From: Paenibacillus sp. JZ16
GTDB taxonomy: Bacteria > Bacillota > Bacilli > Paenibacillales > Paenibacillaceae
Direction: 5' to 3'
NCBI RefSeq assembly: GCF_015326965.1
Contig: NZ_CP017659.1
Span: 2,356,001-2,420,000, forward strand
DNA: 64,000 bases
The notes beneath the pieces are model-generated. The model had not been told where the DNA came from. It saw nothing but the letters and a program-made list of their open reading frames with translations, and searched no databases. The stretch's first letter is position 1; each line of letters opens with the position of its first letter. Positions 1 to 64,000 of the stretch are shown here, one piece after another. The position numbers and the translations under genes are program-made.

Positions 1-2
1 AC

Positions 3-368
3 CCGAAAGCGATCGAAGTAGCCAAGGCCGCCGCCAAAAGTGCGGGACTTGCCGGCGAAATCGACTTTAGGGTTCTCCCTGCAGCCAAAGCCATCCCTGA
101 GGGCGAATTCGGCTGTATCATCACCAACCCGCCATATGGCGAGCGGTTAAGCGAGAAAGAGGAGGTTGAGCGCCTCATTCGCCAGCTCGGATCCGTAACG
201 CATTCACTTCCGACCTGGTCCTTCTTCGCGCTCAGCCCGACCAAGCAGTTTGAGCATTACTTCGGACGCAAGGCAGACAAGCGGCGCAAGCTGTTCAATG
301 GCCGGATCGAATGCCAGTATTATCAATACCTGGGCCCCTTGCCGCCGCGTAACAAATCGGCGGAATAA
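3..368 (+). CDS. THUMP-type class I SAM-dependent rRNA methyltransferase, C-terminal part
   Basis: The reading frame is open from the left edge, so only the last 121 codons are present. It carries the NPPYGERL motif (residues about 44-51 of the fragment), the N6/N2-methyltransferase NPPY signature, followed by a tail typical of the RlmL/YpsC family that methylates 23S rRNA guanine. The THUMP domain and SAM-binding loop would lie upstream of the window. The end ..NKSAE is followed by a strong intrinsic terminator. Family assignment is good; the exact rRNA target is inferred from family membership. Confidence 0.82.
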   Translation, partial: PKAIEVAKAAAKSAGLAGEIDFRVLPAAKAIPEGEFGCIITNPPYGERLSEKEEVERLIRQLGSVTHSLPTWSFFALSPTKQFEHYFGRKADKRRKLFNGRIECQYYQYLGPLPPRNKSAE

Positions 369-387
369 CGAAATGACGTTTCTTGCA

Positions 388-413
388 AACGCCGCCCTTG
401 GGCGGCGTTTTTT
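388..413 (+). terminator. Intrinsic terminator of the methyltransferase gene
   Basis: A perfect GC-rich stem (AACGCCGCCC / GGGCGGCGTT) with a 2-3 nt loop is followed directly by a T-run. It lies 20 nt after the methyltransferase stop codon. Confidence 0.9.
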
Positions 414-489
414 GCTCGGTCATCCGGGCCAAGCTATAATAAGAAGACTGCGATTAAAGGATGTTTTTCAAAAAAAGGAGGATACCCAC

Positions 490-2475
490 GTGCTCTCATC
501 CCCATCATGGAGCGATATCCGAAGCCGGGTCTCCAAAGGGCTGCATTACCGGTACACCGCATATTTATTATTCCTTATCCTCATGATGTACAAGCTGATC
601 ATGCTTGATCATCATCTCCATATTACCAACATGAAGCTGGATCAGGCAGACTATGTGATCGCTGTCGGCTCGCTCCTGCTGATCTCCTTCTGGACCTTGT
701 GGCTTCCGCCAAGAGGCCGACTTGCAGCTTTAACTTTATTAAATCTCTTATGGACGGGGATCCTGTACGCCGATTTGATCTATTACCGCTACTTCGATGA
801 TTTCATAACCGTGCCGGTGCTTATGCAGGCCGGACAAGTCGGTTCCCTCGGGGATAGCATACGTTCCCTGATACATGCGTACGATCTGTTCTTTTTCATC
901 GATTGGCTTATTATTGTCCCGTTTACCGCCGTGATGGTATTCCGCAAACGGAGAACCACCTTGGAAACCTATGCACTCCCGGGTGAATATCGCCAGCATC
1001 GGCGGAACCGGATCATTCGCCGGTTGGTTACAGGCACGCTTGTGTTCATCCTGGGCATGATCATGACTTTCGTTCCGATCAAGAAAGCGTCCAATACATG
1101 GGCCGTAGGCCTCTTTGAAGGCAATTGGTGGAATATTACGCTGTATAATGTGACGGGACTGATCGGCTTTCACGGATATGATATCTACCGTTATGGACGA
1201 GATCATCTCGTGGGGCAGCCCAAGCTGGCAGAGGAAGAGGTCAACCAGGTCAAGACATGGTTTGATGCCAAGGGTATGGAGCCGTCTGATACGGGCGCCT
1301 TGTTCGGCACGTATAAAGGCAGCAATGTCATCATGATTCAGACGGAGGCCTTTATGAATTTTGTCATCGGCCAGTCGATCGAGGGTCAGGAAATTACCCC
1401 TAACTTCAACCGATTGATGAAGGACAGTATGTATTTCAGCAATTTCTATCATCAAACCGGTCAAGGGCGAACGTCCGATGCGGACTTTGTCACGCACAGC
1501 TCCTTGCTTCCGCTCCCCACAGGTTCCGTATTCACGCGATATGCTGACCGCGAGTACGACACCCTTCCGGAGATTCTGAAAGAACAGGGGTATGGAACAA
1601 ACGTATTCCATGCCTATGACAGCAGCTTCTGGAACCGTACCACGATGTACCGGGAAATGAATTACGACCGTTTTTACAGCAAGAAGGATTTTGAAATGAA
1701 CGATGTGCAGGGATGGTCATTAAGCGACAAAGCGTTTTTCGCGCAATCGCTGGATGAGATGAAAGGCATCAAACAGCCCTTCTATTCCTTCCTCATTACG
1801 TTAACGAGCCATCATCCGTATTATGTCCCCAAGGATGCTGCGAAGCTGGATACGGGGGCTTTCGAAGGCTCGATATTCGGGAACTATCTGCAGTCGATCC
1901 ACTATGTCGACGAAGCATTCGGCCAGTTCGTCGAGCAGATGAAACAACAAGGGTTGTGGGATAACACCATATTGCTTATCTATGGGGATCACGACAATTC
2001 TATCAAGGAAAAAGCGGACTATGAGAAATTCCTGGGACGAGACCTGAATGCACTCGACATGGAGCAAATCATGAACCAGGTTCCCCTCCTCATCCGCCTG
2101 CCTGATGGAGGGCATGCCGGAGTTTACCCGGAGGCCGCCGGCATGATGAACGTGACGCCGAGCATCCTTCATCTGCTCGGTGTATCGGATGAGCCGTATT
2201 ACTGGATCGGCAGCCATCTGTTTGATGATAAACCTCGCCTGATTCCGCTGCGCAGCGGCGCTTTTTCCGATGAGAAGGTATTCTACCTGCCCACCGAGAC
2301 GGCCGGGCTTGAAGGTGGAACCTGTTACGATCTGACGACACGTCAGCCAACTGACATCCAGGCATGCCGTGACGGATATGATGAGACACAGAAGCAGCTG
2401 CGGATTTCCGATCAAGTGATCACGTATGACCTGCTGAAGTTATATAAAGCAGAAGGTGAAGCGAATACTCGATAA
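490..2475 (+). CDS. LTA synthase family protein (membrane phosphoglycerol transferase)
   Basis: Predicted polytopic membrane protein with an N-terminal block of about five membrane segments (residues about 20-210) and an extracellular sulfatase-fold domain (about 275-640). The catalytic pattern of LtaS is present: a metal-binding Glu near residue 286 in NVIMIQTEAF, the nucleophile Thr near 328 in GQGRTSD, and Asp-His at 500-501 in YGDHD. Such enzymes move glycerol phosphate from phosphatidylglycerol onto lipoteichoic acid; some paralogues act as primases or stress versions. The GTG start at 490 is chosen because AAAAGGAGG lies 8 nt upstream; an earlier in-frame ATG overlaps the preceding gene and terminator. 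Length (661 aa) fits the family. Confidence 0.88.
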   Translation: MLSSPSWSDIRSRVSKGLHYRYTAYLLFLILMMYKLIMLDHHLHITNMKLDQADYVIAVGSLLLISFWTLWLPPRGRLAALTLLNLLWTGILYADLIYYRYFDDFITVPVLMQAGQVGSLGDSIRSLIHAYDLFFFIDWLIIVPFTAVMVFRKRRTTLETYALPGEYRQHRRNRIIRRLVTGTLVFILGMIMTFVPIKKASNTWAVGLFEGNWWNITLYNVTGLIGFHGYDIYRYGRDHLVGQPKLAEEEVNQVKTWFDAKGMEPSDTGALFGTYKGSNVIMIQTEAFMNFVIGQSIEGQEITPNFNRLMKDSMYFSNFYHQTGQGRTSDADFVTHSSLLPLPTGSVFTRYADREYDTLPEILKEQGYGTNVFHAYDSSFWNRTTMYREMNYDRFYSKKDFEMNDVQGWSLSDKAFFAQSLDEMKGIKQPFYSFLITLTSHHPYYVPKDAAKLDTGAFEGSIFGNYLQSIHYVDEAFGQFVEQMKQQGLWDNTILLIYGDHDNSIKEKADYEKFLGRDLNALDMEQIMNQVPLLIRLPDGGHAGVYPEAAGMMNVTPSILHLLGVSDEPYYWIGSHLFDDKPRLIPLRSGAFSDEKVFYLPTETAGLEGGTCYDLTTRQPTDIQACRDGYDETQKQLRISDQVITYDLLKLYKAEGEANTR

Positions 2476-2542
2476 CCGCGCCTAACGTTAGTAAATTTCA
2501 ATATTTTAGCCTCTCACTGCTGTTGAATGAGGCTGCTAAACG

Positions 2543-2587
2543 AAACAAACCAGGCTGATCTCACTCATCGGCCTGGTTTGTTTTTTG
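2543..2587 (+). terminator. Intrinsic terminator of the LTA synthase gene
   Basis: A 13-bp stem (AAACAAACCAGGC with its complement) and a 15-nt loop are followed by a long T-run. It lies between two convergent genes. Confidence 0.88.
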
Positions 2588-2660
2588 GGGCTAGGCAATG
2601 TCCGAACACACACCCAAGCTGGATTAATGGGGGGCATCTTTTTACTGATTGCATTTCATA

Positions 2661-4121
2661 TCAAGCGCGCCGGGTAATCGAATCAAGATGTTTCCTACGG
2701 CTGACAAGCGTTCCGTACATCAGCACAAGCCCCATCAATGCCAGGCTAGCTGCAATCCCCAGCGTCATATAGGCAATGTCCGGTGCAAAAAGTCGTATGG
2801 AATTCCAAGGGGAGCTTGTCAGCCGCGTGAAGAGCGGAATGATGCCGGCTGAAACCGCAAAGAGAAACAAACTCAGCGGAAGCGTGAGATATAACTTCAA
2901 GCTGCGTTTCTGCATTCTTAGCAGCATCCATATCACGATAGCGAGCAGAATGATCAAAGTTACCGCCAATCCCCAAATCACCGGATGGATTCCAGCGGAA
3001 GGCGGTTTCGGGTCTTGTCCGTCTAATATCCCTCTCAAATCCTTGGAGACCTGAATCAATCTGGCTTCCTCCAGAATGTGGTCCTTGTTGGTTAAAATAA
3101 CGGCCCCTACGCCCCGTTCCGGGACGAAGAAGATTTCCGCCCGTGCTTCCGGTGTTGATCCGGAGTGCCATACCATTCTCTCGCCTTGTTCCGTCTCGCT
3201 TATTCTCCAGCCAAAACCATAGGCACGATCCGGTCGATGCTGAACTAAAGGCGACAGGAGCAGCTCCTTGTATTCCCGACTAACCAACATGTCATTATCT
3301 TGGAGCAAAAATTGGAGATACCGCGCCATATCATCGATACTCGCCGAGATATAACCATAAGAAGCACCGCTGTTGTCATAGGGGACGCTGCTCACTCGCG
3401 GATAGCCGAACCATGATTGATACCCATGTTCAAATCCGGTTTGAACCGCCCGCTCCTGATCGGCTGCAGCCGTACTCATGCCCAGCGGGCCAAACACATG
3501 CTGCTCCATATAATCGGCATAGGATTGACCCGACACCTCCTCCAGAACAGCTCCCAGAATCATGTAATTGGCGTTGCTGTATTGATGTTGTTCCCCTGGT
3601 GGACTGTTAAGCTTCGTGTTGGAGAGATGGCGCACATTCTCTTTCAGGGCTGAAGCATCCTTCGCACCCACATCGGAATACGCCAAGCCCGTATATGTAC
3701 TATATCCGCTCGTCTGAGCCAGCAATTGCCTTATCGTTATTGACGATACCTCAGAAGACGCTTCGGCTGCAAACCACGGCAAATAGGTCCCAACGGATTC
3801 ATCCAATTCGACCTGGCCCGACTCGACAAGCTGGACAATCCCTAACGCCGTCATGGATTTGGAGAGAGATCCGAGTAAAAATGGAGTTTTGGAGCTGACC
3901 GTACTGCCCTCTGCTGTAACACCATAACTGTTCGTAAACACGATGTCCCCATCCTGCACGATGGCAGCGGAAAGACCCGGAATTTGATATTCCTCCATCG
4001 CCGCTTTCATGTAGAGGTCAACCTTATCAGCCATGACTTCTTCTGCTTCAACAATATTCCCCCATGTCGGAAGCACGAAAGCCAGTACGGTTAATACGAC
4101 ATACGTCCACTTCTTTCTCAC
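2661..4121 (-). CDS. Serine hydrolase, beta-lactamase/CubicO family, with C-terminal membrane segments
   Basis: Predicted secreted or membrane-bound penicillin-binding-protein-like hydrolase of 486 aa. An N-terminal signal segment (residues 5-25) precedes a class C beta-lactamase-like domain with SxxK at 85-88 (SLSK), YSN at 181-183 and an HSG triad near 335. Three hydrophobic segments follow (about 375-485), so the catalytic domain should face outside. The substrate is unknown; relatives act as esterases, D-aminopeptidases or peptidoglycan hydrolases. The GTG start follows AAGGAGG and overlaps the stop codon of the upstream gene (GTGA), so the gene is translationally coupled to the HAAS-like protein and PadR regulator. 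Confidence 0.85.
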   Translation of the reverse strand: MRKKWTYVVLTVLAFVLPTWGNIVEAEEVMADKVDLYMKAAMEEYQIPGLSAAIVQDGDIVFTNSYGVTAEGSTVSSKTPFLLGSLSKSMTALGIVQLVESGQVELDESVGTYLPWFAAEASSEVSSITIRQLLAQTSGYSTYTGLAYSDVGAKDASALKENVRHLSNTKLNSPPGEQHQYSNANYMILGAVLEEVSGQSYADYMEQHVFGPLGMSTAAADQERAVQTGFEHGYQSWFGYPRVSSVPYDNSGASYGYISASIDDMARYLQFLLQDNDMLVSREYKELLLSPLVQHRPDRAYGFGWRISETEQGERMVWHSGSTPEARAEIFFVPERGVGAVILTNKDHILEEARLIQVSKDLRGILDGQDPKPPSAGIHPVIWGLAVTLIILLAIVIWMLLRMQKRSLKLYLTLPLSLFLFAVSAGIIPLFTRLTSSPWNSIRLFAPDIAYMTLGIAASLALMGLVLMYGTLVSRRKHLDSITRRA

Positions 4122-4681
4122 AATACGTTTCCTCCTTCTGTAAACGGGAGGAGATCTCTATGTTTTCTTCTTTTACCGAAGACATGGGTCAGAATTGTAA
4201 CGAGCGCCGAAATCGAAAGGCTAAATACGATCAACATCATATTCCACCACGTCTGATCGGATATTCGGTACAGCAGATTGAAGCCGATTATCTCATACCC
4301 CTTCACCCATGCCGTCGTTAATGCGAAGGAAAATAACAGCTGACATATGATATAGACGGCCGCAAAAACCAGCGAATATTTCAGAAAGCCCCATACGCCC
4401 AGCCGCCCGCTGCGCTGCCCCGGAGGTTCTTCAGGAACAGACTCGAGATCCATGGCGTCTTGCACTCTAACCAAACCTTGCACCTCTGCATAATCCCTGA
4501 CATACATATCGGGTGAGCCCAGATCTTCAAGACCATACTCCCCGTGCTCCCGGCTTGCCTCCAAATGTTCCAGGATCTGTTCGACAACGGCTTCCACCTG
4601 GTTTGACGTCATTTCGTACCGTATCAACTCGCGGCGAACGTCCGCGACAAATTGTTCTTCTTCATAGGATAATGTCATCAT
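4118..4681 (-). CDS. HAAS/DUF1700-like membrane protein, partner of PadR regulator
   Basis: Protein of about 187 aa. The N-terminal half (residues 1-90) is an acidic helical region (LSYEEEQF..VRRELIRYEMT..VEQILEHLEAS) like the HAAS signalling domain that is commonly encoded next to PadR regulators. The C-terminal half has two or three membrane segments. The start ATG at 4681 overlaps the padR stop (ATGA); a longer in-frame start at 4768 would lie inside padR and is not used here. It is probably a membrane partner or anti-regulator for the PadR protein. The family call rests on pattern and context, so it is moderate. Confidence 0.68.
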   Translation of the reverse strand: MMTLSYEEEQFVADVRRELIRYEMTSNQVEAVVEQILEHLEASREHGEYGLEDLGSPDMYVRDYAEVQGLVRVQDAMDLESVPEEPPGQRSGRLGVWGFLKYSLVFAAVYIICQLLFSFALTTAWVKGYEIIGFNLLYRISDQTWWNMMLIVFSLSISALVTILTHVFGKRRKHRDLLPFTEGGNVL

Positions 4682-5040
4682 CTCTGGCTCTCCTGTTCCA
4701 CGCCATCTGCCATTCGCTGTACATTCGATGAAAGCAATGATCGAATATCCTGCTGCAGCTCCTGCCACTCCTGGATTTTCTTATCCAGAAACAAATCTCC
4801 GCTTGGCGTTATTTCGTAATACACTCTGGCTTTGCCGCTCTCGCTAAGCTCCCTCGTATCCGTCACCCATCCCTGATCTTTCAGCTTGGACAGGATGGGA
4901 TAGATGCTTCCAACTCCCTTCAATTTCAGTCGGTGTTTCTCCAGCTCCTTCATGATCTCGTAACCATAACTCTTGCCATGACTCAGAATGGCCAATACGC
5001 ACATCTCCAAATGCCCTTTTATTAAACTTGTTCTATCCAT
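4678..5040 (-). CDS. PadR family transcriptional regulator
   Basis: Winged-helix regulator of 120 aa with the PadR N-terminal pattern (KGHLEMCVLAILSHGKSYGYEI, residues about 8-29, and the winged turn GSIYPILSKL). The C-terminal helix that makes the dimer arm is short, as in the PadR-s1 group. It is the first gene of a three-gene operon (regulator, HAAS-like protein, serine hydrolase) and probably represses its own promoter, which lies in an AT-rich, partly palindromic stretch just upstream. The inducer is not known. Confidence 0.9.
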   Translation of the reverse strand: MDRTSLIKGHLEMCVLAILSHGKSYGYEIMKELEKHRLKLKGVGSIYPILSKLKDQGWVTDTRELSESGKARVYYEITPSGDLFLDKKIQEWQELQQDIRSLLSSNVQRMADGVEQESQR

Positions 5041-5057
5041 GACAACAATTTAACAGA

Positions 5058-5088
5058 ATTATATATCGGAATCAAGTATATAATTCAA
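5058..5088 (-). promoter_or_regulatory. Possible promoter and operator of the PadR operon
   Basis: On the minus strand TTGAAT (5083-5088) and TATAAT (5058-5063) are 19 nt apart, a little wide for sigma-A. The region holds repeated TATATA runs suited to PadR binding. The start codon is 18 nt beyond the -10 box, leaving a very short leader. Confidence 0.45.
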
Positions 5089-5103
5089 ATGCGTATATAA
5101 ATT

Positions 5104-5142
5104 AAAAAAAGCCCGTTCATTAGCTCGAAAGCTATTGAACGG
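5104..5142 (-). terminator. Intrinsic terminator after the 88-aa protein gene
   Basis: CCGTTCA-T-TAGCT and its complement form a stem with a 4-nt loop. On the minus strand it is followed by seven T. It lies 19 nt after the stop codon at 5161. Confidence 0.85.
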
Positions 5143-5160
5143 ACTGCACAGGATCATAAA

Positions 5161-5427
5161 CTACTTTTTAGCTGAACGAAGCTTGGACAGACGTTCCTTC
5201 TCTTCGCCTAACAACTCTTCCGCCAATTCCACGGCGTTTGCGTTCCCCTGCTCAATCACTTGGGCGACTGCTTGCTCCGTATGGGATAACGAATTCTCCG
5301 CTTGCTGAATCAGCTGTTCCGTCGGGTGGGACATTGCCGAGGATACGGCACGGTGCAGCTTCTCCACGGAATCTAGCGCACTGTTGCTTGGGCTGTTGGA
5401 ATGAAGACTGGAATCGTGACTGTTCAT
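5161..5427 (-). CDS. Small hydrophilic protein of unknown function (88 aa)
   Basis: Not recognised. The protein is rich in Ser, Gln, Glu and Ala and predicted mostly helical. A Ser/Asn/His-rich disordered N-terminus (1-20) is followed by a helical region with many Gln/Glu (35-88) and a basic tail (RSAKK). There is no Cys, membrane segment or signal peptide. GAAGGGAG lies 7 nt before the ATG and a strong terminator follows, so this is a real monocistronic gene. Context suggests nothing specific. Confidence 0.7.
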   Translation of the reverse strand: MNSHDSSLHSNSPSNSALDSVEKLHRAVSSAMSHPTEQLIQQAENSLSHTEQAVAQVIEQGNANAVELAEELLGEEKERLSKLRSAKK

Positions 5428-5560
5428 GACGGATGCTCCCTTCTAAAGTTGTTGTTCCTGCTGCCCCCTTAGCATGGATGGCTGAGCCAGGAACTATACC
5501 CGAAGCATGGGAATTTTCCGCGAAACTTCGATTCTGAAGTAACACACAGCCAGTTGTTTG

Positions 5561-5782
5561 TTATTTCACAAACGGCAGCGCCTTTGCCAGCACTTCATCC
5601 TCTGTAGGCGCGCTGACATAACGGCCATTGATATACATGAAGGCGCGTTTGCCGCAAGGACCGCAATAGGATTTGCAGCCGATCTTAATGTCGGCATCCG
5701 GTACCATTTTCTTAATTTTCGGGATCATTGTCTTTAACTTCGTATGTCTGCACTTCTCGCAGACGCGAATATCATTAGCCAT
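5561..5782 (-). CDS. DUF1450 family protein (YuzB-like), Cys-rich
   Basis: Protein of 73 aa with five cysteines: C8xxC11 near the N-terminus and C36xxxC40xxC43 in GCKSYCGPCGK, which is the DUF1450 signature. The layout resembles thioredoxin-like ferredoxins and suggests metal or Fe-S binding, but the function of the family is unknown. The gene starts 30 nt after the HesB-like gene on the same strand, so the two are probably one transcript. The start codon follows AAGGTAATG. Confidence 0.88.
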   Translation of the reverse strand: MANDIRVCEKCRHTKLKTMIPKIKKMVPDADIKIGCKSYCGPCGKRAFMYINGRYVSAPTEDEVLAKALPFVK

Positions 5783-5812
5783 TGTACATTACCTTCTTTA
5801 TTCTGAAGTAAC

Positions 5813-6115
5813 CTAGTGGTCGCCGTGATTGCCCTGGGACGGATTCGTAATGACAAAGCCTTCCTGAGGGAAATAAAGATAGTCGATTTTGACGCCGTCC
5901 AGGAAAGGTTGTCCCGCTTCCAATATGACGTCGATCTCTTTATCTGTGGATACGATGACATCATTTTCCTTCGGCGTATCCAGATCCAGACCGTAGTGGG
6001 CATGATCACCATGCGCATGGGTTACCAGTACGCGAATTTTCTTGTCCTTGTTCTCTTCCTTGTCCAGCTCTCTCTTTAACACCTTGGCGGCATTACGGGT
6101 AATTTTACATTTCAC
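5813..6115 (-). CDS. HesB/IscA-like protein, His-rich variant
   Basis: Protein of 100 aa that matches the HesB/IscA fold: an opening MKCKITRNAAKVLK helix and the central GLDLD and DGVKIDYLYFPQEGFVI strands. It lacks the three conserved cysteines of A-type Fe-S carriers; Cys3 is the only Cys. Instead it has a His cluster H33-x-H35-xx-H38-x-H40 and a C-terminal HGDH (97-100), so it may bind a metal through histidines. The GTG start follows GAGGAG. It is co-transcribed with the Cys-rich DUF1450 gene. A role in Fe-S or metal handling is inferred. Confidence 0.8.
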   Translation of the reverse strand: MKCKITRNAAKVLKRELDKEENKDKKIRVLVTHAHGDHAHYGLDLDTPKENDVIVSTDKEIDVILEAGQPFLDGVKIDYLYFPQEGFVITNPSQGNHGDH

Positions 6116-6219
6116 GTATATTCATCTCCTCACGGATGTTTCATTCAATATGTTATTGTAGACCCCTGCCGGTTTTTTCGCAAGGGTCCTGTCCGTATTG
6201 TTACATCCGAAAAGCTCGT

Positions 6220-6489
6220 TTACCGTACGCGCTTGGCGGGGCCTTGATTTTCACCGAGCACACCTGGATATTTCCGCTCGACGCGGGATACGAACCAATT
6301 CATCAGCAGCATCGTGAATCCGATATCGTCGATCGGCAGCAAAGGCATAAAGTCCGGCAGCACCCAGTACAGCACAACCGGAACCAGAAATAACAGCTTG
6401 TCCCGAGTGTAACCCGGGAAGAGGTTAAATAACCGAATATCCGCTGGAATACGTGCGACCAGCGCCGAAGCGACCACAATCTTCTCCAC
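6220..6489 (-). CDS. Small membrane protein resembling DUF1232 (YkvA-like)
   Basis: Protein of 89 aa with one or two hydrophobic segments (residues about 30-70). The core VLYWVLPDFMPLLPIDDIG resembles the DUF1232 motif, in which a Pro-rich turn and a paired acidic motif follow a membrane helix. The function of the family is unknown. The GTG start lies 11 nt after GGAGGG; a competing out-of-frame ATG lies between, so the exact start is uncertain. It appears monocistronic. Confidence 0.6.
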   Translation of the reverse strand: MEKIVVASALVARIPADIRLFNLFPGYTRDKLLFLVPVVLYWVLPDFMPLLPIDDIGFTMLLMNWFVSRVERKYPGVLGENQGPAKRVR

Positions 6490-6566
6490 TTCATATTGTT
6501 CCCTCCATTCCAGGCAGCATGTCTATATCATTACCCAATTAACAGGGTTGCAGCAATTAAAGCACG

Positions 6567-6606
6567 AAAATAGGCCACTGCCTTGTAATCCGTAAAAGCA
6601 GCGGCC
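6567..6606 (-). terminator. Intrinsic terminator of the LysM-M14 peptidase gene
   Basis: GGCCACTGC (6573-6581) pairs with GCAGCGGCC (6598-6606), with one wobble pair. On the minus strand it is followed by TATTTTC. It lies about 50 nt beyond the stop codon at 6659. Confidence 0.7.
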
Positions 6607-6658
6607 GTATTCTTCTATTTTTACGTTGAATAGAACTTATCGTTTCATAATATATATC

Positions 6659-7861
6659 CTATTTCAAAGACATAAACGCAGCTAGAATGGATCCCACCTC
6701 GACGCACAAATCCTCGAAATCCTCAAGCGGCAGCGGATTCATCCCATAACCAATCTCCACGGTAAAGCCCGGCCTCCGGTAATGCTGAATATACCAATCT
6801 TTATATCCCGCATCACTACCCTGCAGCTTCACCGGCCTGTAACCGCTGGCCTGACCTAATCTTCTGGCCATGTCCTCACTCTCCGGAGGTTCGTAGTCCC
6901 TGTAATTCCAGTAGATTTCCCGCCCTTGGCTGTGAAGGGAAATGGCCCGTTCCGGAGATGTCGATAATGTATGCTGATAGACAGCTTCGGCTTCCGGCTC
7001 GCTTAACGGCTTAGTCCCCGCATAATCCTGCGGAGACGGACGGATTTTACCCCTTCGTGCGACTTCCTCATGCCAATGTGCAGGGAACTGGTCACCCAAA
7101 TCCACGCCGTTTATATTAGCCTTCCAGCGCCTAAAATCCTCGCGTCCGCCATTCCACTCGAGCAGACGTTCATAATAGGGATGCGAAGGAGTGACTCCTT
7201 CTTGTACAAGCTCTACCCCGTCCGGGTTAGCCATCGGCACAACCCATAACGTATAGTTCCGGTACCAGTCATCCGGCTCCTGAAAATAAACCGGTGACTC
7301 TTGCGATAATGCCCTGCCGTACTCCTCCATGAATCGCATCAGACACGGGGTTGTGATCCATTCATTGGCATGAAGTGCTGCATTGATATGCAGGTTCTTG
7401 GGGCCTTTACCGATTTTGGCCGCATATAGCGGTTTGCCGAGCACACTTCGGCCGATGACACTCCACTCGATAACAGGGTAACGCAGCTGCATCTCTTGTA
7501 TATCGCGTTCCAGATCCCCCGGTCCGTATTCGCCGGTTAATCGTATCATGCGTCTAGGCGTGGTGCCCGGCAGAACGATCGTTTTCCCCTGCGGCAGATG
7601 ATGAGCCGATAACCCGGGATTCAGTTCTTCCAATGCTTCCTTCCGAAACCGGAACGTATTGGCAATACTATCAAAGGTATCATGTTCCTGGATGACATAC
7701 CTTCGGCGCAGCGATGCAGGAAGATAGAGCATTTGCCCCTGCTGGAGATACGGCTGCTGTGCCGCCCATGGATTCGCCGTAATCAGCTGTTCATACGCCA
7801 GACTATATCTGGCAGCCACGCGTCTTAGCGTATCGCCTTTCTGTACGACATATTGCTGCAT
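6659..7861 (-). CDS. LysM-containing M14 peptidase, gamma-D-glutamyl-L-diamino acid endopeptidase I-like
   Basis: Protein of 400 aa with two N-terminal LysM domains (about 2-46 and 53-98) and a zinc carboxypeptidase (M14) domain (about 105-395). Zinc ligands H164 and E167 (LHANEW) and H310 (SLHSQG), and catalytic E369 (TVEIG), are all visible. This architecture is that of Lysinibacillus ENP1, which cuts the gamma-D-Glu to diaminopimelate bond of cell-wall peptides, mainly in sporulation or muropeptide recycling. No signal peptide is present, as in ENP1. The ATG at 7861 is preferred because AAAGGA is 7 nt upstream; an earlier in-frame start at 7894 has no such site. Confidence 0.88.
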   Translation of the reverse strand: MQQYVVQKGDTLRRVAARYSLAYEQLITANPWAAQQPYLQQGQMLYLPASLRRRYVIQEHDTFDSIANTFRFRKEALEELNPGLSAHHLPQGKTIVLPGTTPRRMIRLTGEYGPGDLERDIQEMQLRYPVIEWSVIGRSVLGKPLYAAKIGKGPKNLHINAALHANEWITTPCLMRFMEEYGRALSQESPVYFQEPDDWYRNYTLWVVPMANPDGVELVQEGVTPSHPYYERLLEWNGGREDFRRWKANINGVDLGDQFPAHWHEEVARRGKIRPSPQDYAGTKPLSEPEAEAVYQHTLSTSPERAISLHSQGREIYWNYRDYEPPESEDMARRLGQASGYRPVKLQGSDAGYKDWYIQHYRRPGFTVEIGYGMNPLPLEDFEDLCVEVGSILAAFMSLK

Positions 7862-7996
7862 ATTGGATTCCTTTCCGCGGCAAAGCCGCTTCAATTAGCG
7901 TCCATTCCATGTATATGAGCAGCCGCTTGTCCAACATGTATGATGCAAAAGATCGAAAAATGCGCCATATCCCGCTCATTTTCTAAACTGAGCACT

Positions 7997-8040
7997 GAAA
8001 ATAATAAAGGCAGGACAAGGTCTTATTCCTTGTCCTGCCT
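7997..8040 (-). terminator. Intrinsic terminator of glutamate racemase
   Basis: A perfect 13-bp stem (AGGCAGGACAAGG with its complement) and a 7-nt loop are followed on the minus strand by a T-rich TTATTATTTT tract. It lies about 50 nt after the murI stop and separates it from the peptidase gene. Confidence 0.85.
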
Positions 8041-8090
8041 GCGTTTTCTGCTCTTATTCATTCTGGATTAGCTCTTAGTATGAAGGTGAA

Positions 8091-8897
8091 TTATAGCCTT
8101 GTAATTTGCCAGACAACAGGTGTCCGCTTGATATGATCTCCGAGCCATTCGGTCGCGATGCTCTGAAAAATAACCGGATCTCCTGTACAGAAGAATTGAT
8201 GCACCGGGCTCTCCATGCTGCTCGCAAGCTGGCCTTTATCGTACAGGATCGTGCTGACCTCGCGAGCTGTTTCATCGGCGGAGCTGATCAGTTTCACCGA
8301 CGGCCCCATGACCGTTTGGATCGTATTCATCAGGAACGGATAGTGAGTACACCCCAGGATCAGACAATCAATGGAGGTATCCTTGATGCCCCTCAAGGAT
8401 TCTTGTACCACCTGTAAAGCATCCTTGGATCGGAACAATCCGTGTTCGACGAGCGGCACCAGTTCGGGACAGGCTTGGCTTTCTACCTCGACGTAAGGCG
8501 AGAGCTGTTTCAGAGCCGCTGTGTATGCTCCGCTGCCAATGGTTCCGACTGTACCGATCACGCCGACGTTACCGGTCTTCGTTGCGCTTATGGCGGCACG
8601 CGCCCCTGGGTGAATGACACCGATGACGGGTACAGGAACTTTGGACGAAATATAATCAAGCGCCGCCGCCGTAGCCGTATTACAGGCGATCACAATCATT
8701 TTAGGATCATACTGAATTAAATAATCTACAATTTGCTCCGTAAATAAACGGACTTCTTCCGGCGTACGGGGTCCGTAGGGTGCGCGGGCTGTATCTCCGA
8801 AGTAAATAATTTTCTCTCTCGGGAGCTGTCTCATCACTTCTTTAGCGACAGTCAGCCCGCCGACACCCGAGTCTAGTATTGCGATTGCTTGCTGCAC
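8091..8897 (-). CDS. murI: Glutamate racemase
   Basis: Cytoplasmic enzyme of 268 aa that makes D-glutamate from L-glutamate for peptidoglycan. The N-terminal LDSGVGGLTVAKE and FGDTARAPYG motifs and both catalytic cysteines are present: Cys72 in ACNTAT and Cys183 in GCTHYPF. Length is normal for the RacE/MurI type. The start is GTG with GAAGGA upstream. It is divergent from the nitric oxide synthase gene and next to a peptidase that cleaves after gamma-D-Glu, which may be chance. Confidence 0.96.
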   Translation of the reverse strand: MQQAIAILDSGVGGLTVAKEVMRQLPREKIIYFGDTARAPYGPRTPEEVRLFTEQIVDYLIQYDPKMIVIACNTATAAALDYISSKVPVPVIGVIHPGARAAISATKTGNVGVIGTVGTIGSGAYTAALKQLSPYVEVESQACPELVPLVEHGLFRSKDALQVVQESLRGIKDTSIDCLILGCTHYPFLMNTIQTVMGPSVKLISSADETAREVSTILYDKGQLASSMESPVHQFFCTGDPVIFQSIATEWLGDHIKRTPVVWQITRL

Positions 8898-9128
8898 GAA
8901 CCCACCGCTTCCTTCTTGTCAAATTCATGGTTTACAGTGATACCATATGTCATTTCGGATCGAAATGTACCTTAAATCTTACCCCAATTCCCCCCTATCT
9001 TCAACAAGATCGCTGCTGCAATAGACGGCTGGTAATTTGTTCAAGCAATTGTAGGACTCTCGCGCCAGTCGCTGACCGTAGGTAGTTTATACTATAGTAA
9101 GCGCGCGTATAGCAAAGGAGAATTTCAC

Positions 9129-10226
9129 GTGAAGGACAACATACATCATACCGACCTTATGGAAGCTGCGAAGCAGTTTATCGAGCTTTGTTATGCAGAA
9201 TTAAACCGTACCCCGGAAGAAGCCGAGGCCCGGCTCATGGACATCCGCTCACAGATCAAGCTGACAGGTACATATGAGCATACGCTTGAGGAACTATCGC
9301 ATGGGGCCAAAATGGCTTGGAGAAACAGCAACCGCTGTATCGGCAGACTGTTTTGGGATCGCCTAAAGGTAGTCGATGCCAGGCACTTAACCGAGACCTC
9401 TGACATTTTCTCAGCACTCCTTCATCATATCGAGATTGCCACCAATGGCGGAAAAATCATGCCTACGATTACGATTTTCAGGGCTGCACGTCCAGGGGAG
9501 GCCCCATTGATGATCAAAAACCACCAATTGATTCGGTATGCGGGTTACGAAACGCCAGACGGGACGGTTGGCGACCCGGCTTCCCTCTCCTTCACGAAGG
9601 AATGCATGGATCTGGGATGGCGGGGAGACTTGACCGACTATGATGTGCTGCCACTGGTTGTGCAGCAGGGGAATGAGCCTCCGGAATGGCTTCCGATACC
9701 GAAATCCCACGTGCTGGAGGTCCCCTTGGAGCATCCCGAACTTCCTGCTCTGAAAGCGGAAGGAGTAAAATGGTATGGGGTGCCTCTCATCTCGGACATG
9801 CTGCTTGAAATCGGCGGCATTATGTATACGGCCGCGCCGTTCAACGGCTGGTATATGGGAACCGAGATCGGAGCCCGTAACCTTGCAGACGAAGGGCGCT
9901 ACAACAAGCTTCCGCTTATTGCCAAGCTGATGGGACAGGATACTTCCAGCGAAACGACCTTATGGAGAGATCGCGCGTTGGTCGAGCTCAATGCTGCCGT
10001 ACTCTATTCCTATAAAAAAGCTGGCGTCAGCATCGTGGACCATCATTCGGCAGCATCCCAGTTCGGTTTGTTTGAACAGCGGGAACAGCAGGCCGGGCGG
10101 GAGCTCACAGGGGATTGGAGTTGGCTGATTCCTCCGGTCTCGCCCGCTACAACACATATTTTCCACAACTCTTATCATAACGACATCCGTTCGCCGAATT
10201 TTCATTACAGGAACAAGAAAAAGTAG
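9129..10226 (+). CDS. nos: Nitric oxide synthase oxygenase (bacterial NOS)
   Basis: Protein of 365 aa that corresponds to the heme oxygenase domain only, as in Bacillus NOS. The heme-thiolate Cys70 sits in the signature [10 protein letters not shown]. The substrate region with [20 protein letters not shown] and the pterin-side [17 protein letters not shown] segment are present. It oxidises L-arginine to citrulline and nitric oxide, using cellular flavodoxin or a reductase because no reductase domain is attached. The GTG start has AAAGGAG 9 nt upstream. It is a single gene with its own hairpin terminator. A role in oxidative stress protection is known for the family. Confidence 0.97.
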
Positions 10227-10261
10227 TTTGGTCTTTATCTTTCGAGTAGTTTATACACAGC

Positions 10262-10291
10262 AAAGCCGGGGTTGTTTGCCGCCCCGGCTTT
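10262..10291 (+). terminator. Hairpin after nos
   Basis: AAAGCCGGGG pairs with CCCCGGCTTT around a 10-nt loop, 35 nt after the nos stop. The downstream T content (CATGTATTTT) is moderate, so termination strength is uncertain. Confidence 0.65.
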
Positions 10292-10354
10292 CATGTATTT
10301 TGGCGTAATCCTTATCCTCGTAAATGAGTGCTGAAACGGTCATCTGATCCTGAA

Positions 10355-10717
10355 TTAATCGTTGACCTTCACTTCCGCAGCAGCGGGAACATAGGCATCT
10401 TCTTCAAAATCCTCGTCAAACGAGGAAACCTGCGCAATTTCCTCTTCCGCCAGCCAGCTTTCTTGCCGGTTGCGCCAGGACTGAATATCGGAGATCACGT
10501 TCTCCGCCCGGTCCGTCATGATGCCGATCAGGTTGACGCCCTGCTCTCCTACCTTCTCTGCTGCCTCCTGCACCTTGGTGCCGATGCCGCGGGCGCCGTC
10601 GGCAATGTCATTCCGAAGCTCTTTGCCGGATTTTGGAGCCAGAAGAAGTGCGGTAACAGAACCTGCAACACTGCCGATCAATACTCCCCAGAGGAGTCCT
10701 TTGCTCTTCTCTTTCAT
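10355..10717 (-). CDS. YtxH domain-containing protein
   Basis: Protein of 120 aa with an N-terminal glycine-rich membrane segment (residues 7-28, GVLIGSVAGSVTALLLAPKSG) that is the YtxH signature, followed by a helical region rich in Ala, Glu and Lys and an acidic tail (EDFEED). In Bacillus, ytxG and ytxH form a stress-induced operon. Here the gene lies 15 nt after the DUF948 (YtxG-like) gene, so the order is conserved. The molecular function is not known. Confidence 0.88.
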   Translation of the reverse strand: MKEKSKGLLWGVLIGSVAGSVTALLLAPKSGKELRNDIADGARGIGTKVQEAAEKVGEQGVNLIGIMTDRAENVISDIQSWRNRQESWLAEEEIAQVSSFDEDFEEDAYVPAAAEVKVND

Positions 10718-10732
10718 ATTCCATCTCTCCTT

Positions 10733-11185
10733 CTATTTGGCTTGCCCTTCGCCGGACTTGGAGGTGTACTTGTTCCATGAATGCCAAAGCGTCATTCCGG
10801 CATCAACCCACCGGAACATCTCCCCGATCTGCCGTTCATTATCGAGGCGAGCACGTTCCAGATGCTCAATGGCGGTTATGGAAGCTTTTTTCCCTACAGC
10901 ATGAACCGCATCGGCCGTCTTGGCTACCGCTGACGCAGCATCGGACATGGAAGCGGCAAAAGCTTCGCCTGCCGCCAGCTGACGCTGTATCATCTCTAAC
11001 GAGACGGATGCCTGCACCAGCACTTGCGAGGCTTCCTGTGTCAATCGAGCACTGTCTTCCTCAAGCCGGCCCAGCATGGTCTCGGCCCGCCCGATCAGCT
11101 TTTTAACCGACACCATCATGACCACCGCCGCAACCGCGATCAGAACGATACCGATGGCAGCAGCCAGTGCACTCCATTCTGTCAT
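10733..11185 (-). CDS. DUF948 domain protein (YtxG-like)
   Basis: Protein of 150 aa with one N-terminal membrane anchor (residues 6-28) and a long helical, probably coiled-coil, region of Ala/Glu/Gln heptads (30-110), which is the DUF948 pattern. The ATG follows AAAGGAGG. It is the first gene of the ytxG-ytxH-like pair. General-stress expression is inferred from Bacillus relatives and no promoter was assigned here. Confidence 0.82.
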   Translation of the reverse strand: MTEWSALAAAIGIVLIAVAAVVMMVSVKKLIGRAETMLGRLEEDSARLTQEASQVLVQASVSLEMIQRQLAAGEAFAASMSDAASAVAKTADAVHAVGKKASITAIEHLERARLDNERQIGEMFRWVDAGMTLWHSWNKYTSKSGEGQAK

Positions 11186-11353
11186 GGGGAACTCCTCCTT
11201 TCGTCCGACCGGGCGAATGCCTAGTCGCTTGATGCATTATAAGCAGCATGGGCTTGTCTTGACACAACATTGGCGATTTTTTTATTCCAGCACAGCAGGA
11301 CCACGAGTTTCCCCGCAATTTCGGAACATGCAAGCGCTTGAGATAACACCAAC

Positions 11354-11392
11354 AAAAAAACAGACCGTTCAGGGATTCCCTGAAGGCCTGTT
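11354..11392 (-). terminator. Intrinsic terminator of the YutE-like gene
   Basis: A 15-bp stem with a few mismatches (arms near 11360-11374 and 11378-11392, 3-nt loop) is followed on the minus strand by seven T. It lies 65 nt after the stop at 11458. Confidence 0.85.
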
Positions 11393-11457
11393 AAGGATCG
11401 TGTGTATGGAAGAGCCCATGGCATCATGGGATATTTCTTTGTGAAACTATATAACCA

Positions 11458-11880
11458 TTAGTACATCTCGTTCTTTAAATACTCACGGACATTTCCCGCA
11501 AATTGCTCCAGCACATCAGGCAGAATCGGGGTTAAAGAATGAAGCGTATGCCTCTCCCAATCATAGTAGTCCTGCACGAGCGGTTTGCGTAATCGGACCA
11601 GCTCCAGCAGCACCTTATGAACTTCTTCGGGGAATACCTTTTCCTCATGATTAATATCCATGATATCTTCATAACTGCTGGCATCCCGCATAATAAATCC
11701 GTCAATCAAGTAGCTGCCGACATCCGTCACGACTTCGATCGCCAGATGAAGCGCACGCTCCTGAACCAACCCCAGCACCAGGCCTCCGTCCCATGATTGT
11801 GCCGCAGCACGCAACCCTTCCGCAATTTCAGGAATCGCGCTCAGCCGCCGTTCAATTTGTTCTTGATTTACATAATACAC
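11458..11880 (-). CDS. DUF86/HepT-like protein, YutE type
   Basis: Helical protein of 140 aa that fits the HEPN/DUF86 fold. The middle part (AIEVVTDVGSYLIDGFIMRD, 48-66) and the following R98-x4-Q103-x-Y105 motif correspond to the HepT region, where active toxins have R-x4-H-x-Y. Here the catalytic His is Gln, so RNase or AMP-acceptor activity is unlikely. No MntA nucleotidyltransferase partner is adjacent. The GTG start follows GGAGGAG. Family call is good; function is unknown. Confidence 0.75.
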   Translation of the reverse strand: MYYVNQEQIERRLSAIPEIAEGLRAAAQSWDGGLVLGLVQERALHLAIEVVTDVGSYLIDGFIMRDASSYEDIMDINHEEKVFPEEVHKVLLELVRLRKPLVQDYYDWERHTLHSLTPILPDVLEQFAGNVREYLKNEMY

Positions 11881-11923
11881 CGCAAATCTCCTCCAACCCG
11901 TTGTTGTAAGTCTATATCAATGC

Positions 11924-12211
11924 CTACACTTCAAAATCAACGCTAAGCGTATGATCTTTCACCGTATTGATGTATTGGATCACTTCCTGGTGAACAGGAT
12001 GAACGGCATATGCTTGCAAATCTTCAAGATTGTCCACTTCAACGATCAATGCCAAGTCATATGAACGCTCCGAGCGAATTACATCTGCGCCCGCCTCAAG
12101 GGATCTAAGCATCGGAATCCTGCCATCCATATCGCGCAGCACCTGCACCGTCTTCTCAATATTCTCTGCGGATGAGTCCTTCAATTTAAAAAAAACAATA
12201 TGTTTAATCAT
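11924..12211 (-). CDS. Dabb family (stress responsive alpha/beta barrel) protein
   Basis: Protein of 95 aa with the Dabb pattern: MIKHIVFFKLKD at the N-terminus, a central ERSYDLALIVEVDNLEDLQAY stretch and the closing HPVHQEVIQYI. These small ferredoxin-like dimers occur in stress proteins and polyketide cyclases; no specific substrate can be named. ATG at 12211 is chosen because GGAGG is 8 nt before it. A longer frame to 12301 has no ribosome site. The gene precedes the YutE-like gene with a 43-nt gap. Confidence 0.85.
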   Translation of the reverse strand: MIKHIVFFKLKDSSAENIEKTVQVLRDMDGRIPMLRSLEAGADVIRSERSYDLALIVEVDNLEDLQAYAVHPVHQEVIQYINTVKDHTLSVDFEV

Positions 12212-12336
12212 CGTCCGTTCCTCCATCTCTAGCATGTATGTAAATCTTTCGTATCTATCATACCCCGTTCGTCCGGAAAAAGAAATCGCTCCCACCAACA
12301 TATCGGAAGATCGGCTGCGCCAGATCTAACCAAATA

Positions 12337-12371
12337 GGAGCACCGTCTGGCTTACACCAGAGCGTGCTCCT
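12337..12371. repeat. Inverted repeat between oxidoreductase and Dabb genes
   Basis: AGGAGCAC and TCTGG on the left pair with CCAGA and GTGCTCCT on the right around a short loop. No clear T-run follows on either strand. It may be a weak terminator of the minus-strand oxidoreductase gene. Confidence 0.5.
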
Positions 12372-12406
12372 GAAATCAACACTCTATTTAAGGGAATAAC
12401 GCTGAA

Positions 12407-13843
12407 TCACGAACTTAATTGATTCAGCATGTTCTGGGCAATCCAGACGCCGGCGGCTCCTGCCTGAGCAAGCCCCCTGGTAATGCCCGCACCATCACCG
12501 CCACAATAAAGTCCCTTGATTTCCGTCTCGAAGGACTCCGTCAGCTTCGGTCTTGCGGAGTAGAACTTGGCCTCCACCCCGTAGAACAATGTGTGCTCCG
12601 ACGCGATTCCCGGCGTGACTTTATCAAGCGCTTCGACCATCTCGATCAGGCTTTTCATGGTGTTGTACGGCAGCACCAAGCCAAGATCACCTGGAACGGC
12701 TTCCTTCAGCGTCGGCTCCAGAAACCCTTCGCGAATTCGGCCCTCGGTGGATCTCCGGCCGCGGAGCACGTCGCCGTATTTCTGTACAATAACCCCGCCG
12801 CTGGATAGGTCGTTAGCCCGCTTGCATATTTCACGCGCATATTCGTTCGGCTTGTCAAACGGCTCCGTAAACTTATGGGATACGAGCAGCGCAAAGTTCG
12901 TATTGGCTGATCCCAATGCCGGATCTTTATAAGAATGGCCATTGGCTGCCATAACCCCGCTATGGTTCTCAACCACAACATGACCGGAAGGATTGCTGCA
13001 GAACGTACGCACCCGGGTTCCCACCGAGGTGTTAAAGATGAATTTGCCTTCATACAAATGCTCATTGATCTCGCGCATGACCACATCCGAGGTTTCAACC
13101 CGAACGCCCACGTCCACCTGGTTATTATGCATTTTCAATCTGCGTTTTTTCAATACACTGGTCAACCAGGCAGAGCCGTCACGGCCAGGGGCGACCATCA
13201 CCAAATTCGCCTCATGGACCTCCCCGCCTTTCATTGCGATGCCGGTAACGCGATGGGCTCCGTCTTCTTTGACGGTGACAATGTCCTCGACCTCCGCCCG
13301 AAAAGCCATATCAATTCTTGTCTTCAAATATTCATATATCGACTTCAGTATCTCCAAATTCTGCTCGGTTCCAAGATGTCTTACCTGAGCGCGAAGCAGC
13401 TTCAGGCCCGCTGCGTATCCACGCTGTTCAATATCCCGGATCGCATTTGTTGTCGGATCCGTGATGGCAGGTGTTGCTCCGTGCTCCAGATTGATGGCGT
13501 CCACATATTCGATGAGCTCCATGACTTTGGAGCCTGGCAAATAATCGGTCATCCAGCCACCAAACTCCGTGGTTATGTTGAATTTGCCGTCGCTGTATGC
13601 TCCTGCCCCGCCAAATCCGGCTGTAATCGAGCAAGCCGGCAAACAACCGGCAAATTCCTTACGTCCTACTGCCGGTGGACAGAGCTTAATCTTCTCCTCC
13701 AGGATCGGGCAGCTTCTCCGGTAAATATCATGTCCCTTGTCAACTAATAGCACCTTGCTGCCTGGTGACTTTAACGTCAGTTCATAACAAGCGAAAATAC
13801 CGGCCGGACCGGCACCAACAACGATAACATCATATTTGCTCAT
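12407..13843 (-). CDS. NAD(P)/FAD-dependent oxidoreductase of unknown substrate, under a purine riboswitch
   Basis: Predicted cytoplasmic flavoprotein of 478 aa. The FAD-binding GAGPAG motif is at the N-terminus (residues 9-14), with a Cys-rich insertion (CPILEEKIKLCP and CLPAC, about 45-75) and a C-terminal GGDGAG..GLAQAGAAG FAD segment. It belongs to the broad uncharacterised FAD-dependent dehydrogenase group (COG2509-like). The start is the second of two adjacent ATGs, 5 nt after AGGGGG. Its leader carries a purine aptamer and a switchable terminator, so expression should answer to a purine base. This suggests a role in purine salvage or breakdown, but the substrate cannot be named. Confidence 0.88.
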   Translation of the reverse strand: MSKYDVIVVGAGPAGIFACYELTLKSPGSKVLLVDKGHDIYRRSCPILEEKIKLCPPAVGRKEFAGCLPACSITAGFGGAGAYSDGKFNITTEFGGWMTDYLPGSKVMELIEYVDAINLEHGATPAITDPTTNAIRDIEQRGYAAGLKLLRAQVRHLGTEQNLEILKSIYEYLKTRIDMAFRAEVEDIVTVKEDGAHRVTGIAMKGGEVHEANLVMVAPGRDGSAWLTSVLKKRRLKMHNNQVDVGVRVETSDVVMREINEHLYEGKFIFNTSVGTRVRTFCSNPSGHVVVENHSGVMAANGHSYKDPALGSANTNFALLVSHKFTEPFDKPNEYAREICKRANDLSSGGVIVQKYGDVLRGRRSTEGRIREGFLEPTLKEAVPGDLGLVLPYNTMKSLIEMVEALDKVTPGIASEHTLFYGVEAKFYSARPKLTESFETEIKGLYCGGDGAGITRGLAQAGAAGVWIAQNMLNQLSS

Positions 13844-13896
13844 CATATCCCCCTGTGTGTTTGACTGTCGCTTTGCGCACACCGCTTTTCGGGCAC

Positions 13897-13949
13897 AAAA
13901 AAATCCTGCTCCGAATAGGTATGCTTGCGCATCCTATTCGTAGTCAGGA
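13897..13949 (-). terminator. Riboswitch expression platform: intrinsic terminator
   Basis: On the minus strand, the 5 bp TCCTG/CAGGA, 2 bp CT/AG, 8 bp CGAATAGG/CCTATTCG and 4 bp ATGC/GCAT stack into one hairpin with a GCAA tetraloop, followed by seven T (13897-13903). Its 5' arm uses the 3' strands of aptamer stems P3 and P1 and the J3/1 linker, so the terminator and the ligand-bound aptamer cannot form together. Confidence 0.85.
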
Positions 13950-14005
13950 ATTTAAGGTCCCTTGTAGAAACCCCTGAACCTTATTTTCAGGGATATACGA
14001 ATAAG
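13933..14005 (-). ncRNA. Purine riboswitch aptamer, guanine-type, in the oxidoreductase leader
   Basis: Reading the minus strand, P1 is CTTATTCGTA with TACGAATAGG, and P2 is CCCTGAA with TTCAGGG around loop AATAAGG. J2/3 contains GTTTCTAC, P3 is short with loop CCTTAAAT, and J3/1 is GACT. These are the conserved parts of the purine aptamer. The base that pairs with the ligand (xpt position 74) is C, which predicts guanine or hypoxanthine rather than adenine. The linker between P1 and P2 is about one nt shorter than in xpt. Its terminator overlaps P1, giving an arrangement like pbuE. Confidence 0.93.
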
Positions 14006-14033
14006 CATCTTTTTTTCTTCATCAACCATTGTT

Positions 14034-14062
14034 AATATAAAACGAATTCACGAATGAGTCAA
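14034..14062 (-). promoter_or_regulatory. Sigma-A promoter of the riboswitch transcript
   Basis: TTGACT (14057-14062) and TATATT (14034-14039) are separated by exactly 17 nt on the minus strand. Transcription should begin near 14027, about 20 nt before the aptamer. Confidence 0.8.
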
Positions 14063-14186
14063 GTGGTATTTCATGAATCGTTCGTGTTTAACTCCAATAA
14101 ATCTCGTTTTAAACGCCAATCGCCCCTATATTATCCACCAAAAAGCGAACAATGCTTTATAATAATCAATCAAATGAGTAGGTCTA

Positions 14187-14204
14187 TCGGACCAATACGT
14201 CCGA
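14187..14204. promoter_or_regulatory. Perfect inverted repeat, possible operator of the two-HTH regulator
   Basis: TCGGAC and GTCCGA flank a 6-nt spacer, about 50 nt before the -35 box of the two-HTH regulator gene. The spacing suits a dimeric DNA-binding protein. No binding protein is shown by sequence. Confidence 0.35.
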
Positions 14205-14255
14205 CTTATAAATCAGGTAACAACGAAATGGAAACAATTGTTTTATGATTGGCTA

Positions 14256-14285
14256 TTGAAAAGTGAGTGTCGAATATTGTAGTAT
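14256..14285 (+). promoter_or_regulatory. Probable promoter of the two-HTH regulator
   Basis: TTGAAA (14256-14261) and TAGTAT (14280-14285) are 18 nt apart on the plus strand, with the start codon 25 nt downstream. Confidence 0.5.
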
Positions 14286-14310
14286 TGTGTTAAAAAAAAT
14301 CGGAGGAATT

Positions 14311-14907
14311 ATGCCTACACAACTGCAGCAAGAAAAACACTCCATTGAGGCGTGGTCCCTGATCAATCGTAAATATTTGGGGAAAGGTGTGCGAGTCAAG
14401 CGCTTTCGCCGGCCGACCCGCTGCCAAATTCGCAACCGCGTCCTACTAGCCGTACTTATGGCCAACGATATCAAATTATCGCAATTGGCCGAGGAACTGG
14501 GAGTATCCTCTCGTAGTGTCAGCGCCTGGGTATATGAGGGACGCGTTCCCGGAAAAAACAACCTGGAGAGGGCCTGCGACTATTTGGGTTATCCCCGTCA
14601 CATTCTCTTCAGGGAGGAACTGCTGGACAAGTCACCTTTAATCTGCCAGCCGGCACCTTCCCGCTTCATGAAACGCACCCTGACACGCTCACCCGTTAGC
14701 AATCGGATTCTGACAGGCCTGTGCATGGTTCATGACTTGTCGGTAAGCGATGTTAGCCGCTGGATCGGCGTACATCCTGGCACATTCCGCAAATGGCTGC
14801 ACCAGGGCACCGTACCATCCGCAGCGTTCCAGGAAAAAGCGGAACAGTTCTTCCGGATCCCTAAATCTGTTCTATTTGCAGATTGCGCACTAAAGCAAAA
14901 TTCATAA
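14311..14907 (+). CDS. DNA-binding protein with two internal helix-turn-helix repeats
   Basis: Protein of 198 aa built from two copies of one unit: residues 42-100 (NRVLLAVLMANDIKLSQLAE..HILF) and 131-189 (NRILTGLCMVHDLSVSDVSR..SVLF). Each has an XRE-like helix-turn-helix with matching hydrophobic positions and a conserved W in the recognition helix (SAWVYEGRVP and RKWLHQGTVP). A basic N-terminus (KRFRRPTR, 30-37) and a linker of about 30 aa join the parts. One chain could bind a two-half-site operator alone. ATG at 14311 follows GGAGG by 4 nt; an earlier in-frame codon is not supported. Target genes are unknown. Confidence 0.78.
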   Translation: MPTQLQQEKHSIEAWSLINRKYLGKGVRVKRFRRPTRCQIRNRVLLAVLMANDIKLSQLAEELGVSSRSVSAWVYEGRVPGKNNLERACDYLGYPRHILFREELLDKSPLICQPAPSRFMKRTLTRSPVSNRILTGLCMVHDLSVSDVSRWIGVHPGTFRKWLHQGTVPSAAFQEKAEQFFRIPKSVLFADCALKQNS

Positions 14908-14957
14908 TTAAAACTGCTGTTATAACGTAACCATACTTATGATTCCAACCAATGCTC

Positions 14958-14985
14958 AGCTTGCCGGGTCGATCCGGCTAAGCCG
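14958..14985 (+). terminator. Weak terminator-like hairpin after the HTH gene
   Basis: GCTTGCCGG pairs with CCGGCTAAGC with one bulged A, and TTGTTTTC follows a few nt later. It lies about 50 nt after the stop codon. Confidence 0.4.
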
Positions 14986-15075
14986 GGCTTGTTTTCTGTT
15001 ATGGCATATTTCCAGACGATCAGGGAATACAAGTAACATTCCGTTCGCATCATCCAACAATTGAGGTGAGTGAGT

Positions 15076-15267
15076 ATGAGGTTACGTCATAAGCAGATTG
15101 GCGCTGCACTGGGATTGCTCACCGGAACGACCATGGGAAGCGGTATTGGATTCCTGCTTGGTTGGCACTCCTTTAATCTGATCGTCCTGGTGGCCCTCTT
15201 CGGCTTATTCGGAGTTGCCGCTGGTCTATGGCTGGGCTCACGAATGATATTCAAAGAGCTGCCTTAA
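15076..15267 (+). CDS. Small glycine-zipper membrane protein of unknown function
   Basis: Protein of 63 aa with two predicted membrane helices (about 7-30 and 33-55) rich in small residues (GAALGLLTGTTMGSGIG), a glycine-zipper pattern that favours close helix packing. The basic N-terminus (RLRHK) should stay inside. ATG at 15076 has GAGGTGA 6 nt upstream; an in-frame GTG two codons earlier is less likely. A terminator follows. No family is recognised. Confidence 0.6.
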   Translation: MRLRHKQIGAALGLLTGTTMGSGIGFLLGWHSFNLIVLVALFGLFGVAAGLWLGSRMIFKELP

Positions 15268-15326
15268 TGAACGATATGATGTTTATCGTTCTGCCTCTTT
15301 CTTGCTGAGATTGGAGGCATAACCAC

Positions 15327-15360
15327 AAAAAGAAGACCGGAGAGCTCCGGTCTTCTTTGT
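15327..15360. terminator. Bidirectional terminator between convergent genes
   Basis: A perfect 12-bp stem (AAAGAAGACCGG with its complement) and 6-nt loop lie between the small membrane protein gene and the BNR lipoprotein gene. The A and T ends allow use on both strands, and the hairpin sits 6 nt after the minus-strand stop codon. Confidence 0.85.
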
Positions 15361-15366
15361 TATGAA

Positions 15367-16092
15367 TCAGTTATGGGGTTTCGTGTTAACAACATACAAC
15401 GATCCTGAAACAGCCTCTTCGTTCTTGGGAGCTCTGGCAGCTTCATCGGTGATAGCTCCCGTGGCAGGACTGCTGGCGGTCGTATCCGGTATATCCAGGT
15501 TGCTCCAGGTTTGGCCCCCGTCCTCGGTTTTGGCTTGCCCGCTGAATCCTGTTTCAGGTGAGATGAAATGAAGAAATCCGGCATTCGGCGTGCTTCCAAT
15601 CCGAATCCACGTCTCACCGCCATCCGTTGTGCGGTACAGATCGTTATTCTCCATCACAGTCCAGGCCTGCTTGCCATTCAGTGCAAAGATTTGGCGTACG
15701 GTGCCTTTTGGCTGAGCCTGAACCTCCCATTCCGTGCCACCGTTATCACTAAAAGCAATCCAGCCTTCTCCACCAATCCAGCCCGAGTTATGATTAATGT
15801 GCCGGACCGCCGTCACATCTGCTAAATCCACATCGGGTTCAGCGGCCTGATTATCTGGAGTTACGTCCGTATCATTCTGTTCTGCGACCGCACCGCTTCC
15901 TGCGGCGTCGCTCCCTCCACCTAAATGATCTTCTGATCCGGAAGAGAGCTCTGTCTTCTGAGTATCCTCCTTCGAAGCTTCCACCGAGCGCTCAGCCACA
16001 TACCCCTCATCCGATGGTTGACATCCAACAGACAAACTCACAGCTACGAGCATCAACAAAATAAAGCCCAGCCCTTTTCGAGGTTTTCTCAC
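15367..16092 (-). CDS. Lipoprotein with BNR/Asp-box repeats
   Basis: Protein of 241 aa. A type II signal peptide with lipobox LSVGC (Cys24) is followed by a long acidic Ser/Gly/Glu linker (25-90) and three Asp-box motifs, SDNGGTEW, TTDGGETW and TEDGGQTW, of the kind found in beta-propellers of the YCF48 and sialidase group. Three motifs are too few for a full propeller, so it may be a small or partial blade set. It should be anchored outside the membrane. No ligand can be inferred. The GTG start follows AAGGGG. Confidence 0.8.
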   Translation of the reverse strand: MRKPRKGLGFILLMLVAVSLSVGCQPSDEGYVAERSVEASKEDTQKTELSSGSEDHLGGGSDAAGSGAVAEQNDTDVTPDNQAAEPDVDLADVTAVRHINHNSGWIGGEGWIAFSDNGGTEWEVQAQPKGTVRQIFALNGKQAWTVMENNDLYRTTDGGETWIRIGSTPNAGFLHFISPETGFSGQAKTEDGGQTWSNLDIPDTTASSPATGAITDEAARAPKNEEAVSGSLYVVNTKPHN

Positions 16093-16232
16093 AGGATCAC
16101 ACCCCTTGTATTCAAAATAACCCGCCAGTGTCTTCTGCTAACAGGCCAAATATTATAAATCCACTCCATTCACCCTAAAGCTGAACGGTTCCTCCAGTTT
16201 AGTATAACGCGATTTCCACATGAAGAGGAACG

Positions 16233-16277
16233 AAAAAAGCTGTTCTTCAAGTTAAATTTCACTTGAAAAACAGCTTT
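16233..16277 (-). terminator. Intrinsic terminator of tRNA-Leu
   Basis: AAGCTGTT-TTCAAGT arms pair across an 8-nt loop. The minus strand then has six T. It lies 11 nt after the tRNA 3' end. Confidence 0.88.
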
Positions 16278-16287
16278 GCTTCATAGA

Positions 16288-16371
<84 letters not shown>

Positions 16372-16386
16372 ATGTTATGTAAGTCG

Positions 16387-16403
16387 TGATCGAGTTGATC
16401 ACC
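16387..16403. repeat. Inverted repeat in the tRNA-Leu leader
   Basis: GTGATC and GATCAC flank a 5-nt spacer between the promoter and the tRNA 5' end. It may be a processing or pausing hairpin. Confidence 0.4.
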
Positions 16404-16412
16404 GTAATTAAG

Positions 16413-16441
16413 AGTATATAATGCACAAAGTTAAAAAGCAA
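16413..16441 (-). promoter_or_regulatory. Promoter of tRNA-Leu
   Basis: On the minus strand TTGCTT (16436-16441) and TATACT (16413-16418) are 17 nt apart, placing the transcription start about 35 nt before the mature tRNA. Confidence 0.7.
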
Positions 16442-16451
16442 GCATTTTTTT

Positions 16452-16493
16452 AAAAAAATTGTCGAAACCATCAGACTTCATATGGTTTCGACA
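16452..16493 (-). terminator. Intrinsic terminator of the copper-amine-oxidase-N protein gene
   Basis: A perfect 12-bp stem (TGTCGAAACCAT with its complement) with a 10-nt loop is followed on the minus strand by seven T. It lies 15 nt after the stop codon at 16508. Confidence 0.9.
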
Positions 16494-16507
16494 GAACAGG
16501 TCTATTC

Positions 16508-17491
16508 TCAGATCGTCCATTGATCATGTATCACGCCAGATAACACCCAATCCTCCCCATATTGTTCAAATACAAGCCGGAGGCTTTCCCAATCCATCCC
16601 CGCATAATCAGGATGAACTCCTTCGTAATAATACTCGACGATGACAGCTGCCTTATACTGGCTGCTTGCATTATTCAGCGTATTTCCTTCGCTCTTGGAT
16701 TGGTTGTAACCGATCCATGGCGCAGCGGCAAAATCAAGGGTATAGACGAATTTATGATAATAGCTCTCAAAATTCATGGAGATCGGTTCTCCGCTGCCAT
16801 CATACTCGCCCCAGCGGTATAAGGTGTCGTGGTTAAATCCATTCCCCAGCTGCTGCTTGCTAAGTGTGACATCCTTCTGCCGATCAACATGCGCATAAGG
16901 GGAGAAGGTAATCCCGTTTGGATGAGCCAGCTCGGAAAGCTTCTCAAAATCCTTGTTTTTCAAAAGTGTTATCGCCTGATTACTCTTCTTGGACAGGGCA
17001 GCTTCTGCCTCCTTCGGTGTGAGCAGCGGATAGATCAACGCTTCTTTAACCTGGTTATTCCAGACAACCTTGCCTCCAAGACCCTCTGCCGAGAAGCGGA
17101 GCGGGATATAAACACGTCCCTCCTTGAGCAGAGGCGGGGCATCCAGAGTTACAGCTTTGCTGTCCTTAACGGCGTGATTCTGCCCCACGGTGTAGCTTGT
17201 CGTATGTTTACCATTACTCACAATGGCCGTCTGCTTGGCTTGATCCCAGCGAACTTCGGCTCCCATCGCTCTTGAAATGCCGCGGAAAGGCACCATCACC
17301 CTGCCGTTATGAATAAAGGGAGGTGATTCCAGCAGAAGCCGACCTCCATTCACTCGAACTTCGATAGGTCTGCCTGAGGATGTGTCCGCAGCCCAAACAT
17401 CTCCTCCATATGACATGTAACCGGTTATCCCTATCACTGCCGTCATGATACCGGCCAGCAGCCTTCTCACGCCTTGACGTTTCTTCATCAC
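16508..17491 (-). CDS. Secreted protein with copper amine oxidase N-terminal domain
   Basis: Protein of 327 aa. It has a signal peptide (residues 1-34, cleaved near VWA-AD) and a duplicated copper-amine-oxidase-N (PF07833-like) domain at about 45-150 (RVMVPFRGISRAMGAEVRWD and RVYIPLRFSAEGLGGKVVW). The C-terminal part (160-327) has no recognised family. This domain is common in secreted Paenibacillus proteins and acts as a wall-side adhesion or stability module, not as an oxidase. The function of the C-terminal part is unknown. The start is GTG (or the next ATG) after GGAGGG. Confidence 0.82.
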   Translation of the reverse strand: MMKKRQGVRRLLAGIMTAVIGITGYMSYGGDVWAADTSSGRPIEVRVNGGRLLLESPPFIHNGRVMVPFRGISRAMGAEVRWDQAKQTAIVSNGKHTTSYTVGQNHAVKDSKAVTLDAPPLLKEGRVYIPLRFSAEGLGGKVVWNNQVKEALIYPLLTPKEAEAALSKKSNQAITLLKNKDFEKLSELAHPNGITFSPYAHVDRQKDVTLSKQQLGNGFNHDTLYRWGEYDGSGEPISMNFESYYHKFVYTLDFAAAPWIGYNQSKSEGNTLNNASSQYKAAVIVEYYYEGVHPDYAGMDWESLRLVFEQYGEDWVLSGVIHDQWTI

Positions 17492-17654
17492 AAGCTCTCC
17501 CTCCCCAAGCTAAAGTTCACTATCCATTTCCATTATAAAAGATCTATAACCCTTAGGCCCATCCATAAACGGCATATTCTTCTGTTCCTGTCGGTTCATA
17601 TACGCCCCTTTTCATCGCTTGGTTCAATTGGATACAACTCTCCTTTGTATGTTT

Positions 17655-17685
17655 ATTCAATAAACCCTTCATACTAATACAACGC
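17655..17685 (+). promoter_or_regulatory. Sigma-G-like promoter before the small membrane protein
   Basis: GTATG and CATACTA are separated by 18 nt, matching the forespore sigma-G pattern GHATR-N18-CATNHTA fully. The start codon lies about 50 nt downstream. This is a motif match only. Confidence 0.5.
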
Positions 17686-17734
17686 TGTCATGGATTGGCA
17701 AGTCATAAACCATAGGAAATGCGAGGTAGTAACG

Positions 17735-17995
17735 ATGTATATCAAAAAATATGCGATCACCCTGCTATTAGGTACTCTCTGCCTGTCTTATACCGTGCTT
17801 ACAGATTGTCTGTTCGGGTTCCCATGGTACAACTTTATGATCAATTGGCAGTTTACTTTATTCTCCATCGTAGAGAAGCTGACGGTTACGGTGCTGCTAT
17901 GCCTCCTGATCCTTCCTGATTGTTACCGAGCATTCAAAAATAAAAAGCCCCGTGATTCAAGCCAAAGTCCTGGAAACGCGGGACATGGTTCATGA
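17735..17995 (+). CDS. Small membrane protein, possibly forespore-expressed
   Basis: Protein of 86 aa with two predicted membrane helices (about 5-22 and 40-60) and a basic, disordered C-terminal tail. No family is recognised. ATG at 17735 follows GCGAGGTAG; an earlier in-frame ATG at 17690 lies in the sigma-G-like promoter and is not used. Its 3' end overlaps the 3' end of the convergent gerB-like gene by 6 nt. With the sigma-G-like promoter and the germination neighbours, a spore role is a reasonable inference. Confidence 0.55.
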   Translation: MYIKKYAITLLLGTLCLSYTVLTDCLFGFPWYNFMINWQFTLFSIVEKLTVTVLLCLLILPDCYRAFKNKKPRDSSQSPGNAGHGS

Positions 17996-19111
17996 TCCGG
18001 AGCTAGAGTCGGACTTGGTCTTTCCCTTGGAGCTTGCTCTGCGAATCAAACCGATCACGACAAGCACCAAGGGTACAGCGATTGAAAATATAGGGAGAAC
18101 CATATATAGATGCTGGCTTCCTTTCATGAGATGCTCACTATACGAACGTGCGAGAATCATCGAGTTTCCAAGCATGATTAAAGCGAAAGGATAGATCAAT
18201 TTTTGATAGGGAATGTTGAACAGCTCGGATGCAGAGATCAATGCGGCATAATAATACAGACTTATTTTAAAAAACACACCAATAATCAGAACCATCACGA
18301 TCAAAATTTCCGTCCGCTCAATGAACTCCGAAATATTGGCTTTTCCGACCATCGTCAGCAAAGGAAAAACCGAACGCTCCACAATGTTCTCGCCAAGGAC
18401 GGAAATGGTAACGGCAGAGGTTAGCGCCAGCATCGTTCCGCTGAATAAAATAGCCCAATACCCCGCCTTGATCCCGCTCTTCCGCCGGCTCAGATGTGGA
18501 AGGAGAACTGTAGCAACAATCAGCTCCCCAAATGGGAAGTGCATATTTTTTTTCACTACGGATTGAATGATGGGTTGTACGCCGTTACCCAGAACAGGAA
18601 GCAAGCGATGGACTTCCACGATTGCGGAAAATACGATAACCAGGGCGCTGAATACGCTGATCAGCAGAACAATCGCCAAGAAAATCAAAGCGGTGCGTCC
18701 AAGCACCTCCATTCCTTGGTGCAGCACAAAAGCGACGGTCATCACCATGATCAAATTGACAACGAGGAGCGGGGTCTCCTTAAGGGCTGCCGATGCCATT
18801 ACCAACAGCCCTCCATCTACGATATCTCTGGAGCCTGTATACAGGTAAAACACGCAGTATGATACTCCCACCAATCCCCCTAAATATTTCCCAAGCAATA
18901 TTCGATAATAAACCGTCGGCAGATGATCAGGAAACATGGTGTACAAATAAACATTCAGCGAATACATCATCGTTCCGATCACCATGCCAATCAGCAGCCC
19001 AATCCAGGAATCCTTACCGGCCTGCAGTCCCATGTTCACGACAAGCGTCGTTCCGAACTGAAATAAAACCAGCAGCGAGAAGAACTGCAGCGGACTGATT
19101 TTCACCTTCAC
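17990..19111 (-). CDS. Spore germination protein, GerAB/APC-like permease subunit
   Basis: Predicted inner spore membrane protein of 373 aa with about ten membrane helices. It belongs to the GerAB/YndE family of the APC superfamily (for example FGTTLVVNMGLQAGKDSWIG near the N-terminus). GerAB subunits bind the amino acid or nucleoside germinant. It is the third gene of an operon in the order A-C-B, 14 nt after the C subunit. The GTG start follows GGGGAG. The germinant cannot be predicted from sequence. Confidence 0.92.
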   Translation of the reverse strand: MKVKISPLQFFSLLVLFQFGTTLVVNMGLQAGKDSWIGLLIGMVIGTMMYSLNVYLYTMFPDHLPTVYYRILLGKYLGGLVGVSYCVFYLYTGSRDIVDGGLLVMASAALKETPLLVVNLIMVMTVAFVLHQGMEVLGRTALIFLAIVLLISVFSALVIVFSAIVEVHRLLPVLGNGVQPIIQSVVKKNMHFPFGELIVATVLLPHLSRRKSGIKAGYWAILFSGTMLALTSAVTISVLGENIVERSVFPLLTMVGKANISEFIERTEILIVMVLIIGVFFKISLYYYAALISASELFNIPYQKLIYPFALIMLGNSMILARSYSEHLMKGSQHLYMVLPIFSIAVPLVLVVIGLIRRASSKGKTKSDSSSGS

Positions 19112-19125
19112 CTTTAAGCTCCCCT

Positions 19126-20340
19126 TTACTGGTTGTTCATGTTGTATTTAAAGGAGCGATCTCTCATCTGAGAGTTACGCACAACGGATTTCACATGATA
19201 TTCCACTTCCAACTGCGGAAAGATCACATCCCATCGACCCTTCATTTTGTGCCAGGCTTCTGGTCTGGCGCGTTCTACCGTTTGACCGAATCCGAGGATA
19301 TCACTATTCGCTTTCTGACACTTCTTCACGGCTGATTTCAGAATACGGCTCACCTCTTTGTTAGCAGCTGCTTCAAGCGTTCTCATCGAATTCGGATTCC
19401 GCAGATCGATGTCGCTTATCACTTCCCGGATCGAGAAATTAGGCTCGACGAATATGTGGATAACGGGTTGAAGCGGTCCTTTAAATTTCACTTCCAGCCG
19501 GGTCTTCGATCGCATGACATCCAATGCAATTTCGCCTTGTCCATGTTCAAGACTTATATTTAATGGCGTTGTATGCATTTTATCCTTGATCCACACGGTT
19601 CCCTTGCTCTCTTCCCTGGTCATCCAATCTTTAAGTTTGTCTCCTTTAAAAATAGCCAGATTGGAAATAACACCCAGGCCTGCACTCTTCGAACTTTCGA
19701 GATTGGATTTCTTTACGGCTTGCTGCTCATCTCCTTCGATCATGACGCCGTTAATGACAGGCCCGCCGCCGGGAACGAGCAGATCCCGAATGACATCGTC
19801 TACCTCAACACGGAAGTTCTCGCTTAACTGTCTTGAGGTTAACTCAATCTTCTGTACAAGCGCAAAAGCCGTAATCTTTCCGATAGGCGTCAGTACGGCA
19901 ACCACGTCTTCTGCCTTTTGTCCTTCCGCGGCAACCAAAATTTCGGTTGTCAATCGAATATCGGAATCACGATCCAAATAATCGAATAGATCGATAATTC
20001 CGTTCCTGGCCACTTCGTCGGATATGACGATCAAACCCGTGTGGGCTAGCGACAGGATACGCGGCAATTTGCGGGACGTATTACGCATCGCTTCAACGAT
20101 CGTTTTTCCGGATGACTTGTATATGGATGTAGGTGTCGCTCCCCTGCCTGTTTTGCCGGATATTTCATCCGCGATGATGGTCTGGAAGGAAATCATATAT
20201 TGCTGCTCTTCTTCCTTCCAGTCAATGCCGATACCGGCGACAATGGCCCGCTTATTCAATTCAGTCGCATCCCAGCAGCCCGTTATCGTGCTCAGGCAGC
20301 AGCACAGGAGAATGCTAACCAACCATCTGAGTCTGAACAT
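19126..20340 (-). CDS. Spore germination lipoprotein, Ger(x)C family
   Basis: Protein of 404 aa. A lipoprotein signal peptide ends at TGCWD (lipid Cys near 22), and the family start CWDATELNKRAIVAGIGIDW follows directly. Ger(x)C domains span the rest. The protein is anchored outside the inner spore membrane and is needed for A and B subunit function. The ATG follows AGGGGTG. It lies between gerA-like and gerB-like genes, with a 21-nt gap to the upstream stop codon. Confidence 0.94.
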   Translation of the reverse strand: MFRLRWLVSILLCCCLSTITGCWDATELNKRAIVAGIGIDWKEEEQQYMISFQTIIADEISGKTGRGATPTSIYKSSGKTIVEAMRNTSRKLPRILSLAHTGLIVISDEVARNGIIDLFDYLDRDSDIRLTTEILVAAEGQKAEDVVAVLTPIGKITAFALVQKIELTSRQLSENFRVEVDDVIRDLLVPGGGPVINGVMIEGDEQQAVKKSNLESSKSAGLGVISNLAIFKGDKLKDWMTREESKGTVWIKDKMHTTPLNISLEHGQGEIALDVMRSKTRLEVKFKGPLQPVIHIFVEPNFSIREVISDIDLRNPNSMRTLEAAANKEVSRILKSAVKKCQKANSDILGFGQTVERARPEAWHKMKGRWDVIFPQLEVEYHVKSVVRNSQMRDRSFKYNMNNQ

Positions 20341-20361
20341 TTTCCGGCTACACCCCTAACG

Positions 20362-22047
20362 TTAATTACGATTGGACTCAACGGCCGGAACAGCCGTTTT
20401 CTGGTCCCCCGTATCACTGTTATCCCTTCCGGCACTCCGATTGTATAAACCGGATGATAGATTCCCGGCTTCCTGTGATGCGGCTTCCCCCGATGTACCT
20501 CGATTACTGCCCGAATGAGATGCGGACAAGGCTTCCGCTTGGAGCGATTTGAAAGGCATTCGGATGACAGCGTCTTTTTGATTCCGCAATCGAAAAGGAC
20601 TGATCGGCGATAAATAGGGAACTCCGAACGAACGGAGACTATTCATATGGGCAACAAGGATGATTAATCCCAGCGTCAACCCGTAAAATCCGAACAAGCC
20701 GGCCAGTACCATAAAAGCGAACCGAATCAAGCGTCCGGCGATGGATAGGTTATAGGCCGGTATGGCAAAACTTGCAATACCGGTTAAAGCCACGACAATG
20801 ACCATCGCTGGCGTAATCAGACCAGCTTCAACGACTGCCTGCCCCAGGATCAAAGCACCTACAACCGAGACGGTCTGTCCGATGGCTCTGGGCATCCTCA
20901 CCCCGGCCTCACGCAGAATTTCAAATACGATTTCCATCAGCATCGCTTCGACAAAGGCGGGAAACGGCACCCCTTCCCGTTGAGCAACCAAACTGATCAG
21001 CAATAAGGTCGGCACCATTTCGTAATGAAAGGTGGTGAGGGCTATATAAACCGATGGGCCCAGGATCAGAATAATAAAACTGAGATAGCGGACAATCCGC
21101 ATCACAATTGCAATATCAAATCGCTGTGCATAATCTTCGGGGGATTGGAAAAAGTGAACAAATACCGTTGGAAGGACCAGGACGAAGGGGGTACCATCAA
21201 CCAGGACGATGATCCTGCCTTCCAGCAATTTACTGGCGGCATCGTCAGGACGCTCCGTATTATAGATCGTGGGAAAAGGGGTTACCGTTTTATCCTGAAT
21301 AAATTCTTCGATATAAGCCGATTCCAGTATCCCTTCAATCTCGATATCATTCAGCCGTTCTTTAATCTCCTTTACAATCCCGGGATCTGCTTTTCCCTTC
21401 ACATACATAAGAGCCACGTGGGTATGGGTTACGGATCCGATTTTCATGGTCTCCAGCCAGAGATCGGGGGATTTCAGCCTCCGCCGGATAAGGGATATGT
21501 TGGTAGCGATGGACTCCACGAAGCTATCCTTGGGTCCGCGAACTACAAGCTGGGAGGTCGGCTCGGTAACAGATCTCCATTCTCCGCCCTGCGTACCCGC
21601 TACGATGGCTTTCTCGGCACCTTCCAGCAGGATGGCCGTATCCCCTGACAGAATGGCCAACATCATGTCGTTCCATTCGGTCATTATTTTGGATTCGCCC
21701 ATCGACAGCCCATCCTTCATGATGTTGTCCAGGTAGGCATCGGGCCCTTCACCCTTATATAAATCAGGGGTTAAACGCAGGAGAGAATCCATTACGAAAT
21801 TGTTGACCATCTCAGGATCGCTGAGTCCGTTCAAATATACAATGGCACAGTTCTCCTCTGGCTCACCGCCCAGCTTCAAGCGGCGGGTAACAATATCCGG
21901 GCTGTCTCCGGACTCGGTCCGAATACGATCGAGCAGCTCTTCTATATGACCAGAAATCACGGATGACCCTGACTTCGAAGATACCACCTGCTCCTCTGAT
22001 TTCTTTGCGGGAATCGAGCGGCGGTTTCGAGATCGGTAGCGTATCAT
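20362..22047 (-). CDS. Spore germination protein, GerAA family
   Basis: Protein of 561 aa with a large N-terminal soluble part (1-280, GerA family domain) and a C-terminal membrane domain of five or six helices (290-500), ending in a Ser/Gly-rich tail. GerAA subunits form the pentameric ion channel of the germinant receptor. The start is uncertain: ATG at 22047, or an in-frame TTG at 22071 (569 aa). It is the first gene of the A-C-B operon, divergent from the YhhN gene. Confidence 0.92.
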   Translation of the reverse strand: MIRYRSRNRRSIPAKKSEEQVVSSKSGSSVISGHIEELLDRIRTESGDSPDIVTRRLKLGGEPEENCAIVYLNGLSDPEMVNNFVMDSLLRLTPDLYKGEGPDAYLDNIMKDGLSMGESKIMTEWNDMMLAILSGDTAILLEGAEKAIVAGTQGGEWRSVTEPTSQLVVRGPKDSFVESIATNISLIRRRLKSPDLWLETMKIGSVTHTHVALMYVKGKADPGIVKEIKERLNDIEIEGILESAYIEEFIQDKTVTPFPTIYNTERPDDAASKLLEGRIIVLVDGTPFVLVLPTVFVHFFQSPEDYAQRFDIAIVMRIVRYLSFIILILGPSVYIALTTFHYEMVPTLLLISLVAQREGVPFPAFVEAMLMEIVFEILREAGVRMPRAIGQTVSVVGALILGQAVVEAGLITPAMVIVVALTGIASFAIPAYNLSIAGRLIRFAFMVLAGLFGFYGLTLGLIILVAHMNSLRSFGVPYLSPISPFRLRNQKDAVIRMPFKSLQAEALSASHSGSNRGTSGEAASQEAGNLSSGLYNRSAGRDNSDTGDQKTAVPAVESNRN

Positions 22048-22197
22048 GGTGTCGGTACCCCCATCCTTCAAAGCTCAAGTTAACTCCATTATTTGCTTTA
22101 CATTCCTTTTTCATGCGAAAGATTAGAAAGAGGGATTGGGACGCTGTAAGAAGAATTGTCTAAACATGAAGATTACATTGTGTGGGGAGGTTTATAG

Positions 22198-22881
22198 TTG
22201 AAACGATACGTGCTGCCATTTATCATCCTGATCATGAGTCTGCTTTATATTTTCTTCATTCCGTCCGAGCCGTTGCTCGTGAAACTCCTGTTCAAGCTCA
22301 TTCCGATGTGGCTCATCATCCTGTTTGCCTATCGGCAATTCCCGCCCCATACCTCTAAAGTTCACTATCTTCTGTTATCGGGACTGTTCTTCTGCATGAT
22401 CGGTGACGGCACGCTCATCTGGTTTGTCGTGGGCCTTACCGCTTTTCTGATCGGTCATCTGTTCTATACAGCTGGCTTTCTGGGGCACTGGCGATATTCA
22501 CTTCCCCGCCTCATCAGCATCGTACCGATTGCGGCCTATTCGGTATGGATGGGCATTCCATTGGTGTCCTCTCTCAAGTCAAACGGGGAGCAAGCTTTGA
22601 TGATTCCCGTCATCGCTTATATCGCAGTCATTTCGTTCATGCTCTGGACAGCCATCATGACCGGGAATCGGTATGCGATGGTTGGAAGCCTGCTCTTTGT
22701 CATCTCGGACTCGATCTTGTCTTGGAACATGTTTGTTGCCGATATCCGCTATTCGAACGTCTGGATTATGACCACTTATTACGCGGCCCAATTCCTGATT
22801 GCCAGAAGCATCTCGGCTTTTGACAGTCCTCGAGTACAGGCCTTAGGAAGCTCGTCCTTGAATGCATCTGCCGCCCCATAG
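22198..22881 (+). CDS. Lysoplasmalogenase family (YhhN) membrane protein
   Basis: Protein of 227 aa with seven or eight predicted membrane helices. It has the family motifs GDGTLIWF (about 65-72) and LFVISDSILSWN (about 165-176), whose acidic residues form the active site in TMEM86/YhhN enzymes that cut the vinyl ether bond of lysoplasmalogens. The TTG start has GGGGAGG 7 nt upstream. The gene is divergent from the germination operon. Whether this organism has plasmalogens is not known. Confidence 0.86.
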   Translation: MKRYVLPFIILIMSLLYIFFIPSEPLLVKLLFKLIPMWLIILFAYRQFPPHTSKVHYLLLSGLFFCMIGDGTLIWFVVGLTAFLIGHLFYTAGFLGHWRYSLPRLISIVPIAAYSVWMGIPLVSSLKSNGEQALMIPVIAYIAVISFMLWTAIMTGNRYAMVGSLLFVISDSILSWNMFVADIRYSNVWIMTTYYAAQFLIARSISAFDSPRVQALGSSSLNASAAP

Positions 22882-22885
22882 AAAA

Positions 22886-23005
22886 CATAAGAAAAACGTC
22901 TATCGACGTACTTTTCAGTAGACAGACCGCACTTAGCGGAAGTTTTTCTTGCGGGATAAGGATGCTAAGCCTCGGATGTTTATACTTCCTTCTCTCGTAA
23001 AAAAG
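22886..23005. repeat. Dispersed 120-nt repeat, copy A
   Basis: This stretch matches 27497-27616 over its whole 120 nt, with most positions identical by eye. Shared blocks include ACGTCTATCGACGT, ACCGCA.TTAGCGGAAG and GATAAGGATGCTAAGCCTCG. It can form short hairpins (ACGTC/GACGT, CCGC/GCGG) and a CTTAGC/GCTAAG pairing. It ends at the T-run of the mgtC terminator. Confidence 0.8.
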
Positions 23006-23029
23006 CCGAGCCCGGGTCCACCCGGGCTC
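22999..23029 (-). terminator. Intrinsic terminator of the MgtC gene
   Basis: A 9-bp GC stem (GAGCCCGGG with its complement) with a 4-nt loop is followed on the minus strand by GGC and six T. It lies 80 nt after the stop at 23109. Confidence 0.85.
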
Positions 23030-23108
23030 AGCCCTGTACAACATCATGGTCCAATCATGGGGAGCTGATCATGTAACATTTTTGCTCATCAAACCATACA
23101 AGAAGTTC

Positions 23109-23822
23109 TTAATCCCGCCAGTTCATACGAACCTGCTTAATGCCCTCTACCTGCCACAACTGCTCGAATAATCCGTTAATTCCCTTGCTGTTAAAAGAAT
23201 ACACCCGGAATTCCATCGTCACCTTGGTCGAATCGTCTTCCGTCGTGTCATTATTCACGATCATGCCTTCCACCGTCATATTGGCCTTTTGCAGCAATTC
23301 GGTAATAGTACTCACATGAACCGGACGGTCTCCGGCCTCAATGATGATCTTCAAGCTGCCTGACTTTTTGATAAACAGAAATTTCGATTCCAATTTATTT
23401 AACACCAGCGTGCTGACCAGAACGATCGCCGTCGTTATGATCGCCGGCCAGTAAAAACCGGAGCCGACACTTAAACCGATAGCAGCCGCCACCCAAAGAG
23501 TTGCCGCCGTGGTAAGACCTGAAATGATATGATTGGAACGCCGCAATATAGCCCCGGCACCAAGGAAACCGATACCGCTTACAACTTGTGCCGCCAGCCG
23601 GGCAGGATCAAACCTCGCATTGGGATGATTAATCAGCGCAGAATCAAAACCGTAAATGGAAGTCAGCATAATCAGCGTTGATCCGACAGCCACCAAGAGA
23701 TGGGTTTTTAAACCGGCCTGCTTATTTCTGCGTTCCCGCTCCCAACCGATTAAACCGCCAAGCAATGCAGCGAACAGCAGCCGCATCAGCATGGTTTGCG
23801 TATCCAGTTGAAACACATCCAT
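23109..23822 (-). CDS. MgtC/SapB family membrane protein
   Basis: Protein of 237 aa. The N-terminal membrane domain (about five helices, 1-140) carries the MgtC signature LIGWERERRNKQAGLKTHLL and SGIGFLGAGAILR. An ACT-like soluble domain of about 95 aa follows (SLKIIIEAGDRPVHVSTITELLQKA). MgtC proteins affect magnesium adaptation and, in some bacteria, ATP synthase. The ATG follows GGTGGAG. It seems monocistronic. Confidence 0.92.
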   Translation of the reverse strand: MDVFQLDTQTMLMRLLFAALLGGLIGWERERRNKQAGLKTHLLVAVGSTLIMLTSIYGFDSALINHPNARFDPARLAAQVVSGIGFLGAGAILRRSNHIISGLTTAATLWVAAAIGLSVGSGFYWPAIITTAIVLVSTLVLNKLESKFLFIKKSGSLKIIIEAGDRPVHVSTITELLQKANMTVEGMIVNNDTTEDDSTKVTMEFRVYSFNSKGINGLFEQLWQVEGIKQVRMNWRD

Positions 23823-23865
23823 TCCCTAATCTCCACCCATCTTTGTCATGTAAGGCGGCTCTTCG

Positions 23866-24471
23866 CTATACCATATGTTCATCCTGCCAGCGCCATAGCT
23901 CTTTGCTGGAGGTGGATATGCCAATTACACCGCTCTTCAAAGCCGTATCAAAATCCTCCAAATCGATCATGAGTCCTCCAGCGATGACGGGCACGTCCAC
24001 TTCTGCACGAATCCGTTCCATGATCCGCTGACACACCATGCCCGGCAGCACTTCAATGGCATCCGGATTGGAGGCCTTAATCATCTTGATCCCGTTGTCC
24101 AGAGAAACGGAATCGAATACAAACAGACGCTGGACCGTCAACAAGCCCAGTTTCTTCGCTTCTACAATCGCCGTGTTTTTTGTCGTGACAATACCGTCGA
24201 TGCCCACCTTTTCAGCTAAATACTTAACCCCCGTTTTGTCTTTACCGATCCCTTCAATCAGATCAAAATGCACAAACGAGAGTTTGCCCGCCTCCCGAAT
24301 CTGTTCAACGATCGATTCGATGATAAAAATATCGGTTTTGAGAATAAACACGATATTCGATTCGGTCGCCAGTACAGCAGGGAGTTCATCGGCATTCATT
24401 AATGAAGTAATAATGGGCTTACGCTTCAAGCAATACGAAATTCGTTGTGCACCTTCAACACTGGTTTTCAT
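23866..24471 (-). CDS. glpP: Glycerol-3-phosphate-responsive antiterminator
   Basis: Protein of 201 aa of the GlpP family, a TIM-barrel-like RNA-binding regulator. With glycerol 3-phosphate it prevents termination in the leaders of glpD and glpFK. The core SNIVFILKTDIFIIESIVEQIREAGKLSFVHFDLIEGIG and PGMVCQRIMERIRAEVDVPVIAGGLM is typical. ATG at 24471 is chosen because GAGGTGA lies 5 nt upstream; a start at 24555 would overlap the HAD gene and has no site. Its likely target is the glpD leader terminator at 27609-27674. Confidence 0.94.
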   Translation of the reverse strand: MKTSVEGAQRISYCLKRKPIITSLMNADELPAVLATESNIVFILKTDIFIIESIVEQIREAGKLSFVHFDLIEGIGKDKTGVKYLAEKVGIDGIVTTKNTAIVEAKKLGLLTVQRLFVFDSVSLDNGIKMIKASNPDAIEVLPGMVCQRIMERIRAEVDVPVIAGGLMIDLEDFDTALKSGVIGISTSSKELWRWQDEHMV

Positions 24472-24538
24472 GTCTTCACCTCGTTGCCGCCGCAACATCT
24501 CCAATTCTCCCGTTGCCCCGGCATATTTTTGTTCATGC

Positions 24539-25351
24539 TCATGACTTTGCTTCATCTGCCTGCTTCACGGCAGTACCGCTGAGATAAATATCGTAGACCG
24601 AATTCAATACATAGGTGGGCTTCACGCTGCTGTCCATCAGATCGTCCCTGCTCGATACGCCGGTCAGCACCATCGCCGTACTCATCCCTGCCTGATTTCC
24701 CATCTTGATATCCGTCTCCAGCCGATCCCCTGACATCAGACAATCTTCGGCCTTCACTCCCAAAATATCAAGAGCGGTCAATGCCGTCAAGACGGAGGGC
24801 TTGCCCATGACGGTTGTGATTGTAATGCCGGCGGTGCCTTCGATGGCACCGATCATGCCGCCGCAATCCGGGACATCGCCGCCAGGCATCGGACATGTTC
24901 GATCCGGGTGGGTGGCAATCACATCAGCGCCCCGTTTAATCGCCTGATATGCAAAATCCAGATGGCGGTAGTGAAAATCCCGGTCCCATGATACAACCAC
25001 AACGTCGGTTTCCTCCGGCGATGAGGCGAATCGTATGCCATTGTCCAGCAGCTCATTCTTCAATATATCCTCGCCAATGACATACACGTTTGCGTCCGGA
25101 TGATGCTTCTGAAGATAATGAATCGTAACGAGCGCAGGGTTCAATATGTTGTTCAGCTCAACTTGAATGCCAAGCTTCCTTAATTTCTTCAAATAGTTTT
25201 CCCTGGAATCTATCGTTTTGTTGGTCAAAAACAATAGTTTCTTACCCAGTCCCTGCAAATAATGAATGGTCTCCACCGCACCATCAATGGCCTCAGCCCC
25301 AAGATAAATCGTACCGTCCAAATCAAAAATATACCCTGAATAATGATCCAT
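24539..25351 (-). CDS. HAD-IIA family phosphatase (NagD/AraL/YutF-like)
   Basis: Protein of 270 aa with nucleophile Asp10 and Asp12 in YIFDLDGTIYLG, the thiol-free loop FLTNKT, and a C-terminal GDRLETDIKMG motif. These place it in the HAD-IIA group (p-nitrophenyl phosphatase or NagD-like). Between glpD and glpP it could dephosphorylate glycerol phosphate or repair a toxic sugar phosphate, but this is inference. It lies 67 nt before glpP in the same direction and the ATG follows GAGGAG. Confidence 0.86.
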   Translation of the reverse strand: MDHYSGYIFDLDGTIYLGAEAIDGAVETIHYLQGLGKKLLFLTNKTIDSRENYLKKLRKLGIQVELNNILNPALVTIHYLQKHHPDANVYVIGEDILKNELLDNGIRFASSPEETDVVVVSWDRDFHYRHLDFAYQAIKRGADVIATHPDRTCPMPGGDVPDCGGMIGAIEGTAGITITTVMGKPSVLTALTALDILGVKAEDCLMSGDRLETDIKMGNQAGMSTAMVLTGVSSRDDLMDSSVKPTYVLNSVYDIYLSGTAVKQADEAKS

Positions 25352-25522
25352 GTTTCGTTCTCCTCTGCATGTTCAATCTGTAATTTCGCCCGATTGTAAA
25401 CATAAATTGGACATGTTCTGGCCAGATCAGTTCTGTTATGGACCCACAGTCCCCATCCGTAAAGTATACATATGACGGTGCCATGCCCTTTAGTCCTTGG
25501 ACAAGCGGTTCCATGCGGATAC

Positions 25523-25603
25523 AAAAAAATGAGAAGCACTTTGCATTGAAAAAGCCTTCATTCATCACAAATGAAAGTTCTCGTTATGCAAAGGGCTTCT
25601 CAT
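25523..25603 (-). terminator. Intrinsic terminator of glpD, possible GlpP target
   Basis: A stem of about 18 bp (ATGAGAAGC.CTTTGCAT, 25529-25546, with 25586-25603) and a 39-nt loop are followed on the minus strand by seven T. Its first half resembles the glpD leader stem (GAAGCCCTTTGC versus GAACCCTTTTGC), so it might be GlpP-responsive and gate the downstream HAD and glpP genes. The rest of the 337-nt gap (25352-25688) shows no gene. Confidence 0.8.
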
Positions 25604-25688
25604 CATCTCTGCCCAGCTCTATAACTTTATATGGTTATACTACATCCACATTTTACATTTGACAAGATGATCCTGATAAATAAGATCC

Positions 25689-27452
25689 CTATCGATTCAT
25701 CGCCGACACGGCGGAGGAATGCTCGGCTTCCTGGTCGGAACACGATCCGGTGACGTCTACCCGATCCGGCGGATCCGTATACCGTTCCATCCTGCTGCCT
25801 TCCGCCACTCCCCATGCCAATTGCAATTGATCCTGCAGCAGCTCCCATTGCCTGTCGACTTCCTCTTGATTCCACTCTAAATATTCACGCATCAGCCTCA
25901 TGACGGGAGCAATGGTTCGCTCGGTTTTTTGCCGGTCGAATAATAACCAGCCCGTTCTTCTTAACAGAAAATCGACTGCGGTCATCGTCATCTCATATTC
26001 GATGGAATACTCGATTTCCGCACGTAACAATCGAAGCTCGGTCGTTTCCGCTTCCTGCGAAGAAGCAGCGACCCGGTTCATCAGCTCCATCGTATTGGAG
26101 CCGTACCTGTTCATGAGGCTCAGAATGTCTTCGGGCCTGATACTAAGGGAGTCACCCTGCTTAATCAACTTCTTCTGAAGCTCCTTATAGGTAAGGCCGT
26201 TCAGGTCGCCCCCGCTGATGGGAACCCGATCCGTCGTACAGGGAGGATAGATGGTGCCATCGGCGTCTTGAAGCTGTCTGGCTGCAAGGTTCACTACCTT
26301 TTCGGCCATTTTCCGAAATCCGGTCAGCTTTCCTCCTGCAATGGTGATCAACCCGGAATCGGATATAAACATCTCATCTTTTCTCGATATTTCAGAAGGT
26401 CCCTTTCCTTCCTCACGGACGAGCGGCCGTAAGCCTGACCATCCGGATTCGATATCGTCCGGCCGCAGCCTTGACTCCGGGAAAGCATGATTCACCGCAT
26501 CGATCAGATATCGCCGATCCTCCTCGGTAATACCAGGCGTCTCAATCGCCCCCTCGTAAACGGTATCAGTCGTTCCGATGTAGGTCTTGCCCTCTCTTGG
26601 AATGACAAAAATCATTCGGCCACCCGGTACATCGAAATAAGCAGCTTGCCGAATGGGAAGCTTGGCATGATCCACCACCAGGTGAACGCCTTTTGTTAAA
26701 AGCAGGCGCTTTCTCTTGAGCGAATTATCCTTGAGCCTGACCTGATCCACCCATGGCCCGGCGGCATTGATGATCTTTTTGGCGTTTATCGTATAGGTCT
26801 TGCCACTCACTTGGTCTTCTACATGAGCTCCTACTACTTTTCCTCCTCGATACATGAATTCCTGGACTTTGGCATAATTCGCGATGAGCGCTCCCTTGGC
26901 CCTTGCAGACTTCATCACTTCCACCGTTAATCGAGCATCGTCGGTTCGGTATTCATAATAATAACCGGAACCTTTCAATCCCTCCTTTCGAAAGAGCGGT
27001 TCAAGGGTCAGGGTACTCTCGCGCCGGAACATCTTGCGCCGTTCGCTGCGTTTGACCCCTGCCAGCCAGTCGTACAGATACAATCCGATCGCGCTGGCAA
27101 GATAACCATAAGTGCCTTTTTTATAAATTGGGAGCAGCATCGGAATAGGCTCCACCAGATGTGGAGCGTTCCGGTGAAGCAATGCCCGTTCAGAACCCAC
27201 CTCACGTACCAAGCCGATCTCTCCTTGCTTCAGATACCGAAGACCGCCATGAATCAGCTTCGTTGATCTACTGCTCGTTCCCGAAGCAAAATCATTCATT
27301 TCCACCAAGCCGACGCTCATCCCTCTGCAGCTGGCGTCCCAAGCAATTCCCGCACCCGTGATACCGCCGCCAATCACCAGCACATCCAGCTTTTTTGCCG
27401 ACATGTCCTGCAAATATTGGGTCCGCATCTTGGCGGATAAGCTTGTGTCCAC
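25689..27452 (-). CDS. glpD: Aerobic glycerol-3-phosphate dehydrogenase
   Basis: Protein of 587 aa. The FAD-binding GGGITGAG motif lies at about 28-35, followed by FASGTSSRSTKLIHGGLRYL and TKGVHLVV, which are GlpD hallmarks. A DAO_C domain spans the C-terminal 150 aa. It oxidises glycerol 3-phosphate to dihydroxyacetone phosphate and feeds electrons to menaquinone at the membrane. The GTG start follows GAGGAG by 8 nt. The leader has a promoter, terminator and repeat, which fits antitermination by the nearby glpP product. Confidence 0.97.
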   Translation of the reverse strand: MDTSLSAKMRTQYLQDMSAKKLDVLVIGGGITGAGIAWDASCRGMSVGLVEMNDFASGTSSRSTKLIHGGLRYLKQGEIGLVREVGSERALLHRNAPHLVEPIPMLLPIYKKGTYGYLASAIGLYLYDWLAGVKRSERRKMFRRESTLTLEPLFRKEGLKGSGYYYEYRTDDARLTVEVMKSARAKGALIANYAKVQEFMYRGGKVVGAHVEDQVSGKTYTINAKKIINAAGPWVDQVRLKDNSLKRKRLLLTKGVHLVVDHAKLPIRQAAYFDVPGGRMIFVIPREGKTYIGTTDTVYEGAIETPGITEEDRRYLIDAVNHAFPESRLRPDDIESGWSGLRPLVREEGKGPSEISRKDEMFISDSGLITIAGGKLTGFRKMAEKVVNLAARQLQDADGTIYPPCTTDRVPISGGDLNGLTYKELQKKLIKQGDSLSIRPEDILSLMNRYGSNTMELMNRVAASSQEAETTELRLLRAEIEYSIEYEMTMTAVDFLLRRTGWLLFDRQKTERTIAPVMRLMREYLEWNQEEVDRQWELLQDQLQLAWGVAEGSRMERYTDPPDRVDVTGSCSDQEAEHSSAVSAMNR

Positions 27453-27496
27453 CTGACATTCTCCTCTCTGAATTTAAAATAAAGAACCTATTCCAT

Positions 27497-27616
27497 CATA
27501 AGAAGAACGTCTATCGACGTACTTTACCTGAAGACTGACCGCATTTAGCGGAAGTTTTTTTTGCGAGATAAGGATGCTAAGCCTCGTATGATACTTTCTT
27601 ATCTCTTCAAAAAAAG
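27497..27616. repeat. Dispersed 120-nt repeat, copy B, inside the glpD leader
   Basis: This copy matches 22886-23005 over its whole length. It lies between the leader terminator and the glpD ribosome binding site, so it is transcribed as part of glpD mRNA in the antisense direction to copy A's plus reading. The ends ATAAGAAG and CTTTCTTAT are near-inverted, as in miniature transposable elements. Confidence 0.8.
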
Positions 27617-27674
27617 AACCGCTTCTGCTTGGAATGCATACCAAATACAGTACGCATTTAAGCAAAAGGGTTCT
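27609..27674 (-). terminator. glpD leader terminator, likely GlpP antitermination site
   Basis: On the minus strand AGAACC pairs with GGTTCT, with an inner stem (TGCTT.AATGC with GCATT..AAGCA) and a loop of about 14 nt, followed by seven T. It lies about 35 nt after the predicted start point and 157 nt before the glpD start codon, so the downstream gene needs readthrough. Confidence 0.8.
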
Positions 27675-27714
27675 CCGTTATCTCCGCCACTTTATGCAAT
27701 AAATATGATTATTC

Positions 27715-27743
27715 ATTATAGGTTGCTTTTATACTTATGTCTA
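27715..27743 (-). promoter_or_regulatory. Sigma-A promoter of glpD
   Basis: On the minus strand TAGACA (27738-27743) and TATAAT (27715-27720) are 17 nt apart. Transcription should begin near 27707, giving a leader of about 255 nt. It is very close to the end of the convergent-side AraC gene at 27778. Confidence 0.8.
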
Positions 27744-27777
27744 TATGGAGCCTATTCAGAACCGTTAAAGCCGATTC

Positions 27778-28635
27778 TCACTTTTTCCGTAAAGCCGATG
27801 GAGCCATGCTTTTATATTTCTTGAAGGTTCGACTGAAATAATAAATATCATTAAACCCGGTCGCAGCCGCGATTTCGGATACGGTAAGCGGACTCTCGCG
27901 AAGGAGATAATCCGCCCGGTTGAGCCTCGTCTCATTCACATACTCCGTCACGGTCCGGCCGCTGATTTCCTTGAACAGCCGGCTGAAATGAAAGCGGCTG
28001 AGACCCGCCATGCCGGATAGGAGCTCCACTGATAAATCCTCCCGGTAATGCTCTTCGATATACTTGAATATCGGGGCAAAGCGCTCCACATTCTTCATCC
28101 GCTCGATGTACTCATCCAGGGTAAGAACCGTCGCTACATAACCTCGAACAAGCAGCGTAAGCAGCCGATACAGTTCTGATTTGACGGCCAGCTCATAACC
28201 GAATTCCCGCTGTTCCAGCTCATGAATGATAGACAGCATGGAGGCTAGCGCATCATCCCCGCTAATTCGGTTCTCGAAGATCAGCCGATTCTGGGTGATC
28301 GGCGTGATGAATTTCATCTCGGTTGCATCCAGCGAATGGCTCTGAAGCAGCGAGAAGTCCGCGATTAACGCATAATAAAACAAATGATCCGACAGGCTGA
28401 GGCCGTAATGCAGCTCATTCCGGTTAATGACGATCATATCGCCTTCCTTGACCGTGAAGGTGGACGAGCCGCACTCCAAACTCGCTTCTCCTGATACAAT
28501 GTATAGAATTTCAAGATGTTCATGCCAATGGTGGTTAAACAAAACCTGTCCACGTCCATCAAACTCGCAACGATGAACCTTAATCGGAAACTGAGGATCC
28601 GGCATGGTCATCGGTTCTCGCAGTGTTTTGTCCAA
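27778..28635 (-). CDS. AraC family transcriptional regulator with cupin domain
   Basis: Protein of 285 aa. The N-terminal cupin sugar-binding domain (HWHEHLEILYIVSGEASLECG) and C-terminal double helix-turn-helix AraC domain (LSVELLSGMAGLSRFHFSRLFKEISGRTVTEYV..GFNDIYYFSRTFKKY) are complete. It is divergent from the Gfo/Idh dehydrogenase gene, and probably controls that operon in response to a sugar or polyol. The TTG start at 28635 is chosen because AAGGAG lies 9 nt upstream; a longer frame reaches 28686. Confidence 0.9.
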   Translation of the reverse strand: MDKTLREPMTMPDPQFPIKVHRCEFDGRGQVLFNHHWHEHLEILYIVSGEASLECGSSTFTVKEGDMIVINRNELHYGLSLSDHLFYYALIADFSLLQSHSLDATEMKFITPITQNRLIFENRISGDDALASMLSIIHELEQREFGYELAVKSELYRLLTLLVRGYVATVLTLDEYIERMKNVERFAPIFKYIEEHYREDLSVELLSGMAGLSRFHFSRLFKEISGRTVTEYVNETRLNRADYLLRESPLTVSEIAAATGFNDIYYFSRTFKKYKSMAPSALRKK

Positions 28636-28716
28636 TGTTCTGATCTCCTTCCAGTAAGACAGCACAATTGTACAAACAAACAGCACGGTTTATCATGGTG
28701 TCTTCCTCTAAAAGCA

Positions 28717-28722
28717 TTATAA
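28717..28722 (+). promoter_or_regulatory. -10 box of the dehydrogenase-epimerase operon
   Basis: A perfect TATAAT lies about 40 nt before the start codon at 28762. No good -35 box is seen at 17 nt, which is typical of a promoter that needs an AraC-type activator. Confidence 0.5.
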
Positions 28723-28761
28723 TACGAAAGTGTAATGCAGTAAATTCAGAGGAGTGAACTC

Positions 28762-29820
28762 ATGAAATCTATTAATGTTGGCGTCATTGGCACGGGATCG
28801 ATCTCTGCTATGCATTTGCAATCCTATGAGAAACATGCGAACACGAATTTGCTCGCCGTGTGCGATTTAAATGAAGAAAGAGCACAGCGTGCAGCTGAAA
28901 AATACGGTGCTACCAAAGTCTACACCGATTATAACGAACTTCTGGCTGATCCGGAAATCGATGCAGTAAGCATCTGTACCTGGAACAATACGCATGCCGA
29001 AATCAGCATTGCGGCACTGAATGCAGGCAAACACGTCCTGGTTGAGAAACCTCTCTGCCGTACCGTTGAGGAAGCGCTTCAAGTACAGGAAGCCGTTAAA
29101 TCCTCCGGCAAACTGCTTCAGGTCGGCTTCGTAAGACGTTACGACCCTAACGCTCAGATGCTCCGCGAGTTTGCAGACAAGGGTGAATTTGGGGACATCT
29201 ACTTCGCGAAGGCTTCCTCTGTTCGTCGACTCGGCAATCCAGGCGGCTGGTTCTCTGACATCGAGCGTTCCGGCGGCGGACCTCTCATCGATATCGGGGT
29301 GCATGTCATTGATCTGTGTTGGTACATGATGGGTCGGCCAAAACCGGTTTCCGTCAGCGCCAATACATATCGAAAGCTGGGCAATCGCTCTAATGTTCGC
29401 AACCTCTCCTTCTACAAAGCGGCTGACTATGACGCGGAGAAGAACACGGTTGAGGATATGGCGAATGCGATGATCCGTTTTGAAAACGGCGCCTCTTTGC
29501 TGGTAGACGTCAGCTTCACGCTGCACTCGAAGGAGAATCTGCAATCCGTTAAATTGTATGGAGACAAGGGCGGATTCGAGATTGATCCAGAAGTGGTCAT
29601 CGTAACGGAAAAGCACGATACCATCATCAACATCCAGCCTCAAACGGACAACAAAGGATTCGATTTCAACGCGGCTTTCCAAAGCGAAGTCGATCATTTC
29701 ATTTCCAGCATCGAGAACGGCACGGCACCTCTCAGCCCGGTTGAAGACGGCGTTGAGATCATGAAGATTCTGTGCGGGATCTATGAATCCGCCGAAAAAG
29801 GGGTTGAGGTTCTCTTATGA
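28762..29820 (+). CDS. Gfo/Idh/MocA family oxidoreductase
   Basis: Protein of 352 aa with an N-terminal Rossmann fold (VGVIGTGSISAMHL, about 6-19) and the EKPL motif near 95-98, followed by the C-terminal Gfo/Idh/MocA domain with GGGPLIDIGVHVIDLCW. It is an NAD(P)-dependent sugar or polyol dehydrogenase, probably of the inositol dehydrogenase type. The ATG follows CAGAGGAG. It overlaps the next epimerase gene by 4 nt (ATGA). Confidence 0.9.
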   Translation: MKSINVGVIGTGSISAMHLQSYEKHANTNLLAVCDLNEERAQRAAEKYGATKVYTDYNELLADPEIDAVSICTWNNTHAEISIAALNAGKHVLVEKPLCRTVEEALQVQEAVKSSGKLLQVGFVRRYDPNAQMLREFADKGEFGDIYFAKASSVRRLGNPGGWFSDIERSGGGPLIDIGVHVIDLCWYMMGRPKPVSVSANTYRKLGNRSNVRNLSFYKAADYDAEKNTVEDMANAMIRFENGASLLVDVSFTLHSKENLQSVKLYGDKGGFEIDPEVVIVTEKHDTIINIQPQTDNKGFDFNAAFQSEVDHFISSIENGTAPLSPVEDGVEIMKILCGIYESAEKGVEVLL

Positions 29821-30674
29821 AACTTGGAATAAGCTCATACAGCCTGTACCAGGCCATGAATAAAGGCGAAATGACCATTACTGATGTCATCGACTACGTT
29901 GCAGAAATCGGCGGAGAGCATATCGAAATCGTTCCACTCGGCTTTAACCTGAAGGAAACGCCGGAGTTGATCGATACCATTAAATCCCATGCCGCTTCCA
30001 AAGGGCTTGAGATCTCCAACTATGCCATCGGTGCCAATTTTGCGGAATTGGATGATGCTGCATATGAAGCGGAGATTGAAAGAGTTAAAGGCGAAGTGGA
30101 CATTGCGGCCGCGCTTGGCGTTAAGCTGATGCGCCATGACGTAGGCTCTTCCAAGGACTTGTCCATCACGCATTTCCTGGAGGAACTTCCCCGCCTGGCC
30201 AATGCATGCCGAATCATAGCCGATTACGCGGCAGAACGCGGCATTACAACAAGCGTGGAGAACCACGGCTATTTCATTCAACATAGCGACCGTGTAAAAG
30301 CGCTGGTTCAAACCGTTAATCACCCTAACTTCAAAACAACCCTGGACATTGGAAACTTCCTCTGTGCAGATGAGGTGTCAACTGTGGCAGTCAAGAACAA
30401 CATCGGCTTGGCTTCGATGGTTCACTTCAAGGACTTCTATTATCGCCCGGCTCACCGCGCACCTGGATCCGGTTGGTTTAACACCTCCAGCGGCAACTGG
30501 CTGCGTGGCGCGATTGTCGGCCAAGGCGATATCGATATGCCGGAAGTCGTTCGCATCGTGAAGGAATCCGGTTACGACGGCTATATCTCGATCGAATTCG
30601 AAGGGATGGAAGATTGCCGTACGGGAGCTAAGTTTGGATTGGAATATCTCCGTAAAACCTGGAATGAGGTTTAA
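29817..30674 (+). CDS. Sugar phosphate isomerase/epimerase (xylose-isomerase-like TIM barrel)
   Basis: Protein of 285 aa of the AP-endonuclease-2-type TIM barrel family. Metal-site acidic and His residues are visible in VENHG, LDIGNF, HFKDFYY and SIEFEGMEDC. The start overlaps the stop codon of the dehydrogenase gene. It probably acts on a keto-sugar or keto-inositol produced by the dehydrogenase; the exact substrate is not known. Confidence 0.88.
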   Translation: MKLGISSYSLYQAMNKGEMTITDVIDYVAEIGGEHIEIVPLGFNLKETPELIDTIKSHAASKGLEISNYAIGANFAELDDAAYEAEIERVKGEVDIAAALGVKLMRHDVGSSKDLSITHFLEELPRLANACRIIADYAAERGITTSVENHGYFIQHSDRVKALVQTVNHPNFKTTLDIGNFLCADEVSTVAVKNNIGLASMVHFKDFYYRPAHRAPGSGWFNTSSGNWLRGAIVGQGDIDMPEVVRIVKESGYDGYISIEFEGMEDCRTGAKFGLEYLRKTWNEV

Positions 30675-30723
30675 GTGATACGGACGATGGATGACACAAG
30701 GATGATATAAGGGGGATATTAGC

Positions 30724-31620
30724 ATGTCGAAGCCTATCATGCCTAACAAAATTGGCGTTATTGTTGACAGCTTTCGCGTTGGAGTAAGAGATGGCCTTCT
30801 TAAAGCCCGAGAAGTCGGTGCAGACGGCGTACAGATCTATGCCGTTCATGGCGAAATGGATCCGGCCAACCTCTCTGCTTCGGCGCGAAAAGAATTGAAG
30901 GATTACATCGATTCACTGGGACTTGAAATCTCCGCCCTCGTGGGTGACCTTGGCGGACACGGCTTCCAGGACCCTGCTGAGAATGCGGCTAAAATCGAGA
31001 AATCCAAACGAATCATGGAGCTCGGCTTGGAGCTGGGAACCAATATCATCACCACGCATATCGGTATCGTGCCGCAAGATCATAACAGCCGCGTATATGA
31101 AACGATGCACAAAGCTTGCCTGGAGCTTAGCACATTCGCGAAGTCCATGGACGCATTCTTTGCCATCGAGACAGGTCCGGAGCCTTCGGCTCATTTGAAA
31201 TCATTCCTTGACGGCCTGGGTTCCAACGGAGTATCGGTAAACTTTGACCCGGCCAATATGGTCATGGTTACCGGTGATGATCCTGTACAGGGCGTGTACA
31301 ACCTGAAGGATTATATCGTTCATACACACGCGAAGGACGGAATCAAGCTGGCTGACTATATCGATCCTCGTGATGTATACGGCGATTTCGGATACGAGGC
31401 ACCTGCCCTTGACCATGACAAAATTGCCGATATGGCGGAATCGGGTGAGAAGTTCCGTGAAGTGCCGCTTGGCGAAGGCGGCGTGAACTGGAATGCTTAC
31501 CTGCAAGCTCTCAAGGATATTGGCTATACGGGGTATCTGACCATCGAACGTGAAGTGAAAGCCAATCCGGAAGCGGATATCAAGCTTGCCGTGGACTTCT
31601 TGAAGACGTTCAGAGCTTAA
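30724..31620 (+). CDS. Second sugar phosphate isomerase/epimerase
   Basis: Protein of 298 aa of the same TIM-barrel family but divergent from its neighbour. It has the metal-ligand pattern IETGPEP, NFDPANMV, HTHAKDG and TIEREV, typical of the IolE/IolI-like and hydroxypyruvate isomerase-like group. The ATG follows GGGGGAT. It is 49 nt after the previous gene and ends before a strong terminator, so it closes a three-gene operon. Confidence 0.88.
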   Translation: MSKPIMPNKIGVIVDSFRVGVRDGLLKAREVGADGVQIYAVHGEMDPANLSASARKELKDYIDSLGLEISALVGDLGGHGFQDPAENAAKIEKSKRIMELGLELGTNIITTHIGIVPQDHNSRVYETMHKACLELSTFAKSMDAFFAIETGPEPSAHLKSFLDGLGSNGVSVNFDPANMVMVTGDDPVQGVYNLKDYIVHTHAKDGIKLADYIDPRDVYGDFGYEAPALDHDKIADMAESGEKFREVPLGEGGVNWNAYLQALKDIGYTGYLTIEREVKANPEADIKLAVDFLKTFRA

Positions 31621-31700
31621 CACGTACACGATTCATTCAGAGTTCTTGCTGCAGGATGTCAATGCTACTGCTTGAATAGGAAGCAGTGAACTCATTAACT

Positions 31701-31743
31701 AAACAAGGCCAATCAGGGAATAACCTGATTGGCCTTGTTTTAT
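31701..31743. terminator. Strong bidirectional terminator
   Basis: A perfect 17-bp stem with a 6-nt loop is followed by a T-rich end, with A-runs on the other side. It lies between two convergent operons (stop codons at 31620 and 31767). Confidence 0.92.
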
Positions 31744-31766
31744 ATTGTCCTACCTAGTAAATAAAA

Positions 31767-32798
31767 TTAAGATACCACCTGTTTCCCTGATACCGTCTCC
31801 AAGGCGCCGTTCGCTCTTGCGGAACGAATCTCGGCTTCAATAATTTCCAGCGACCCGGCAGCGCTCTCAGGCGTACATACCGTTACCGGCTCTCCTTGCG
31901 CAACATGCTCAATGAAATACCGGAGCTCACGATAATAACCGGAATCATCGGACAGCTCAGCCGTAAAGCCTGGGGCGTCTTCAGGGTACACCTTCAGTTC
32001 GTTATTCTCGAACACCAGCGTTGCCTCTTCCAAATTCACACGGTAACCCATATAAAAACCGTGTTCGCCGTGCAGCGTCCAATCCGCATGCGCGTTAATC
32101 ACTTTACCATCCGGGAAACTGTAGTGGGTGGATACGATATCGTACGAGCTTCCTTTAATCATCGTTTTGGCGAAAGTCGATACGCGCTCCGGTTTGCCCA
32201 TAAGCCAATGAATCATATCCACGTCATGCACATGCATGTCCGTGATACAGCCACCGCTCTTGTCTCCTTCCAGGAACCAGCCTTGAGGCGGCTCCGATCC
32301 CCGGAAGAATTCGCCTGCAACGATGCTTCCATAACGACCGTCCTCTACGCATTCTTTTAAATATTCATAAGCTGGCCAGAAACGGAGGCATTGTCCGATC
32401 ATGAGCGTTTTTCCTGTGCGCTCCGCTGTTTTTACCATGCGCCAGGCTTCCTCGGAGCTGCCTGCGACAGGTTTCTCACACATGACGTGAATCCCCCGCT
32501 CCAACAACATGCAGGACATGTCCGCATGCAAATAAGTCGGCAGGCATACATCCACAATATCCAGCTCTTCATGCTCCAGCATTTTGTCCACATGTTCATA
32601 CAGATGATAAGGCTCCAGGTCGTATACATCACGCTCGGTTGCCATATTGCCGTTGGCTTTGCTGTCCTTAAGCTCATCGATGCGCAAATCGCAAATCGCC
32701 ACCAGTTGGATGTCCGCGCCCTCTTCGGCTAGTCGAACATAATTGTCGAAATGCATGCGCCCCATAAAACCAAATCCCAATATTCCGATTTTCAGCAT
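31767..32798 (-). CDS. Gfo/Idh/MocA family oxidoreductase
   Basis: Protein of 343 aa with Rossmann motif ILGFGFMGRMH near the N-terminus and CEKPVA near 110-115, and a C-terminal domain with GGCITDMHVHDVDMIHW. It is an NAD(P)-dependent dehydrogenase of the same family as the convergent gene but not a close copy. The ATG follows GGAGGGAATAAGG. It is downstream of an epimerase gene, so the two form a second cassette. Confidence 0.88.
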   Translation of the reverse strand: MLKIGILGFGFMGRMHFDNYVRLAEEGADIQLVAICDLRIDELKDSKANGNMATERDVYDLEPYHLYEHVDKMLEHEELDIVDVCLPTYLHADMSCMLLERGIHVMCEKPVAGSSEEAWRMVKTAERTGKTLMIGQCLRFWPAYEYLKECVEDGRYGSIVAGEFFRGSEPPQGWFLEGDKSGGCITDMHVHDVDMIHWLMGKPERVSTFAKTMIKGSSYDIVSTHYSFPDGKVINAHADWTLHGEHGFYMGYRVNLEEATLVFENNELKVYPEDAPGFTAELSDDSGYYRELRYFIEHVAQGEPVTVCTPESAAGSLEIIEAEIRSARANGALETVSGKQVVS

Positions 32799-32822
32799 CC
32801 TTATTCCCTCCGTTATCCCTTG

Positions 32823-33710
32823 TTATGATTGGCCTTGATGCTGGCGGGCATCCGGCTTGCGCAAAGTTGGCGTGCGTCCAAGAATCGCATCCATTGCATT
32901 GGATGTATTAAATATGATCTGCTCCGAGTAGTGGGTATACGCCGGGATCATCTCTGCGGTAACATAGTTGTCATAGCCGATCAAGCGCAGCGCTTCAACA
33001 ACGGCCGGATAATTAACGTCCCCTGCCAACAGGTCGACAAATCCGTGCAATCCGCCTGCCTGTCTGCGGTAATCTTTGAAATGGACTTTTTTGATCCGCT
33101 CACCCAAAATCCGAATCCAGTGCTCCGGATAACCGTTATGCACAACATTGCCTACGTCGAAATAGGAGCCGACATACTCGGAACCGATCTCGTCGATGAA
33201 GGTCCGCAATTCCAGCGGCGACAGCAGGAATTTATTCCATACATTCTCGATCGCGATGGCAACGCCGGCGCTTTCCGCGTAAGGAACCAGCTTACGAATG
33301 GATTCTTGAGCCCGCTCGTAGGCATATTCGTAATCGATGACTGCAGAACCAGGAACAAAATCGACACCGACCGCCCCCGGGATCACAAGGATGGCATCCA
33401 CTCCGAAAGCGGACGCGAGCTCCAGCTGCTTCTTGCAAATATCCATGGCCTTCTCACGGACAGCCGGGTCATCACTGGTCATCGGATATTCCCAATACAA
33501 ACCTGTCGCCAAACCCGCGATGTCCAGGTCGGCTTCTTTCAGCTGTTCCGTTATGGCCTGTACCTCTTTATCGCCAGCCTGAAGGCCGAGCTCTCCTGTT
33601 TGGTTTAATGACAATTCGATTCCTTCAAACCCGGCTTCCTTTGCCAATCGGATGCAGTCGGAGATGGAAGCATCTCCCGAGAACGACCAGATATTAATCC
33701 CTTTCTTCAT
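32823..33710 (-). CDS. Sugar phosphate isomerase/epimerase
   Basis: Protein of 295 aa of the TIM-barrel epimerase family, with metal-site motifs IENVWNK, FDVGNVV, VHFKDYR and TAEMIPAY. The ATG follows TAGGAGGG. It is the first gene of the second cassette, divergent from an AraC regulator. The substrate is unknown. Confidence 0.88.
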   Translation of the reverse strand: MKKGINIWSFSGDASISDCIRLAKEAGFEGIELSLNQTGELGLQAGDKEVQAITEQLKEADLDIAGLATGLYWEYPMTSDDPAVREKAMDICKKQLELASAFGVDAILVIPGAVGVDFVPGSAVIDYEYAYERAQESIRKLVPYAESAGVAIAIENVWNKFLLSPLELRTFIDEIGSEYVGSYFDVGNVVHNGYPEHWIRILGERIKKVHFKDYRRQAGGLHGFVDLLAGDVNYPAVVEALRLIGYDNYVTAEMIPAYTHYSEQIIFNTSNAMDAILGRTPTLRKPDARQHQGQS

Positions 33711-33767
33711 CGTGAATCCCTCCTAGAATCAATAGGTTAATGTTGTAACACTCGTTTTCTGAAACAC

Positions 33768-33852
33768 ATCATTTGACTTTTTCCGTCAAGTTGTAAATAA
33801 ACCATTTGGATGTAATAATACTTATATAATAAATAAATATTCCGCCAAATGA
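33768..33852. promoter_or_regulatory. Divergent control region with repeated CAAATGAT-type half-sites
   Basis: ATCATTTG (33768-33775) and CAAATGAT (33845-33852) are inverted. Nearby are CATTTGG/CCAAATG pairs and a TTGAC/GTCAA palindrome. The stretch lies between the epimerase cassette and the AraC gene, so these may be AraC half-sites. No clear -10/-35 pair was assigned. Confidence 0.4.
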
Positions 33853-33929
33853 TTTAGATAGAAAAGTGATTATTTGGACTATTCCGTTCTATTTATCATC
33901 TCTTAATAACATTTTGGAGTGAGTTTACG

Positions 33930-34835
33930 GTGAGCGAGATGGACCTCAATTTTCCGATAAAACGCGAAGCGCCTTTTCGCGAATGGTCACCCTGCATTCA
34001 CTATGCGCAGTTTCAACGCATGGCGACGGGATCACTCCCGCAGCGCAGGTTATACGATTTTGAACTGCTCTATGTATACCAAGGGGAAGCCGCTACAACG
34101 ATGTACGGGAACCGCTATCGCATCGAAGCCGGTCAACTGATCTTCCTGCCGTCCGGTGTTTACCACCAGAATGAGGTGGTCTCCCATCCTGACGCGCGAT
34201 TTTTGGGGATTCATTTTGATTTCTTTGATGAGCTGGACATACAGACCGAAGCGGATATGATTGTGAATGAAGCCGTGCTGGATCCGAATAAATTCGCGCA
34301 TGAAGCGGTGTCCTCCGCTTTTCCCCCGCTCTCTTCCCGTGTCATCTACACGCCCCCGCTGCCTTGCGTTCAGATGATGGAACGAATCGTGGAGGAGTTC
34401 ACCCTGCGTCCCGCCGGCTATGAGCTTGCCTGCAAAGGGCTGATGCTGGATGTGCTGGTTCAACTGCTTCGGACGCATCCTTCCCAGGCCTTGACGGAGA
34501 CGTCACCGCACGATGCCAAACTGATTGAACTGATGTCTCAAATCGAAAAAACTCCAGCCAAAGACTGGAGCAACAAAGTGATTGCGGAGCATTTAATGTT
34601 AAGCCCGGATCATACCGCCAAATTGTTTAAACGCTTTGCGGGGATGCCGCCAAGTGAATTCGTGCAATCCGTTCGCCACCGCGAAGCGCGCAGGCTACTC
34701 CGGGAATCCGATATCTCGATCGAGGCGGTTGGCGAAGGGGTCGGATACCCGGATATTCATTATTTTAGCCGAATCTTCCGCAGACTGGAGGGGATTACCG
34801 CTACCGATTACCGCAAACTCTCAAGAATTCTGTAA
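33930..34835 (+). CDS. AraC family transcriptional regulator with cupin domain
   Basis: Protein of 301 aa. A cupin domain (YDFELLYVYQGEAATTMYG..FLPSGVYHQNEV) precedes an AraC helix-turn-helix domain (NKVIAEHLMLSPDHTAKLFKRFAGMPPSEFV..GVGYPDIHYFSRIFRRLEGI). It is divergent from the epimerase-dehydrogenase cassette. The start follows GGAGTGAG. Its 3' end overlaps the convergent aminotransferase gene by 15 nt. Confidence 0.9.
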   Translation: MSEMDLNFPIKREAPFREWSPCIHYAQFQRMATGSLPQRRLYDFELLYVYQGEAATTMYGNRYRIEAGQLIFLPSGVYHQNEVVSHPDARFLGIHFDFFDELDIQTEADMIVNEAVLDPNKFAHEAVSSAFPPLSSRVIYTPPLPCVQMMERIVEEFTLRPAGYELACKGLMLDVLVQLLRTHPSQALTETSPHDAKLIELMSQIEKTPAKDWSNKVIAEHLMLSPDHTAKLFKRFAGMPPSEFVQSVRHREARRLLRESDISIEAVGEGVGYPDIHYFSRIFRRLEGITATDYRKLSRIL

Positions 34836-36026
34836 GGTGTGCAGGCCATGGTCAGCACCTGCATGCGTCCTAAGCCAGCGATCCATTCGATCGAGCGCTT
34901 CGCTCAATCGATCGGGCGAAGCGGCATACGAGCAGCGAATGAAGCCTTCGCCCCCGGCGCCAAACACATGACCGGGTACAACGGCCACCTTTGCCTCTCG
35001 AAGCAATCGCTCCGCAAACTGCTGGGAGCCCAGACCCGTTCCGCTTATGCTGGGGAATGCGTAGAAAGCACCCTGAGGATCGCGGCAGCTTAGGCCGATA
35101 TCGTTCAGACCCTGCACAAACATTCTTCTGCGTTCATCATAAGCCTGCTTCATTACGTCCCGATCCCCGAGTCCATTTCTTAAACATTCGAGAGCCGCAA
35201 TCTGCCCCATGATGGGCGCGCAGAGCGCGGTATACTGATGAATCTTGACCATGGCGCCCACCAGGCGGGAGTCGCCGCAGAGGTAACCGACCCGCCAGCC
35301 CGTCATGGCAAAGGCTTTGGAGAAGCCGCCGATGACGATGGTGCGCTCCCGCATCCGAGGCAGCGAAGCAATGCTGGTATGCGTGCAGCCGTAGGTAAGC
35401 TCGGCATACATCTCGTCTGATATCACCACCAAATTGTGCGTAACCGCAAGGCGCGCAATCGGCAGCCAATCCTCGTAGGTCATCACGGCGCCTGTCGGAT
35501 TGCTTGGAAAGTTAACAACGATCGCTTTCGTCCGGGGGGTAATCAACTTCTGCAGTGCAGCCGCAGTCAATTTGAACTTATGCTCTGCGGAAAGCTCCAG
35601 CTCAACGACAGTTCCCCCGTTCAATTGCACAAGAGGAGCATAAGCGACATATCCCGGCACGGGAATAATAATTTCATCCCCCGGCGAAATGAGCGCCCGC
35701 AGCGTAAGATCAATCGCTTCGCTGCCGCCAACCGTGACCAGTATCTCCCTCGACGGTTCATATTGCAGCTGGAATCCGGTATCCAGATATTTCGCAATCT
35801 CTTCCCTTAGCTCCATCAGCCCTTCATTCGGCGTGTACATCGTGCGGCCATGGTCCAGAGCTCGTTTACAGGCCTCAATCGCACATGCAGGCGTCACAAA
35901 ATCCGGTTCCCCTACACCGAGAGAAATGACGTCATCGTCCGCTTCGGCCGCATTAAAGAATTGCCGGATGCCGGAAGGCGGCAAAACTTGCACCGTTGAT
36001 GTTAGAAAGCTGCTCGTTGGATTCAT
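34821..36026 (-). CDS. Class I/II PLP-dependent aminotransferase
   Basis: Protein of 401 aa of fold type I. The PLP lysine lies in GGFSKAFAMTGWRVGY and the motif NFPSNPTGA is typical of the PatA/YugH-like aspartate aminotransferase superfamily. It probably transfers an amino group to a keto acid; the substrate cannot be set from sequence. It lies 6 nt after the ddl stop on the same strand, so the ligase and aminotransferase are co-transcribed. The ATG follows CAAGGAG. Confidence 0.86.
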   Translation of the reverse strand: MNPTSSFLTSTVQVLPPSGIRQFFNAAEADDDVISLGVGEPDFVTPACAIEACKRALDHGRTMYTPNEGLMELREEIAKYLDTGFQLQYEPSREILVTVGGSEAIDLTLRALISPGDEIIIPVPGYVAYAPLVQLNGGTVVELELSAEHKFKLTAAALQKLITPRTKAIVVNFPSNPTGAVMTYEDWLPIARLAVTHNLVVISDEMYAELTYGCTHTSIASLPRMRERTIVIGGFSKAFAMTGWRVGYLCGDSRLVGAMVKIHQYTALCAPIMGQIAALECLRNGLGDRDVMKQAYDERRRMFVQGLNDIGLSCRDPQGAFYAFPSISGTGLGSQQFAERLLREAKVAVVPGHVFGAGGEGFIRCSYAASPDRLSEALDRMDRWLRTHAGADHGLHTLQNS

Positions 36027-36032
36027 ATGCTT

Positions 36033-36950
36033 CTACTCCTTGCCTTCGCTTTTTCGTTCCGATAATGAAGTTTCAATGATGGCATCCAAAAGTCCGCTGA
36101 ACGAATAGCCCGCCGCTTCCGCGCTTCTTGGAAGTAAACTGTTCTTCGTTAAACCCGGGAGCGTGTTGACCTCCAAAATATACGGAATCTCTTCCTTCAG
36201 GATGATATCGATCCGGGCATACACACTGCACTTCAGCGCCTTATAGCATTGAAGCGCAGCCGTACGCACCCGCTCCTGAAGTTTGGCGGGAAGCTCAATC
36301 ACTTGCTCATCCGCTTCGCCTTCTTCGTATTTGGATGTATAATCGAAAAATTCGGAGTTCGGCTTGATGGACACAATCGGGAGCATCTCACCGTTCAAAA
36401 CCGGGCAAGTGATCTCTTCACCCTCGATCATTTGCTCGATCATCACGGAGCGGTCCCATCGCAATGCCTCTTCTACGGCGGAGGCAAGGGCAGCCGCATC
36501 ACGCACGATCCGAGTACCAACACTGGACCCGCCTGCGTTCGGCTTCACTACGACAGGATAACCGAGTACCTTCACGTCAGCGGCGGCCAACTCCTCCATA
36601 CTGCTGACCATGATCCAATCGGCTGTAGTCAATCCCTCGTACCGCAGCAGCTTCTTGCTCAAATCTTTATCCATGCAGACGCTGCTGGAAAGAACGCCGC
36701 TGCCAGTATACGGAATGCCCAGGGAGTCGAGTGTGCCCTGCACCGTCCCGTCTTCCCCGTATTGCCCGTGCAGGGCAAGTAAAGCCATATCGATGCCTTC
36801 GGTTTTGCTGATCAGCTCGCGTTTATCGTGAATCTCGATCGGATAAACCTCGTAGCGGTTTTTATCCAGATGCGCGATCATCTCTTTGCCGGTCATGAGC
36901 GAAACTTCCCGCTCGGATGATACGCCTCCCATGATGACGCCAACTTTCAT
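36033..36950 (-). CDS. ddl: D-alanine--D-alanine ligase
   Basis: Cytoplasmic ATP-grasp enzyme of 305 aa that joins two D-alanines for the peptidoglycan pentapeptide. Hallmarks are GGVSSEREVSLMTG near the N-terminus, VVKPNAGGSSVG, and EVNTLPGLT near the C-terminus. The omega-loop Tyr region (FFDYTSKY) is of the D-Ala type rather than the D-lactate type. The ATG follows TAGGAGG. It lies 90 nt downstream of a MocR-type regulator gene, like the known DdlR-ddl link. Confidence 0.95.
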   Translation of the reverse strand: MKVGVIMGGVSSEREVSLMTGKEMIAHLDKNRYEVYPIEIHDKRELISKTEGIDMALLALHGQYGEDGTVQGTLDSLGIPYTGSGVLSSSVCMDKDLSKKLLRYEGLTTADWIMVSSMEELAAADVKVLGYPVVVKPNAGGSSVGTRIVRDAAALASAVEEALRWDRSVMIEQMIEGEEITCPVLNGEMLPIVSIKPNSEFFDYTSKYEEGEADEQVIELPAKLQERVRTAALQCYKALKCSVYARIDIILKEEIPYILEVNTLPGLTKNSLLPRSAEAAGYSFSGLLDAIIETSLSERKSEGKE

Positions 36951-37040
36951 GATGTAGACCTCCTAAAAAATTTCTTCAAGCTGATTGCCTATGCATCACT
37001 CCGCATGCGGATGATTCTTCCGATCTCTGTTGCAGCCCGT

Positions 37041-38495
37041 TTACACCAGCTTCCTTGCCGCCTCGCCGATGATGCGGATCCCCTTCTCGATGTTCTCATC
37101 GGAGACGCGGGAGAATCCGAGACGCATGGTGTGCTGGCCGCCGCCATCGGTAAAGAAAATGTCGCCCGGCGTGAATACCACGCCCTGGGCTGAGCAGGCT
37201 TCCAGCAGCTCCCGGGTCCGGATGTCGGGACCGAATTCAACGAACAGGTGAAGCCCGCCGTCACCGGACAACCGCTCCATCGGGAGCCATTCCTCGCAGC
37301 AGCGGATCGCAAGCTCATATTTTCGCTTGTACTCGGCCTTCGCTCTCTTTAAATATTTCTCGAAGTTGCCGTTGTACAAATATTGAAAGAGCAGGGACTG
37401 ATCCAGGGTCGACGTATGAATGCTGCGGGCGCGCTTCACGCTTTCCAGATAATGAATCAGGGTCTTGTCGGCCAGCACCCATCCGACTCGCAGGCCGGGA
37501 AACAGAATCTTGGAGAAACTGCCTAAATAGATCACGCTGTTGTTCTCGCCGCCTGCACATGCAACGAGAGGCGCGATGTGTGAGCCCGAATAGCGCAGCT
37601 CTTCGTTGAAACCATCTTCAATAACGGGAATTTCGAACTCATTCAGCAGTCGGAGCGCTTCCAGCCTCTTCTGGTGAGACATGACGATTCCTGTAGGATT
37701 ATGATAGGAAGGCACAAGGTAGGCCATGTCGTATGTCCGCTCCGACAGCTCGCGTGCGAGCCCTGTCAGGCTGATGCCGTCTGGCTCCATCTCGACGCCG
37801 GTAATGGCATACCCATGCATTTTAAAATTTTTAATGGCTGTATGATGAGTTGGATTCTCGCACAGAATGCGGCCATGCCCTTTGTTCAGGGCGGATAGCA
37901 CCAGACTTAAACCTTCCGTAAAACCATTAGTGATCAGCATATCCTTACCTTGAATATTCACGCCCTTGTTCTCCATATAACGGAGGAGGTAATCGATAAG
38001 GGGTTTATAACCCTTGGCGTAACCGTAGTTAAGAAGTACATCACCTTCAAGCGACATTCGGTCCAGAAATGCGCGCTTGACATTTGGCAGATCGAACAGC
38101 TTCTCATCGGGGGCGATGCTGGTAAAAGATATAGAGCCCTTCTCAGCGCGGATGCCGTGTTTCATCAAATCATTGGCTTCCGCAAGCCTGGCATATTCGT
38201 TCAGGCGAGGCCCCCAATCCAGCCGTTTGCCTTCGGGCTGCATGGGTGCTCCGCTGATCGAAGGGACAACAAAGTGCCCTTGCCCTTTAACCGCATAGAT
38301 ATAGCCTTCGTCCTCCAAATCCGAGTATGCGCTCAGCACCGTATTACGGCCCACTCGAAACAGCGCGCTTAGCTCACGCGTGGAGGGGAGCTTCTGATCG
38401 GCTTGCAGCGCCCCGGTTGTCATCAAGCGCTTCATGTAATCCTTGACTTGAATATACGCCGGGCGGTCATTCGCCAACTTGAAATCCAAATACAT
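37041..38495 (-). CDS. MocR-family PLP-dependent regulator (DdlR-like)
   Basis: Protein of 484 aa. It has a GntR winged-helix domain at the N-terminus (RPAYIQVKDYMKRLMTTG..LPSTRELSALFRVGRNTVLSAYSDLEDEGYI) fused to a fold type I aminotransferase domain, with the PLP lysine in LGSFSKILFPGLRVGW. MocR proteins bind PLP and a ligand to control a neighbour; DdlR of Brevibacillus activates ddl. Here ddl follows 90 nt downstream on the same strand. The ATG follows AGGGGGAAATG. A role in D-Ala control is inferred. Confidence 0.86.
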   Translation of the reverse strand: MYLDFKLANDRPAYIQVKDYMKRLMTTGALQADQKLPSTRELSALFRVGRNTVLSAYSDLEDEGYIYAVKGQGHFVVPSISGAPMQPEGKRLDWGPRLNEYARLAEANDLMKHGIRAEKGSISFTSIAPDEKLFDLPNVKRAFLDRMSLEGDVLLNYGYAKGYKPLIDYLLRYMENKGVNIQGKDMLITNGFTEGLSLVLSALNKGHGRILCENPTHHTAIKNFKMHGYAITGVEMEPDGISLTGLARELSERTYDMAYLVPSYHNPTGIVMSHQKRLEALRLLNEFEIPVIEDGFNEELRYSGSHIAPLVACAGGENNSVIYLGSFSKILFPGLRVGWVLADKTLIHYLESVKRARSIHTSTLDQSLLFQYLYNGNFEKYLKRAKAEYKRKYELAIRCCEEWLPMERLSGDGGLHLFVEFGPDIRTRELLEACSAQGVVFTPGDIFFTDGGGQHTMRLGFSRVSDENIEKGIRIIGEAARKLV

Positions 38496-38869
38496 CGTTC
38501 ATTTCCCCCTTGCTCTAATGATGGCATAATTTCGGCGGCACCACTAGAACCACAGCAGGCCTCTTTCGCCTCGGGCGTGGTTTGCCGATAATCTTGGCAG
38601 AACCCAGGCTATGTCATCTCTAGGATCGGACTGCCCTTTGCGCCGATATACCTGAATACATGCACTTTCTCTTTATCATGGAACCATACGAGGTCATGCA
38701 CAAGCAAGAAAGAACATGCTTGGTATTCATCTGGCGAGAAAAACAAATCGTGATGCAAATCAAAACGGCCCCACCTTCTCAAAGGAAGATGGGGCCGTTT
38801 TTGCATAGAATTTATGCGGTCTGATTGACCATGATGAATAGGCTTTATATGTCGTAAGCGCAGGTGCGG
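38496..38869. other. 374-nt gap without a supported gene
   Basis: The gap lies between the MocR gene start and the DUF4091 gene end. Near 38540-38560 the minus strand has a GTGGT direct repeat (GTGGT-TCTA-GTGGT) that could be a MocR operator. The stretch 38609-38760 has an open minus-strand frame with ordinary codon use but no convincing start. A terminator lies at 38762-38802. Confidence 0.5.
38762..38803. terminator. Intrinsic terminator of the DUF4091 gene (bidirectional)
   Basis: A perfect 12-bp stem (AAAACGGCCCCA with its complement) with a 16-nt loop has T-rich ends on both strands. It lies 70 nt after the stop at 38870. Confidence 0.85.
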
Positions 38870-40534
38870 TTACTTCACAACCAAACTTTCCTTGATCTTC
38901 TCGTTGATCCACTGCCGCTTCGACAGCAGCCACTCCTGCTCCCTCGGATACGCCTTAAAGGTGATCGGCTCGTCAAGCCCTTCCTCCAGCGCCTGGAGCA
39001 CAGCCTCCCTGCCGATCTGCGTCTCCAGCAGCTGAAGCGCTCTCAAATCCTGAAGCGCTTCCTGAAATACCTTCAGCCGAATGGATTCGATCGGTCCTTC
39101 CTCGCCTGGGTATACCACGAAAGCATCCCCGGAAGGAAAACCGCAATCCGCATCCGTCACCTTGAACGGGTCAATGGCGCGCTTCGAGTATTGCGAATTC
39201 CAAAAGTTATATCCCCAGTGGAGAAATCCCTCGATGTTAAACTTATACAGTTGAATCCCGATGATCCGGTTTCTTGCCGAGGGCAGATTGAAGAAGCGGT
39301 TGGACACTTCCTTGTACTGGGAACAGCAATAATAGGTCCACAGCGGCGTTACCTCCTGATCCAGGAAAGGCTCGATGTGGTTGCTTGCAGGAATCGGGTG
39401 CTTCACAAGGCCTTCCTCATAAAACGAAATATCGGAGAGCGCGTCGATGATCGGGTAATCCGGCAGCAGCTCGTTCATCAACCGGCTTGCATGACCGTAA
39501 GCCTCCAGATGGGACACGGACGGCTCATCGGAAACATGGAAATAGCAGCGCTGCTTAAGTCCCCGGCCTTCAATCCAGCCGGTCAGGGCCGGTATGAATT
39601 GTCTGATGAAGGCATGATACTGTTCTCCTGTCGCATCCGTCTCCCATCCGAACAGCTTCTCGGGCTTTCCGTTCACATTAGCGATAATCTTCGGCGCATG
39701 CCCGGCTCCCCACTGGGTAAAAAGATGCGAGAATTCCAGGTACTGAATCCCATTAGAATCACACAGGTCTGCCCACCGGTCCAGCTTATCAAACCCAAAT
39801 GCATACGCTCCATCCGGTGTTACGGCGACGTCAACCAGCTGCACCGTTGGCCGTTCTCCCCCCACTTCCGTATCCAGCGGAGGCGTAAATAATGGGGTCA
39901 GGATCATATTGATGCCATTCTGAGCGGCGGTCTGCATAAACTGACCGATCAACGCCCAGTGCCGTTCACTAAATATCTCCGCCTCGTAGTAGTTCGCCAA
40001 ACAATCGGCATGGAACCATTCCGTATGAATCAGCGTCTGGTCCGGCAAGGTTGCCGGTATCACTTCGAGCGTGAACACCTCTTCTCCTAGCGACTCCCCT
40101 GACTCCGCTTCAAAACGGATCCGGATTTCATATGTACCGCCCTTGATCTCACCCTCAGGCTGTACCGTAAACCACAGACTTCTCCACTGGTTCGGGCATC
40201 CGGTTACTACAGGCTCTGATGCCAGAGGCAGCAACGGGTCCGGATACAGCCCGGGGGCAGCTCTTAAGATAAACTCGTCATGATCATGATACGTAGGCAG
40301 CTCCGATGGAACCAGGCCTACAGAACGGATGGTAATCCGTTCACTCAATGATGATTGCAGATGAACCCGGATGTTTTTTAACAAACGATTGGAACGGTAT
40401 GCAACTTGAAACGAGTACGTCTCATTGCCAAACGAAGACCCTCTGTCATACGAGGCCTGGGACAGTTCTTCGTCGGCAAATACTTTGGACAAAGAGCTTA
40501 ACAGCCGGGTCTCAAATGATACGGAATGGCTCAT
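38870..40534 (-). CDS. DUF4091 domain protein, glycoside-hydrolase-like
   Basis: Protein of 554 aa. An N-terminal beta-sandwich-like region (1-160) is followed by a TIM-barrel-like part (200-400) and the C-terminal DUF4091 domain (about 430-545, with GYNFWNSQYSKRAIDPF and FPSGDAFVVYPG). This layout occurs in putative glycosidases, but the catalytic residues are not set. No signal peptide is present. It is the last gene of the lpl-GH29 operon. The ATG follows GAGGATG. Confidence 0.85.
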   Translation of the reverse strand: MSHSVSFETRLLSSLSKVFADEELSQASYDRGSSFGNETYSFQVAYRSNRLLKNIRVHLQSSLSERITIRSVGLVPSELPTYHDHDEFILRAAPGLYPDPLLPLASEPVVTGCPNQWRSLWFTVQPEGEIKGGTYEIRIRFEAESGESLGEEVFTLEVIPATLPDQTLIHTEWFHADCLANYYEAEIFSERHWALIGQFMQTAAQNGINMILTPLFTPPLDTEVGGERPTVQLVDVAVTPDGAYAFGFDKLDRWADLCDSNGIQYLEFSHLFTQWGAGHAPKIIANVNGKPEKLFGWETDATGEQYHAFIRQFIPALTGWIEGRGLKQRCYFHVSDEPSVSHLEAYGHASRLMNELLPDYPIIDALSDISFYEEGLVKHPIPASNHIEPFLDQEVTPLWTYYCCSQYKEVSNRFFNLPSARNRIIGIQLYKFNIEGFLHWGYNFWNSQYSKRAIDPFKVTDADCGFPSGDAFVVYPGEEGPIESIRLKVFQEALQDLRALQLLETQIGREAVLQALEEGLDEPITFKAYPREQEWLLSKRQWINEKIKESLVVK

Positions 40535-40626
40535 GCAGGTTACATCCTCTCTACAATGAAATGGGATACTTTCACGTACATCTTACACTAATCTGGATGG
40601 AACGGAAGGTAAATTTTGCGTTTTCG

Positions 40627-40664
40627 AAAAAAAGGAGCCACCGCCTTTTTGCGATGGCCGCCTT
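40627..40664 (-). terminator. Terminator-like hairpin after the first GH29 gene
   Basis: AAGGAGCCACCGCC (40632-40645) pairs with GCGATGGCCGCCTT (40651-40664), with a small internal loop. On the minus strand seven T follow. It lies between GH29 and the DUF4091 gene and may only attenuate. Confidence 0.65.
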
Positions 40665-40708
40665 ATTATGGCACCATACCGAAATTTCTGCCGAATGTTA
40701 GAATTCTT

Positions 40709-42136
40709 TCACCAATCCGTCGAACTCCGATATATTTCAAAGCCGGACAGACGCGGACACCATCTCGATTCCAAAATCGTAAGCCGGATATATTGAGCCC
40801 GTACAGCGGGAAAGCGGCAGATGCGTTTGCGCCCGATTACCGTCCCGGATTGAATCGTGTGCCAGTTCCCGTTTTCCATATATTCAAGCTCGAAGCGCTC
40901 GATCCGCTGCCCATACCGGTATTCAGCCAATACGATATGATCAAAATCGATCGCCCGCCCGAGGTCCAGCTCAATCACGGCGTATTCCGTGCCCTCCTCA
41001 GGGCTCCAATACGTATCCTTGCTGCCATCGACAACAAATCGAGCCTCCAGCCCCGCCTTCGTCTCGGATGCCGTAACATCCGCATCAGCAGCCAGATTGG
41101 TTTCAAATGTATTTCGAATGGCGTCACCCAGTTCCTGCAGACGCTGCAGATCGTTCTCATGAACAAGTCCGCGGGTATCGGGCGGAATATTGAGCAGAAA
41201 GGTGGCATTGCCGCCAACCGAGCCGTAATAGATATGCAGCAATTCTTCCAGCGATCGGACTTTATCGTCTTCGGACGCATGGTAGAACCAGCCGGGACGG
41301 ATCGAGGTATTGACTTCGGCCGGATACCATACCAGCTCCTTCTCGCCCTGAATGACGCTCCGGCTGCCGAGATCCTCTTCGCTCGATTCATAGCGGCGCG
41401 CAAACTCCCGGTCATCGGTTTGCTGCGACTTTTCCTGGATCGCTTCATTCTGACGCAGCGACGCCGGAACGACGCTCCACTCCGACTCCCTGCAATGCCC
41501 CGCTTCATTCCCGCACCAGCGAATGTCCGGTCCGCATACCGAGATGGCGGCATTTGGCTGCAGTTCCCGAATCAGGGCGTAATACGACTCCCAATCGTAT
41601 TCCTGACGCTTGCCATTCGGACCTTCGCCGCAGGCTCCGTCAAACCAGACGCTGAATATCTCCCCGTAGCCGGTCAGGAGCTCTCTTAGCTGATTCAGAA
41701 AAAATTGATTGTACCGCGGCGAATCCCCATATGACGGTTCATGCCGGTCCCAGGGGGACAAGTAGATGCCGAACTTGATTCCCCCTCTCCTGCAGGCATC
41801 GGCAACCTCCTTCACCACATCCCCGCGTCCGTTTCGCCACGGGCTGCTCTTCACGGAATGCTCCGTATACTGACTCGGCCATAAACAGAAGCCGTCGTGA
41901 TGCTTGCAAGTCAGGATCAAGCCGCGCATGCCGGCACTGACACAAGCGCTTACCCACTGATCCGCATCCAGCTGCTCCGGATTGAACAGGGCAGGATCTT
42001 CTTTTCCCGAGCCCCATTCCATATCCGTGAACGTATTGATGGTAAAATGAAAGAAGGCATAGAACTCCATCTCCTGGACGGCTAATTGACGTTCCGAGGG
42101 CATAATATTGGCCGCGTATTCAATAAAATTGTGCAA
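40709..42136 (-). CDS. Alpha-L-fucosidase GH29 with C-terminal discoidin-like domain
   Basis: Protein of 475 aa. The catalytic TIM barrel (20-340) has KHHDGF and the nucleophile Asp166 in SVWFDGACGEG, as in GH29 subfamily B enzymes that prefer branched alpha-1,3/1,4 fucosides. A C-terminal F5/8 type C-like module spans about 350-475 (YWSPEEGTEYAVIELDLGRAIDFD). No signal peptide is present, so it should act on imported oligosaccharide. The TTG start follows GGAGG by 8 nt. It follows the solute-binding protein gene by 20 nt in the same operon. Confidence 0.9.
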   Translation of the reverse strand: MHNFIEYAANIMPSERQLAVQEMEFYAFFHFTINTFTDMEWGSGKEDPALFNPEQLDADQWVSACVSAGMRGLILTCKHHDGFCLWPSQYTEHSVKSSPWRNGRGDVVKEVADACRRGGIKFGIYLSPWDRHEPSYGDSPRYNQFFLNQLRELLTGYGEIFSVWFDGACGEGPNGKRQEYDWESYYALIRELQPNAAISVCGPDIRWCGNEAGHCRESEWSVVPASLRQNEAIQEKSQQTDDREFARRYESSEEDLGSRSVIQGEKELVWYPAEVNTSIRPGWFYHASEDDKVRSLEELLHIYYGSVGGNATFLLNIPPDTRGLVHENDLQRLQELGDAIRNTFETNLAADADVTASETKAGLEARFVVDGSKDTYWSPEEGTEYAVIELDLGRAIDFDHIVLAEYRYGQRIERFELEYMENGNWHTIQSGTVIGRKRICRFPAVRAQYIRLTILESRWCPRLSGFEIYRSSTDW

Positions 42137-42156
42137 GCGATAAACCTCCTATACCT

Positions 42157-43785
42157 CTATCCTTGATTGTCTAATGCTTTCTGATGGATCTCCAGATACT
42201 TGTCCAGCTGCAATCCTTTAAATCCGCTGACATAGGCATCCCAGTCCTTCTCGATGTCCTTGCTGCCGGTTACGAATTGGGCCAGATTCGATTTCACGTA
42301 ATCCTGAATCGTCTTCTGAATCTGCGCGATGAAGGTTGCGTCTTTCGGATCGATGAACACGTCCGTCGGGTACACAAGCTCCGGTTTGGCAAAAGGCTCG
42401 TATTTCTTCGCAGCCAGCCACAAGCGATATTCGTAGGCTCCGTTGCCGAGCGGATCTTCCGGAGCGACAAAGGATTCACGGAGGGAATTCACCATCAGCA
42501 TCGTACCGAGCTGCCACCAGGTTACGTCAAGCGATCCCTCTGGCACATCCCGCTTCAACGCTTCATATGCAGCCGGCTCGCCGTTGTAATCAAGCGCACC
42601 GGACTCCGCCTTCCGCCATCCTTCTCCTTCAAAGCCCCAGGAGGTCATCACGGTGCCTTCTTCGGAGAACAGGTAATCCGCCAGCTTAATGGCCGCGATC
42701 CGCTGCTCCTCCGTCGCTTTGTTCGTGATGACAAACGATCCGTCCCCTGCTCCGACGCTATAACCTGCAAGCTGCACGCCGTTCGGTCCTTTCAGCGGCG
42801 GAACAACATCGTATTCCTTATGACGGGGCTTCGCGTCGGTCGGCTCCAGTACGCTGCTGATCAGCGCATAACCAACGGCGCCGACCACATTGTCCGCTTT
42901 GTTCCCGAGCTGCTTGACGGCATCGCCGTTTTGCGTAAACGCTCCTTTGTCAATCAGTCCTTCACTGTACAGCTTGCTGAGATATTTCAAGCCTTCCTTC
43001 CATTCGGACTCAGCCGCGGACAGAATCACCTTGCCATCCTTCACGCTTAGATAGGTCGTGCCATTGTTATATATAAAAGCATTCATCAAAAAGGCATCAA
43101 CTCCTCCTCCCCACACATCAAGAGAAGTGGTCATCGGAATTTCGTCGGCCTTGCCGTTCCCGTTCGGGTCCTGCTCTTTAAAGGCTTTCAGCACTTGATA
43201 GAATTCATCGGTCGTGGTTGGCATCTCTAGACCTAACTTCTCAAGCCAGGTCGTATTGATCCACATCCGCTGGCCATACGTGCAGTGCAGGCACTCGTTC
43301 ACCTTCGGAAGCGCGTATATATTGCCGTCCGGCGCGGTCATCGCCGATTTTAAATAGGAGACTTCCTCCAGCGCTTTTTTAATGTTAGGTGCATGCTGGT
43401 CGATTAAATCATTCAAGGGAATAAAGGCCCCCTGCATACCGTACTTGATCTGATCGGCCTTGGATATGCCGGCATTCATAATGAGCGCCGGATAGTCACC
43501 GCTTGCCAGCATCAGCAGTTTCTTATCGTTAAATACCGCGTCAGGTGTCGTATTCCACTTAAATGTAAGCCCCAGCTTCTCTTCGATATGCTTGGAGAAT
43601 GGATTGACATCAAGACTCTCGATACCGGCGGACTGAGGAGCAAATACCGTCAGTTCAACGGGTCCCCCTGACCCCGGAGGGCTTGCCGGTCCTTCAGTTC
43701 CTGTTTCACTCGTCTTGCCGCAAGCGGATAGAGCCAGCACTGCCACGAGAACCAGACATAAACCTAATCCAGTGAACCTTTTCAA
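42157..43785 (-). CDS. Extracellular sugar-binding lipoprotein of an ABC importer (LplA-like)
   Basis: Protein of 542 aa with a lipoprotein signal peptide and lipobox LSAC (Cys near 22), followed by a large solute-binding domain of the LplA/YtcQ type, longer than the classical maltose-binding type. It delivers an oligosaccharide to the permeases encoded just upstream (44828 and 43921). The TTG start follows GGGAGG. The sugar is not known; the adjacent fucosidase suggests a fucosylated glycan. Confidence 0.9.
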   Translation of the reverse strand: MKRFTGLGLCLVLVAVLALSACGKTSETGTEGPASPPGSGGPVELTVFAPQSAGIESLDVNPFSKHIEEKLGLTFKWNTTPDAVFNDKKLLMLASGDYPALIMNAGISKADQIKYGMQGAFIPLNDLIDQHAPNIKKALEEVSYLKSAMTAPDGNIYALPKVNECLHCTYGQRMWINTTWLEKLGLEMPTTTDEFYQVLKAFKEQDPNGNGKADEIPMTTSLDVWGGGVDAFLMNAFIYNNGTTYLSVKDGKVILSAAESEWKEGLKYLSKLYSEGLIDKGAFTQNGDAVKQLGNKADNVVGAVGYALISSVLEPTDAKPRHKEYDVVPPLKGPNGVQLAGYSVGAGDGSFVITNKATEEQRIAAIKLADYLFSEEGTVMTSWGFEGEGWRKAESGALDYNGEPAAYEALKRDVPEGSLDVTWWQLGTMLMVNSLRESFVAPEDPLGNGAYEYRLWLAAKKYEPFAKPELVYPTDVFIDPKDATFIAQIQKTIQDYVKSNLAQFVTGSKDIEKDWDAYVSGFKGLQLDKYLEIHQKALDNQG

Positions 43786-43920
43786 ATGAATTCCTCCCTA
43801 ATATGGATTACCTGCCCTTACTTCGTAAGTGAAACCGTGTTTGCATATACCCCCTATATGTCCGAACATCGGAATTACCTATTCTATAGTGCCGGCATCA
43901 CCTCCTTCACGGAATAGGAA

Positions 43921-44817
43921 TCACCCTTTTAAGGATCCGATCATTACGCCTTTGACAAAATACTTCTGCACAAACGGGTAAATGATCAATACCGGGGCGC
44001 TTGCCACCACGATCAGCGAATACTTCAGCAAATCCTTCAGCCCTTCACGGACCAGCAGCTCGTTGACGTTTGTCACCATCTCGGCGCTGACGGAATTCAG
44101 GATCAGAATATCCCTCAGGAAGATCTGAAGCGGAAACAGGCTGCTGTCCTTCAAATAAATCAAGGCATTAAAATAGGAATTCCAATGGCCAACGGCATAC
44201 ATGAGCGCGAGCACAGCCAGAATCGGCTTGGATAGCGGAAGAACAATTTTCAGGAAAAAGGTAATGTCGCTGCTCCCGTCCATCTCGGCCGCTTCGGCCA
44301 ATTCATCCGGAATCGTCGTCTGAAAAAAGGTTCTGGCGATGATGACCTGAAACACGGCTAGCGCCCCCGGTATAATCATGGCCCAGCGCGTATCGAGCAT
44401 GCCGAGCGACTTCACGAGAAGATAGTTCGGAATGAGCCCGCCGTCAAAAAACATCGTAAACACCAGCACCATCATGATGATGTTGCGAACGTAAAACGTT
44501 TTGCGGGCGAGCGGATAGGCAAGCATCACGGTGAATGCGACATTTACGATCGTGCCGACAACGGCATAGAACAGCGAATTGCCAAACCCGATCAGAATGT
44601 TGGAATTTTGGAATACCGCTTTGTAGCCGATCAGGGTCACATCCACCGGCCACAGCCACACTTTGCCGGAGGACACTGCGCCCGGAGAGCTAAAGGATGC
44701 GCTTATAATATGCAGCAGCGGAAACAGGATGACGATCAGTACGACAGACAGAAACAAATACACGATACCAAGGAAAATCCGGTCTGCAGCGGACTCCCGT
44801 ACGGTTGATCTGCTCAT
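43921..44817 (-). CDS. ABC sugar importer permease (LplC/YtcP-like)
   Basis: Protein of 298 aa with six predicted membrane helices. The cytoplasmic EAA-loop for ATPase contact lies at ELAEAAEMDGSSDITFFLKIVLPLSKPIL. It ends in the typical FVKGVMIGSLKG tail. It pairs with the LplB-like permease 10 nt upstream, and the ATG follows AGGAGG. No ATPase gene is in the window. Confidence 0.92.
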   Translation of the reverse strand: MSRSTVRESAADRIFLGIVYLFLSVVLIVILFPLLHIISASFSSPGAVSSGKVWLWPVDVTLIGYKAVFQNSNILIGFGNSLFYAVVGTIVNVAFTVMLAYPLARKTFYVRNIIMMVLVFTMFFDGGLIPNYLLVKSLGMLDTRWAMIIPGALAVFQVIIARTFFQTTIPDELAEAAEMDGSSDITFFLKIVLPLSKPILAVLALMYAVGHWNSYFNALIYLKDSSLFPLQIFLRDILILNSVSAEMVTNVNELLVREGLKDLLKYSLIVVASAPVLIIYPFVQKYFVKGVMIGSLKG

Positions 44818-44827
44818 GCGCTACCTC

Positions 44828-45808
44828 CTACCATAGACTTGTTGATGAAGCTTTTCGGGATACGTAATTGACAATGACCAACAGAATGAAATTGATAATG
44901 GAGTTGAACAGGCCGATGGCGGCGGAGAAGCTGAAGTTGGCTCCGAGCAGGCCGACCTTGTACACATAGGTAGAGATGACTTCGGACGTGTTCTGATTGA
45001 GCGGGTTTTGCATAAGATAAATTTTCTCAAAGCCTAGACTCATCAGATTGCCCAGGTTCAATATAAGCAAAATAACGATGACCGGAAACAAGCTGGGAAT
45101 ATCGATATTGATGATCTTTTGAAGCCGGGTTGCCCCGTCCACTCTTGCCGCCTCGTACAGATCCGGGTTGACTCCCGCCAAGGCCGCAATATAGATGATG
45201 GCACCGTAACCGGTGAACTGCCACACATCGGACCAGACATAGATTGACTTAAACAGTTCCGGCACGCCAAGGAAATCAACGGTCTCAAGCCCCAGTGCCC
45301 GGAATAGATTGCTCATCAGCCCCGTGTTGGGCGAGAGGTTCACGATCAGAATCGAGACGATGACCACCGTTGATATGAAGTACGGTGCGTATGTCACCAT
45401 CTGGACGGTTTTCTTGAAGCGGCCGTTCCGGATTTCATTCAGTGCCAGCGCTAACAGAATGGGGGCCGGGAATCCGACCAGCAGGCCGTACAGGGAAATC
45501 TCGAGCGTGTTGCGGACATACTGCCAGAAGAACGGAGCGTCGAACAATTGCTTGAAATAATCGAACCCTACCCAGGGACTGCCGAATATCCCCTGTACGA
45601 CGTTGTATTCCTTGAATGCAATCAAGACGCCGAACATCGGAACGTATTTGAAGAGGATGATGTAGACTAACGGGAAGAACACGAGCAGATAGAATTGCCA
45701 ATGCTTCATCAGCTTCTTCCTCGTTCGGTTCATGGGCTTGTTTGGTGGTAAATTCGTTGGCGCCTGTGCATCTGCAGGTACTGGGATTGCGCTGCTCATA
45801 CGAGCCAC
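44828..45808 (-). CDS. ABC sugar importer permease (LplB/YteP-like)
   Basis: Protein of about 326 aa with six membrane helices and the family opening YIILFKYVPMFGVLIAFKEYN. The EAA-loop is LYEAARVDGATRLQKIINIDIPSLFPV. The GTG at 45808 is preferred, 9 nt after AAGGAGG; an in-frame GTG at 45817 touches the ribosome site and an ATG at 45799 is far from it. First gene of the operon, preceded by the large regulator gene. Confidence 0.9.
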   Translation of the reverse strand: MARMSSAIPVPADAQAPTNLPPNKPMNRTRKKLMKHWQFYLLVFFPLVYIILFKYVPMFGVLIAFKEYNVVQGIFGSPWVGFDYFKQLFDAPFFWQYVRNTLEISLYGLLVGFPAPILLALALNEIRNGRFKKTVQMVTYAPYFISTVVIVSILIVNLSPNTGLMSNLFRALGLETVDFLGVPELFKSIYVWSDVWQFTGYGAIIYIAALAGVNPDLYEAARVDGATRLQKIINIDIPSLFPVIVILLILNLGNLMSLGFEKIYLMQNPLNQNTSEVISTYVYKVGLLGANFSFSAAIGLFNSIINFILLVIVNYVSRKASSTSLW

Positions 45809-45986
45809 TTGGGTCACCCTCCTTCGCTTTGTGTTGATCCCAAGTCTAGGGCCGACAACGCCATCCGATCAATAAACAAGATTCTCCGAATCAACGTATT
45901 TCCGCGAGCAGAGGGAACTTCAGGGCCGACAGGCCGTAAGGGCGAATAAACCTTTTTCCGTCGCTAAACCTATCTCCGTTTACAGC

Positions 45987-46022
45987 AAAAAGCCCGCGGG
46001 ACGGTTCATCCGCAGGACTCTT
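45987..46022 (-). terminator. Intrinsic terminator of the large AraC regulator gene
   Basis: A GC-rich imperfect stem with arms near 45991-46000 and 46010-46019 has five T after it on the minus strand. It separates the regulator from the lplB-like gene. Confidence 0.65.
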
Positions 46023-46031
46023 TTGCTTGGT

Positions 46032-46102
46032 TATATATGCATGACCTAGTCAGAAGATTCTCTACTAGATTCAGTTATGCATGAAGCAGTCAGAAGGATC
46101 GT
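46032..46102. repeat. Short imperfect direct repeat
   Basis: Two copies of TATGCATGA..AGTCAGAAG lie about 40 nt apart, just after the regulator stop codon. No function is apparent. Confidence 0.35.
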
Positions 46103-48348
46103 TAGTTCCCGTAATTCTGCTGCTTATAAGCAGCCTGCTCACGGTAATCCCCCGGTGACATCCCCATCAGCTTTTTAAACATCCGGCCAAACGAGATGGC
46201 ATTGGAATACCCAACTTCGGTCGCGATATCTTGTACAGGCAGCAAGGTCTCCTCGAGCAGCTTCCGTGCATGGTTCATCCGCAGCTCAATTAAATAATCC
46301 ACGAACTTCTGACCGGTCTCCTCCCGGAACAGCTTGCTCAGCGTCTTCCAGTTCATATTGAAGCGTTCGCTTAAATAATTGAGAGACAAATCCGGATTGC
46401 TCGAGTTCTGCTCCATAAACAAGCGCACCTTCTGAATCGTGTCCGCATGATTCCGGCCCTCCATGAGAGCGAGCATACTGTCGTACAGAGCGGATAAAGC
46501 CTCCCCGAACTCCTGTTCCAGCTGCTCCAGTGTATCGGATGATTGGAGCGCGTTCCGTAACGCAGGCTGCCCCTCTGTCAGCCACAAATCCTGAAATTCT
46601 TTTGCCATGCACGACATTTCACGTCCGAGCGAGTACACCATGTAATCCACCAGGTTCACCACGCCGTCCCGGTCCAGCATGTTTTGACCAATGTTATGGA
46701 TGAGAGCATTGTATTTCTCCTGCCAATCCCTGTTGCCGAGCCGGAAGGATTGAGCCATCGAACGGATCAGGTTCAAGAAATCAAAGGCATGGCCCCGCTC
46801 CTCCCCGGATACTTGGGTGTAATGAATGATTCGGTTCTCGCCGAGGATCATTTTGTATTTCAATGCGGTGCGTGCCTGCTCATAGGAGTCCGGGATATCC
46901 GTATATCGCTCCGTTTTCTCCCCGATACCAACGGTTATGGTCAGCTTCAGATGCTGCTCCACCCACTGGCGGGTCTGCTCAAGCAGCGTGACTACATGCT
47001 GTACTGCGTCCTGGTCGTCCGCCATCGCCATCACGCCCAGCTTCGAAGCGGATATCCATTCTGTCCAAACACTCGTTTCCTGCCCGGCTGCAATTTCTTG
47101 AACGACGCTTTTGAGGGCAAATTTGATCAAATACTGGTCCTGCTGCGGGTACTGCTCGCAGAACAATGGATATTTATCGATTTCGATGACATTGACGATC
47201 TGTGATTCGGACAAGTCCGGCAGTCCCATGACATCCCGCTGCTCGTTCCACTGCTCCATATGGGACGGGTACTGTCCCTCCATCAGCTGCTGGAACAGAT
47301 ACGCTCTGCGCAGCAGCAAATCCTCTCGATGCTGCTGTTGAAAACTGCTCGCCTGTTCCAGCATACTTTCGAGTGCCGATTCGATAAATGCGAACTCATC
47401 CTGTTTACTGTTATGGATCAGCGCGCTCGTTTTAGACTGCGAATAATTATGAATCCGGGACACGATGGCTTCAATCGGCTTATAGTTTCGGCGCGTAACC
47501 AATACGATCCAGACCACCCCGGCAAGGCACATGAGCAAGCCAACGATAAACCAGATATTGTACAGCTGGCTGACGATACCGACCACTCTGCCTTGAGTAA
47601 GACCTCCCTCATATACCCATCCGGTATAAGGCGAAATCGTCTTAGAGACAAGCTCACCACTCTCTGCCATGGAGGTACCGGAGAGCATGGACTGCCCCTG
47701 CGTATCCTTCATATGAATAAAACTAACATCGGGATTTACCATGCCCTGAATCATGTTATGTATGGCGTCCACCTTGATATTAACGGCAATAACGCCTTTC
47801 CCATGGGTAACGAAGGGTGCATCTCGAACCAGGGTTACCACATGCTGCATGCTGTTGAAGCTGAACTCCCGGAAATTCCGCATAGAACTCCACTCTGCTT
47901 CACTATTGACCTGGCCCAAATAAGGCTTGAGAAAGTCATAATCCGCATAATCCGGCAAGTTGAACGAGGACGAAGTACTCAACACGAACTCATCCTGGGT
48001 CCGCACGAGCACCATGGAATCCACAAGCGGATTGGACACCTTGAACTGCTTCATGGCCTTCACCGCCTGCATGTTCAAATAGACGTTGTCCTGATCCTCA
48101 TGATTGAAAAATCCCGACATATCGGGGTTGAACAACAATTCCTGCACGAGCATCTGATCGATGGCCTTCAACGAGTTGTCCACCGAACGCATCGCCTGAT
48201 GAATCATCGTCTCATTGGCCTGAATCGCACCTTGCCGGGACTGTTCCCCGAGCATTTGGAAAAAGACAAAAAACACAAAGGAAATCACGATAAAGAAGAC
48301 CGGCATATACGATAAAAGCTGACGGTAAAACCACGCTTTTCTTCCCAT
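46102..48348 (-). CDS. Membrane-anchored AraC family regulator (YesS/RhaS-type sensor-regulator)
   Basis: Protein of 748 aa. Two membrane helices (about 15-35 and 270-295) enclose an extracellular sensor domain of about 235 aa. A GGDEF-like or degenerate cytoplasmic middle region (LKLTITVGIGEKTERYTDI) and a C-terminal AraC helix-turn-helix domain (about 650-748) follow. It could sense a sugar outside and act directly on DNA. ATG at 48348 is chosen, 6 nt after GGGGGG; a longer frame reaches 48435. It probably regulates the lpl-GH29 operon downstream. Confidence 0.88.
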   Translation of the reverse strand: MGRKAWFYRQLLSYMPVFFIVISFVFFVFFQMLGEQSRQGAIQANETMIHQAMRSVDNSLKAIDQMLVQELLFNPDMSGFFNHEDQDNVYLNMQAVKAMKQFKVSNPLVDSMVLVRTQDEFVLSTSSSFNLPDYADYDFLKPYLGQVNSEAEWSSMRNFREFSFNSMQHVVTLVRDAPFVTHGKGVIAVNIKVDAIHNMIQGMVNPDVSFIHMKDTQGQSMLSGTSMAESGELVSKTISPYTGWVYEGGLTQGRVVGIVSQLYNIWFIVGLLMCLAGVVWIVLVTRRNYKPIEAIVSRIHNYSQSKTSALIHNSKQDEFAFIESALESMLEQASSFQQQHREDLLLRRAYLFQQLMEGQYPSHMEQWNEQRDVMGLPDLSESQIVNVIEIDKYPLFCEQYPQQDQYLIKFALKSVVQEIAAGQETSVWTEWISASKLGVMAMADDQDAVQHVVTLLEQTRQWVEQHLKLTITVGIGEKTERYTDIPDSYEQARTALKYKMILGENRIIHYTQVSGEERGHAFDFLNLIRSMAQSFRLGNRDWQEKYNALIHNIGQNMLDRDGVVNLVDYMVYSLGREMSCMAKEFQDLWLTEGQPALRNALQSSDTLEQLEQEFGEALSALYDSMLALMEGRNHADTIQKVRLFMEQNSSNPDLSLNYLSERFNMNWKTLSKLFREETGQKFVDYLIELRMNHARKLLEETLLPVQDIATEVGYSNAISFGRMFKKLMGMSPGDYREQAAYKQQNYGN

Positions 48349-48595
48349 AGGCATCCCCCCGAGCGAATAATTCCTTATCTCATCGTCGATTTGAAGTAAT
48401 TTCATCATAGAAGAATGAGCGGAGTTTACCAACACTTTTTTAAAGCGCGGAAGAAAAACAAGTCTAAAGCATCACGACTTCCATAGCATGGACGGGGTCA
48501 TTAACCATATGTTATTTGGTTTTATGCATGTAGACAGAAATATTAACCAATCTGCTAAAAAACAAGATTATCTCCAAACAATTGTAGAAACTAAT

Positions 48596-48629
48596 ACAAA
48601 ACCCTGGCATACATCGCCAAGGTTTTTTT
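48596..48629. terminator. Terminator after the hypothetical membrane protein gene
   Basis: ACCCTGGC and GCCAAGGT form an 8-bp stem with one mismatch and a 7-nt loop. T-runs lie on both strands. It lies a few nt after the stop at 48632. Confidence 0.7.
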
Positions 48630-48631
48630 CC

Positions 48632-49330
48632 TTAGTCCTCTTGGAGAGAATTATGTCCTGTAAAATCATCCTGGATCTTTTTCATTCTTTTAAGGTGTGG
48701 TTTCAACTGCCGTAGTATCTCCTCTTTGTGTGACTCTATTTGATCTTGGAAAAACATGTGATGTGCGTCACCCTTAATCGACGTAATCGTTTCGTTTAAC
48801 GCACGGAGCTCAGTCGCCAATGAGCGCAAGGTTTCTCTAGTCTTGGCGTCTATTGTTTTAGGATTAGACTTCCAATACAAATAGCTTATATGGTATAACG
48901 GTGGCCATGTCCTTGCCTGAGTTGCAAGATAAAACATATCCTGATGCATATCCGTTGTCATTGCCGCATTATTAACTAAAAGCTGTGGAACAGCATTGTT
49001 TCTGAAGGTATCGCTAAATTCAATGATTGTTAACAGTAACTCATCGATTTCTTCCGCTTGGATCTTCGCCCTATCGATCAATTGCCGAATCTTAGCAGGA
49101 TCTTCATTTTCCTTCGACTCACTGATCGCCATCAAAGTATCGGCAAACGGATTCGTTTCAGAAGCGTGCTTTACTGAATAGACAAATGCCGAGTCGTTCT
49201 TCTGCTGATACAGTGAATAGAGGTCATTGTATTTTACAGATGATTGGTTTTCCAAATGTCTGTACATCGCAGCGTTTATTAATATGAAAATAATAAGCAT
49301 TAGTGCGTAGATCTTCATGTGCTTGGGCAA
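48632..49330 (-). CDS. Hypothetical membrane-anchored helical protein
   Basis: Protein of 232 aa. A single N-terminal membrane anchor or signal segment (MKIYALMLIIFILINAAMY, residues 5-23) is followed by a mostly helical hydrophilic region of about 200 aa rich in Leu, Lys and Glu. No family is recognised. The TTG start at 49330 has AAGGAAG 6 nt upstream. Base use seems more AT-rich than the neighbouring operons. It is flanked by sugar-transport genes but nothing links it to them. Confidence 0.65.
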   Translation of the reverse strand: MPKHMKIYALMLIIFILINAAMYRHLENQSSVKYNDLYSLYQQKNDSAFVYSVKHASETNPFADTLMAISESKENEDPAKIRQLIDRAKIQAEEIDELLLTIIEFSDTFRNNAVPQLLVNNAAMTTDMHQDMFYLATQARTWPPLYHISYLYWKSNPKTIDAKTRETLRSLATELRALNETITSIKGDAHHMFFQDQIESHKEEILRQLKPHLKRMKKIQDDFTGHNSLQED

Positions 49331-49626
49331 AGGGGACTTCCTTTCTGAAACATTTAATTGTCCTGCTATCGTAAAACATTCAAAAAAAATAGTTTAGCAT
49401 GGAATTCACCACCCATAAATGGATAATATATTCCACTAAACTGCCCGTTTGCTTTAATAGGCTGCCAAGATGGATTGACCTTAGGCAACCTTGTAATCGG
49501 GTATGCTTTCTCCTGAACTTACTCCGTAATCATTCAATAATGAAAGAATTTGTACATCTTTCGCCTACAGGCCTGATTTTCATCAGGATACAATGAGAGC
49601 TATCAATAGGCGAGAGGTGATTAATC

Positions 49627-50592
49627 ATGAATGCACAAACGGTACAGCCGGCGGGCAAGGCCAGGCTGGACAAGAATATGAAAGCGGTTGCCAAGACGTT
49701 CAAAGGGCGCTGGAACGCTCCGTTAGCCGGCTACCTGTTCATCGCGCCCTGGCTGCTGGGCTTTCTCATTTTGCAGCTGTGGCCCATCATCCAGTCCTTC
49801 TATTTATCCTTCACCGAGTATTCGCTGCTGGAGCCGGCCCGCTGGATCGGACTCAAGAACTACCAGGATATCGCTCACGACCGGCTCTTCTTCAATTCGC
49901 TGAAGGTGACATTTCTGTACGTGATCGCTTCCGTGCCGCTGAAACTGCTGGTGGCGTTGGCTGTAGCCCTGCTGCTGAACCGGAACATCCGGGGCATATC
50001 CTTCTACCGGACGATCATTTACCTGCCCTCTCTGATCGGTGGGAGCTTGGCGGTAGCCGTGCTGTGGCGCAATATTTTCGGTCTGAACGGCTTCATTAAT
50101 CAGCTCGTGATTTTGGTCGGGATCGCCCCCAAAAACTGGATCGGCACCCCCTCCACCGCCCTCGGCACCCTCGTGCTGCTGACGGCCTGGCAGTTCGGTT
50201 CATCGATGATTATTTTCCTTGCCGGTCTCAAACAAATCCCTAGTGAATTATATGAGGCCGCCTCCGTGGACGGGGCCTCGCCGCTCCGCAAGTTCATCCG
50301 GATTACCCTGCCCATGTTGTCCCCGGTCATCCTGTTTAATCTGATCATGGGCATCATCAACGCATTCCAGATGTTCACATCGGCTTTTGTTGTCACGAAT
50401 GGAGGACCGGTTAATTCAACCGAAATGTTTGCCCTGTTCCTGTACAATAAAGCCTTTGGATCCCTTCAGATGGGCTATGCCTCGGCCCTGGCCTGGATCT
50501 TGCTCGTTATCATCGGCATCGTCACGGTGCTTAATTTTATCGCGTCCAAATACTGGGTCTTCTACGAAACCGAAACGGAGGGTCGCAAATGA
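49627..50592 (+). CDS. ABC sugar importer permease (MalF/UgpA-like)
   Basis: Protein of 321 aa with six predicted membrane helices (YLFIAPWLLGFLILQLWPII opens the first). The EAA-loop is ELYEAASVDGASPLRKFIRITLPMLSPV. The ATG follows AGAGGTGAT. It is the first gene of an operon with MalG-like permease, histidine kinase, response regulator and solute-binding protein. It overlaps the next permease gene by 4 nt. Confidence 0.92.
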   Translation: MNAQTVQPAGKARLDKNMKAVAKTFKGRWNAPLAGYLFIAPWLLGFLILQLWPIIQSFYLSFTEYSLLEPARWIGLKNYQDIAHDRLFFNSLKVTFLYVIASVPLKLLVALAVALLLNRNIRGISFYRTIIYLPSLIGGSLAVAVLWRNIFGLNGFINQLVILVGIAPKNWIGTPSTALGTLVLLTAWQFGSSMIIFLAGLKQIPSELYEAASVDGASPLRKFIRITLPMLSPVILFNLIMGIINAFQMFTSAFVVTNGGPVNSTEMFALFLYNKAFGSLQMGYASALAWILLVIIGIVTVLNFIASKYWVFYETETEGRK

Positions 50593-51425
50593 CAGGTGCT
50601 CATAATAAACAAAACTGGCTGGTCCATGTGCTGATGATTGCATTCTGTTTTGTGATGTTTTATCCCGTCCTGTGGTGGATCGGCGCCTCCTTCAAATCAA
50701 CACCGGAAATCAGTCTACCCACTCTGTTCCCCAAAGTATGGTTGTGGCAAAATTATACGGAAGGCTGGATGGCACTGCCCAAGTATACATTTACACGCTT
50801 CTTTATGAACAGCCTTAAGCTCAATGTGGCGACCACGATCATTCATGTCATTTCAGCCAGCCTGGTGGCTTTTGGCTTCGCTAGGCTGACCTTCCCGCTG
50901 AAGGGGTTATGGTTCTCCATCCTGCTGATGACCCTGATGCTTCCGGGACAGGTCACGCTCATCCCGCAGTATACGATGTTCCATTCCTTCGACTGGATCA
51001 ATACCTATCTGCCGCTGATCGTCCCGTCAGCCATGGGCGGAGCCTTCTTTATATTCCTGATTGTCCAATTCATCCGCGGTATTCCGCGGGAGCTCGATGA
51101 GTCGGCAAAAATCGACGGCTGCACCTGGTTCGGCATTTATCTGCGCATCATCATGCCGCTGACGCTGCCGGCGCTCATCACGGTTACGATTTTCTCGTTT
51201 ATTTGGGGCTGGGACGAATATTTTGGGCCGCTGATTTATCTGAATACCGTGGACAAGTATACTGTCCCGCTCGCGCTAAGAATGTTCATCGACTCCCAGT
51301 CGGCCGTTCCGTGGGGGCAGCTGCTTGCCGTATCCCTGCTCTCCGTGCTGCCGCCGGTGATCATTTTCTTTCTCGCACAAAAGCATTTCGTGGAAGGGAT
51401 CGCCACATCCGGGCTGAAAGGTTAG
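50589..51425 (+). CDS. ABC sugar importer permease (MalG/UgpE-like)
   Basis: Protein of 278 aa with six predicted membrane helices. The EAA-loop is ELDESAKIDGCTWFGIYLRIIMPLTLPAL, and it ends in the typical FVEGIATSGLKG. The start overlaps the upstream stop (ATGA), so the two permeases are translated together and form a heterodimer. Confidence 0.93.
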   Translation: MTGAHNKQNWLVHVLMIAFCFVMFYPVLWWIGASFKSTPEISLPTLFPKVWLWQNYTEGWMALPKYTFTRFFMNSLKLNVATTIIHVISASLVAFGFARLTFPLKGLWFSILLMTLMLPGQVTLIPQYTMFHSFDWINTYLPLIVPSAMGGAFFIFLIVQFIRGIPRELDESAKIDGCTWFGIYLRIIMPLTLPALITVTIFSFIWGWDEYFGPLIYLNTVDKYTVPLALRMFIDSQSAVPWGQLLAVSLLSVLPPVIIFFLAQKHFVEGIATSGLKG

Positions 51426-51587
51426 GTTTCAGAGCGGTAAACGGATACTGTGCCGTGTTCTTCCAGCTCTTCTTCAGGCAGCGGCCAAGCTGGACGATTT
51501 CAAGCATCCGGCTTCCGCCAACAAGGACATTGAGGCAGCAGCGCGAATGCAGAGTCCTCATGGCTTCTTAAGGGGAGGGGAAAACGC
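51426..51587 (+). other. 162-nt gap with a possible coding remnant
   Basis: One frame stays open for about 50 codons without a start and reads LQAAAKLDDFKHPASANK, which looks protein-like. No family can be named. It may be the tail of a lost gene between permease and kinase, or chance. Confidence 0.3.
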
Positions 51588-53381
51588 ATGAATCCGTTTC
51601 GTACGTTCCGTATCGATTACGTTTTTTTCTTCAGCTTTGCCGGTTTTATCGCGGTTCTCATCACGATTATGATGATTGTCAGCTATCGGTTTACGGCCGA
51701 TGAGCAGGCGGACAGCGCCTCCATGTACCAGCAGGCGGTGCTGCAGCAGCTCAACAAGCAGCTTACCGACCAGATGAGCGCTGTAGAGCAAACCTCGCTA
51801 GCCGTGTCCATCAACTCACCTCTGGTCAACTATGTAACGATGAAAGGAGATTATTATGCACGCAAGAAAGCCAGGGACGAGCTGAACCGGGATTATTTGG
51901 CGCCGATGCTGAACAGCTCGCGCTCCATGTTTTCCTTTCAGATTTATATGAAAGATCCGCTTCAGGTCGATCCCAACGCCAACATTCAATACCTCCCGCT
52001 CGCCTCGGCCAGCGGGGAGAGCTGGTATCCGGCCGTCGACAAATCCGATTTTCTCTGGATCGGCCAGCGCGAGGTCGGTTCGCCGCAGGGAAAGCAGCAG
52101 GTGATCAGCTTCGTCCGTAAAATCACCACGCTGGATGGCGTAAACCGGGGAATTTTGATCATCAATGTTCGGGTTAAATTTTTGCAGGAAATTCTGACGG
52201 AAGACAACTCCTCGGCCAGTCGGCTGCTGCTCGACTCCGGCGGCCGGATGATCATGCACACCCGGATTGCTCCGCCCCCCGGGGAAATCAACGCCATCCT
52301 GGAGCGGGTCAGCGGGGACACCGGCCATGCGCATCAGCTGCTGGCCGCCGCCGGCTCGCTCCCGGAGAAGGACATGCTCACCGTGTGGTCACGAACGTCC
52401 CCGGGCAGCTGGATGCTGGTGGAGCTTACGCCCTGGAAGGTAATCACCAGCGGGAGTGTCCGCCTCGCGTGGACGATGGCCGTGGTTGGAGCCGCCGCCA
52501 TACTGCTGTCCCTGTTCTTCACGTTGTTCCTTTCCCGAAATTTCACACGGCCGATTCGGAAGCTGGTTCAGCTAATGCAGGCGTTCAATCCCGGGAAACG
52601 CGGGCAGACGCTGCCGACGGAATACCGCAACGAATTCGGCAGCCTGTTCAGCGGCTACCGCAAGCTCACAGAGCGGATCGAAAGGCTGTATGAGTCGCTG
52701 GAGCAGCACTATAAAGCGCAGCGCGAAGCGGAGATCAAGGCGCTTCAAGCGATGATTAACCCCCATTTTCTCTACAATACCCTGGACCAGCTGAACTGGA
52801 TGGCGCTTGAAGCCGGCCAGGAGAAGATCAGCCACGTACTCGAGCTGATGGGGAAGATGTTCCGCATCGGGCTGTCGGGCGGCGAATCCATGATTTCGAT
52901 TCAGGAAGAGCTTCTGCACGTTGATTGCTATCTGAAAATCCAACAGTTCAAGTGGGGTGAAGGATTGGAATGGCACTTCGATTGCCCGGAAGATTTGCGA
53001 CAGCTGATGATTCCGAAACTGACCCTGCAGCCCTTTGTGGAAAATGCCGTTATGCACGGTTTTCATGGCAAACGCCAAGGCCGGATCCATCTGATTTGCG
53101 CGGAAGAGGACCGAGGCATCCGGATTAGGATTCGGGACGACGGCATCGGACTGCTTGAAGACTGGAAAACGCGCAAACGCCATCCGACGGGCGGATATGG
53201 CATTCGCAACGTGACGGAGCGCATCCAGGTTTATTTCGGTCCGCCCTTTGGCGTTTCGCTTCGAAACCGTACCGATGCGCCGGGCACCGAAGCGGAGATC
53301 TATTGGCCGAGGCTAAATCAGCAGTGGGGTCAGGATCAGGAAGGGGGAGGAAACCATGTGGACCATCACTATCGTGGATGA
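51588..53381 (+). CDS. Sensor histidine kinase, YesM type
   Basis: Membrane kinase of 597 aa. Two membrane helices (about 13-35 and 290-312) enclose an extracellular sensor domain, followed by HAMP (about 313-365), a His_kinase domain with the phospho-acceptor His393 in INPHFLYNTLDQL, and an ATPase domain (N-box FVENAVMHGF, G-box DDGIGL). YesM kinases sense sugars or their binding proteins. It overlaps the response regulator gene by 26 nt. The ATG follows GGGGAGGGG. Confidence 0.95.
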   Translation: MNPFRTFRIDYVFFFSFAGFIAVLITIMMIVSYRFTADEQADSASMYQQAVLQQLNKQLTDQMSAVEQTSLAVSINSPLVNYVTMKGDYYARKKARDELNRDYLAPMLNSSRSMFSFQIYMKDPLQVDPNANIQYLPLASASGESWYPAVDKSDFLWIGQREVGSPQGKQQVISFVRKITTLDGVNRGILIINVRVKFLQEILTEDNSSASRLLLDSGGRMIMHTRIAPPPGEINAILERVSGDTGHAHQLLAAAGSLPEKDMLTVWSRTSPGSWMLVELTPWKVITSGSVRLAWTMAVVGAAAILLSLFFTLFLSRNFTRPIRKLVQLMQAFNPGKRGQTLPTEYRNEFGSLFSGYRKLTERIERLYESLEQHYKAQREAEIKALQAMINPHFLYNTLDQLNWMALEAGQEKISHVLELMGKMFRIGLSGGESMISIQEELLHVDCYLKIQQFKWGEGLEWHFDCPEDLRQLMIPKLTLQPFVENAVMHGFHGKRQGRIHLICAEEDRGIRIRIRDDGIGLLEDWKTRKRHPTGGYGIRNVTERIQVYFGPPFGVSLRNRTDAPGTEAEIYWPRLNQQWGQDQEGGGNHVDHHYRG

Positions 53382-54975
53382 CGACCGCCAAGTGCTCGGC
53401 GGCATGTCCCGGCTGATTCCCTGGGAGCAGCTCGGAGTTCGGCTCGTAGGGGAGGCCATGGATGGTGAAGAAGGACTGCGGCTGATTGAAGCAAGCCAAC
53501 CCGACATCGTCATCACGGATATTTATATGCCGGTGATGAACGGTCTCGACATGATCGAACAGCTCCGTAAGCAGCAGTACGCCGGCAAAATCATCATTTT
53601 GAGCGGGTACTCGGATTTTGATTACGCTCGTAAGGCGCTGCGGCTTCAGGTCGACGATTATTTGCCCAAGCCGGCCTCACCGACCACGATCCGCGAGGTG
53701 CTGCAGCGCGTCACCCGCGAGCTAACGGAGCGCCGTGCGCTGGAAAATAGAGAGCGGGAGCTTCAAAGCCAACTCATGGAGTATGAGCCGTATCTGGAGA
53801 GGGAATGGGTCAAATCCATCCTCATCGGAGGGACCTCCTCCCCGCTGACGGATCCCTCCCGTATGCTGGAGCGGCTCGGTTGGAAGAATGCCCAATTCAT
53901 GATGCTGGCCTTAGAAATCAAGCGCCAGGGACGCATGGAAGGCATCTCCGTCCGGGACTGGCACCTATTCCGCTTCGCCGTAGGCAATACGGTGGAAGAG
54001 CTGGCCGGTCAGGACGGGCTGCGCAGCTATTTCCTGGAGCTGCACAGTCACCATATGGCACTGCTGCTGTATAAGCCCCTCTCCTGGCCGACAGAGGCGT
54101 TCCGCTCGGAAGTTCTGGCGCTGGCTGGGCGAATCATTTCGTCCGTGCATCGATTCCTCAAGGTCAAGCTGCATATCGGTGCCGGTCTTCGTAAGGACAA
54201 CTGGGTTGCCATCTCCGACTCCACCGAAGAAGCGTTTCAAGCACTCGCCGAGCGGTACGAACCGGATGTCGCCCATCCTTGTGTCTACGTATATAGCGAA
54301 GGAGGCTTTCGGCATACAGCCCCCCGGAACGTGCGCCCTGTGCGTTTTTTTCAGGAAATGACCGACGCCGTGCGGACCTTTGACGAGCCCAGGGCGCTGC
54401 TGGCGCTGGACGACTTCTTCCGCAAGGACGACGGCGCGGCTCAGCTCCAGCCCGATGAGCTTACTGCCATCGGTACGCAGCTGTTCGCCATCCTCTCCTT
54501 TACCCTGTACGAGTCCGGCATCCGGCTCGACGATGAGCTGCCTGTGACGGACTTGACCAAGGAGCTCGGACAAATAGAAGATGCCCAGCAGTGGAAAGCA
54601 TGGGTAGCGGAAAAAGTGAAACGAATCTGTTCGCGTTACACACCAAATGAAAACCTCAAGCATAAGGAAACGGTCGATTATATCATCCAATACATTCATG
54701 AGCATTACGCCGAGAACATCCATCTTCAGGATGTGGCCGACCAGGTGTATATCTCCAAAAACTATCTCAGCACCTTATTCCGCCAGTTTACAGGTGAAAC
54801 CTTTGGCGATTATCTGACTAGGGTGCGAATGGAAAGAGCCAAGAGCATGGTTCTCGAGAAAAAACTGCTGATCGCCGAAATCGCCGAGCGGGTCGGTTAC
54901 CGGAATGTTCCGTACTTCACCACCCTGTTCAAAAAGCATACCGGGCGCAGTCCAACCGAGTTCCACAAAGCCTAA
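53356..54975 (+). CDS. Response regulator, YesN type, with AraC DNA-binding domain
   Basis: Protein of 539 aa. The receiver domain (1-120) has Asp9-Asp10 and the phospho-acceptor Asp55 in ITDIYMPVMNG. A linker domain of about 300 aa and a C-terminal AraC helix-turn-helix region (about 435-539: NIHLQDVADQVYISKNYLSTLFRQFTGE) follow. It should activate the transporter operon after phosphorylation by the kinase encoded just before. The ATG follows GGGGGAGG. Confidence 0.95.
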   Translation: MWTITIVDDDRQVLGGMSRLIPWEQLGVRLVGEAMDGEEGLRLIEASQPDIVITDIYMPVMNGLDMIEQLRKQQYAGKIIILSGYSDFDYARKALRLQVDDYLPKPASPTTIREVLQRVTRELTERRALENRERELQSQLMEYEPYLEREWVKSILIGGTSSPLTDPSRMLERLGWKNAQFMMLALEIKRQGRMEGISVRDWHLFRFAVGNTVEELAGQDGLRSYFLELHSHHMALLLYKPLSWPTEAFRSEVLALAGRIISSVHRFLKVKLHIGAGLRKDNWVAISDSTEEAFQALAERYEPDVAHPCVYVYSEGGFRHTAPRNVRPVRFFQEMTDAVRTFDEPRALLALDDFFRKDDGAAQLQPDELTAIGTQLFAILSFTLYESGIRLDDELPVTDLTKELGQIEDAQQWKAWVAEKVKRICSRYTPNENLKHKETVDYIIQYIHEHYAENIHLQDVADQVYISKNYLSTLFRQFTGETFGDYLTRVRMERAKSMVLEKKLLIAEIAERVGYRNVPYFTTLFKKHTGRSPTEFHKA

Positions 54976-55134
54976 ACCGCCGGTCCGCTTTATTCTTGGC
55001 GCCTGTGCATCTCGCCCCTTTTTCGATAATCGTAAAATACTGAAACGATTTGTTGTTTTGTCCCCTACGAGAAGGACCCTGGACTTGGTACGTTAAAGGA
55101 AGAAGAAGATCAGTTACTTAAGGAGGTTCATCCA

Positions 55135-56424
55135 ATGAGAAATTCATGGCACCGTCTCGCCGCCGGCGCTGCGGCCGTGCTGTCACTGTCCCTGGTTCTC
55201 TCCGCTTGCAGCGGGATCAAGAAGGAAGAAGCCGGATCCGCGGAGTCGGGAGACGGCAAATCCATCACGCTCCGAATCATGTGGTGGGGCTCGCAGGCAC
55301 GGCATGACGCAACTTTGAAAGCGCTTGATTTGTACTCTGAAAAGAACCCGGGCATCACGTTCGAACCGGAGTATCAGTCTTTCGACGGGTATCAAGACAA
55401 GCTGTCGACCCAGTCTGCCGGAAAAAACACGCCGGATATTTTCCAAATGGATGCCGCCTGGTTCAACGATTGGGCGTCCAGCGGACGGCTGGAGGATCTC
55501 TCCTCCATTCCGGCGGACCATATCGATAAGGCGCTGCTCGAGACAGGCACCTACCAAGGCAAACTGTACGCGATGCCGCTCGGCAACAACGCCTGGGGCA
55601 TGGTGTACAACAAGACGATGATGGACAGCCTCGGCGTTCAGCCGCCGAAGACATGGGACGAATTTTTCGCCATGGCGCGTGACCTGAAGCCGAAGCTGGC
55701 CAAGGACCAGTACCTCACGCGGGATCTCACCGCGGACAGCGCGTTCTACATGTCGTATCAGCTGAGCATGGGCAAAGGATTCTCCATGAGCAAGGACGGA
55801 AAATTCCATTATGACGAGGCTACCTGGAAGGATTGGATGAACAAGTGGGCGGAGCTGCGCAAGGACAACCTCGTGACACCTCCTGACGTAACCGTATCGG
55901 ATAAAGCACAGGACGCACAAATGGACCTGCTTATCCAGGAAAAGATTCTGCTGCGGGGTGCGCATGCTGCGGAATTCGGCGGAACGGATGCGTTAAAGCC
56001 CGGCGTGATGGCGTTAACGACCCAGCCAAGGGGAACGCAGGCGGGCGGCTGGCTGAAAGCGTCCATGTACTGGAGCGTCAGCCCCAACAGCCAATATAAA
56101 GAGGAAGCAAAGAAGTTCATCGACTGGTTTGTCAACAGCGAGGAAGCCGGAGAAATTTTGGGCACTTCGCGGGGGATTCCTGTCAACAAAACCGTAGCCG
56201 ATGCCCTCCAGCCCAAATTTACGGACGTCGATAAAAGCTCCCTGGGACTAATCAACGAGGTGTCCAAGGACGGCGTCGCGTTTGACCCCGGCCCCGGGAA
56301 TAAGGGCGGCTGGGCCAACTTCACGAAGGAATACGACAACATCACGCAGTCGATCATGTTCGGTAAAATCAGCATCGACGAGGGCTGGGACCAGATTGTC
56401 AAATTGAGCAAAAGCCTGGAATAA
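55135..56424 (+). CDS. Extracellular sugar-binding lipoprotein of an ABC importer
   Basis: Protein of 429 aa with a lipoprotein signal peptide and lipobox LSAC (Cys near 25), followed by a family 1 solute-binding domain (ITLRIMWWGSQARHDATLKAL..ITFEPEYQSFDGYQDKL). It serves the MalF/MalG-like permeases upstream. Its gene follows the two-component system genes by 159 nt, so it may also have its own promoter. The ATG follows AAGGAGG. The sugar is unknown. Confidence 0.93.
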   Translation: MRNSWHRLAAGAAAVLSLSLVLSACSGIKKEEAGSAESGDGKSITLRIMWWGSQARHDATLKALDLYSEKNPGITFEPEYQSFDGYQDKLSTQSAGKNTPDIFQMDAAWFNDWASSGRLEDLSSIPADHIDKALLETGTYQGKLYAMPLGNNAWGMVYNKTMMDSLGVQPPKTWDEFFAMARDLKPKLAKDQYLTRDLTADSAFYMSYQLSMGKGFSMSKDGKFHYDEATWKDWMNKWAELRKDNLVTPPDVTVSDKAQDAQMDLLIQEKILLRGAHAAEFGGTDALKPGVMALTTQPRGTQAGGWLKASMYWSVSPNSQYKEEAKKFIDWFVNSEEAGEILGTSRGIPVNKTVADALQPKFTDVDKSSLGLINEVSKDGVAFDPGPGNKGGWANFTKEYDNITQSIMFGKISIDEGWDQIVKLSKSLE

Positions 56425-56487
56425 TCCATGCCGAAAAGCTGCTGTTATAAGTTTGGATAGAAACCGTCATCGAAGCGGTGGCACGCC

Positions 56488-56519
56488 AAAAAGCACCTGA
56501 AGGAATCGGGTGCTTTTTT
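56488..56519. terminator. Intrinsic terminator after the solute-binding protein gene
   Basis: A 10-bp stem (AAAAAGCACC with its complement) and 11-nt loop are followed by six T, with five A on the other side. It lies between convergent genes. Confidence 0.88.
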
Positions 56520-56650
56520 CTCGTTTTTATTTTTACAAATCTGAGCAGCATCTCGCAAAAAATCGTCTGCAATTCGTTCTGCCTGTGTAACTGTCTTTTG
56601 AATATGGCCTCACGTCATTCACCAGTACATATCCCAATCTTTAAAGACCC

Positions 56651-57790
56651 TCACCAACGCCTCGAAATAGAAATAGTCCCCCAAATGCAGCATTCGTCGA
56701 TGCCGTTGCCAAGCGGCTTTCCGTAGACCGCATGCTGCAGAATGCCGTTGGATTCAGGGAGCGTTGCCGTCGTATATCCATCGCTTAAAGACGCCAGGAT
56801 GCGCAGTGCCGCGTTCTCGTATGTACGGCGCTGCGGGTGCGAGAGCGGTACATGCTTGGCCAGCTCCAGCATTCCGCATACCGATATGGCGGCTGCCGAG
56901 CTGTCCCTCTCTTCCCGCCCTTCGGTGAATATCAAATCCCAATAGCACACATCATCCTCAGGCAGCCGATTCAAATAGTAATTCGTGACTCGCTCGGCAT
57001 CATGCAGCCGTGTTTCTTCCTTCGTGTAGGCATAGCTGAGCGGCATACCGTAAATAGCCCAGGCCTGACCGCGGGACCAGCACGAATGATCCGCATATCC
57101 TTGGGACGTTTGCCCAAACCTTGGTTCTCCACTCTCAACATCCATATAATACGTGTGGTATGTTGAGGAATCCTCGCGAATCAAATAGCGAGCGGATTGC
57201 TGTGCATGGCTTATGGCGGCGCGCCGATACTCCGGTTTGCGGGTTTCCTCCGTCGCCCAATAGAGCAAAGGCAAATTCATGCAGCAGTCGATGATCATTC
57301 GGCCGCGCTGTGACGGCCTGTCTAGCTTGCCCCAAGCCTGAATGATCCCGGCTTTCTCGAAATACCGCTCCATCAGCAGGTCTGCTGCGGCCAAGGCAAT
57401 CCGTCTCGCTTCTTCATTCCCGGTCAGCTTATAAGCGGCAACGCAGGACAGGGAATACAAAAATCCCAGATCATGCGTCTCGGTGGCGATGCGCTGCTCC
57501 ACGCGCTCCTTATAGCTGTGGAGCTGAAGCTCCGCTATCGACCGGTACTTCGTTTTCCCCGTGACCTCATAAGCAAGCCACAGCATTCCGGTCCAGAAGG
57601 ACGAGGTCCATTCCGTATTGCTGATTGGCTCATAAATATGATTGCGGCTTGCAGGAGATGGAAAATGGTCCGAAAATGTGTCTAAATTCTCATCGATCTT
57701 ATCCAGCACGAATTCGATGGCGGCTTCGGTCCTTTGCCGCGTCCATATCGTTGCCTCGCCGTATTTTAAAGGTTCCCGGATCGCTTCCAT
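56651..57790 (-). CDS. GH88 unsaturated uronyl hydrolase
   Basis: Protein of 379 aa with an alpha/alpha-barrel of the GH88 family. Opening SNTEWTSSFWTGMLWLAYE and the two key aspartates, Asp107 in THDLGF and Asp168 in MIIDCCMN, match the unsaturated glucuronyl hydrolases. They hydrolyse the unsaturated uronic acid left by a polysaccharide lyase. No signal peptide is present. It lies 33 nt after the large AraC regulator gene and shares its strand. A lyase is not in the window. Confidence 0.92.
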   Translation of the reverse strand: MEAIREPLKYGEATIWTRQRTEAAIEFVLDKIDENLDTFSDHFPSPASRNHIYEPISNTEWTSSFWTGMLWLAYEVTGKTKYRSIAELQLHSYKERVEQRIATETHDLGFLYSLSCVAAYKLTGNEEARRIALAAADLLMERYFEKAGIIQAWGKLDRPSQRGRMIIDCCMNLPLLYWATEETRKPEYRRAAISHAQQSARYLIREDSSTYHTYYMDVESGEPRFGQTSQGYADHSCWSRGQAWAIYGMPLSYAYTKEETRLHDAERVTNYYLNRLPEDDVCYWDLIFTEGREERDSSAAAISVCGMLELAKHVPLSHPQRRTYENAALRILASLSDGYTTATLPESNGILQHAVYGKPLGNGIDECCIWGTISISRRW

Positions 57791-57823
57791 GGCTAATTGG
57801 CCACTCCTCTCCTCGTTTAAGCG

Positions 57824-60193
57824 TTACTGCCCGCTTGCGCTCACCCGATATTTGCCAGGGGTGACCCCCTCCAATTTCTTGAATGCCCGGATGAACACAA
57901 CATCATTGGTATAGCCGACCAGTTGGGCCAGCTGCGCATTGGTCAGTTCCGATTGCTCCATCAATGTCTTCGCCTTCTCAATCCTCGCGCGTGTAATATA
58001 GTCGGTGATATTGCATCGATTCATCTTTTTGAAGAAACTCGAGATATACTGCGGCGTCATGCCGAAATGATCGGCAATCATGCCAAGTCCTAAATTATAA
58101 TCGGTTAAATTCCTGTCGATGAATGCCATCATATCCTGCTGCAGCTGGATGCTGTGATCGCTATGCTCCGTATGAAAGAGACAGGTCAGTTTGTCATATA
58201 ACCGCTTGGTCTCGGCTTGCATTTCATCACTTGTGGAACAACCGAATATGTGCTTTACGGGATCAAAGCTCGGGCCCAGCAGGCTTTCATGATCCGTGTT
58301 CGTCAAGTTCAGTATTTTCAGAAAGGTGCTGATGATATTGAAGAACAAGCATCTTCCCAGTTCCGGGGTCATCCCCGCCGATTTAAAATTCATCGTATAA
58401 ATATTGTCCAGCAGCTTAGCGACATTTTCCGTATCGCCGCCTCTCACATGGTTGACAAGCTGCGTCTCGAATTCGATCGGATAGTAATAATGATGCTTGA
58501 TGTCGCGCACATGCCCGAAGTGAATGATCGAATTTCTTCCGCTGAACATACGGTAATCCAGGGCGGCCATGGCTTCGAGATAAGCGCTGCCGATCGTTCC
58601 GTTTCCTGTGTGTACGCTGCTGACGGCAATCGTCACGGAAATATGGAAACGGTCCTCCAGTACCCGGAGCAATCGCTCTGCAATCTCATGAAGAAAGAGC
58701 TCGGCTTCCGCCTCCTCAACCGGATGAAAATTAACCAGGATCGCTACCCGGTCGCGTTCCATATCGACGGCGAATCCCTGGTGATCCGAATTTGCGATTT
58801 CCGTGCCGATATTCGAGATAATAAACCGAATTTGCGTCCAACCTTGCTCGGATGGCTCCGGCGACAGCCTTGTAATATCCACGGCTTGAACAATGATTAC
58901 GGCAAACTTGTCGGACTCGAAGCGGATGCCCATGGTCGCTAATGTCGGACCCCCTTGATCCCCCGCATGATCCGGATCGATGTATCCCCGAATGAGCCTT
59001 GACAGAAAATCAGCGCGGATGACGGGCGTCTGCCTGAACAGTCGCTCCCTCAGATGCCGCTGCTCAACGAGCGAGCCTTCGATCGTTTGCAATATGAAGT
59101 CATATTCGTTCGCGGCCGGCTTATCCTGAATCGGCTTTCCTTGAAGAATGGCATCCACTACCCGTTTGACGGGGCTGTATTGTCGGTATGCAAACCAACA
59201 AGCAATAGCCGCTCCTGCGATAAGCGATACGACAAACACCGTCAGCGCCATTCTCTTCAGTTGTGCTACTCGCTCCATGACACTGCCCATCGGCATGACG
59301 GACACATATTGCCAGCCGGCCTCCTTGGATTCCGTAAAGGTTACCATGCTGTCCGTGCCATTTAATGCTGTCTTGAACAATCCCGACGGACCGGCTAGTC
59401 TTTCCGTCACCTGCGCGGACAGCCCCGAGTCCGATGAGCTTGCAATCACGCCCCGGTCCTTATCGAGGATATAAATCTCGCTGTCGTTGGCGGACTCGAT
59501 TTGGCGGAACATCTCTTGAAGCTGCTGTCCATCGATCATAATAACCAGCGTTCCGCGGATATTGGACACGTCATGAAGCGGAAGGGATTGCGCATAGGTA
59601 ATCACATCCGCCGGGTTGCCATTTCCTTGGTTCGGGTTCTGCAGCAGCACATCGGAGGGCAGGAATGCCTTGTTGTGGTAGCTGTCAAGCATCGTCCGCT
59701 TCCATGTTTCAAAGTCCATATGCTCAAACCGGTAATACTTCTCGTAAAAGGTTCTGGCATCCGTCCGCAATCCAGGCTTCAGGATGACGTCTCCGGCCTG
59801 CAGATGAACATAGTAGTCTCTCACGAATCCGCTTACAAAAGATTGATAGCGATTTAAGTAATCGCGAACGAATTCTACCTGGCGGTACGCCCCTCCTTGA
59901 TCATGCCGATCAAGATTCAGCAAATAAGTTAGTTTAGAGTTAAACATGATTTGCTTAGCCAAAATATCCACTTCTTTAAGCTTGCTGTCCACGGAAAGCC
60001 GCAGCTGCTCCAACATCGCCGAATTTGATCGTTCCGCATTGTTTTCCATCACGTTTTCCACCCGTCCATATAGAAAAAGCCCCACGGTCATAGGCAACAA
60101 AAGGATGAACATATACGAAACGATCATGGTTTTCAAGACGCGTCCCCGGCTGCTCTTTCGCTTGCCGGGAAGAAGGCCGGGTATCGAGATCAT
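57824..60193 (-). CDS. Membrane-anchored AraC family regulator (YesS-like)
   Basis: Protein of 789 aa. A first membrane helix (about 25-45) and a second (about 290-315) enclose an extracellular Cache-like sensor (about 46-290). A cytoplasmic middle region and a C-terminal AraC helix-turn-helix domain (about 690-789: GLGMIADHFGMTPQYISSFFKKMNRCNITDYI) follow. ATG at 60193 is chosen, 8 nt after GGAGG; a longer frame reaches 60259. It lies between GH29 and GH88 genes and may regulate both. Confidence 0.88.
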   Translation of the reverse strand: MISIPGLLPGKRKSSRGRVLKTMIVSYMFILLLPMTVGLFLYGRVENVMENNAERSNSAMLEQLRLSVDSKLKEVDILAKQIMFNSKLTYLLNLDRHDQGGAYRQVEFVRDYLNRYQSFVSGFVRDYYVHLQAGDVILKPGLRTDARTFYEKYYRFEHMDFETWKRTMLDSYHNKAFLPSDVLLQNPNQGNGNPADVITYAQSLPLHDVSNIRGTLVIMIDGQQLQEMFRQIESANDSEIYILDKDRGVIASSSDSGLSAQVTERLAGPSGLFKTALNGTDSMVTFTESKEAGWQYVSVMPMGSVMERVAQLKRMALTVFVVSLIAGAAIACWFAYRQYSPVKRVVDAILQGKPIQDKPAANEYDFILQTIEGSLVEQRHLRERLFRQTPVIRADFLSRLIRGYIDPDHAGDQGGPTLATMGIRFESDKFAVIIVQAVDITRLSPEPSEQGWTQIRFIISNIGTEIANSDHQGFAVDMERDRVAILVNFHPVEEAEAELFLHEIAERLLRVLEDRFHISVTIAVSSVHTGNGTIGSAYLEAMAALDYRMFSGRNSIIHFGHVRDIKHHYYYPIEFETQLVNHVRGGDTENVAKLLDNIYTMNFKSAGMTPELGRCLFFNIISTFLKILNLTNTDHESLLGPSFDPVKHIFGCSTSDEMQAETKRLYDKLTCLFHTEHSDHSIQLQQDMMAFIDRNLTDYNLGLGMIADHFGMTPQYISSFFKKMNRCNITDYITRARIEKAKTLMEQSELTNAQLAQLVGYTNDVVFIRAFKKLEGVTPGKYRVSASGQ

Positions 60194-60338
60194 GTCGCAT
60201 TCCTCCAAGAAAATGTATGGAAACCTATTTCTTGAATCCTTCGCCGAACGGACTAGCAAACCCTTTAATCAATTCGGTCACCCAAGAGAGAAGCGCACCG
60301 TTATAAGGAATGTTTACATTTTGGGTACAGCGGGGTAT

Positions 60339-62039
60339 TTAAAGCACCTGAACTAATCGCACGGAACGAAGCTTCACGGCAGCCGCCTGCCAAATTTCCG
60401 GTCCAAAAGGTTTCGGCTTCGCAAGCTTGCTCGATAAGGTCAACGCATACGTGCCCGGAGTCTCTATTACGATCCGCCCGATCGATGAATGAATCTCGGT
60501 GTACGGATGCTGACAAGAAATGGAGTCGCTGACGACCTTATCCTCTCGGGGAATACACGCAATCGTCTGTCCAGCTGCCCGTACAGTGACTTCATGATCA
60601 TATTCCTGTTCCCAAACGGCTTCGGATTTTTTGAAATTGACTAGGTTGACTTCATATATGCCGGACGACGCTGCCTTGAAGGTCCACCCCGCCTCGTTCA
60701 TCCCGTTGCCTGTCGTTATTTCCGACAGTACAAGATCCAACTTAACAGCGCCGTTCGCCTGTTGGATAAAACCCTGATCTACATCGATCCTGCCCTCGAG
60801 TTCCAATGCAATAACCGACACATGGTCTTCTGGCGGAAGTTCAGGCAAGCGGATCCGCATCTCGTGATGGTCCGTTTCCGGCCGATAGCTCTGGTCCACA
60901 GGAAGACATGTGCTGGAGTCCGTGAGCAGATAAGCTTTTTTAACCGTATTTCTTACACCGTTCAATACCAATTCTTCCGCAGGCCAATAGCGATTGTACA
61001 CATGTAGGAAGAGCGTATTCCCTTTTACCGTAACCGCTCCCCATTCCAGCTCATAAGGGAACGGGCTTGCGCTTGTGCCGTAGACCGCCTCTCCATTTCG
61101 CGCAAGCCATTCACCGACTTCCTCCAGGCGTAGAGCGGATTTTTCCGGAATGATGCCTGTTTCCGTAGGGCCGACATTGAGCAGCAGGTTCCCTCCCTTG
61201 CTTACGATATGCACCAATTTTCGGATCAGAGCATCCGTGGATTTCCACACTTGATCCTTGGTGCTGTACCCCCACGATTGATTTAGGGTCATCGGCGTCT
61301 CCCATTCCCGCGTTTCCTCGCCTTGCATCGGGATTTCGTTGTCACCCTTGGATTGGTAGTCACCGAAATCAGGCCAATGGCTTACCCTGCTGTTAATCAG
61401 GCAATCGGGCTGAAGCTCGCGGATCATGTTTACCATCGCTTCGCTCTCCTTCTTCGACAATCCCCCGGATGTATCGAACCAGAGCAGCCCGACCGGACCA
61501 TATTCCGTCAGCAGCTCACGTACTTGTCCCTTCGCTTTATGGTTCCAGTAACGAAAGAACGCCTTCTTCTCCAGCTCGTAGTCCCATAGATTGTTAAACG
61601 TATCGTGAAGCGCATGCGGGTGATGCCAATCTATGACATGGGAATAGTAGAAGCAGAGCCGGATTCCTTCCTCCCTGCAAGCCTCGGATAATTCCTTCAA
61701 CGGATCCCGGCCGAATGGAGAAGCATCCACGATATTGAACGGGTCCGTCCGTGAATGATACATGGCGAAGCCATCGTGATGTTTGGCTGTGATGACGATA
61801 TATTTCATGCCTGCCCTTTTGGCGCAATTGACCCAAGCCTTGGCATCAAACTGCGTCGGATTAAATTCCTTGGCGAGTTTTTCATATTTCTTTACCGGAA
61901 TTTTGTTGGCATACATGACCCACTCCCCTTTGCCGAGCAGCGAATATACCCCCCAGTGGATGAACATGCCGAATTTGGCATCCTTCCACCACTGCATCCG
62001 GCTCTTGCTTTGCGTTACGATATCTAATGAGTCAGCCAT
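60339..62039 (-). CDS. Alpha-L-fucosidase GH29 (subfamily A-like)
   Basis: Protein of 566 aa. The catalytic TIM barrel (14-350) has KFGMFIHWGVYS, AKHHDGFAMY and the nucleophile Asp189 in GLLWFDTSGG. A beta-sandwich C-terminal region (360-566) follows, ending in the conserved SKLAKPKPFG stretch. Subfamily A enzymes act on a broad range of alpha-L-fucosides. No signal peptide is present, so the protein should be cytoplasmic. The ATG follows AGGAGG. It is 10 nt after the LplC-like permease gene. Confidence 0.92.
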   Translation of the reverse strand: MADSLDIVTQSKSRMQWWKDAKFGMFIHWGVYSLLGKGEWVMYANKIPVKKYEKLAKEFNPTQFDAKAWVNCAKRAGMKYIVITAKHHDGFAMYHSRTDPFNIVDASPFGRDPLKELSEACREEGIRLCFYYSHVIDWHHPHALHDTFNNLWDYELEKKAFFRYWNHKAKGQVRELLTEYGPVGLLWFDTSGGLSKKESEAMVNMIRELQPDCLINSRVSHWPDFGDYQSKGDNEIPMQGEETREWETPMTLNQSWGYSTKDQVWKSTDALIRKLVHIVSKGGNLLLNVGPTETGIIPEKSALRLEEVGEWLARNGEAVYGTSASPFPYELEWGAVTVKGNTLFLHVYNRYWPAEELVLNGVRNTVKKAYLLTDSSTCLPVDQSYRPETDHHEMRIRLPELPPEDHVSVIALELEGRIDVDQGFIQQANGAVKLDLVLSEITTGNGMNEAGWTFKAASSGIYEVNLVNFKKSEAVWEQEYDHEVTVRAAGQTIACIPREDKVVSDSISCQHPYTEIHSSIGRIVIETPGTYALTLSSKLAKPKPFGPEIWQAAAVKLRSVRLVQVL

Positions 62040-62049
62040 CGTTCTCCTC

Positions 62050-62928
62050 CTATTCCTTAATGGCGCCGATCAAAACGCCTTTGACGAAATATTTTTGCAA
62101 AAATGGATACAGAAGCAGTATCGGCAATGTGGAAACGATAATCGTTGCATATTTAATGGTGTCCGCGATCGCCATCCGGTCTCCCGAGGCCTCCGTCATC
62201 ATGTTGTCGGTCGTATTGGTTATGAGAATTTCCCGGAGCACGAGCTGGAGCGGAAATAGCTCCCGATCCCTCAGATAGATGAGCGCCCCGAAATATGAAT
62301 TCCAGTGTCCCACGGCATACCACAGAATCATGACGGCGATAACGGGCATGGACAGCGGAATAATGATCCGGAACAGAATGATCAGGTCGTTCGCCCCGTC
62401 GATTTTCGCCGATTCCTCAAGACTTATCGGAACGGACTGAAAGGCGGTCCGCATAATGATCATATTGAACGTCCCGATCATCCCGGGGATCAGCATCGCC
62501 CAGATCGTGTTCAGCATTCCCAGGTTATTGATCAGCAGATAAGTCGGAATCAGCCCGCCGCCGAAAAACATGGTGATGACGATCAGCATCATCAGGACAT
62601 TTTTGAAGTACAAATTTCTGCGGGACAGCACATATGCGCCGATCGCCGTGGCCACCAGATTGATGGCCGTTCCTGCCACGACGTAGATCAGCGTGTTCCG
62701 ATATCCCGTCGTAATCATCGGGTTGTTAAACACCGCCTTATAGGCTTCGAAGTTAATATCAAGCGGCGCGAACAGCAGCCCCCGGTGCTGGGCCAATGAA
62801 GCGGGATCGCTGAACGAAGCGAAGGCAACATACACGAACGGATATAAGGTGACGAAGCAGAGGCCCGTCAGGATCAATGCATTCAGACAGACGAAGGTTA
62901 TCTCGCCTGCGGATCGTTTGTTAGCCAT
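62050..62928 (-). CDS. ABC sugar importer permease (LplC-like)
   Basis: Protein of 292 aa with six predicted membrane helices. The EAA-loop SLEESAKIDGANDLIILFRIIIPLSMPVI and the C-terminal FVKGVLIGAIKE are typical. It lies 15 nt after the LplB-like permease gene, and the ATG follows GAGGGAGG. The binding protein gene may lie beyond the right edge. Confidence 0.93.
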   Translation of the reverse strand: MANKRSAGEITFVCLNALILTGLCFVTLYPFVYVAFASFSDPASLAQHRGLLFAPLDINFEAYKAVFNNPMITTGYRNTLIYVVAGTAINLVATAIGAYVLSRRNLYFKNVLMMLIVITMFFGGGLIPTYLLINNLGMLNTIWAMLIPGMIGTFNMIIMRTAFQSVPISLEESAKIDGANDLIILFRIIIPLSMPVIAVMILWYAVGHWNSYFGALIYLRDRELFPLQLVLREILITNTTDNMMTEASGDRMAIADTIKYATIIVSTLPILLLYPFLQKYFVKGVLIGAIKE

Positions 62929-62943
62929 GGACGACCTCCCTCT

Positions 62944-63891
62944 CTACCACAGTTTATGTTCGCTGACCCGCTTGCTGATGGAGTTCGCGAGTACAAGCAG
63001 GATAAAGCTGACTACCGCATTGAATAATCCAACGGCGGTCGTGAAGCCGTAATCCGTCTCCAGAACCCCTCTCCTGTAGACAAAGGTCGAGATCACGTCT
63101 GCCGTTTCATAAGTAAGCGGGCTGTACATCAGCAATACTTTTTCGCTGCCAACGCTAAGCATGGAGCCCATATTGAGAATAAAAATGATGATGATCGTCG
63201 GCAGCATGCCCGGCAGCGTGATGTGCAGCATCTGTTTCCAGCGGCCTGCGCCGTCCATCTTGGCCGCCTCGTACAGGGTCGGGTCAATGGTGGCGATGGC
63301 GGCAAGATAAATGATCGAACCCCAGCCTACGCCTTGCCAAATGCCGGAGCCGACATATATCGTACGGAACCAGCTGGCCTCGCTCATGAACGGAATCGAT
63401 TCGATGCCGAAAAAGCCCAGAATCTGATTCACCAAGCCATCTCTTGCGAGAAAATCGAACATGATCCCGGTTACCACGACGATGGATACGAAATGCGGCA
63501 AATACGATATCGTCTGAACCGTACGCTTAAACAGCCGGCTGCGGATTTCGTTCAGCAGCAGGGCAAGGATAATCGGTGCCGGAAACGCGAAGATGAGCTC
63601 ATAGATATTGATCAGAACGGTATTGCGCAGAAGGCGTTCGAAATAATAGCTGTTAAAAAAATTACGGAAATGCTCAAATCCGATCCACTCGCTTCCCCAA
63701 ATACCATCGGCAATGCTGAAATCTTTGAAAGCCATCAACAGACCGTACATCGGTCCATAGTGGAAGACGGCATAGTATAGAATGACGGGAAGCGCCAGTA
63801 TGTAGACGTATTTGTTCCGTTTCAAATCGTTCGCAATCGTTGTCCATTTCCCTTTGCGATGCTCGAAGGGATACTCCTGGGTTGCTGACAA
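62944..63891 (-). CDS. ABC sugar importer permease (LplB-like)
   Basis: Protein of 315 aa with six predicted membrane helices and family opening YAVFHYGPMYGLLMAFKDFS. The EAA-loop is LYEAAKMDGAGRWKQMLHITLPGMLPT. The TTG at 63891 is preferred, 6 nt after GGAGGGAGGG; a longer frame from 63909 begins inside the ribosome site. It is the first gene of the operon visible here. Confidence 0.92.
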   Translation of the reverse strand: MSATQEYPFEHRKGKWTTIANDLKRNKYVYILALPVILYYAVFHYGPMYGLLMAFKDFSIADGIWGSEWIGFEHFRNFFNSYYFERLLRNTVLINIYELIFAFPAPIILALLLNEIRSRLFKRTVQTISYLPHFVSIVVVTGIMFDFLARDGLVNQILGFFGIESIPFMSEASWFRTIYVGSGIWQGVGWGSIIYLAAIATIDPTLYEAAKMDGAGRWKQMLHITLPGMLPTIIIIFILNMGSMLSVGSEKVLLMYSPLTYETADVISTFVYRRGVLETDYGFTTAVGLFNAVVSFILLVLANSISKRVSEHKLW

Positions 63892-63929
63892 TCGAATCCC
63901 TCCCTCCAAATCAATTTATATGGCGCCAA

Positions 63930-64000
63930 GAGCGGCGGAGCCTGCATGTTTCCGCCGCTTCAGGACGTTTCCGTTTACCGTTTACCGCTTACCGTAACGC
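63930..64000. other. Right edge: hairpin and short CGTTTACC repeats
   Basis: AGCGGCGGA and TCCGCCGCT form a stem with an 11-nt loop (63930-63961), followed by GTTTACC/GCTTACC repeats toward the edge. On the minus strand there is no T-run, so this is not a clear terminator. No gene is seen. Confidence 0.4.

What the first reader, a model, noticed from the sequence alone, without database searches (positions are those of the whole stretch)
13897..14062. Guanine-type purine riboswitch with an ON-switch layout, controlling an uncharacterised flavoprotein
The aptamer has C at the ligand-pairing base (as in xpt), which predicts guanine or hypoxanthine. The downstream terminator uses the 3' strands of P1 and P3 and J3/1 as its 5' arm, so ligand-bound aptamer and terminator exclude each other. 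That is the arrangement of the adenine pbuE ON switch. Classical guanine riboswitches are OFF switches. The gene it controls is an FAD-dependent oxidoreductase of unknown substrate, not a known purine gene. If correct, purine surplus turns on a flavoprotein that may break down or modify purines.
Basis: partly seen in the sequence, partly recalled or inferred. Interest (0 to 1): 0.8.

Follow-up and report, generated by a model that had tools for sequence, protein, structure and literature searches.

The report
Guanine-type ON riboswitch before flavoprotein gene
A small RNA switch of the guanine-sensing kind sits in front of a gene for an enzyme of unknown job, and its layout, kept in the close relatives examined, suggests that surplus guanine switches the gene on rather than off as is usual for this kind of switch.

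Summary
On the minus strand, 14020-13921 is an RF00167 purine aptamer (75.9 bits) with C at nt 74. An intrinsic terminator (13949-13904, then seven U) takes its 5' arm from P3, J3/1 and P1. In silico the aptamer holds until the terminator's 3' arm is made; the terminator then wins by 13.9 kcal/mol, and no upstream antiterminator was found. This is the pbuE (adenine ON) layout on a guanine-type pocket.

It is conserved: 80 of 80 fetched orthologous loci (best 80 of 388) have a C74 aptamer and 74 of 80 meet a strict overlap test. Of 27 Paenibacillaceae genomes, 11 have the flavoprotein and 11 of 11 have the switch. Among 113 purine riboswitches, purE (0 of 25) and xpt (0 of 14) lack the layout; besides the flavoprotein, C74 ON layouts precede EamA transporters, a permease paralogue and an amidohydrolase. 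Ligand, direction and substrate are unmeasured. Guanine-II riboswitches of Paenibacillus are already predicted ON, so "guanine ON" has a precedent; what appears new is the ON layout on a guanine-I-like pocket and its link to an orphan flavoprotein, whose substrate I could not infer.

The parts
14034..14062 (-). Promoter-like TTGACT-17-TATATT; transcription start inferred near 14027
   Evidence: 10 of 12 consensus matches; 6 promoter-like sites found in the stretch, 2.1 expected by shuffling; start position inferred
13921..14020 (-). Purine riboswitch aptamer (RF00167 match)
   Evidence: 75.9 bits, E 1e-11, model 1-102
13996..14005 (-). P1 5' strand (pairs with 13942-13933)
   Evidence: 8 P1 pairs counted over 71 rows
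13972..13992 (-). P2/L2 hairpin, 7 bp, loop AAUAAGG
   Evidence: all 7 pairs show changes on both sides
13964..13971 (-). J2/3 GUUUCUAC (nt 46-53; U47, U51)
13946..13962 (-). P3/L3 hairpin, 5 bp; nt 54 (A, 13963) and nt 72 (G, 13945) form an A.G mismatch at its junction side
   Evidence: (marked non-standard pair)
13943..13945 (-). J3/1 G72 A73 C74; C74 (13943) is the predicted ligand-pairing base
13933..13942 (-). P1 3' strand, shared with the terminator 5' arm
13897..13949 (-). Intrinsic terminator (stem 13949-13904, U7 13903-13897); its top is a P4-like hairpin AUGC-GCAA-GCAU (13932-13921) that can form beside the intact aptamer
12407..13843 (-). FAD-dependent oxidoreductase-like protein (PF21688 C-terminal domain), the gene under control
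   Evidence: start at ATG 13843 from the RBS and from relatives that begin there
12333..12371 (-). Hairpin GGAGCAC...GTGCTCC then TATTTGG after the flavoprotein gene, possible weak terminator: gene perhaps monocistronic
   Evidence: read in the sequence; not reported by the pattern scan

Best explanation
A transcriptional ON riboswitch. The nascent RNA folds P1-P2-P3 with a guanine-I-like pocket (U22, U47, U51, C74). If guanine (possibly hypoxanthine) is bound, P1 and the junction are locked and polymerase passes the U-tract, making the flavoprotein mRNA. Without ligand, a P4-like hairpin just after P1 nucleates strand exchange through P1, J3/1 and P3, completing the terminator and stopping transcription. 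Shown here by sequence and computation: aptamer, terminator, their shared strands, fold energies, conservation. Inferred: ligand identity, direction in the cell, kinetic control. The flavoprotein is most likely part of a response to purine excess; its substrate is unknown.
For: RF00167 match with C74. The aptamer is the MFE fold, or equal to it, up to 110 nt of the transcript; at the U-tract the terminator is favoured by 13.9 kcal/mol. Over the 80 loci the median gap at the U-tract is 13.4 kcal/mol and at least 5 in 76 of 80. 80 of 80 loci have the C74 aptamer, 74 of 80 meet the strict three-region overlap; 74 of 79 observed against 234 of 1975 shuffled. The strand holding P3 3' and J3/1 pairs better with its own terminator arm (mean -11.0 kcal/mol) than with arms of loci that differ there (-8.4); own better than the swap mean in 62 of 79. 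nt 73 varies A/G/U and its partner in the hairpin varies with it. P1-P3 covariation: 13 of 20 pairs change on both sides. 11 of 11 flavoprotein-bearing genomes among 27 have the switch directly upstream. The same overlap test gives 0 of 25 purE and 0 of 14 xpt switches but 10 of 10 adenine-type switches before adeC-, pbuE- and adenosine-deaminase-like genes (9 called U74 by the script, L126 by eye). pbuE mechanism as described in PMC7707468 (passages read).
Against: No binding or transcription data. The 80 loci are the closest 80 of 388, so conservation is over near relatives (82-99% protein identity). Own-versus-swapped pairing fails in 17 of 79. Just after the aptamer is made, the forced aptamer is within 2 kcal/mol of the MFE in only 59 of 80 loci (four loci had short helices in that script). 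In the window a different fold, in which the first leader bases pair near L3, is as good as the aptamer at 90 nt and is part of the full-length MFE. Fold energies ignore ligand, Mg2+ and kinetics. Survey member L189 has the hairpin but only UUU after it. The 54-72 mismatch also occurs in permease-type switches that lack the ON layout, so it is not a mark of ON switching.
Confidence: 0.8

Rival explanations
1. Same ON device but the natural ligand is not guanine: hypoxanthine, a guanine nucleoside, xanthine or another purine, because the junction carries uncommon bases (nt 54 A, nt 73 mostly G in relatives, nt 24 U).
For: nt 54 is A in 69 of 80, nt 73 G in 57 and U in 4 of 80; nt 24 U in 64 of 71. 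Related Paenibacillus aptamers with junction changes bind xanthine or discriminate differently (PMC9295807, results section read). The controlled gene is not a known purine gene.
Against: The bases that paper names as guanine contacts (U22, U51, C74) are invariant in 71 of 71 aligned rows; the window's own nt 73 is A; xanthine-II carries U51G, absent here.
Confidence: 0.2
2. It is a member of the described guanine-II class (predicted ON in Paenibacillus), not a guanine-I-like variant: J2/3 could be read as GUUUCUACA, one nucleotide longer, since nt 54 does not pair.
For: Guanine-II is described with a one-nucleotide J2-3 insertion, U51 and C74 kept, ON direction predicted, in Paenibacillus (PMC9295807).
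Against: The class is also described as carrying most other xanthine-II changes, which include a J3-1 insertion. The one RNA here that fits that text, L129, before a gene I read as PRT-like from its sequence (not family-searched), has J3/1 CCAGGC; in the flavoprotein switches J3/1 is mostly GAC, GGC or GUC, and six of 80 (L060-L062, L065, L080, L086) have C54, G72 and A73 as in guanine-I. The paper's 55 members are most commonly before PRT genes and its main text does not hold the word oxidoreductase; its Fig. 2 and SI were not seen.
Confidence: 0.2
3. An OFF switch or a mere attenuator: some antiterminator or a second structure reverses the direction, or the terminator is constitutive.
For: Guanine-I switches in Paenibacillus are predicted OFF (PMC9295807). 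A competing fold of leader and L3 region exists in the window.
Against: Terminator and P1/J3/1/P3 use the same strands and cannot coexist; the 5' leader is short (22-24 nt) and its best duplex with the terminator region (-6.1 kcal/mol) is no better than that of shuffled leaders (-8.1, sd 2.0); the layout is kept in relatives with compensating changes.
Confidence: 0.05
4. The flavoprotein has nothing to do with purine chemistry; guanine only reports a growth state (for example nucleotide excess or GTP level) and the enzyme does general redox work.
For: No recurrent purine gene seen beside it (judged by eye); more distant same-phylum orthologues at 60-75% identity lack the switch (0 of 10 scanned of 15 fetched); structure hits are generic FAD enzymes apart from the uncharacterised VP0956; presence does not track PF02738 proteins: 7 of 11 genomes with, 9 of 16 without the flavoprotein.
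Against: Other C74 ON layouts in the family precede genes of purine-type families: an NCS2 permease paralogue and an amidohydrolase of the deaminase kind, besides EamA transporters; one distant orthologue (L093) lies directly after a selenium-dependent xanthine dehydrogenase gene.
Confidence: 0.45

Closest known systems
Bacillus subtilis pbuE adenine riboswitch (purine class, transcriptional ON)
   Same: Terminator invades P1, J3/1 and P3 of the aptamer; a P4 hairpin beside the aptamer; ligand-bound aptamer and terminator exclude each other (PMC7707468, passages read; here).
   Different: C74 instead of U74, so guanine/hypoxanthine type; controls a flavoprotein, not an efflux pump.
Guanine-I riboswitches (xpt, purE, pbuG)
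   Same: RF00167 architecture; J2/3 GUUUCUAC, U22, U51, C74.
   Different: Described as OFF switches; in the survey 0 of 25 purE and 0 of 14 xpt switches show the terminator overlap. P3 is 5 bp with an A.G mismatch at 54-72; controls an orphan flavoprotein.
Guanine-II riboswitches of Paenibacillus (PMC9295807)
   Same: Guanine type, predicted ON, same genus; a possible one-nucleotide longer J2/3.
   Different: J3/1 lacks the long insertion seen in the guanine-II-like L129; gene is not a phosphoribosyltransferase.
Xanthine-II and 2'-dG-III riboswitches (PMC9295807)
   Same: Three-way junction purine fold with ON architecture before genes of purine degradation or nucleoside hydrolysis, as that paper states.
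   Different: U51G of xanthine-II is absent here; 2'-dG-III is described with changes in all three joining regions, here the contact bases are those of guanine-I.
VP0956 of Vibrio parahaemolyticus (PDB 3nlc), uncharacterised FAD-dependent protein
   Different: In its weak N-terminal alignment VP0956 lacks the four cysteines (residues 46-72) that are invariant in 28 of 28 aligned relatives here.

Membership tests
Purine riboswitch aptamer (RF00167) | Covariance-model score over the gathering cut-off | tested here: met
   75.9 bits against 37
Purine riboswitch aptamer (RF00167) | Three-way junction with covarying P1, P2, P3 | tested here: met
   94.6% of cells paired, 13 of 20 pairs with changes on both sides; slid controls 34-52% paired
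Guanine-I riboswitch | Contact bases U22, U51, C74 | tested here: met
   all three in the window and invariant in 71 of 71 rows
Guanine-I riboswitch | Binds guanine with high affinity | not testable with these tools
   needs in-line probing
Guanine-I riboswitch | OFF expression platform (as described for Paenibacillus) | tested here: not met
   terminator overlaps P1, J3/1, P3
Guanine-II riboswitch | One-nucleotide insertion in J2-3 with U51 kept | tested here: inconclusive
   nt 54 is A facing G72: reads either as a P3 mismatch or as an insertion
Guanine-II riboswitch | J3-1 insertion shared with xanthine-II | tested here: inconclusive
   J3/1 is GAC here against CCAGGC in the guanine-II-like L129, which speaks against membership; but the class consensus figure was not seen
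pbuE-type ON expression platform | Terminator 5' arm made of P1 3', J3/1, P3 3', with a P4 hairpin that can form beside the aptamer | tested here: met
pbuE-type ON expression platform | Ligand raises read-through | not testable with these tools
   needs single-round transcription
PF21688 FAD-dependent protein, C-terminal domain-like | Score over the Pfam gathering cut-off | tested here: met
   37.8 bits against 27; GIDA, Pyr_redox_2, FAD_binding_2 and NAD_binding_8 also exceed their cut-offs, mostly over short stretches
Named FAD enzyme families in NCBIfam | Score over a curated cut-off | tested here: not met
   none of the families listed reaches its cut-off; best 27.3 bits against 432 (the best 25 of 53 shown)

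The most novel reading that the evidence does not exclude
Paenibacillaceae run a guanine-activated regulon through C74 aptamers on pbuE-type ON platforms: an orphan flavoprotein, an EamA-family transporter, one purine-permease paralogue and an amidohydrolase, all for disposing of or using surplus purine; and the flavoprotein is an undescribed purine-modifying enzyme.
Probability: 0.3. Interest if true: 0.75.

Novelty: new variant of a known kind. Interest (0 to 1): 0.52.

Why it matters
It gives an unassigned flavoprotein family a regulatory clue (purine excess) and a cheap test. The family is common: 214 of 249 same-phylum genomes have a match at E 0.001 or better, though the weakest are partial. 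It suggests that the guanine-type pocket is naturally joined to the strand-invasion ON platform, a combination that designers found does not work by simple grafting of the xpt aptamer (PMC7707468: destabilising P3/L2-L3 and P2 changes were needed). The P3 of C74 ON switches here is weaker as a group (median -3.4 kcal/mol, n 27) than in other C74 switches (-5.1, n 68), in line with that work, although the EamA subgroup (-6.7) goes the other way. It also warns against reading gene direction from aptamer class alone when annotating purine riboswitches.

Tried and rejected
Conserved operon partners: a loose clustering of ORFs gave clusters of up to 23 loci, but these join unrelated kinase-like and transporter-like proteins. 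With stricter clusters (77 near loci including the window and 19 distant loci had a flavoprotein ORF in the script), the commonest family immediately downstream is in 6 of 77 (the Dabb protein of the window's own group), the commonest immediately upstream in 13 of 77, always on the other strand; one upstream family spans near and distant loci (5 and 1). None looked like a purine gene by eye; only a few were family-searched. Neighbours of distant orthologues were read by eye; four were family-searched and only the Se-dependent xanthine dehydrogenase in L093 bears on purines: one of 15 loci at 60-75% identity, so a hint.

Molybdenum hydroxylase partner: PF02738 absent in G000 (controls positive in 5 of 14) and present over the cut-off in 7 of 11 flavoprotein-bearing against 9 of 16 other genomes: no association. 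Two of the 16 have a 33-35% identical relative of the flavoprotein.

Enzyme identity by Pfam, NCBIfam, PDB sequence and fold: no named function. A fold that is not listed is not excluded.

The first survey script failed on a search-range bug and was redone; the looser ON flag also marked distant hairpins (some permease, purE and other rows) and was replaced by the tight test. In one search two of four amidohydrolase switches (L115, L116) were missed because a U-run lies inside the stem; explicit folds show the layout. In the P3 comparison three permease switches that passed the tight test weakly (L138, L161, L170) were counted as not ON. L054 was cut at an early U-run and left out; a longer fold is. 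Ten of the 80 loci (chosen by me as near-duplicates or with a long insert) were not put in alignment A1 (70 loci plus the window), and MAFFT does not align the terminator 3' arm well, so covariation of the terminator was tested by arm swapping, not on the alignment.

Literature searches: in the listings I saw no report of this switch or gene association; the library lacks most subscription journals, and figures and SI of PMC9295807 were not seen. In PMC3766115 a word search of the main text found no Paenibacillus, flavoprotein or FAD.

Full report
What is there. On the minus strand of the window, Rfam's purine riboswitch model matches 14020-13921 over its full length with 75.9 bits (cut-off 37). 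The junction has J2/3 GUUUCUAC and J3/1 G-A-C; the base equivalent to C74 of xpt (numbering recalled, C74 and U22/U51 named in PMC9295807) is C at 13943. P1 is up to 10 bp, P2 7 bp, P3 5 bp, with A54 (13963) facing G72 (13945), marked as a non-standard pair in the Rfam alignment. A promoter-like TTGACT-17-TATATT lies at 14062-14034, which puts the start of the RNA near 14027 (inferred). After P1, AUGC-GCAA-GCAU and then CCUAUUCG...CAGGA-UUUUUUU complete an intrinsic terminator whose 5' arm is UCCUG-ACUA-CGAAUAGG, that is the 3' strand of P3, J3/1 and the 3' strand of P1. The gene that follows on the same strand encodes 478-479 residues with a Pfam FAD-depend_C domain.

Is it more than chance. 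Keeping the aptamer strand and shuffling the rest, 0 of 2000 shuffles matched the engagement at -20 kcal/mol or lower (observed -25.5). Folding transcripts of growing length, the aptamer is the MFE fold, or equal to it, up to 110 nt, with the P4-like hairpin beside it from 106 nt; from 114 nt on the other fold leads, and at 130 nt it is 13.9 kcal/mol lower. In that fold the first leader bases also pair near L3, an alternative that already equals the aptamer at 90 nt; it is a competitor of the aptamer, not an antiterminator. The leader 5' of P1 (22-24 nt) pairs no better with the terminator region than shuffled leaders do (-6.1 against -8.1, sd 2.0).

Conservation. A scan of GTDB genomes with the flavoprotein gave 388 relatives, of which the best 80 were kept: Paenibacillus, Brevibacillus, Cohnella and a few allies, 82-99% identical. 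A C74 aptamer was located upstream in 80 of 80 (73 by a first pattern; the other seven read; all 80 by the revised pattern). Fifteen of these 80 were also run through Rfam: 15 of 15 match, one only just (L034, 37.1 bits). In 74 of 80 the terminator takes at least 3 nt of P3 3', 1 of J3/1 and 3 of P1 3' (the six others fall short in one region or, L054, were cut early); the shuffled rate is 234 of 1975. Across 71 aligned rows bases 20-23, 46, 47, 49-52 and 74-76 never change, and P1-P3 show 13 of 20 pairs with changes on both sides. nt 73, inside the pocket strand, is A, G or U and its partner in the hairpin changes with it (A-U 13, G-C 40, G-U 12, U-A 2, U-G 2, unpaired 11). Swapping terminator arms between loci weakens the pairing (mean -11.0 own, -8.4 swapped), own better in 62 of 79.

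A less biased sample. In 26 Paenibacillaceae genomes plus G219, 11 of 27 carry the flavoprotein at 82% identity or more, and two more a 33-35% relative; in 11 of 11 an RF00167 match lies 63-179 bases upstream on the same strand. By contrast 0 of 10 scanned loci (of 15 fetched) with 60-75% identical orthologues from more distant genomes of the same phylum have an RF00167 match. The switch is thus tied to the gene among the near relatives and may be a lineage-specific addition.

The other purine switches of these genomes. I took all 113 RF00167 hits (104 in the 26 genomes, 9 in G219) and asked whether a terminator within 60 nt uses nt 66-74. purE 0 of 25, xpt 0 of 14, purQ/L 0 of 2, C74 adenine-deaminase-like 0 of 3, NCS2 permeases 8 of 32 (five being one distinct paralogue with strong hairpins), flavoprotein 10 of 11 (the eleventh, L189, has the hairpin but a UUU tail), EamA transporter 7 of 7, amidohydrolase 2 of 4 by the script and 4 of 4 by explicit fold, xanthine-II-like 0 of 4, guanine-II-like 0 of 1, and 10 of 10 adenine-type switches (9 called U74, L126 by eye; adenine deaminase 5, pbuE-like 4, adenosine-deaminase-like 1). 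Gene labels are my reading; family searches were run on one member each of the EamA (PF00892), amidohydrolase (over the NCBIfam cut-off for 5'-deoxyadenosine deaminase) and permease-paralogue (PF00860) groups. The test thus separates adenine-type switches, described as ON, from purE and xpt, described as OFF, and puts the flavoprotein switch with the ON group. It does not flag the few xanthine-II-like and guanine-II-like RNAs, which the literature predicts to be ON, so it misses other ON layouts.

P3 is weaker in the C74 ON group (median -3.4 kcal/mol, n 27) than in other C74 switches (-5.1, n 68), which fits the finding that guanine aptamers need a destabilised P3/L2-L3, among other changes, to work with the pbuE platform (PMC7707468, passages read). 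Against this, the EamA subgroup has a strong P3 (-6.7), and permease-type switches without the layout also carry 54-72 mismatches, so this is supporting only.

How it most likely works. As pbuE: ligand-gated strand exchange. P4 nucleates, the growing 3' arm invades P1, and, unless ligand has locked the junction, goes on through J3/1 and P3 to complete the terminator. With C74, U51 and U22 the ligand should be guanine, with hypoxanthine second. Direction and ligand are inference from sequence, supported by comparison.

The enzyme. Pfam gives PF21688 and several general FAD-domain matches over their cut-offs, NCBIfam none over a cut-off among those listed. The one PDB sequence relative over most of the length is VP0956 (3nlc), uncharacterised. 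The AlphaFold2 model has mean pLDDT 85.1. Four cysteines (46, 56, 68, 72) are invariant in 28 of 28 aligned relatives and absent from VP0956 in its weak N-terminal alignment; part of their segment is low-confidence in the model, and they may bind an Fe-S cluster or form redox disulfides (inference). No neighbour family recurs directly beside it in more than 13 of 77 near loci. One distant orthologue follows a selenium-dependent xanthine dehydrogenase gene. This genome has no PF02738 protein. I cannot name the substrate; a purine or a product of purine breakdown is the leading guess, at about even odds.

Comparison with what is known. Guanine-II riboswitches of Paenibacillus are predicted ON switches, most commonly before phosphoribosyltransferase genes, while guanine-I there is predicted OFF (PMC9295807, results section read; passages). 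The RNA here keeps guanine-I J2/3 and a short J3/1, unlike the guanine-II-like L129 with J3/1 CCAGGC, though its A54 could be read as the one-nucleotide J2-3 insertion. I therefore call it a guanine-I-like aptamer on an ON platform, class membership open. In the listings of ten paper searches I saw no mention of it.

Verdict. Real, conserved among near relatives, and most likely a guanine-activated switch; a new variant of a known kind with a useful new gene link. The enzyme's link to purines is unproven.

Noticed in passing
   Followed up: partly
L122, L130, L208-L211, L213: C74 purine aptamers, with a long atypical P2/L2 in L122 and L130 (others not read), and ON-type terminators before transporters that cluster with the EamA protein of L122; low Rfam scores of 37-49 bits for all seven: a candidate divergent guanine-type group.
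   Followed up: partly
L158, L176, L183, L196, L212: ON-type C74 switches before one paralogue of the NCS2 permease family, while most other members of the same cluster lack the layout.
   Followed up: partly
window 13934-13917 minus, top of the terminator: The P4-like top of the terminator looks more conserved (UGC-loop-GCAUACC with a bulge) than pairing alone needs, mostly in Paenibacillus and partly in Brevibacillus; may set the speed of strand exchange.
   Followed up: no
window 12407-13843 minus, residues 46-72 of the protein: Four invariant cysteines in a segment not matched in the solved relative VP0956; possible Fe-S cluster or redox disulfides.
   Followed up: partly
   Followed up: partly
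window 9129-10226 plus: Bacterial nitric oxide synthase oxygenase domain (PF02898, 532 bits).
   Followed up: no
window 14263-14907 plus: Divergent gene with two helix-turn-helix stretches, found beside the flavoprotein only in the window and five near relatives.
   Followed up: no
window 11458-11880 minus: HepT-like RNase domain protein (PF01934) two genes downstream; I did not look for an antitoxin partner.
   Followed up: no
L002: C74 (guanine-type) aptamer before an adenine-deaminase-like gene in the same genome, where five other family members have U74 ON switches before that gene.
   Followed up: no
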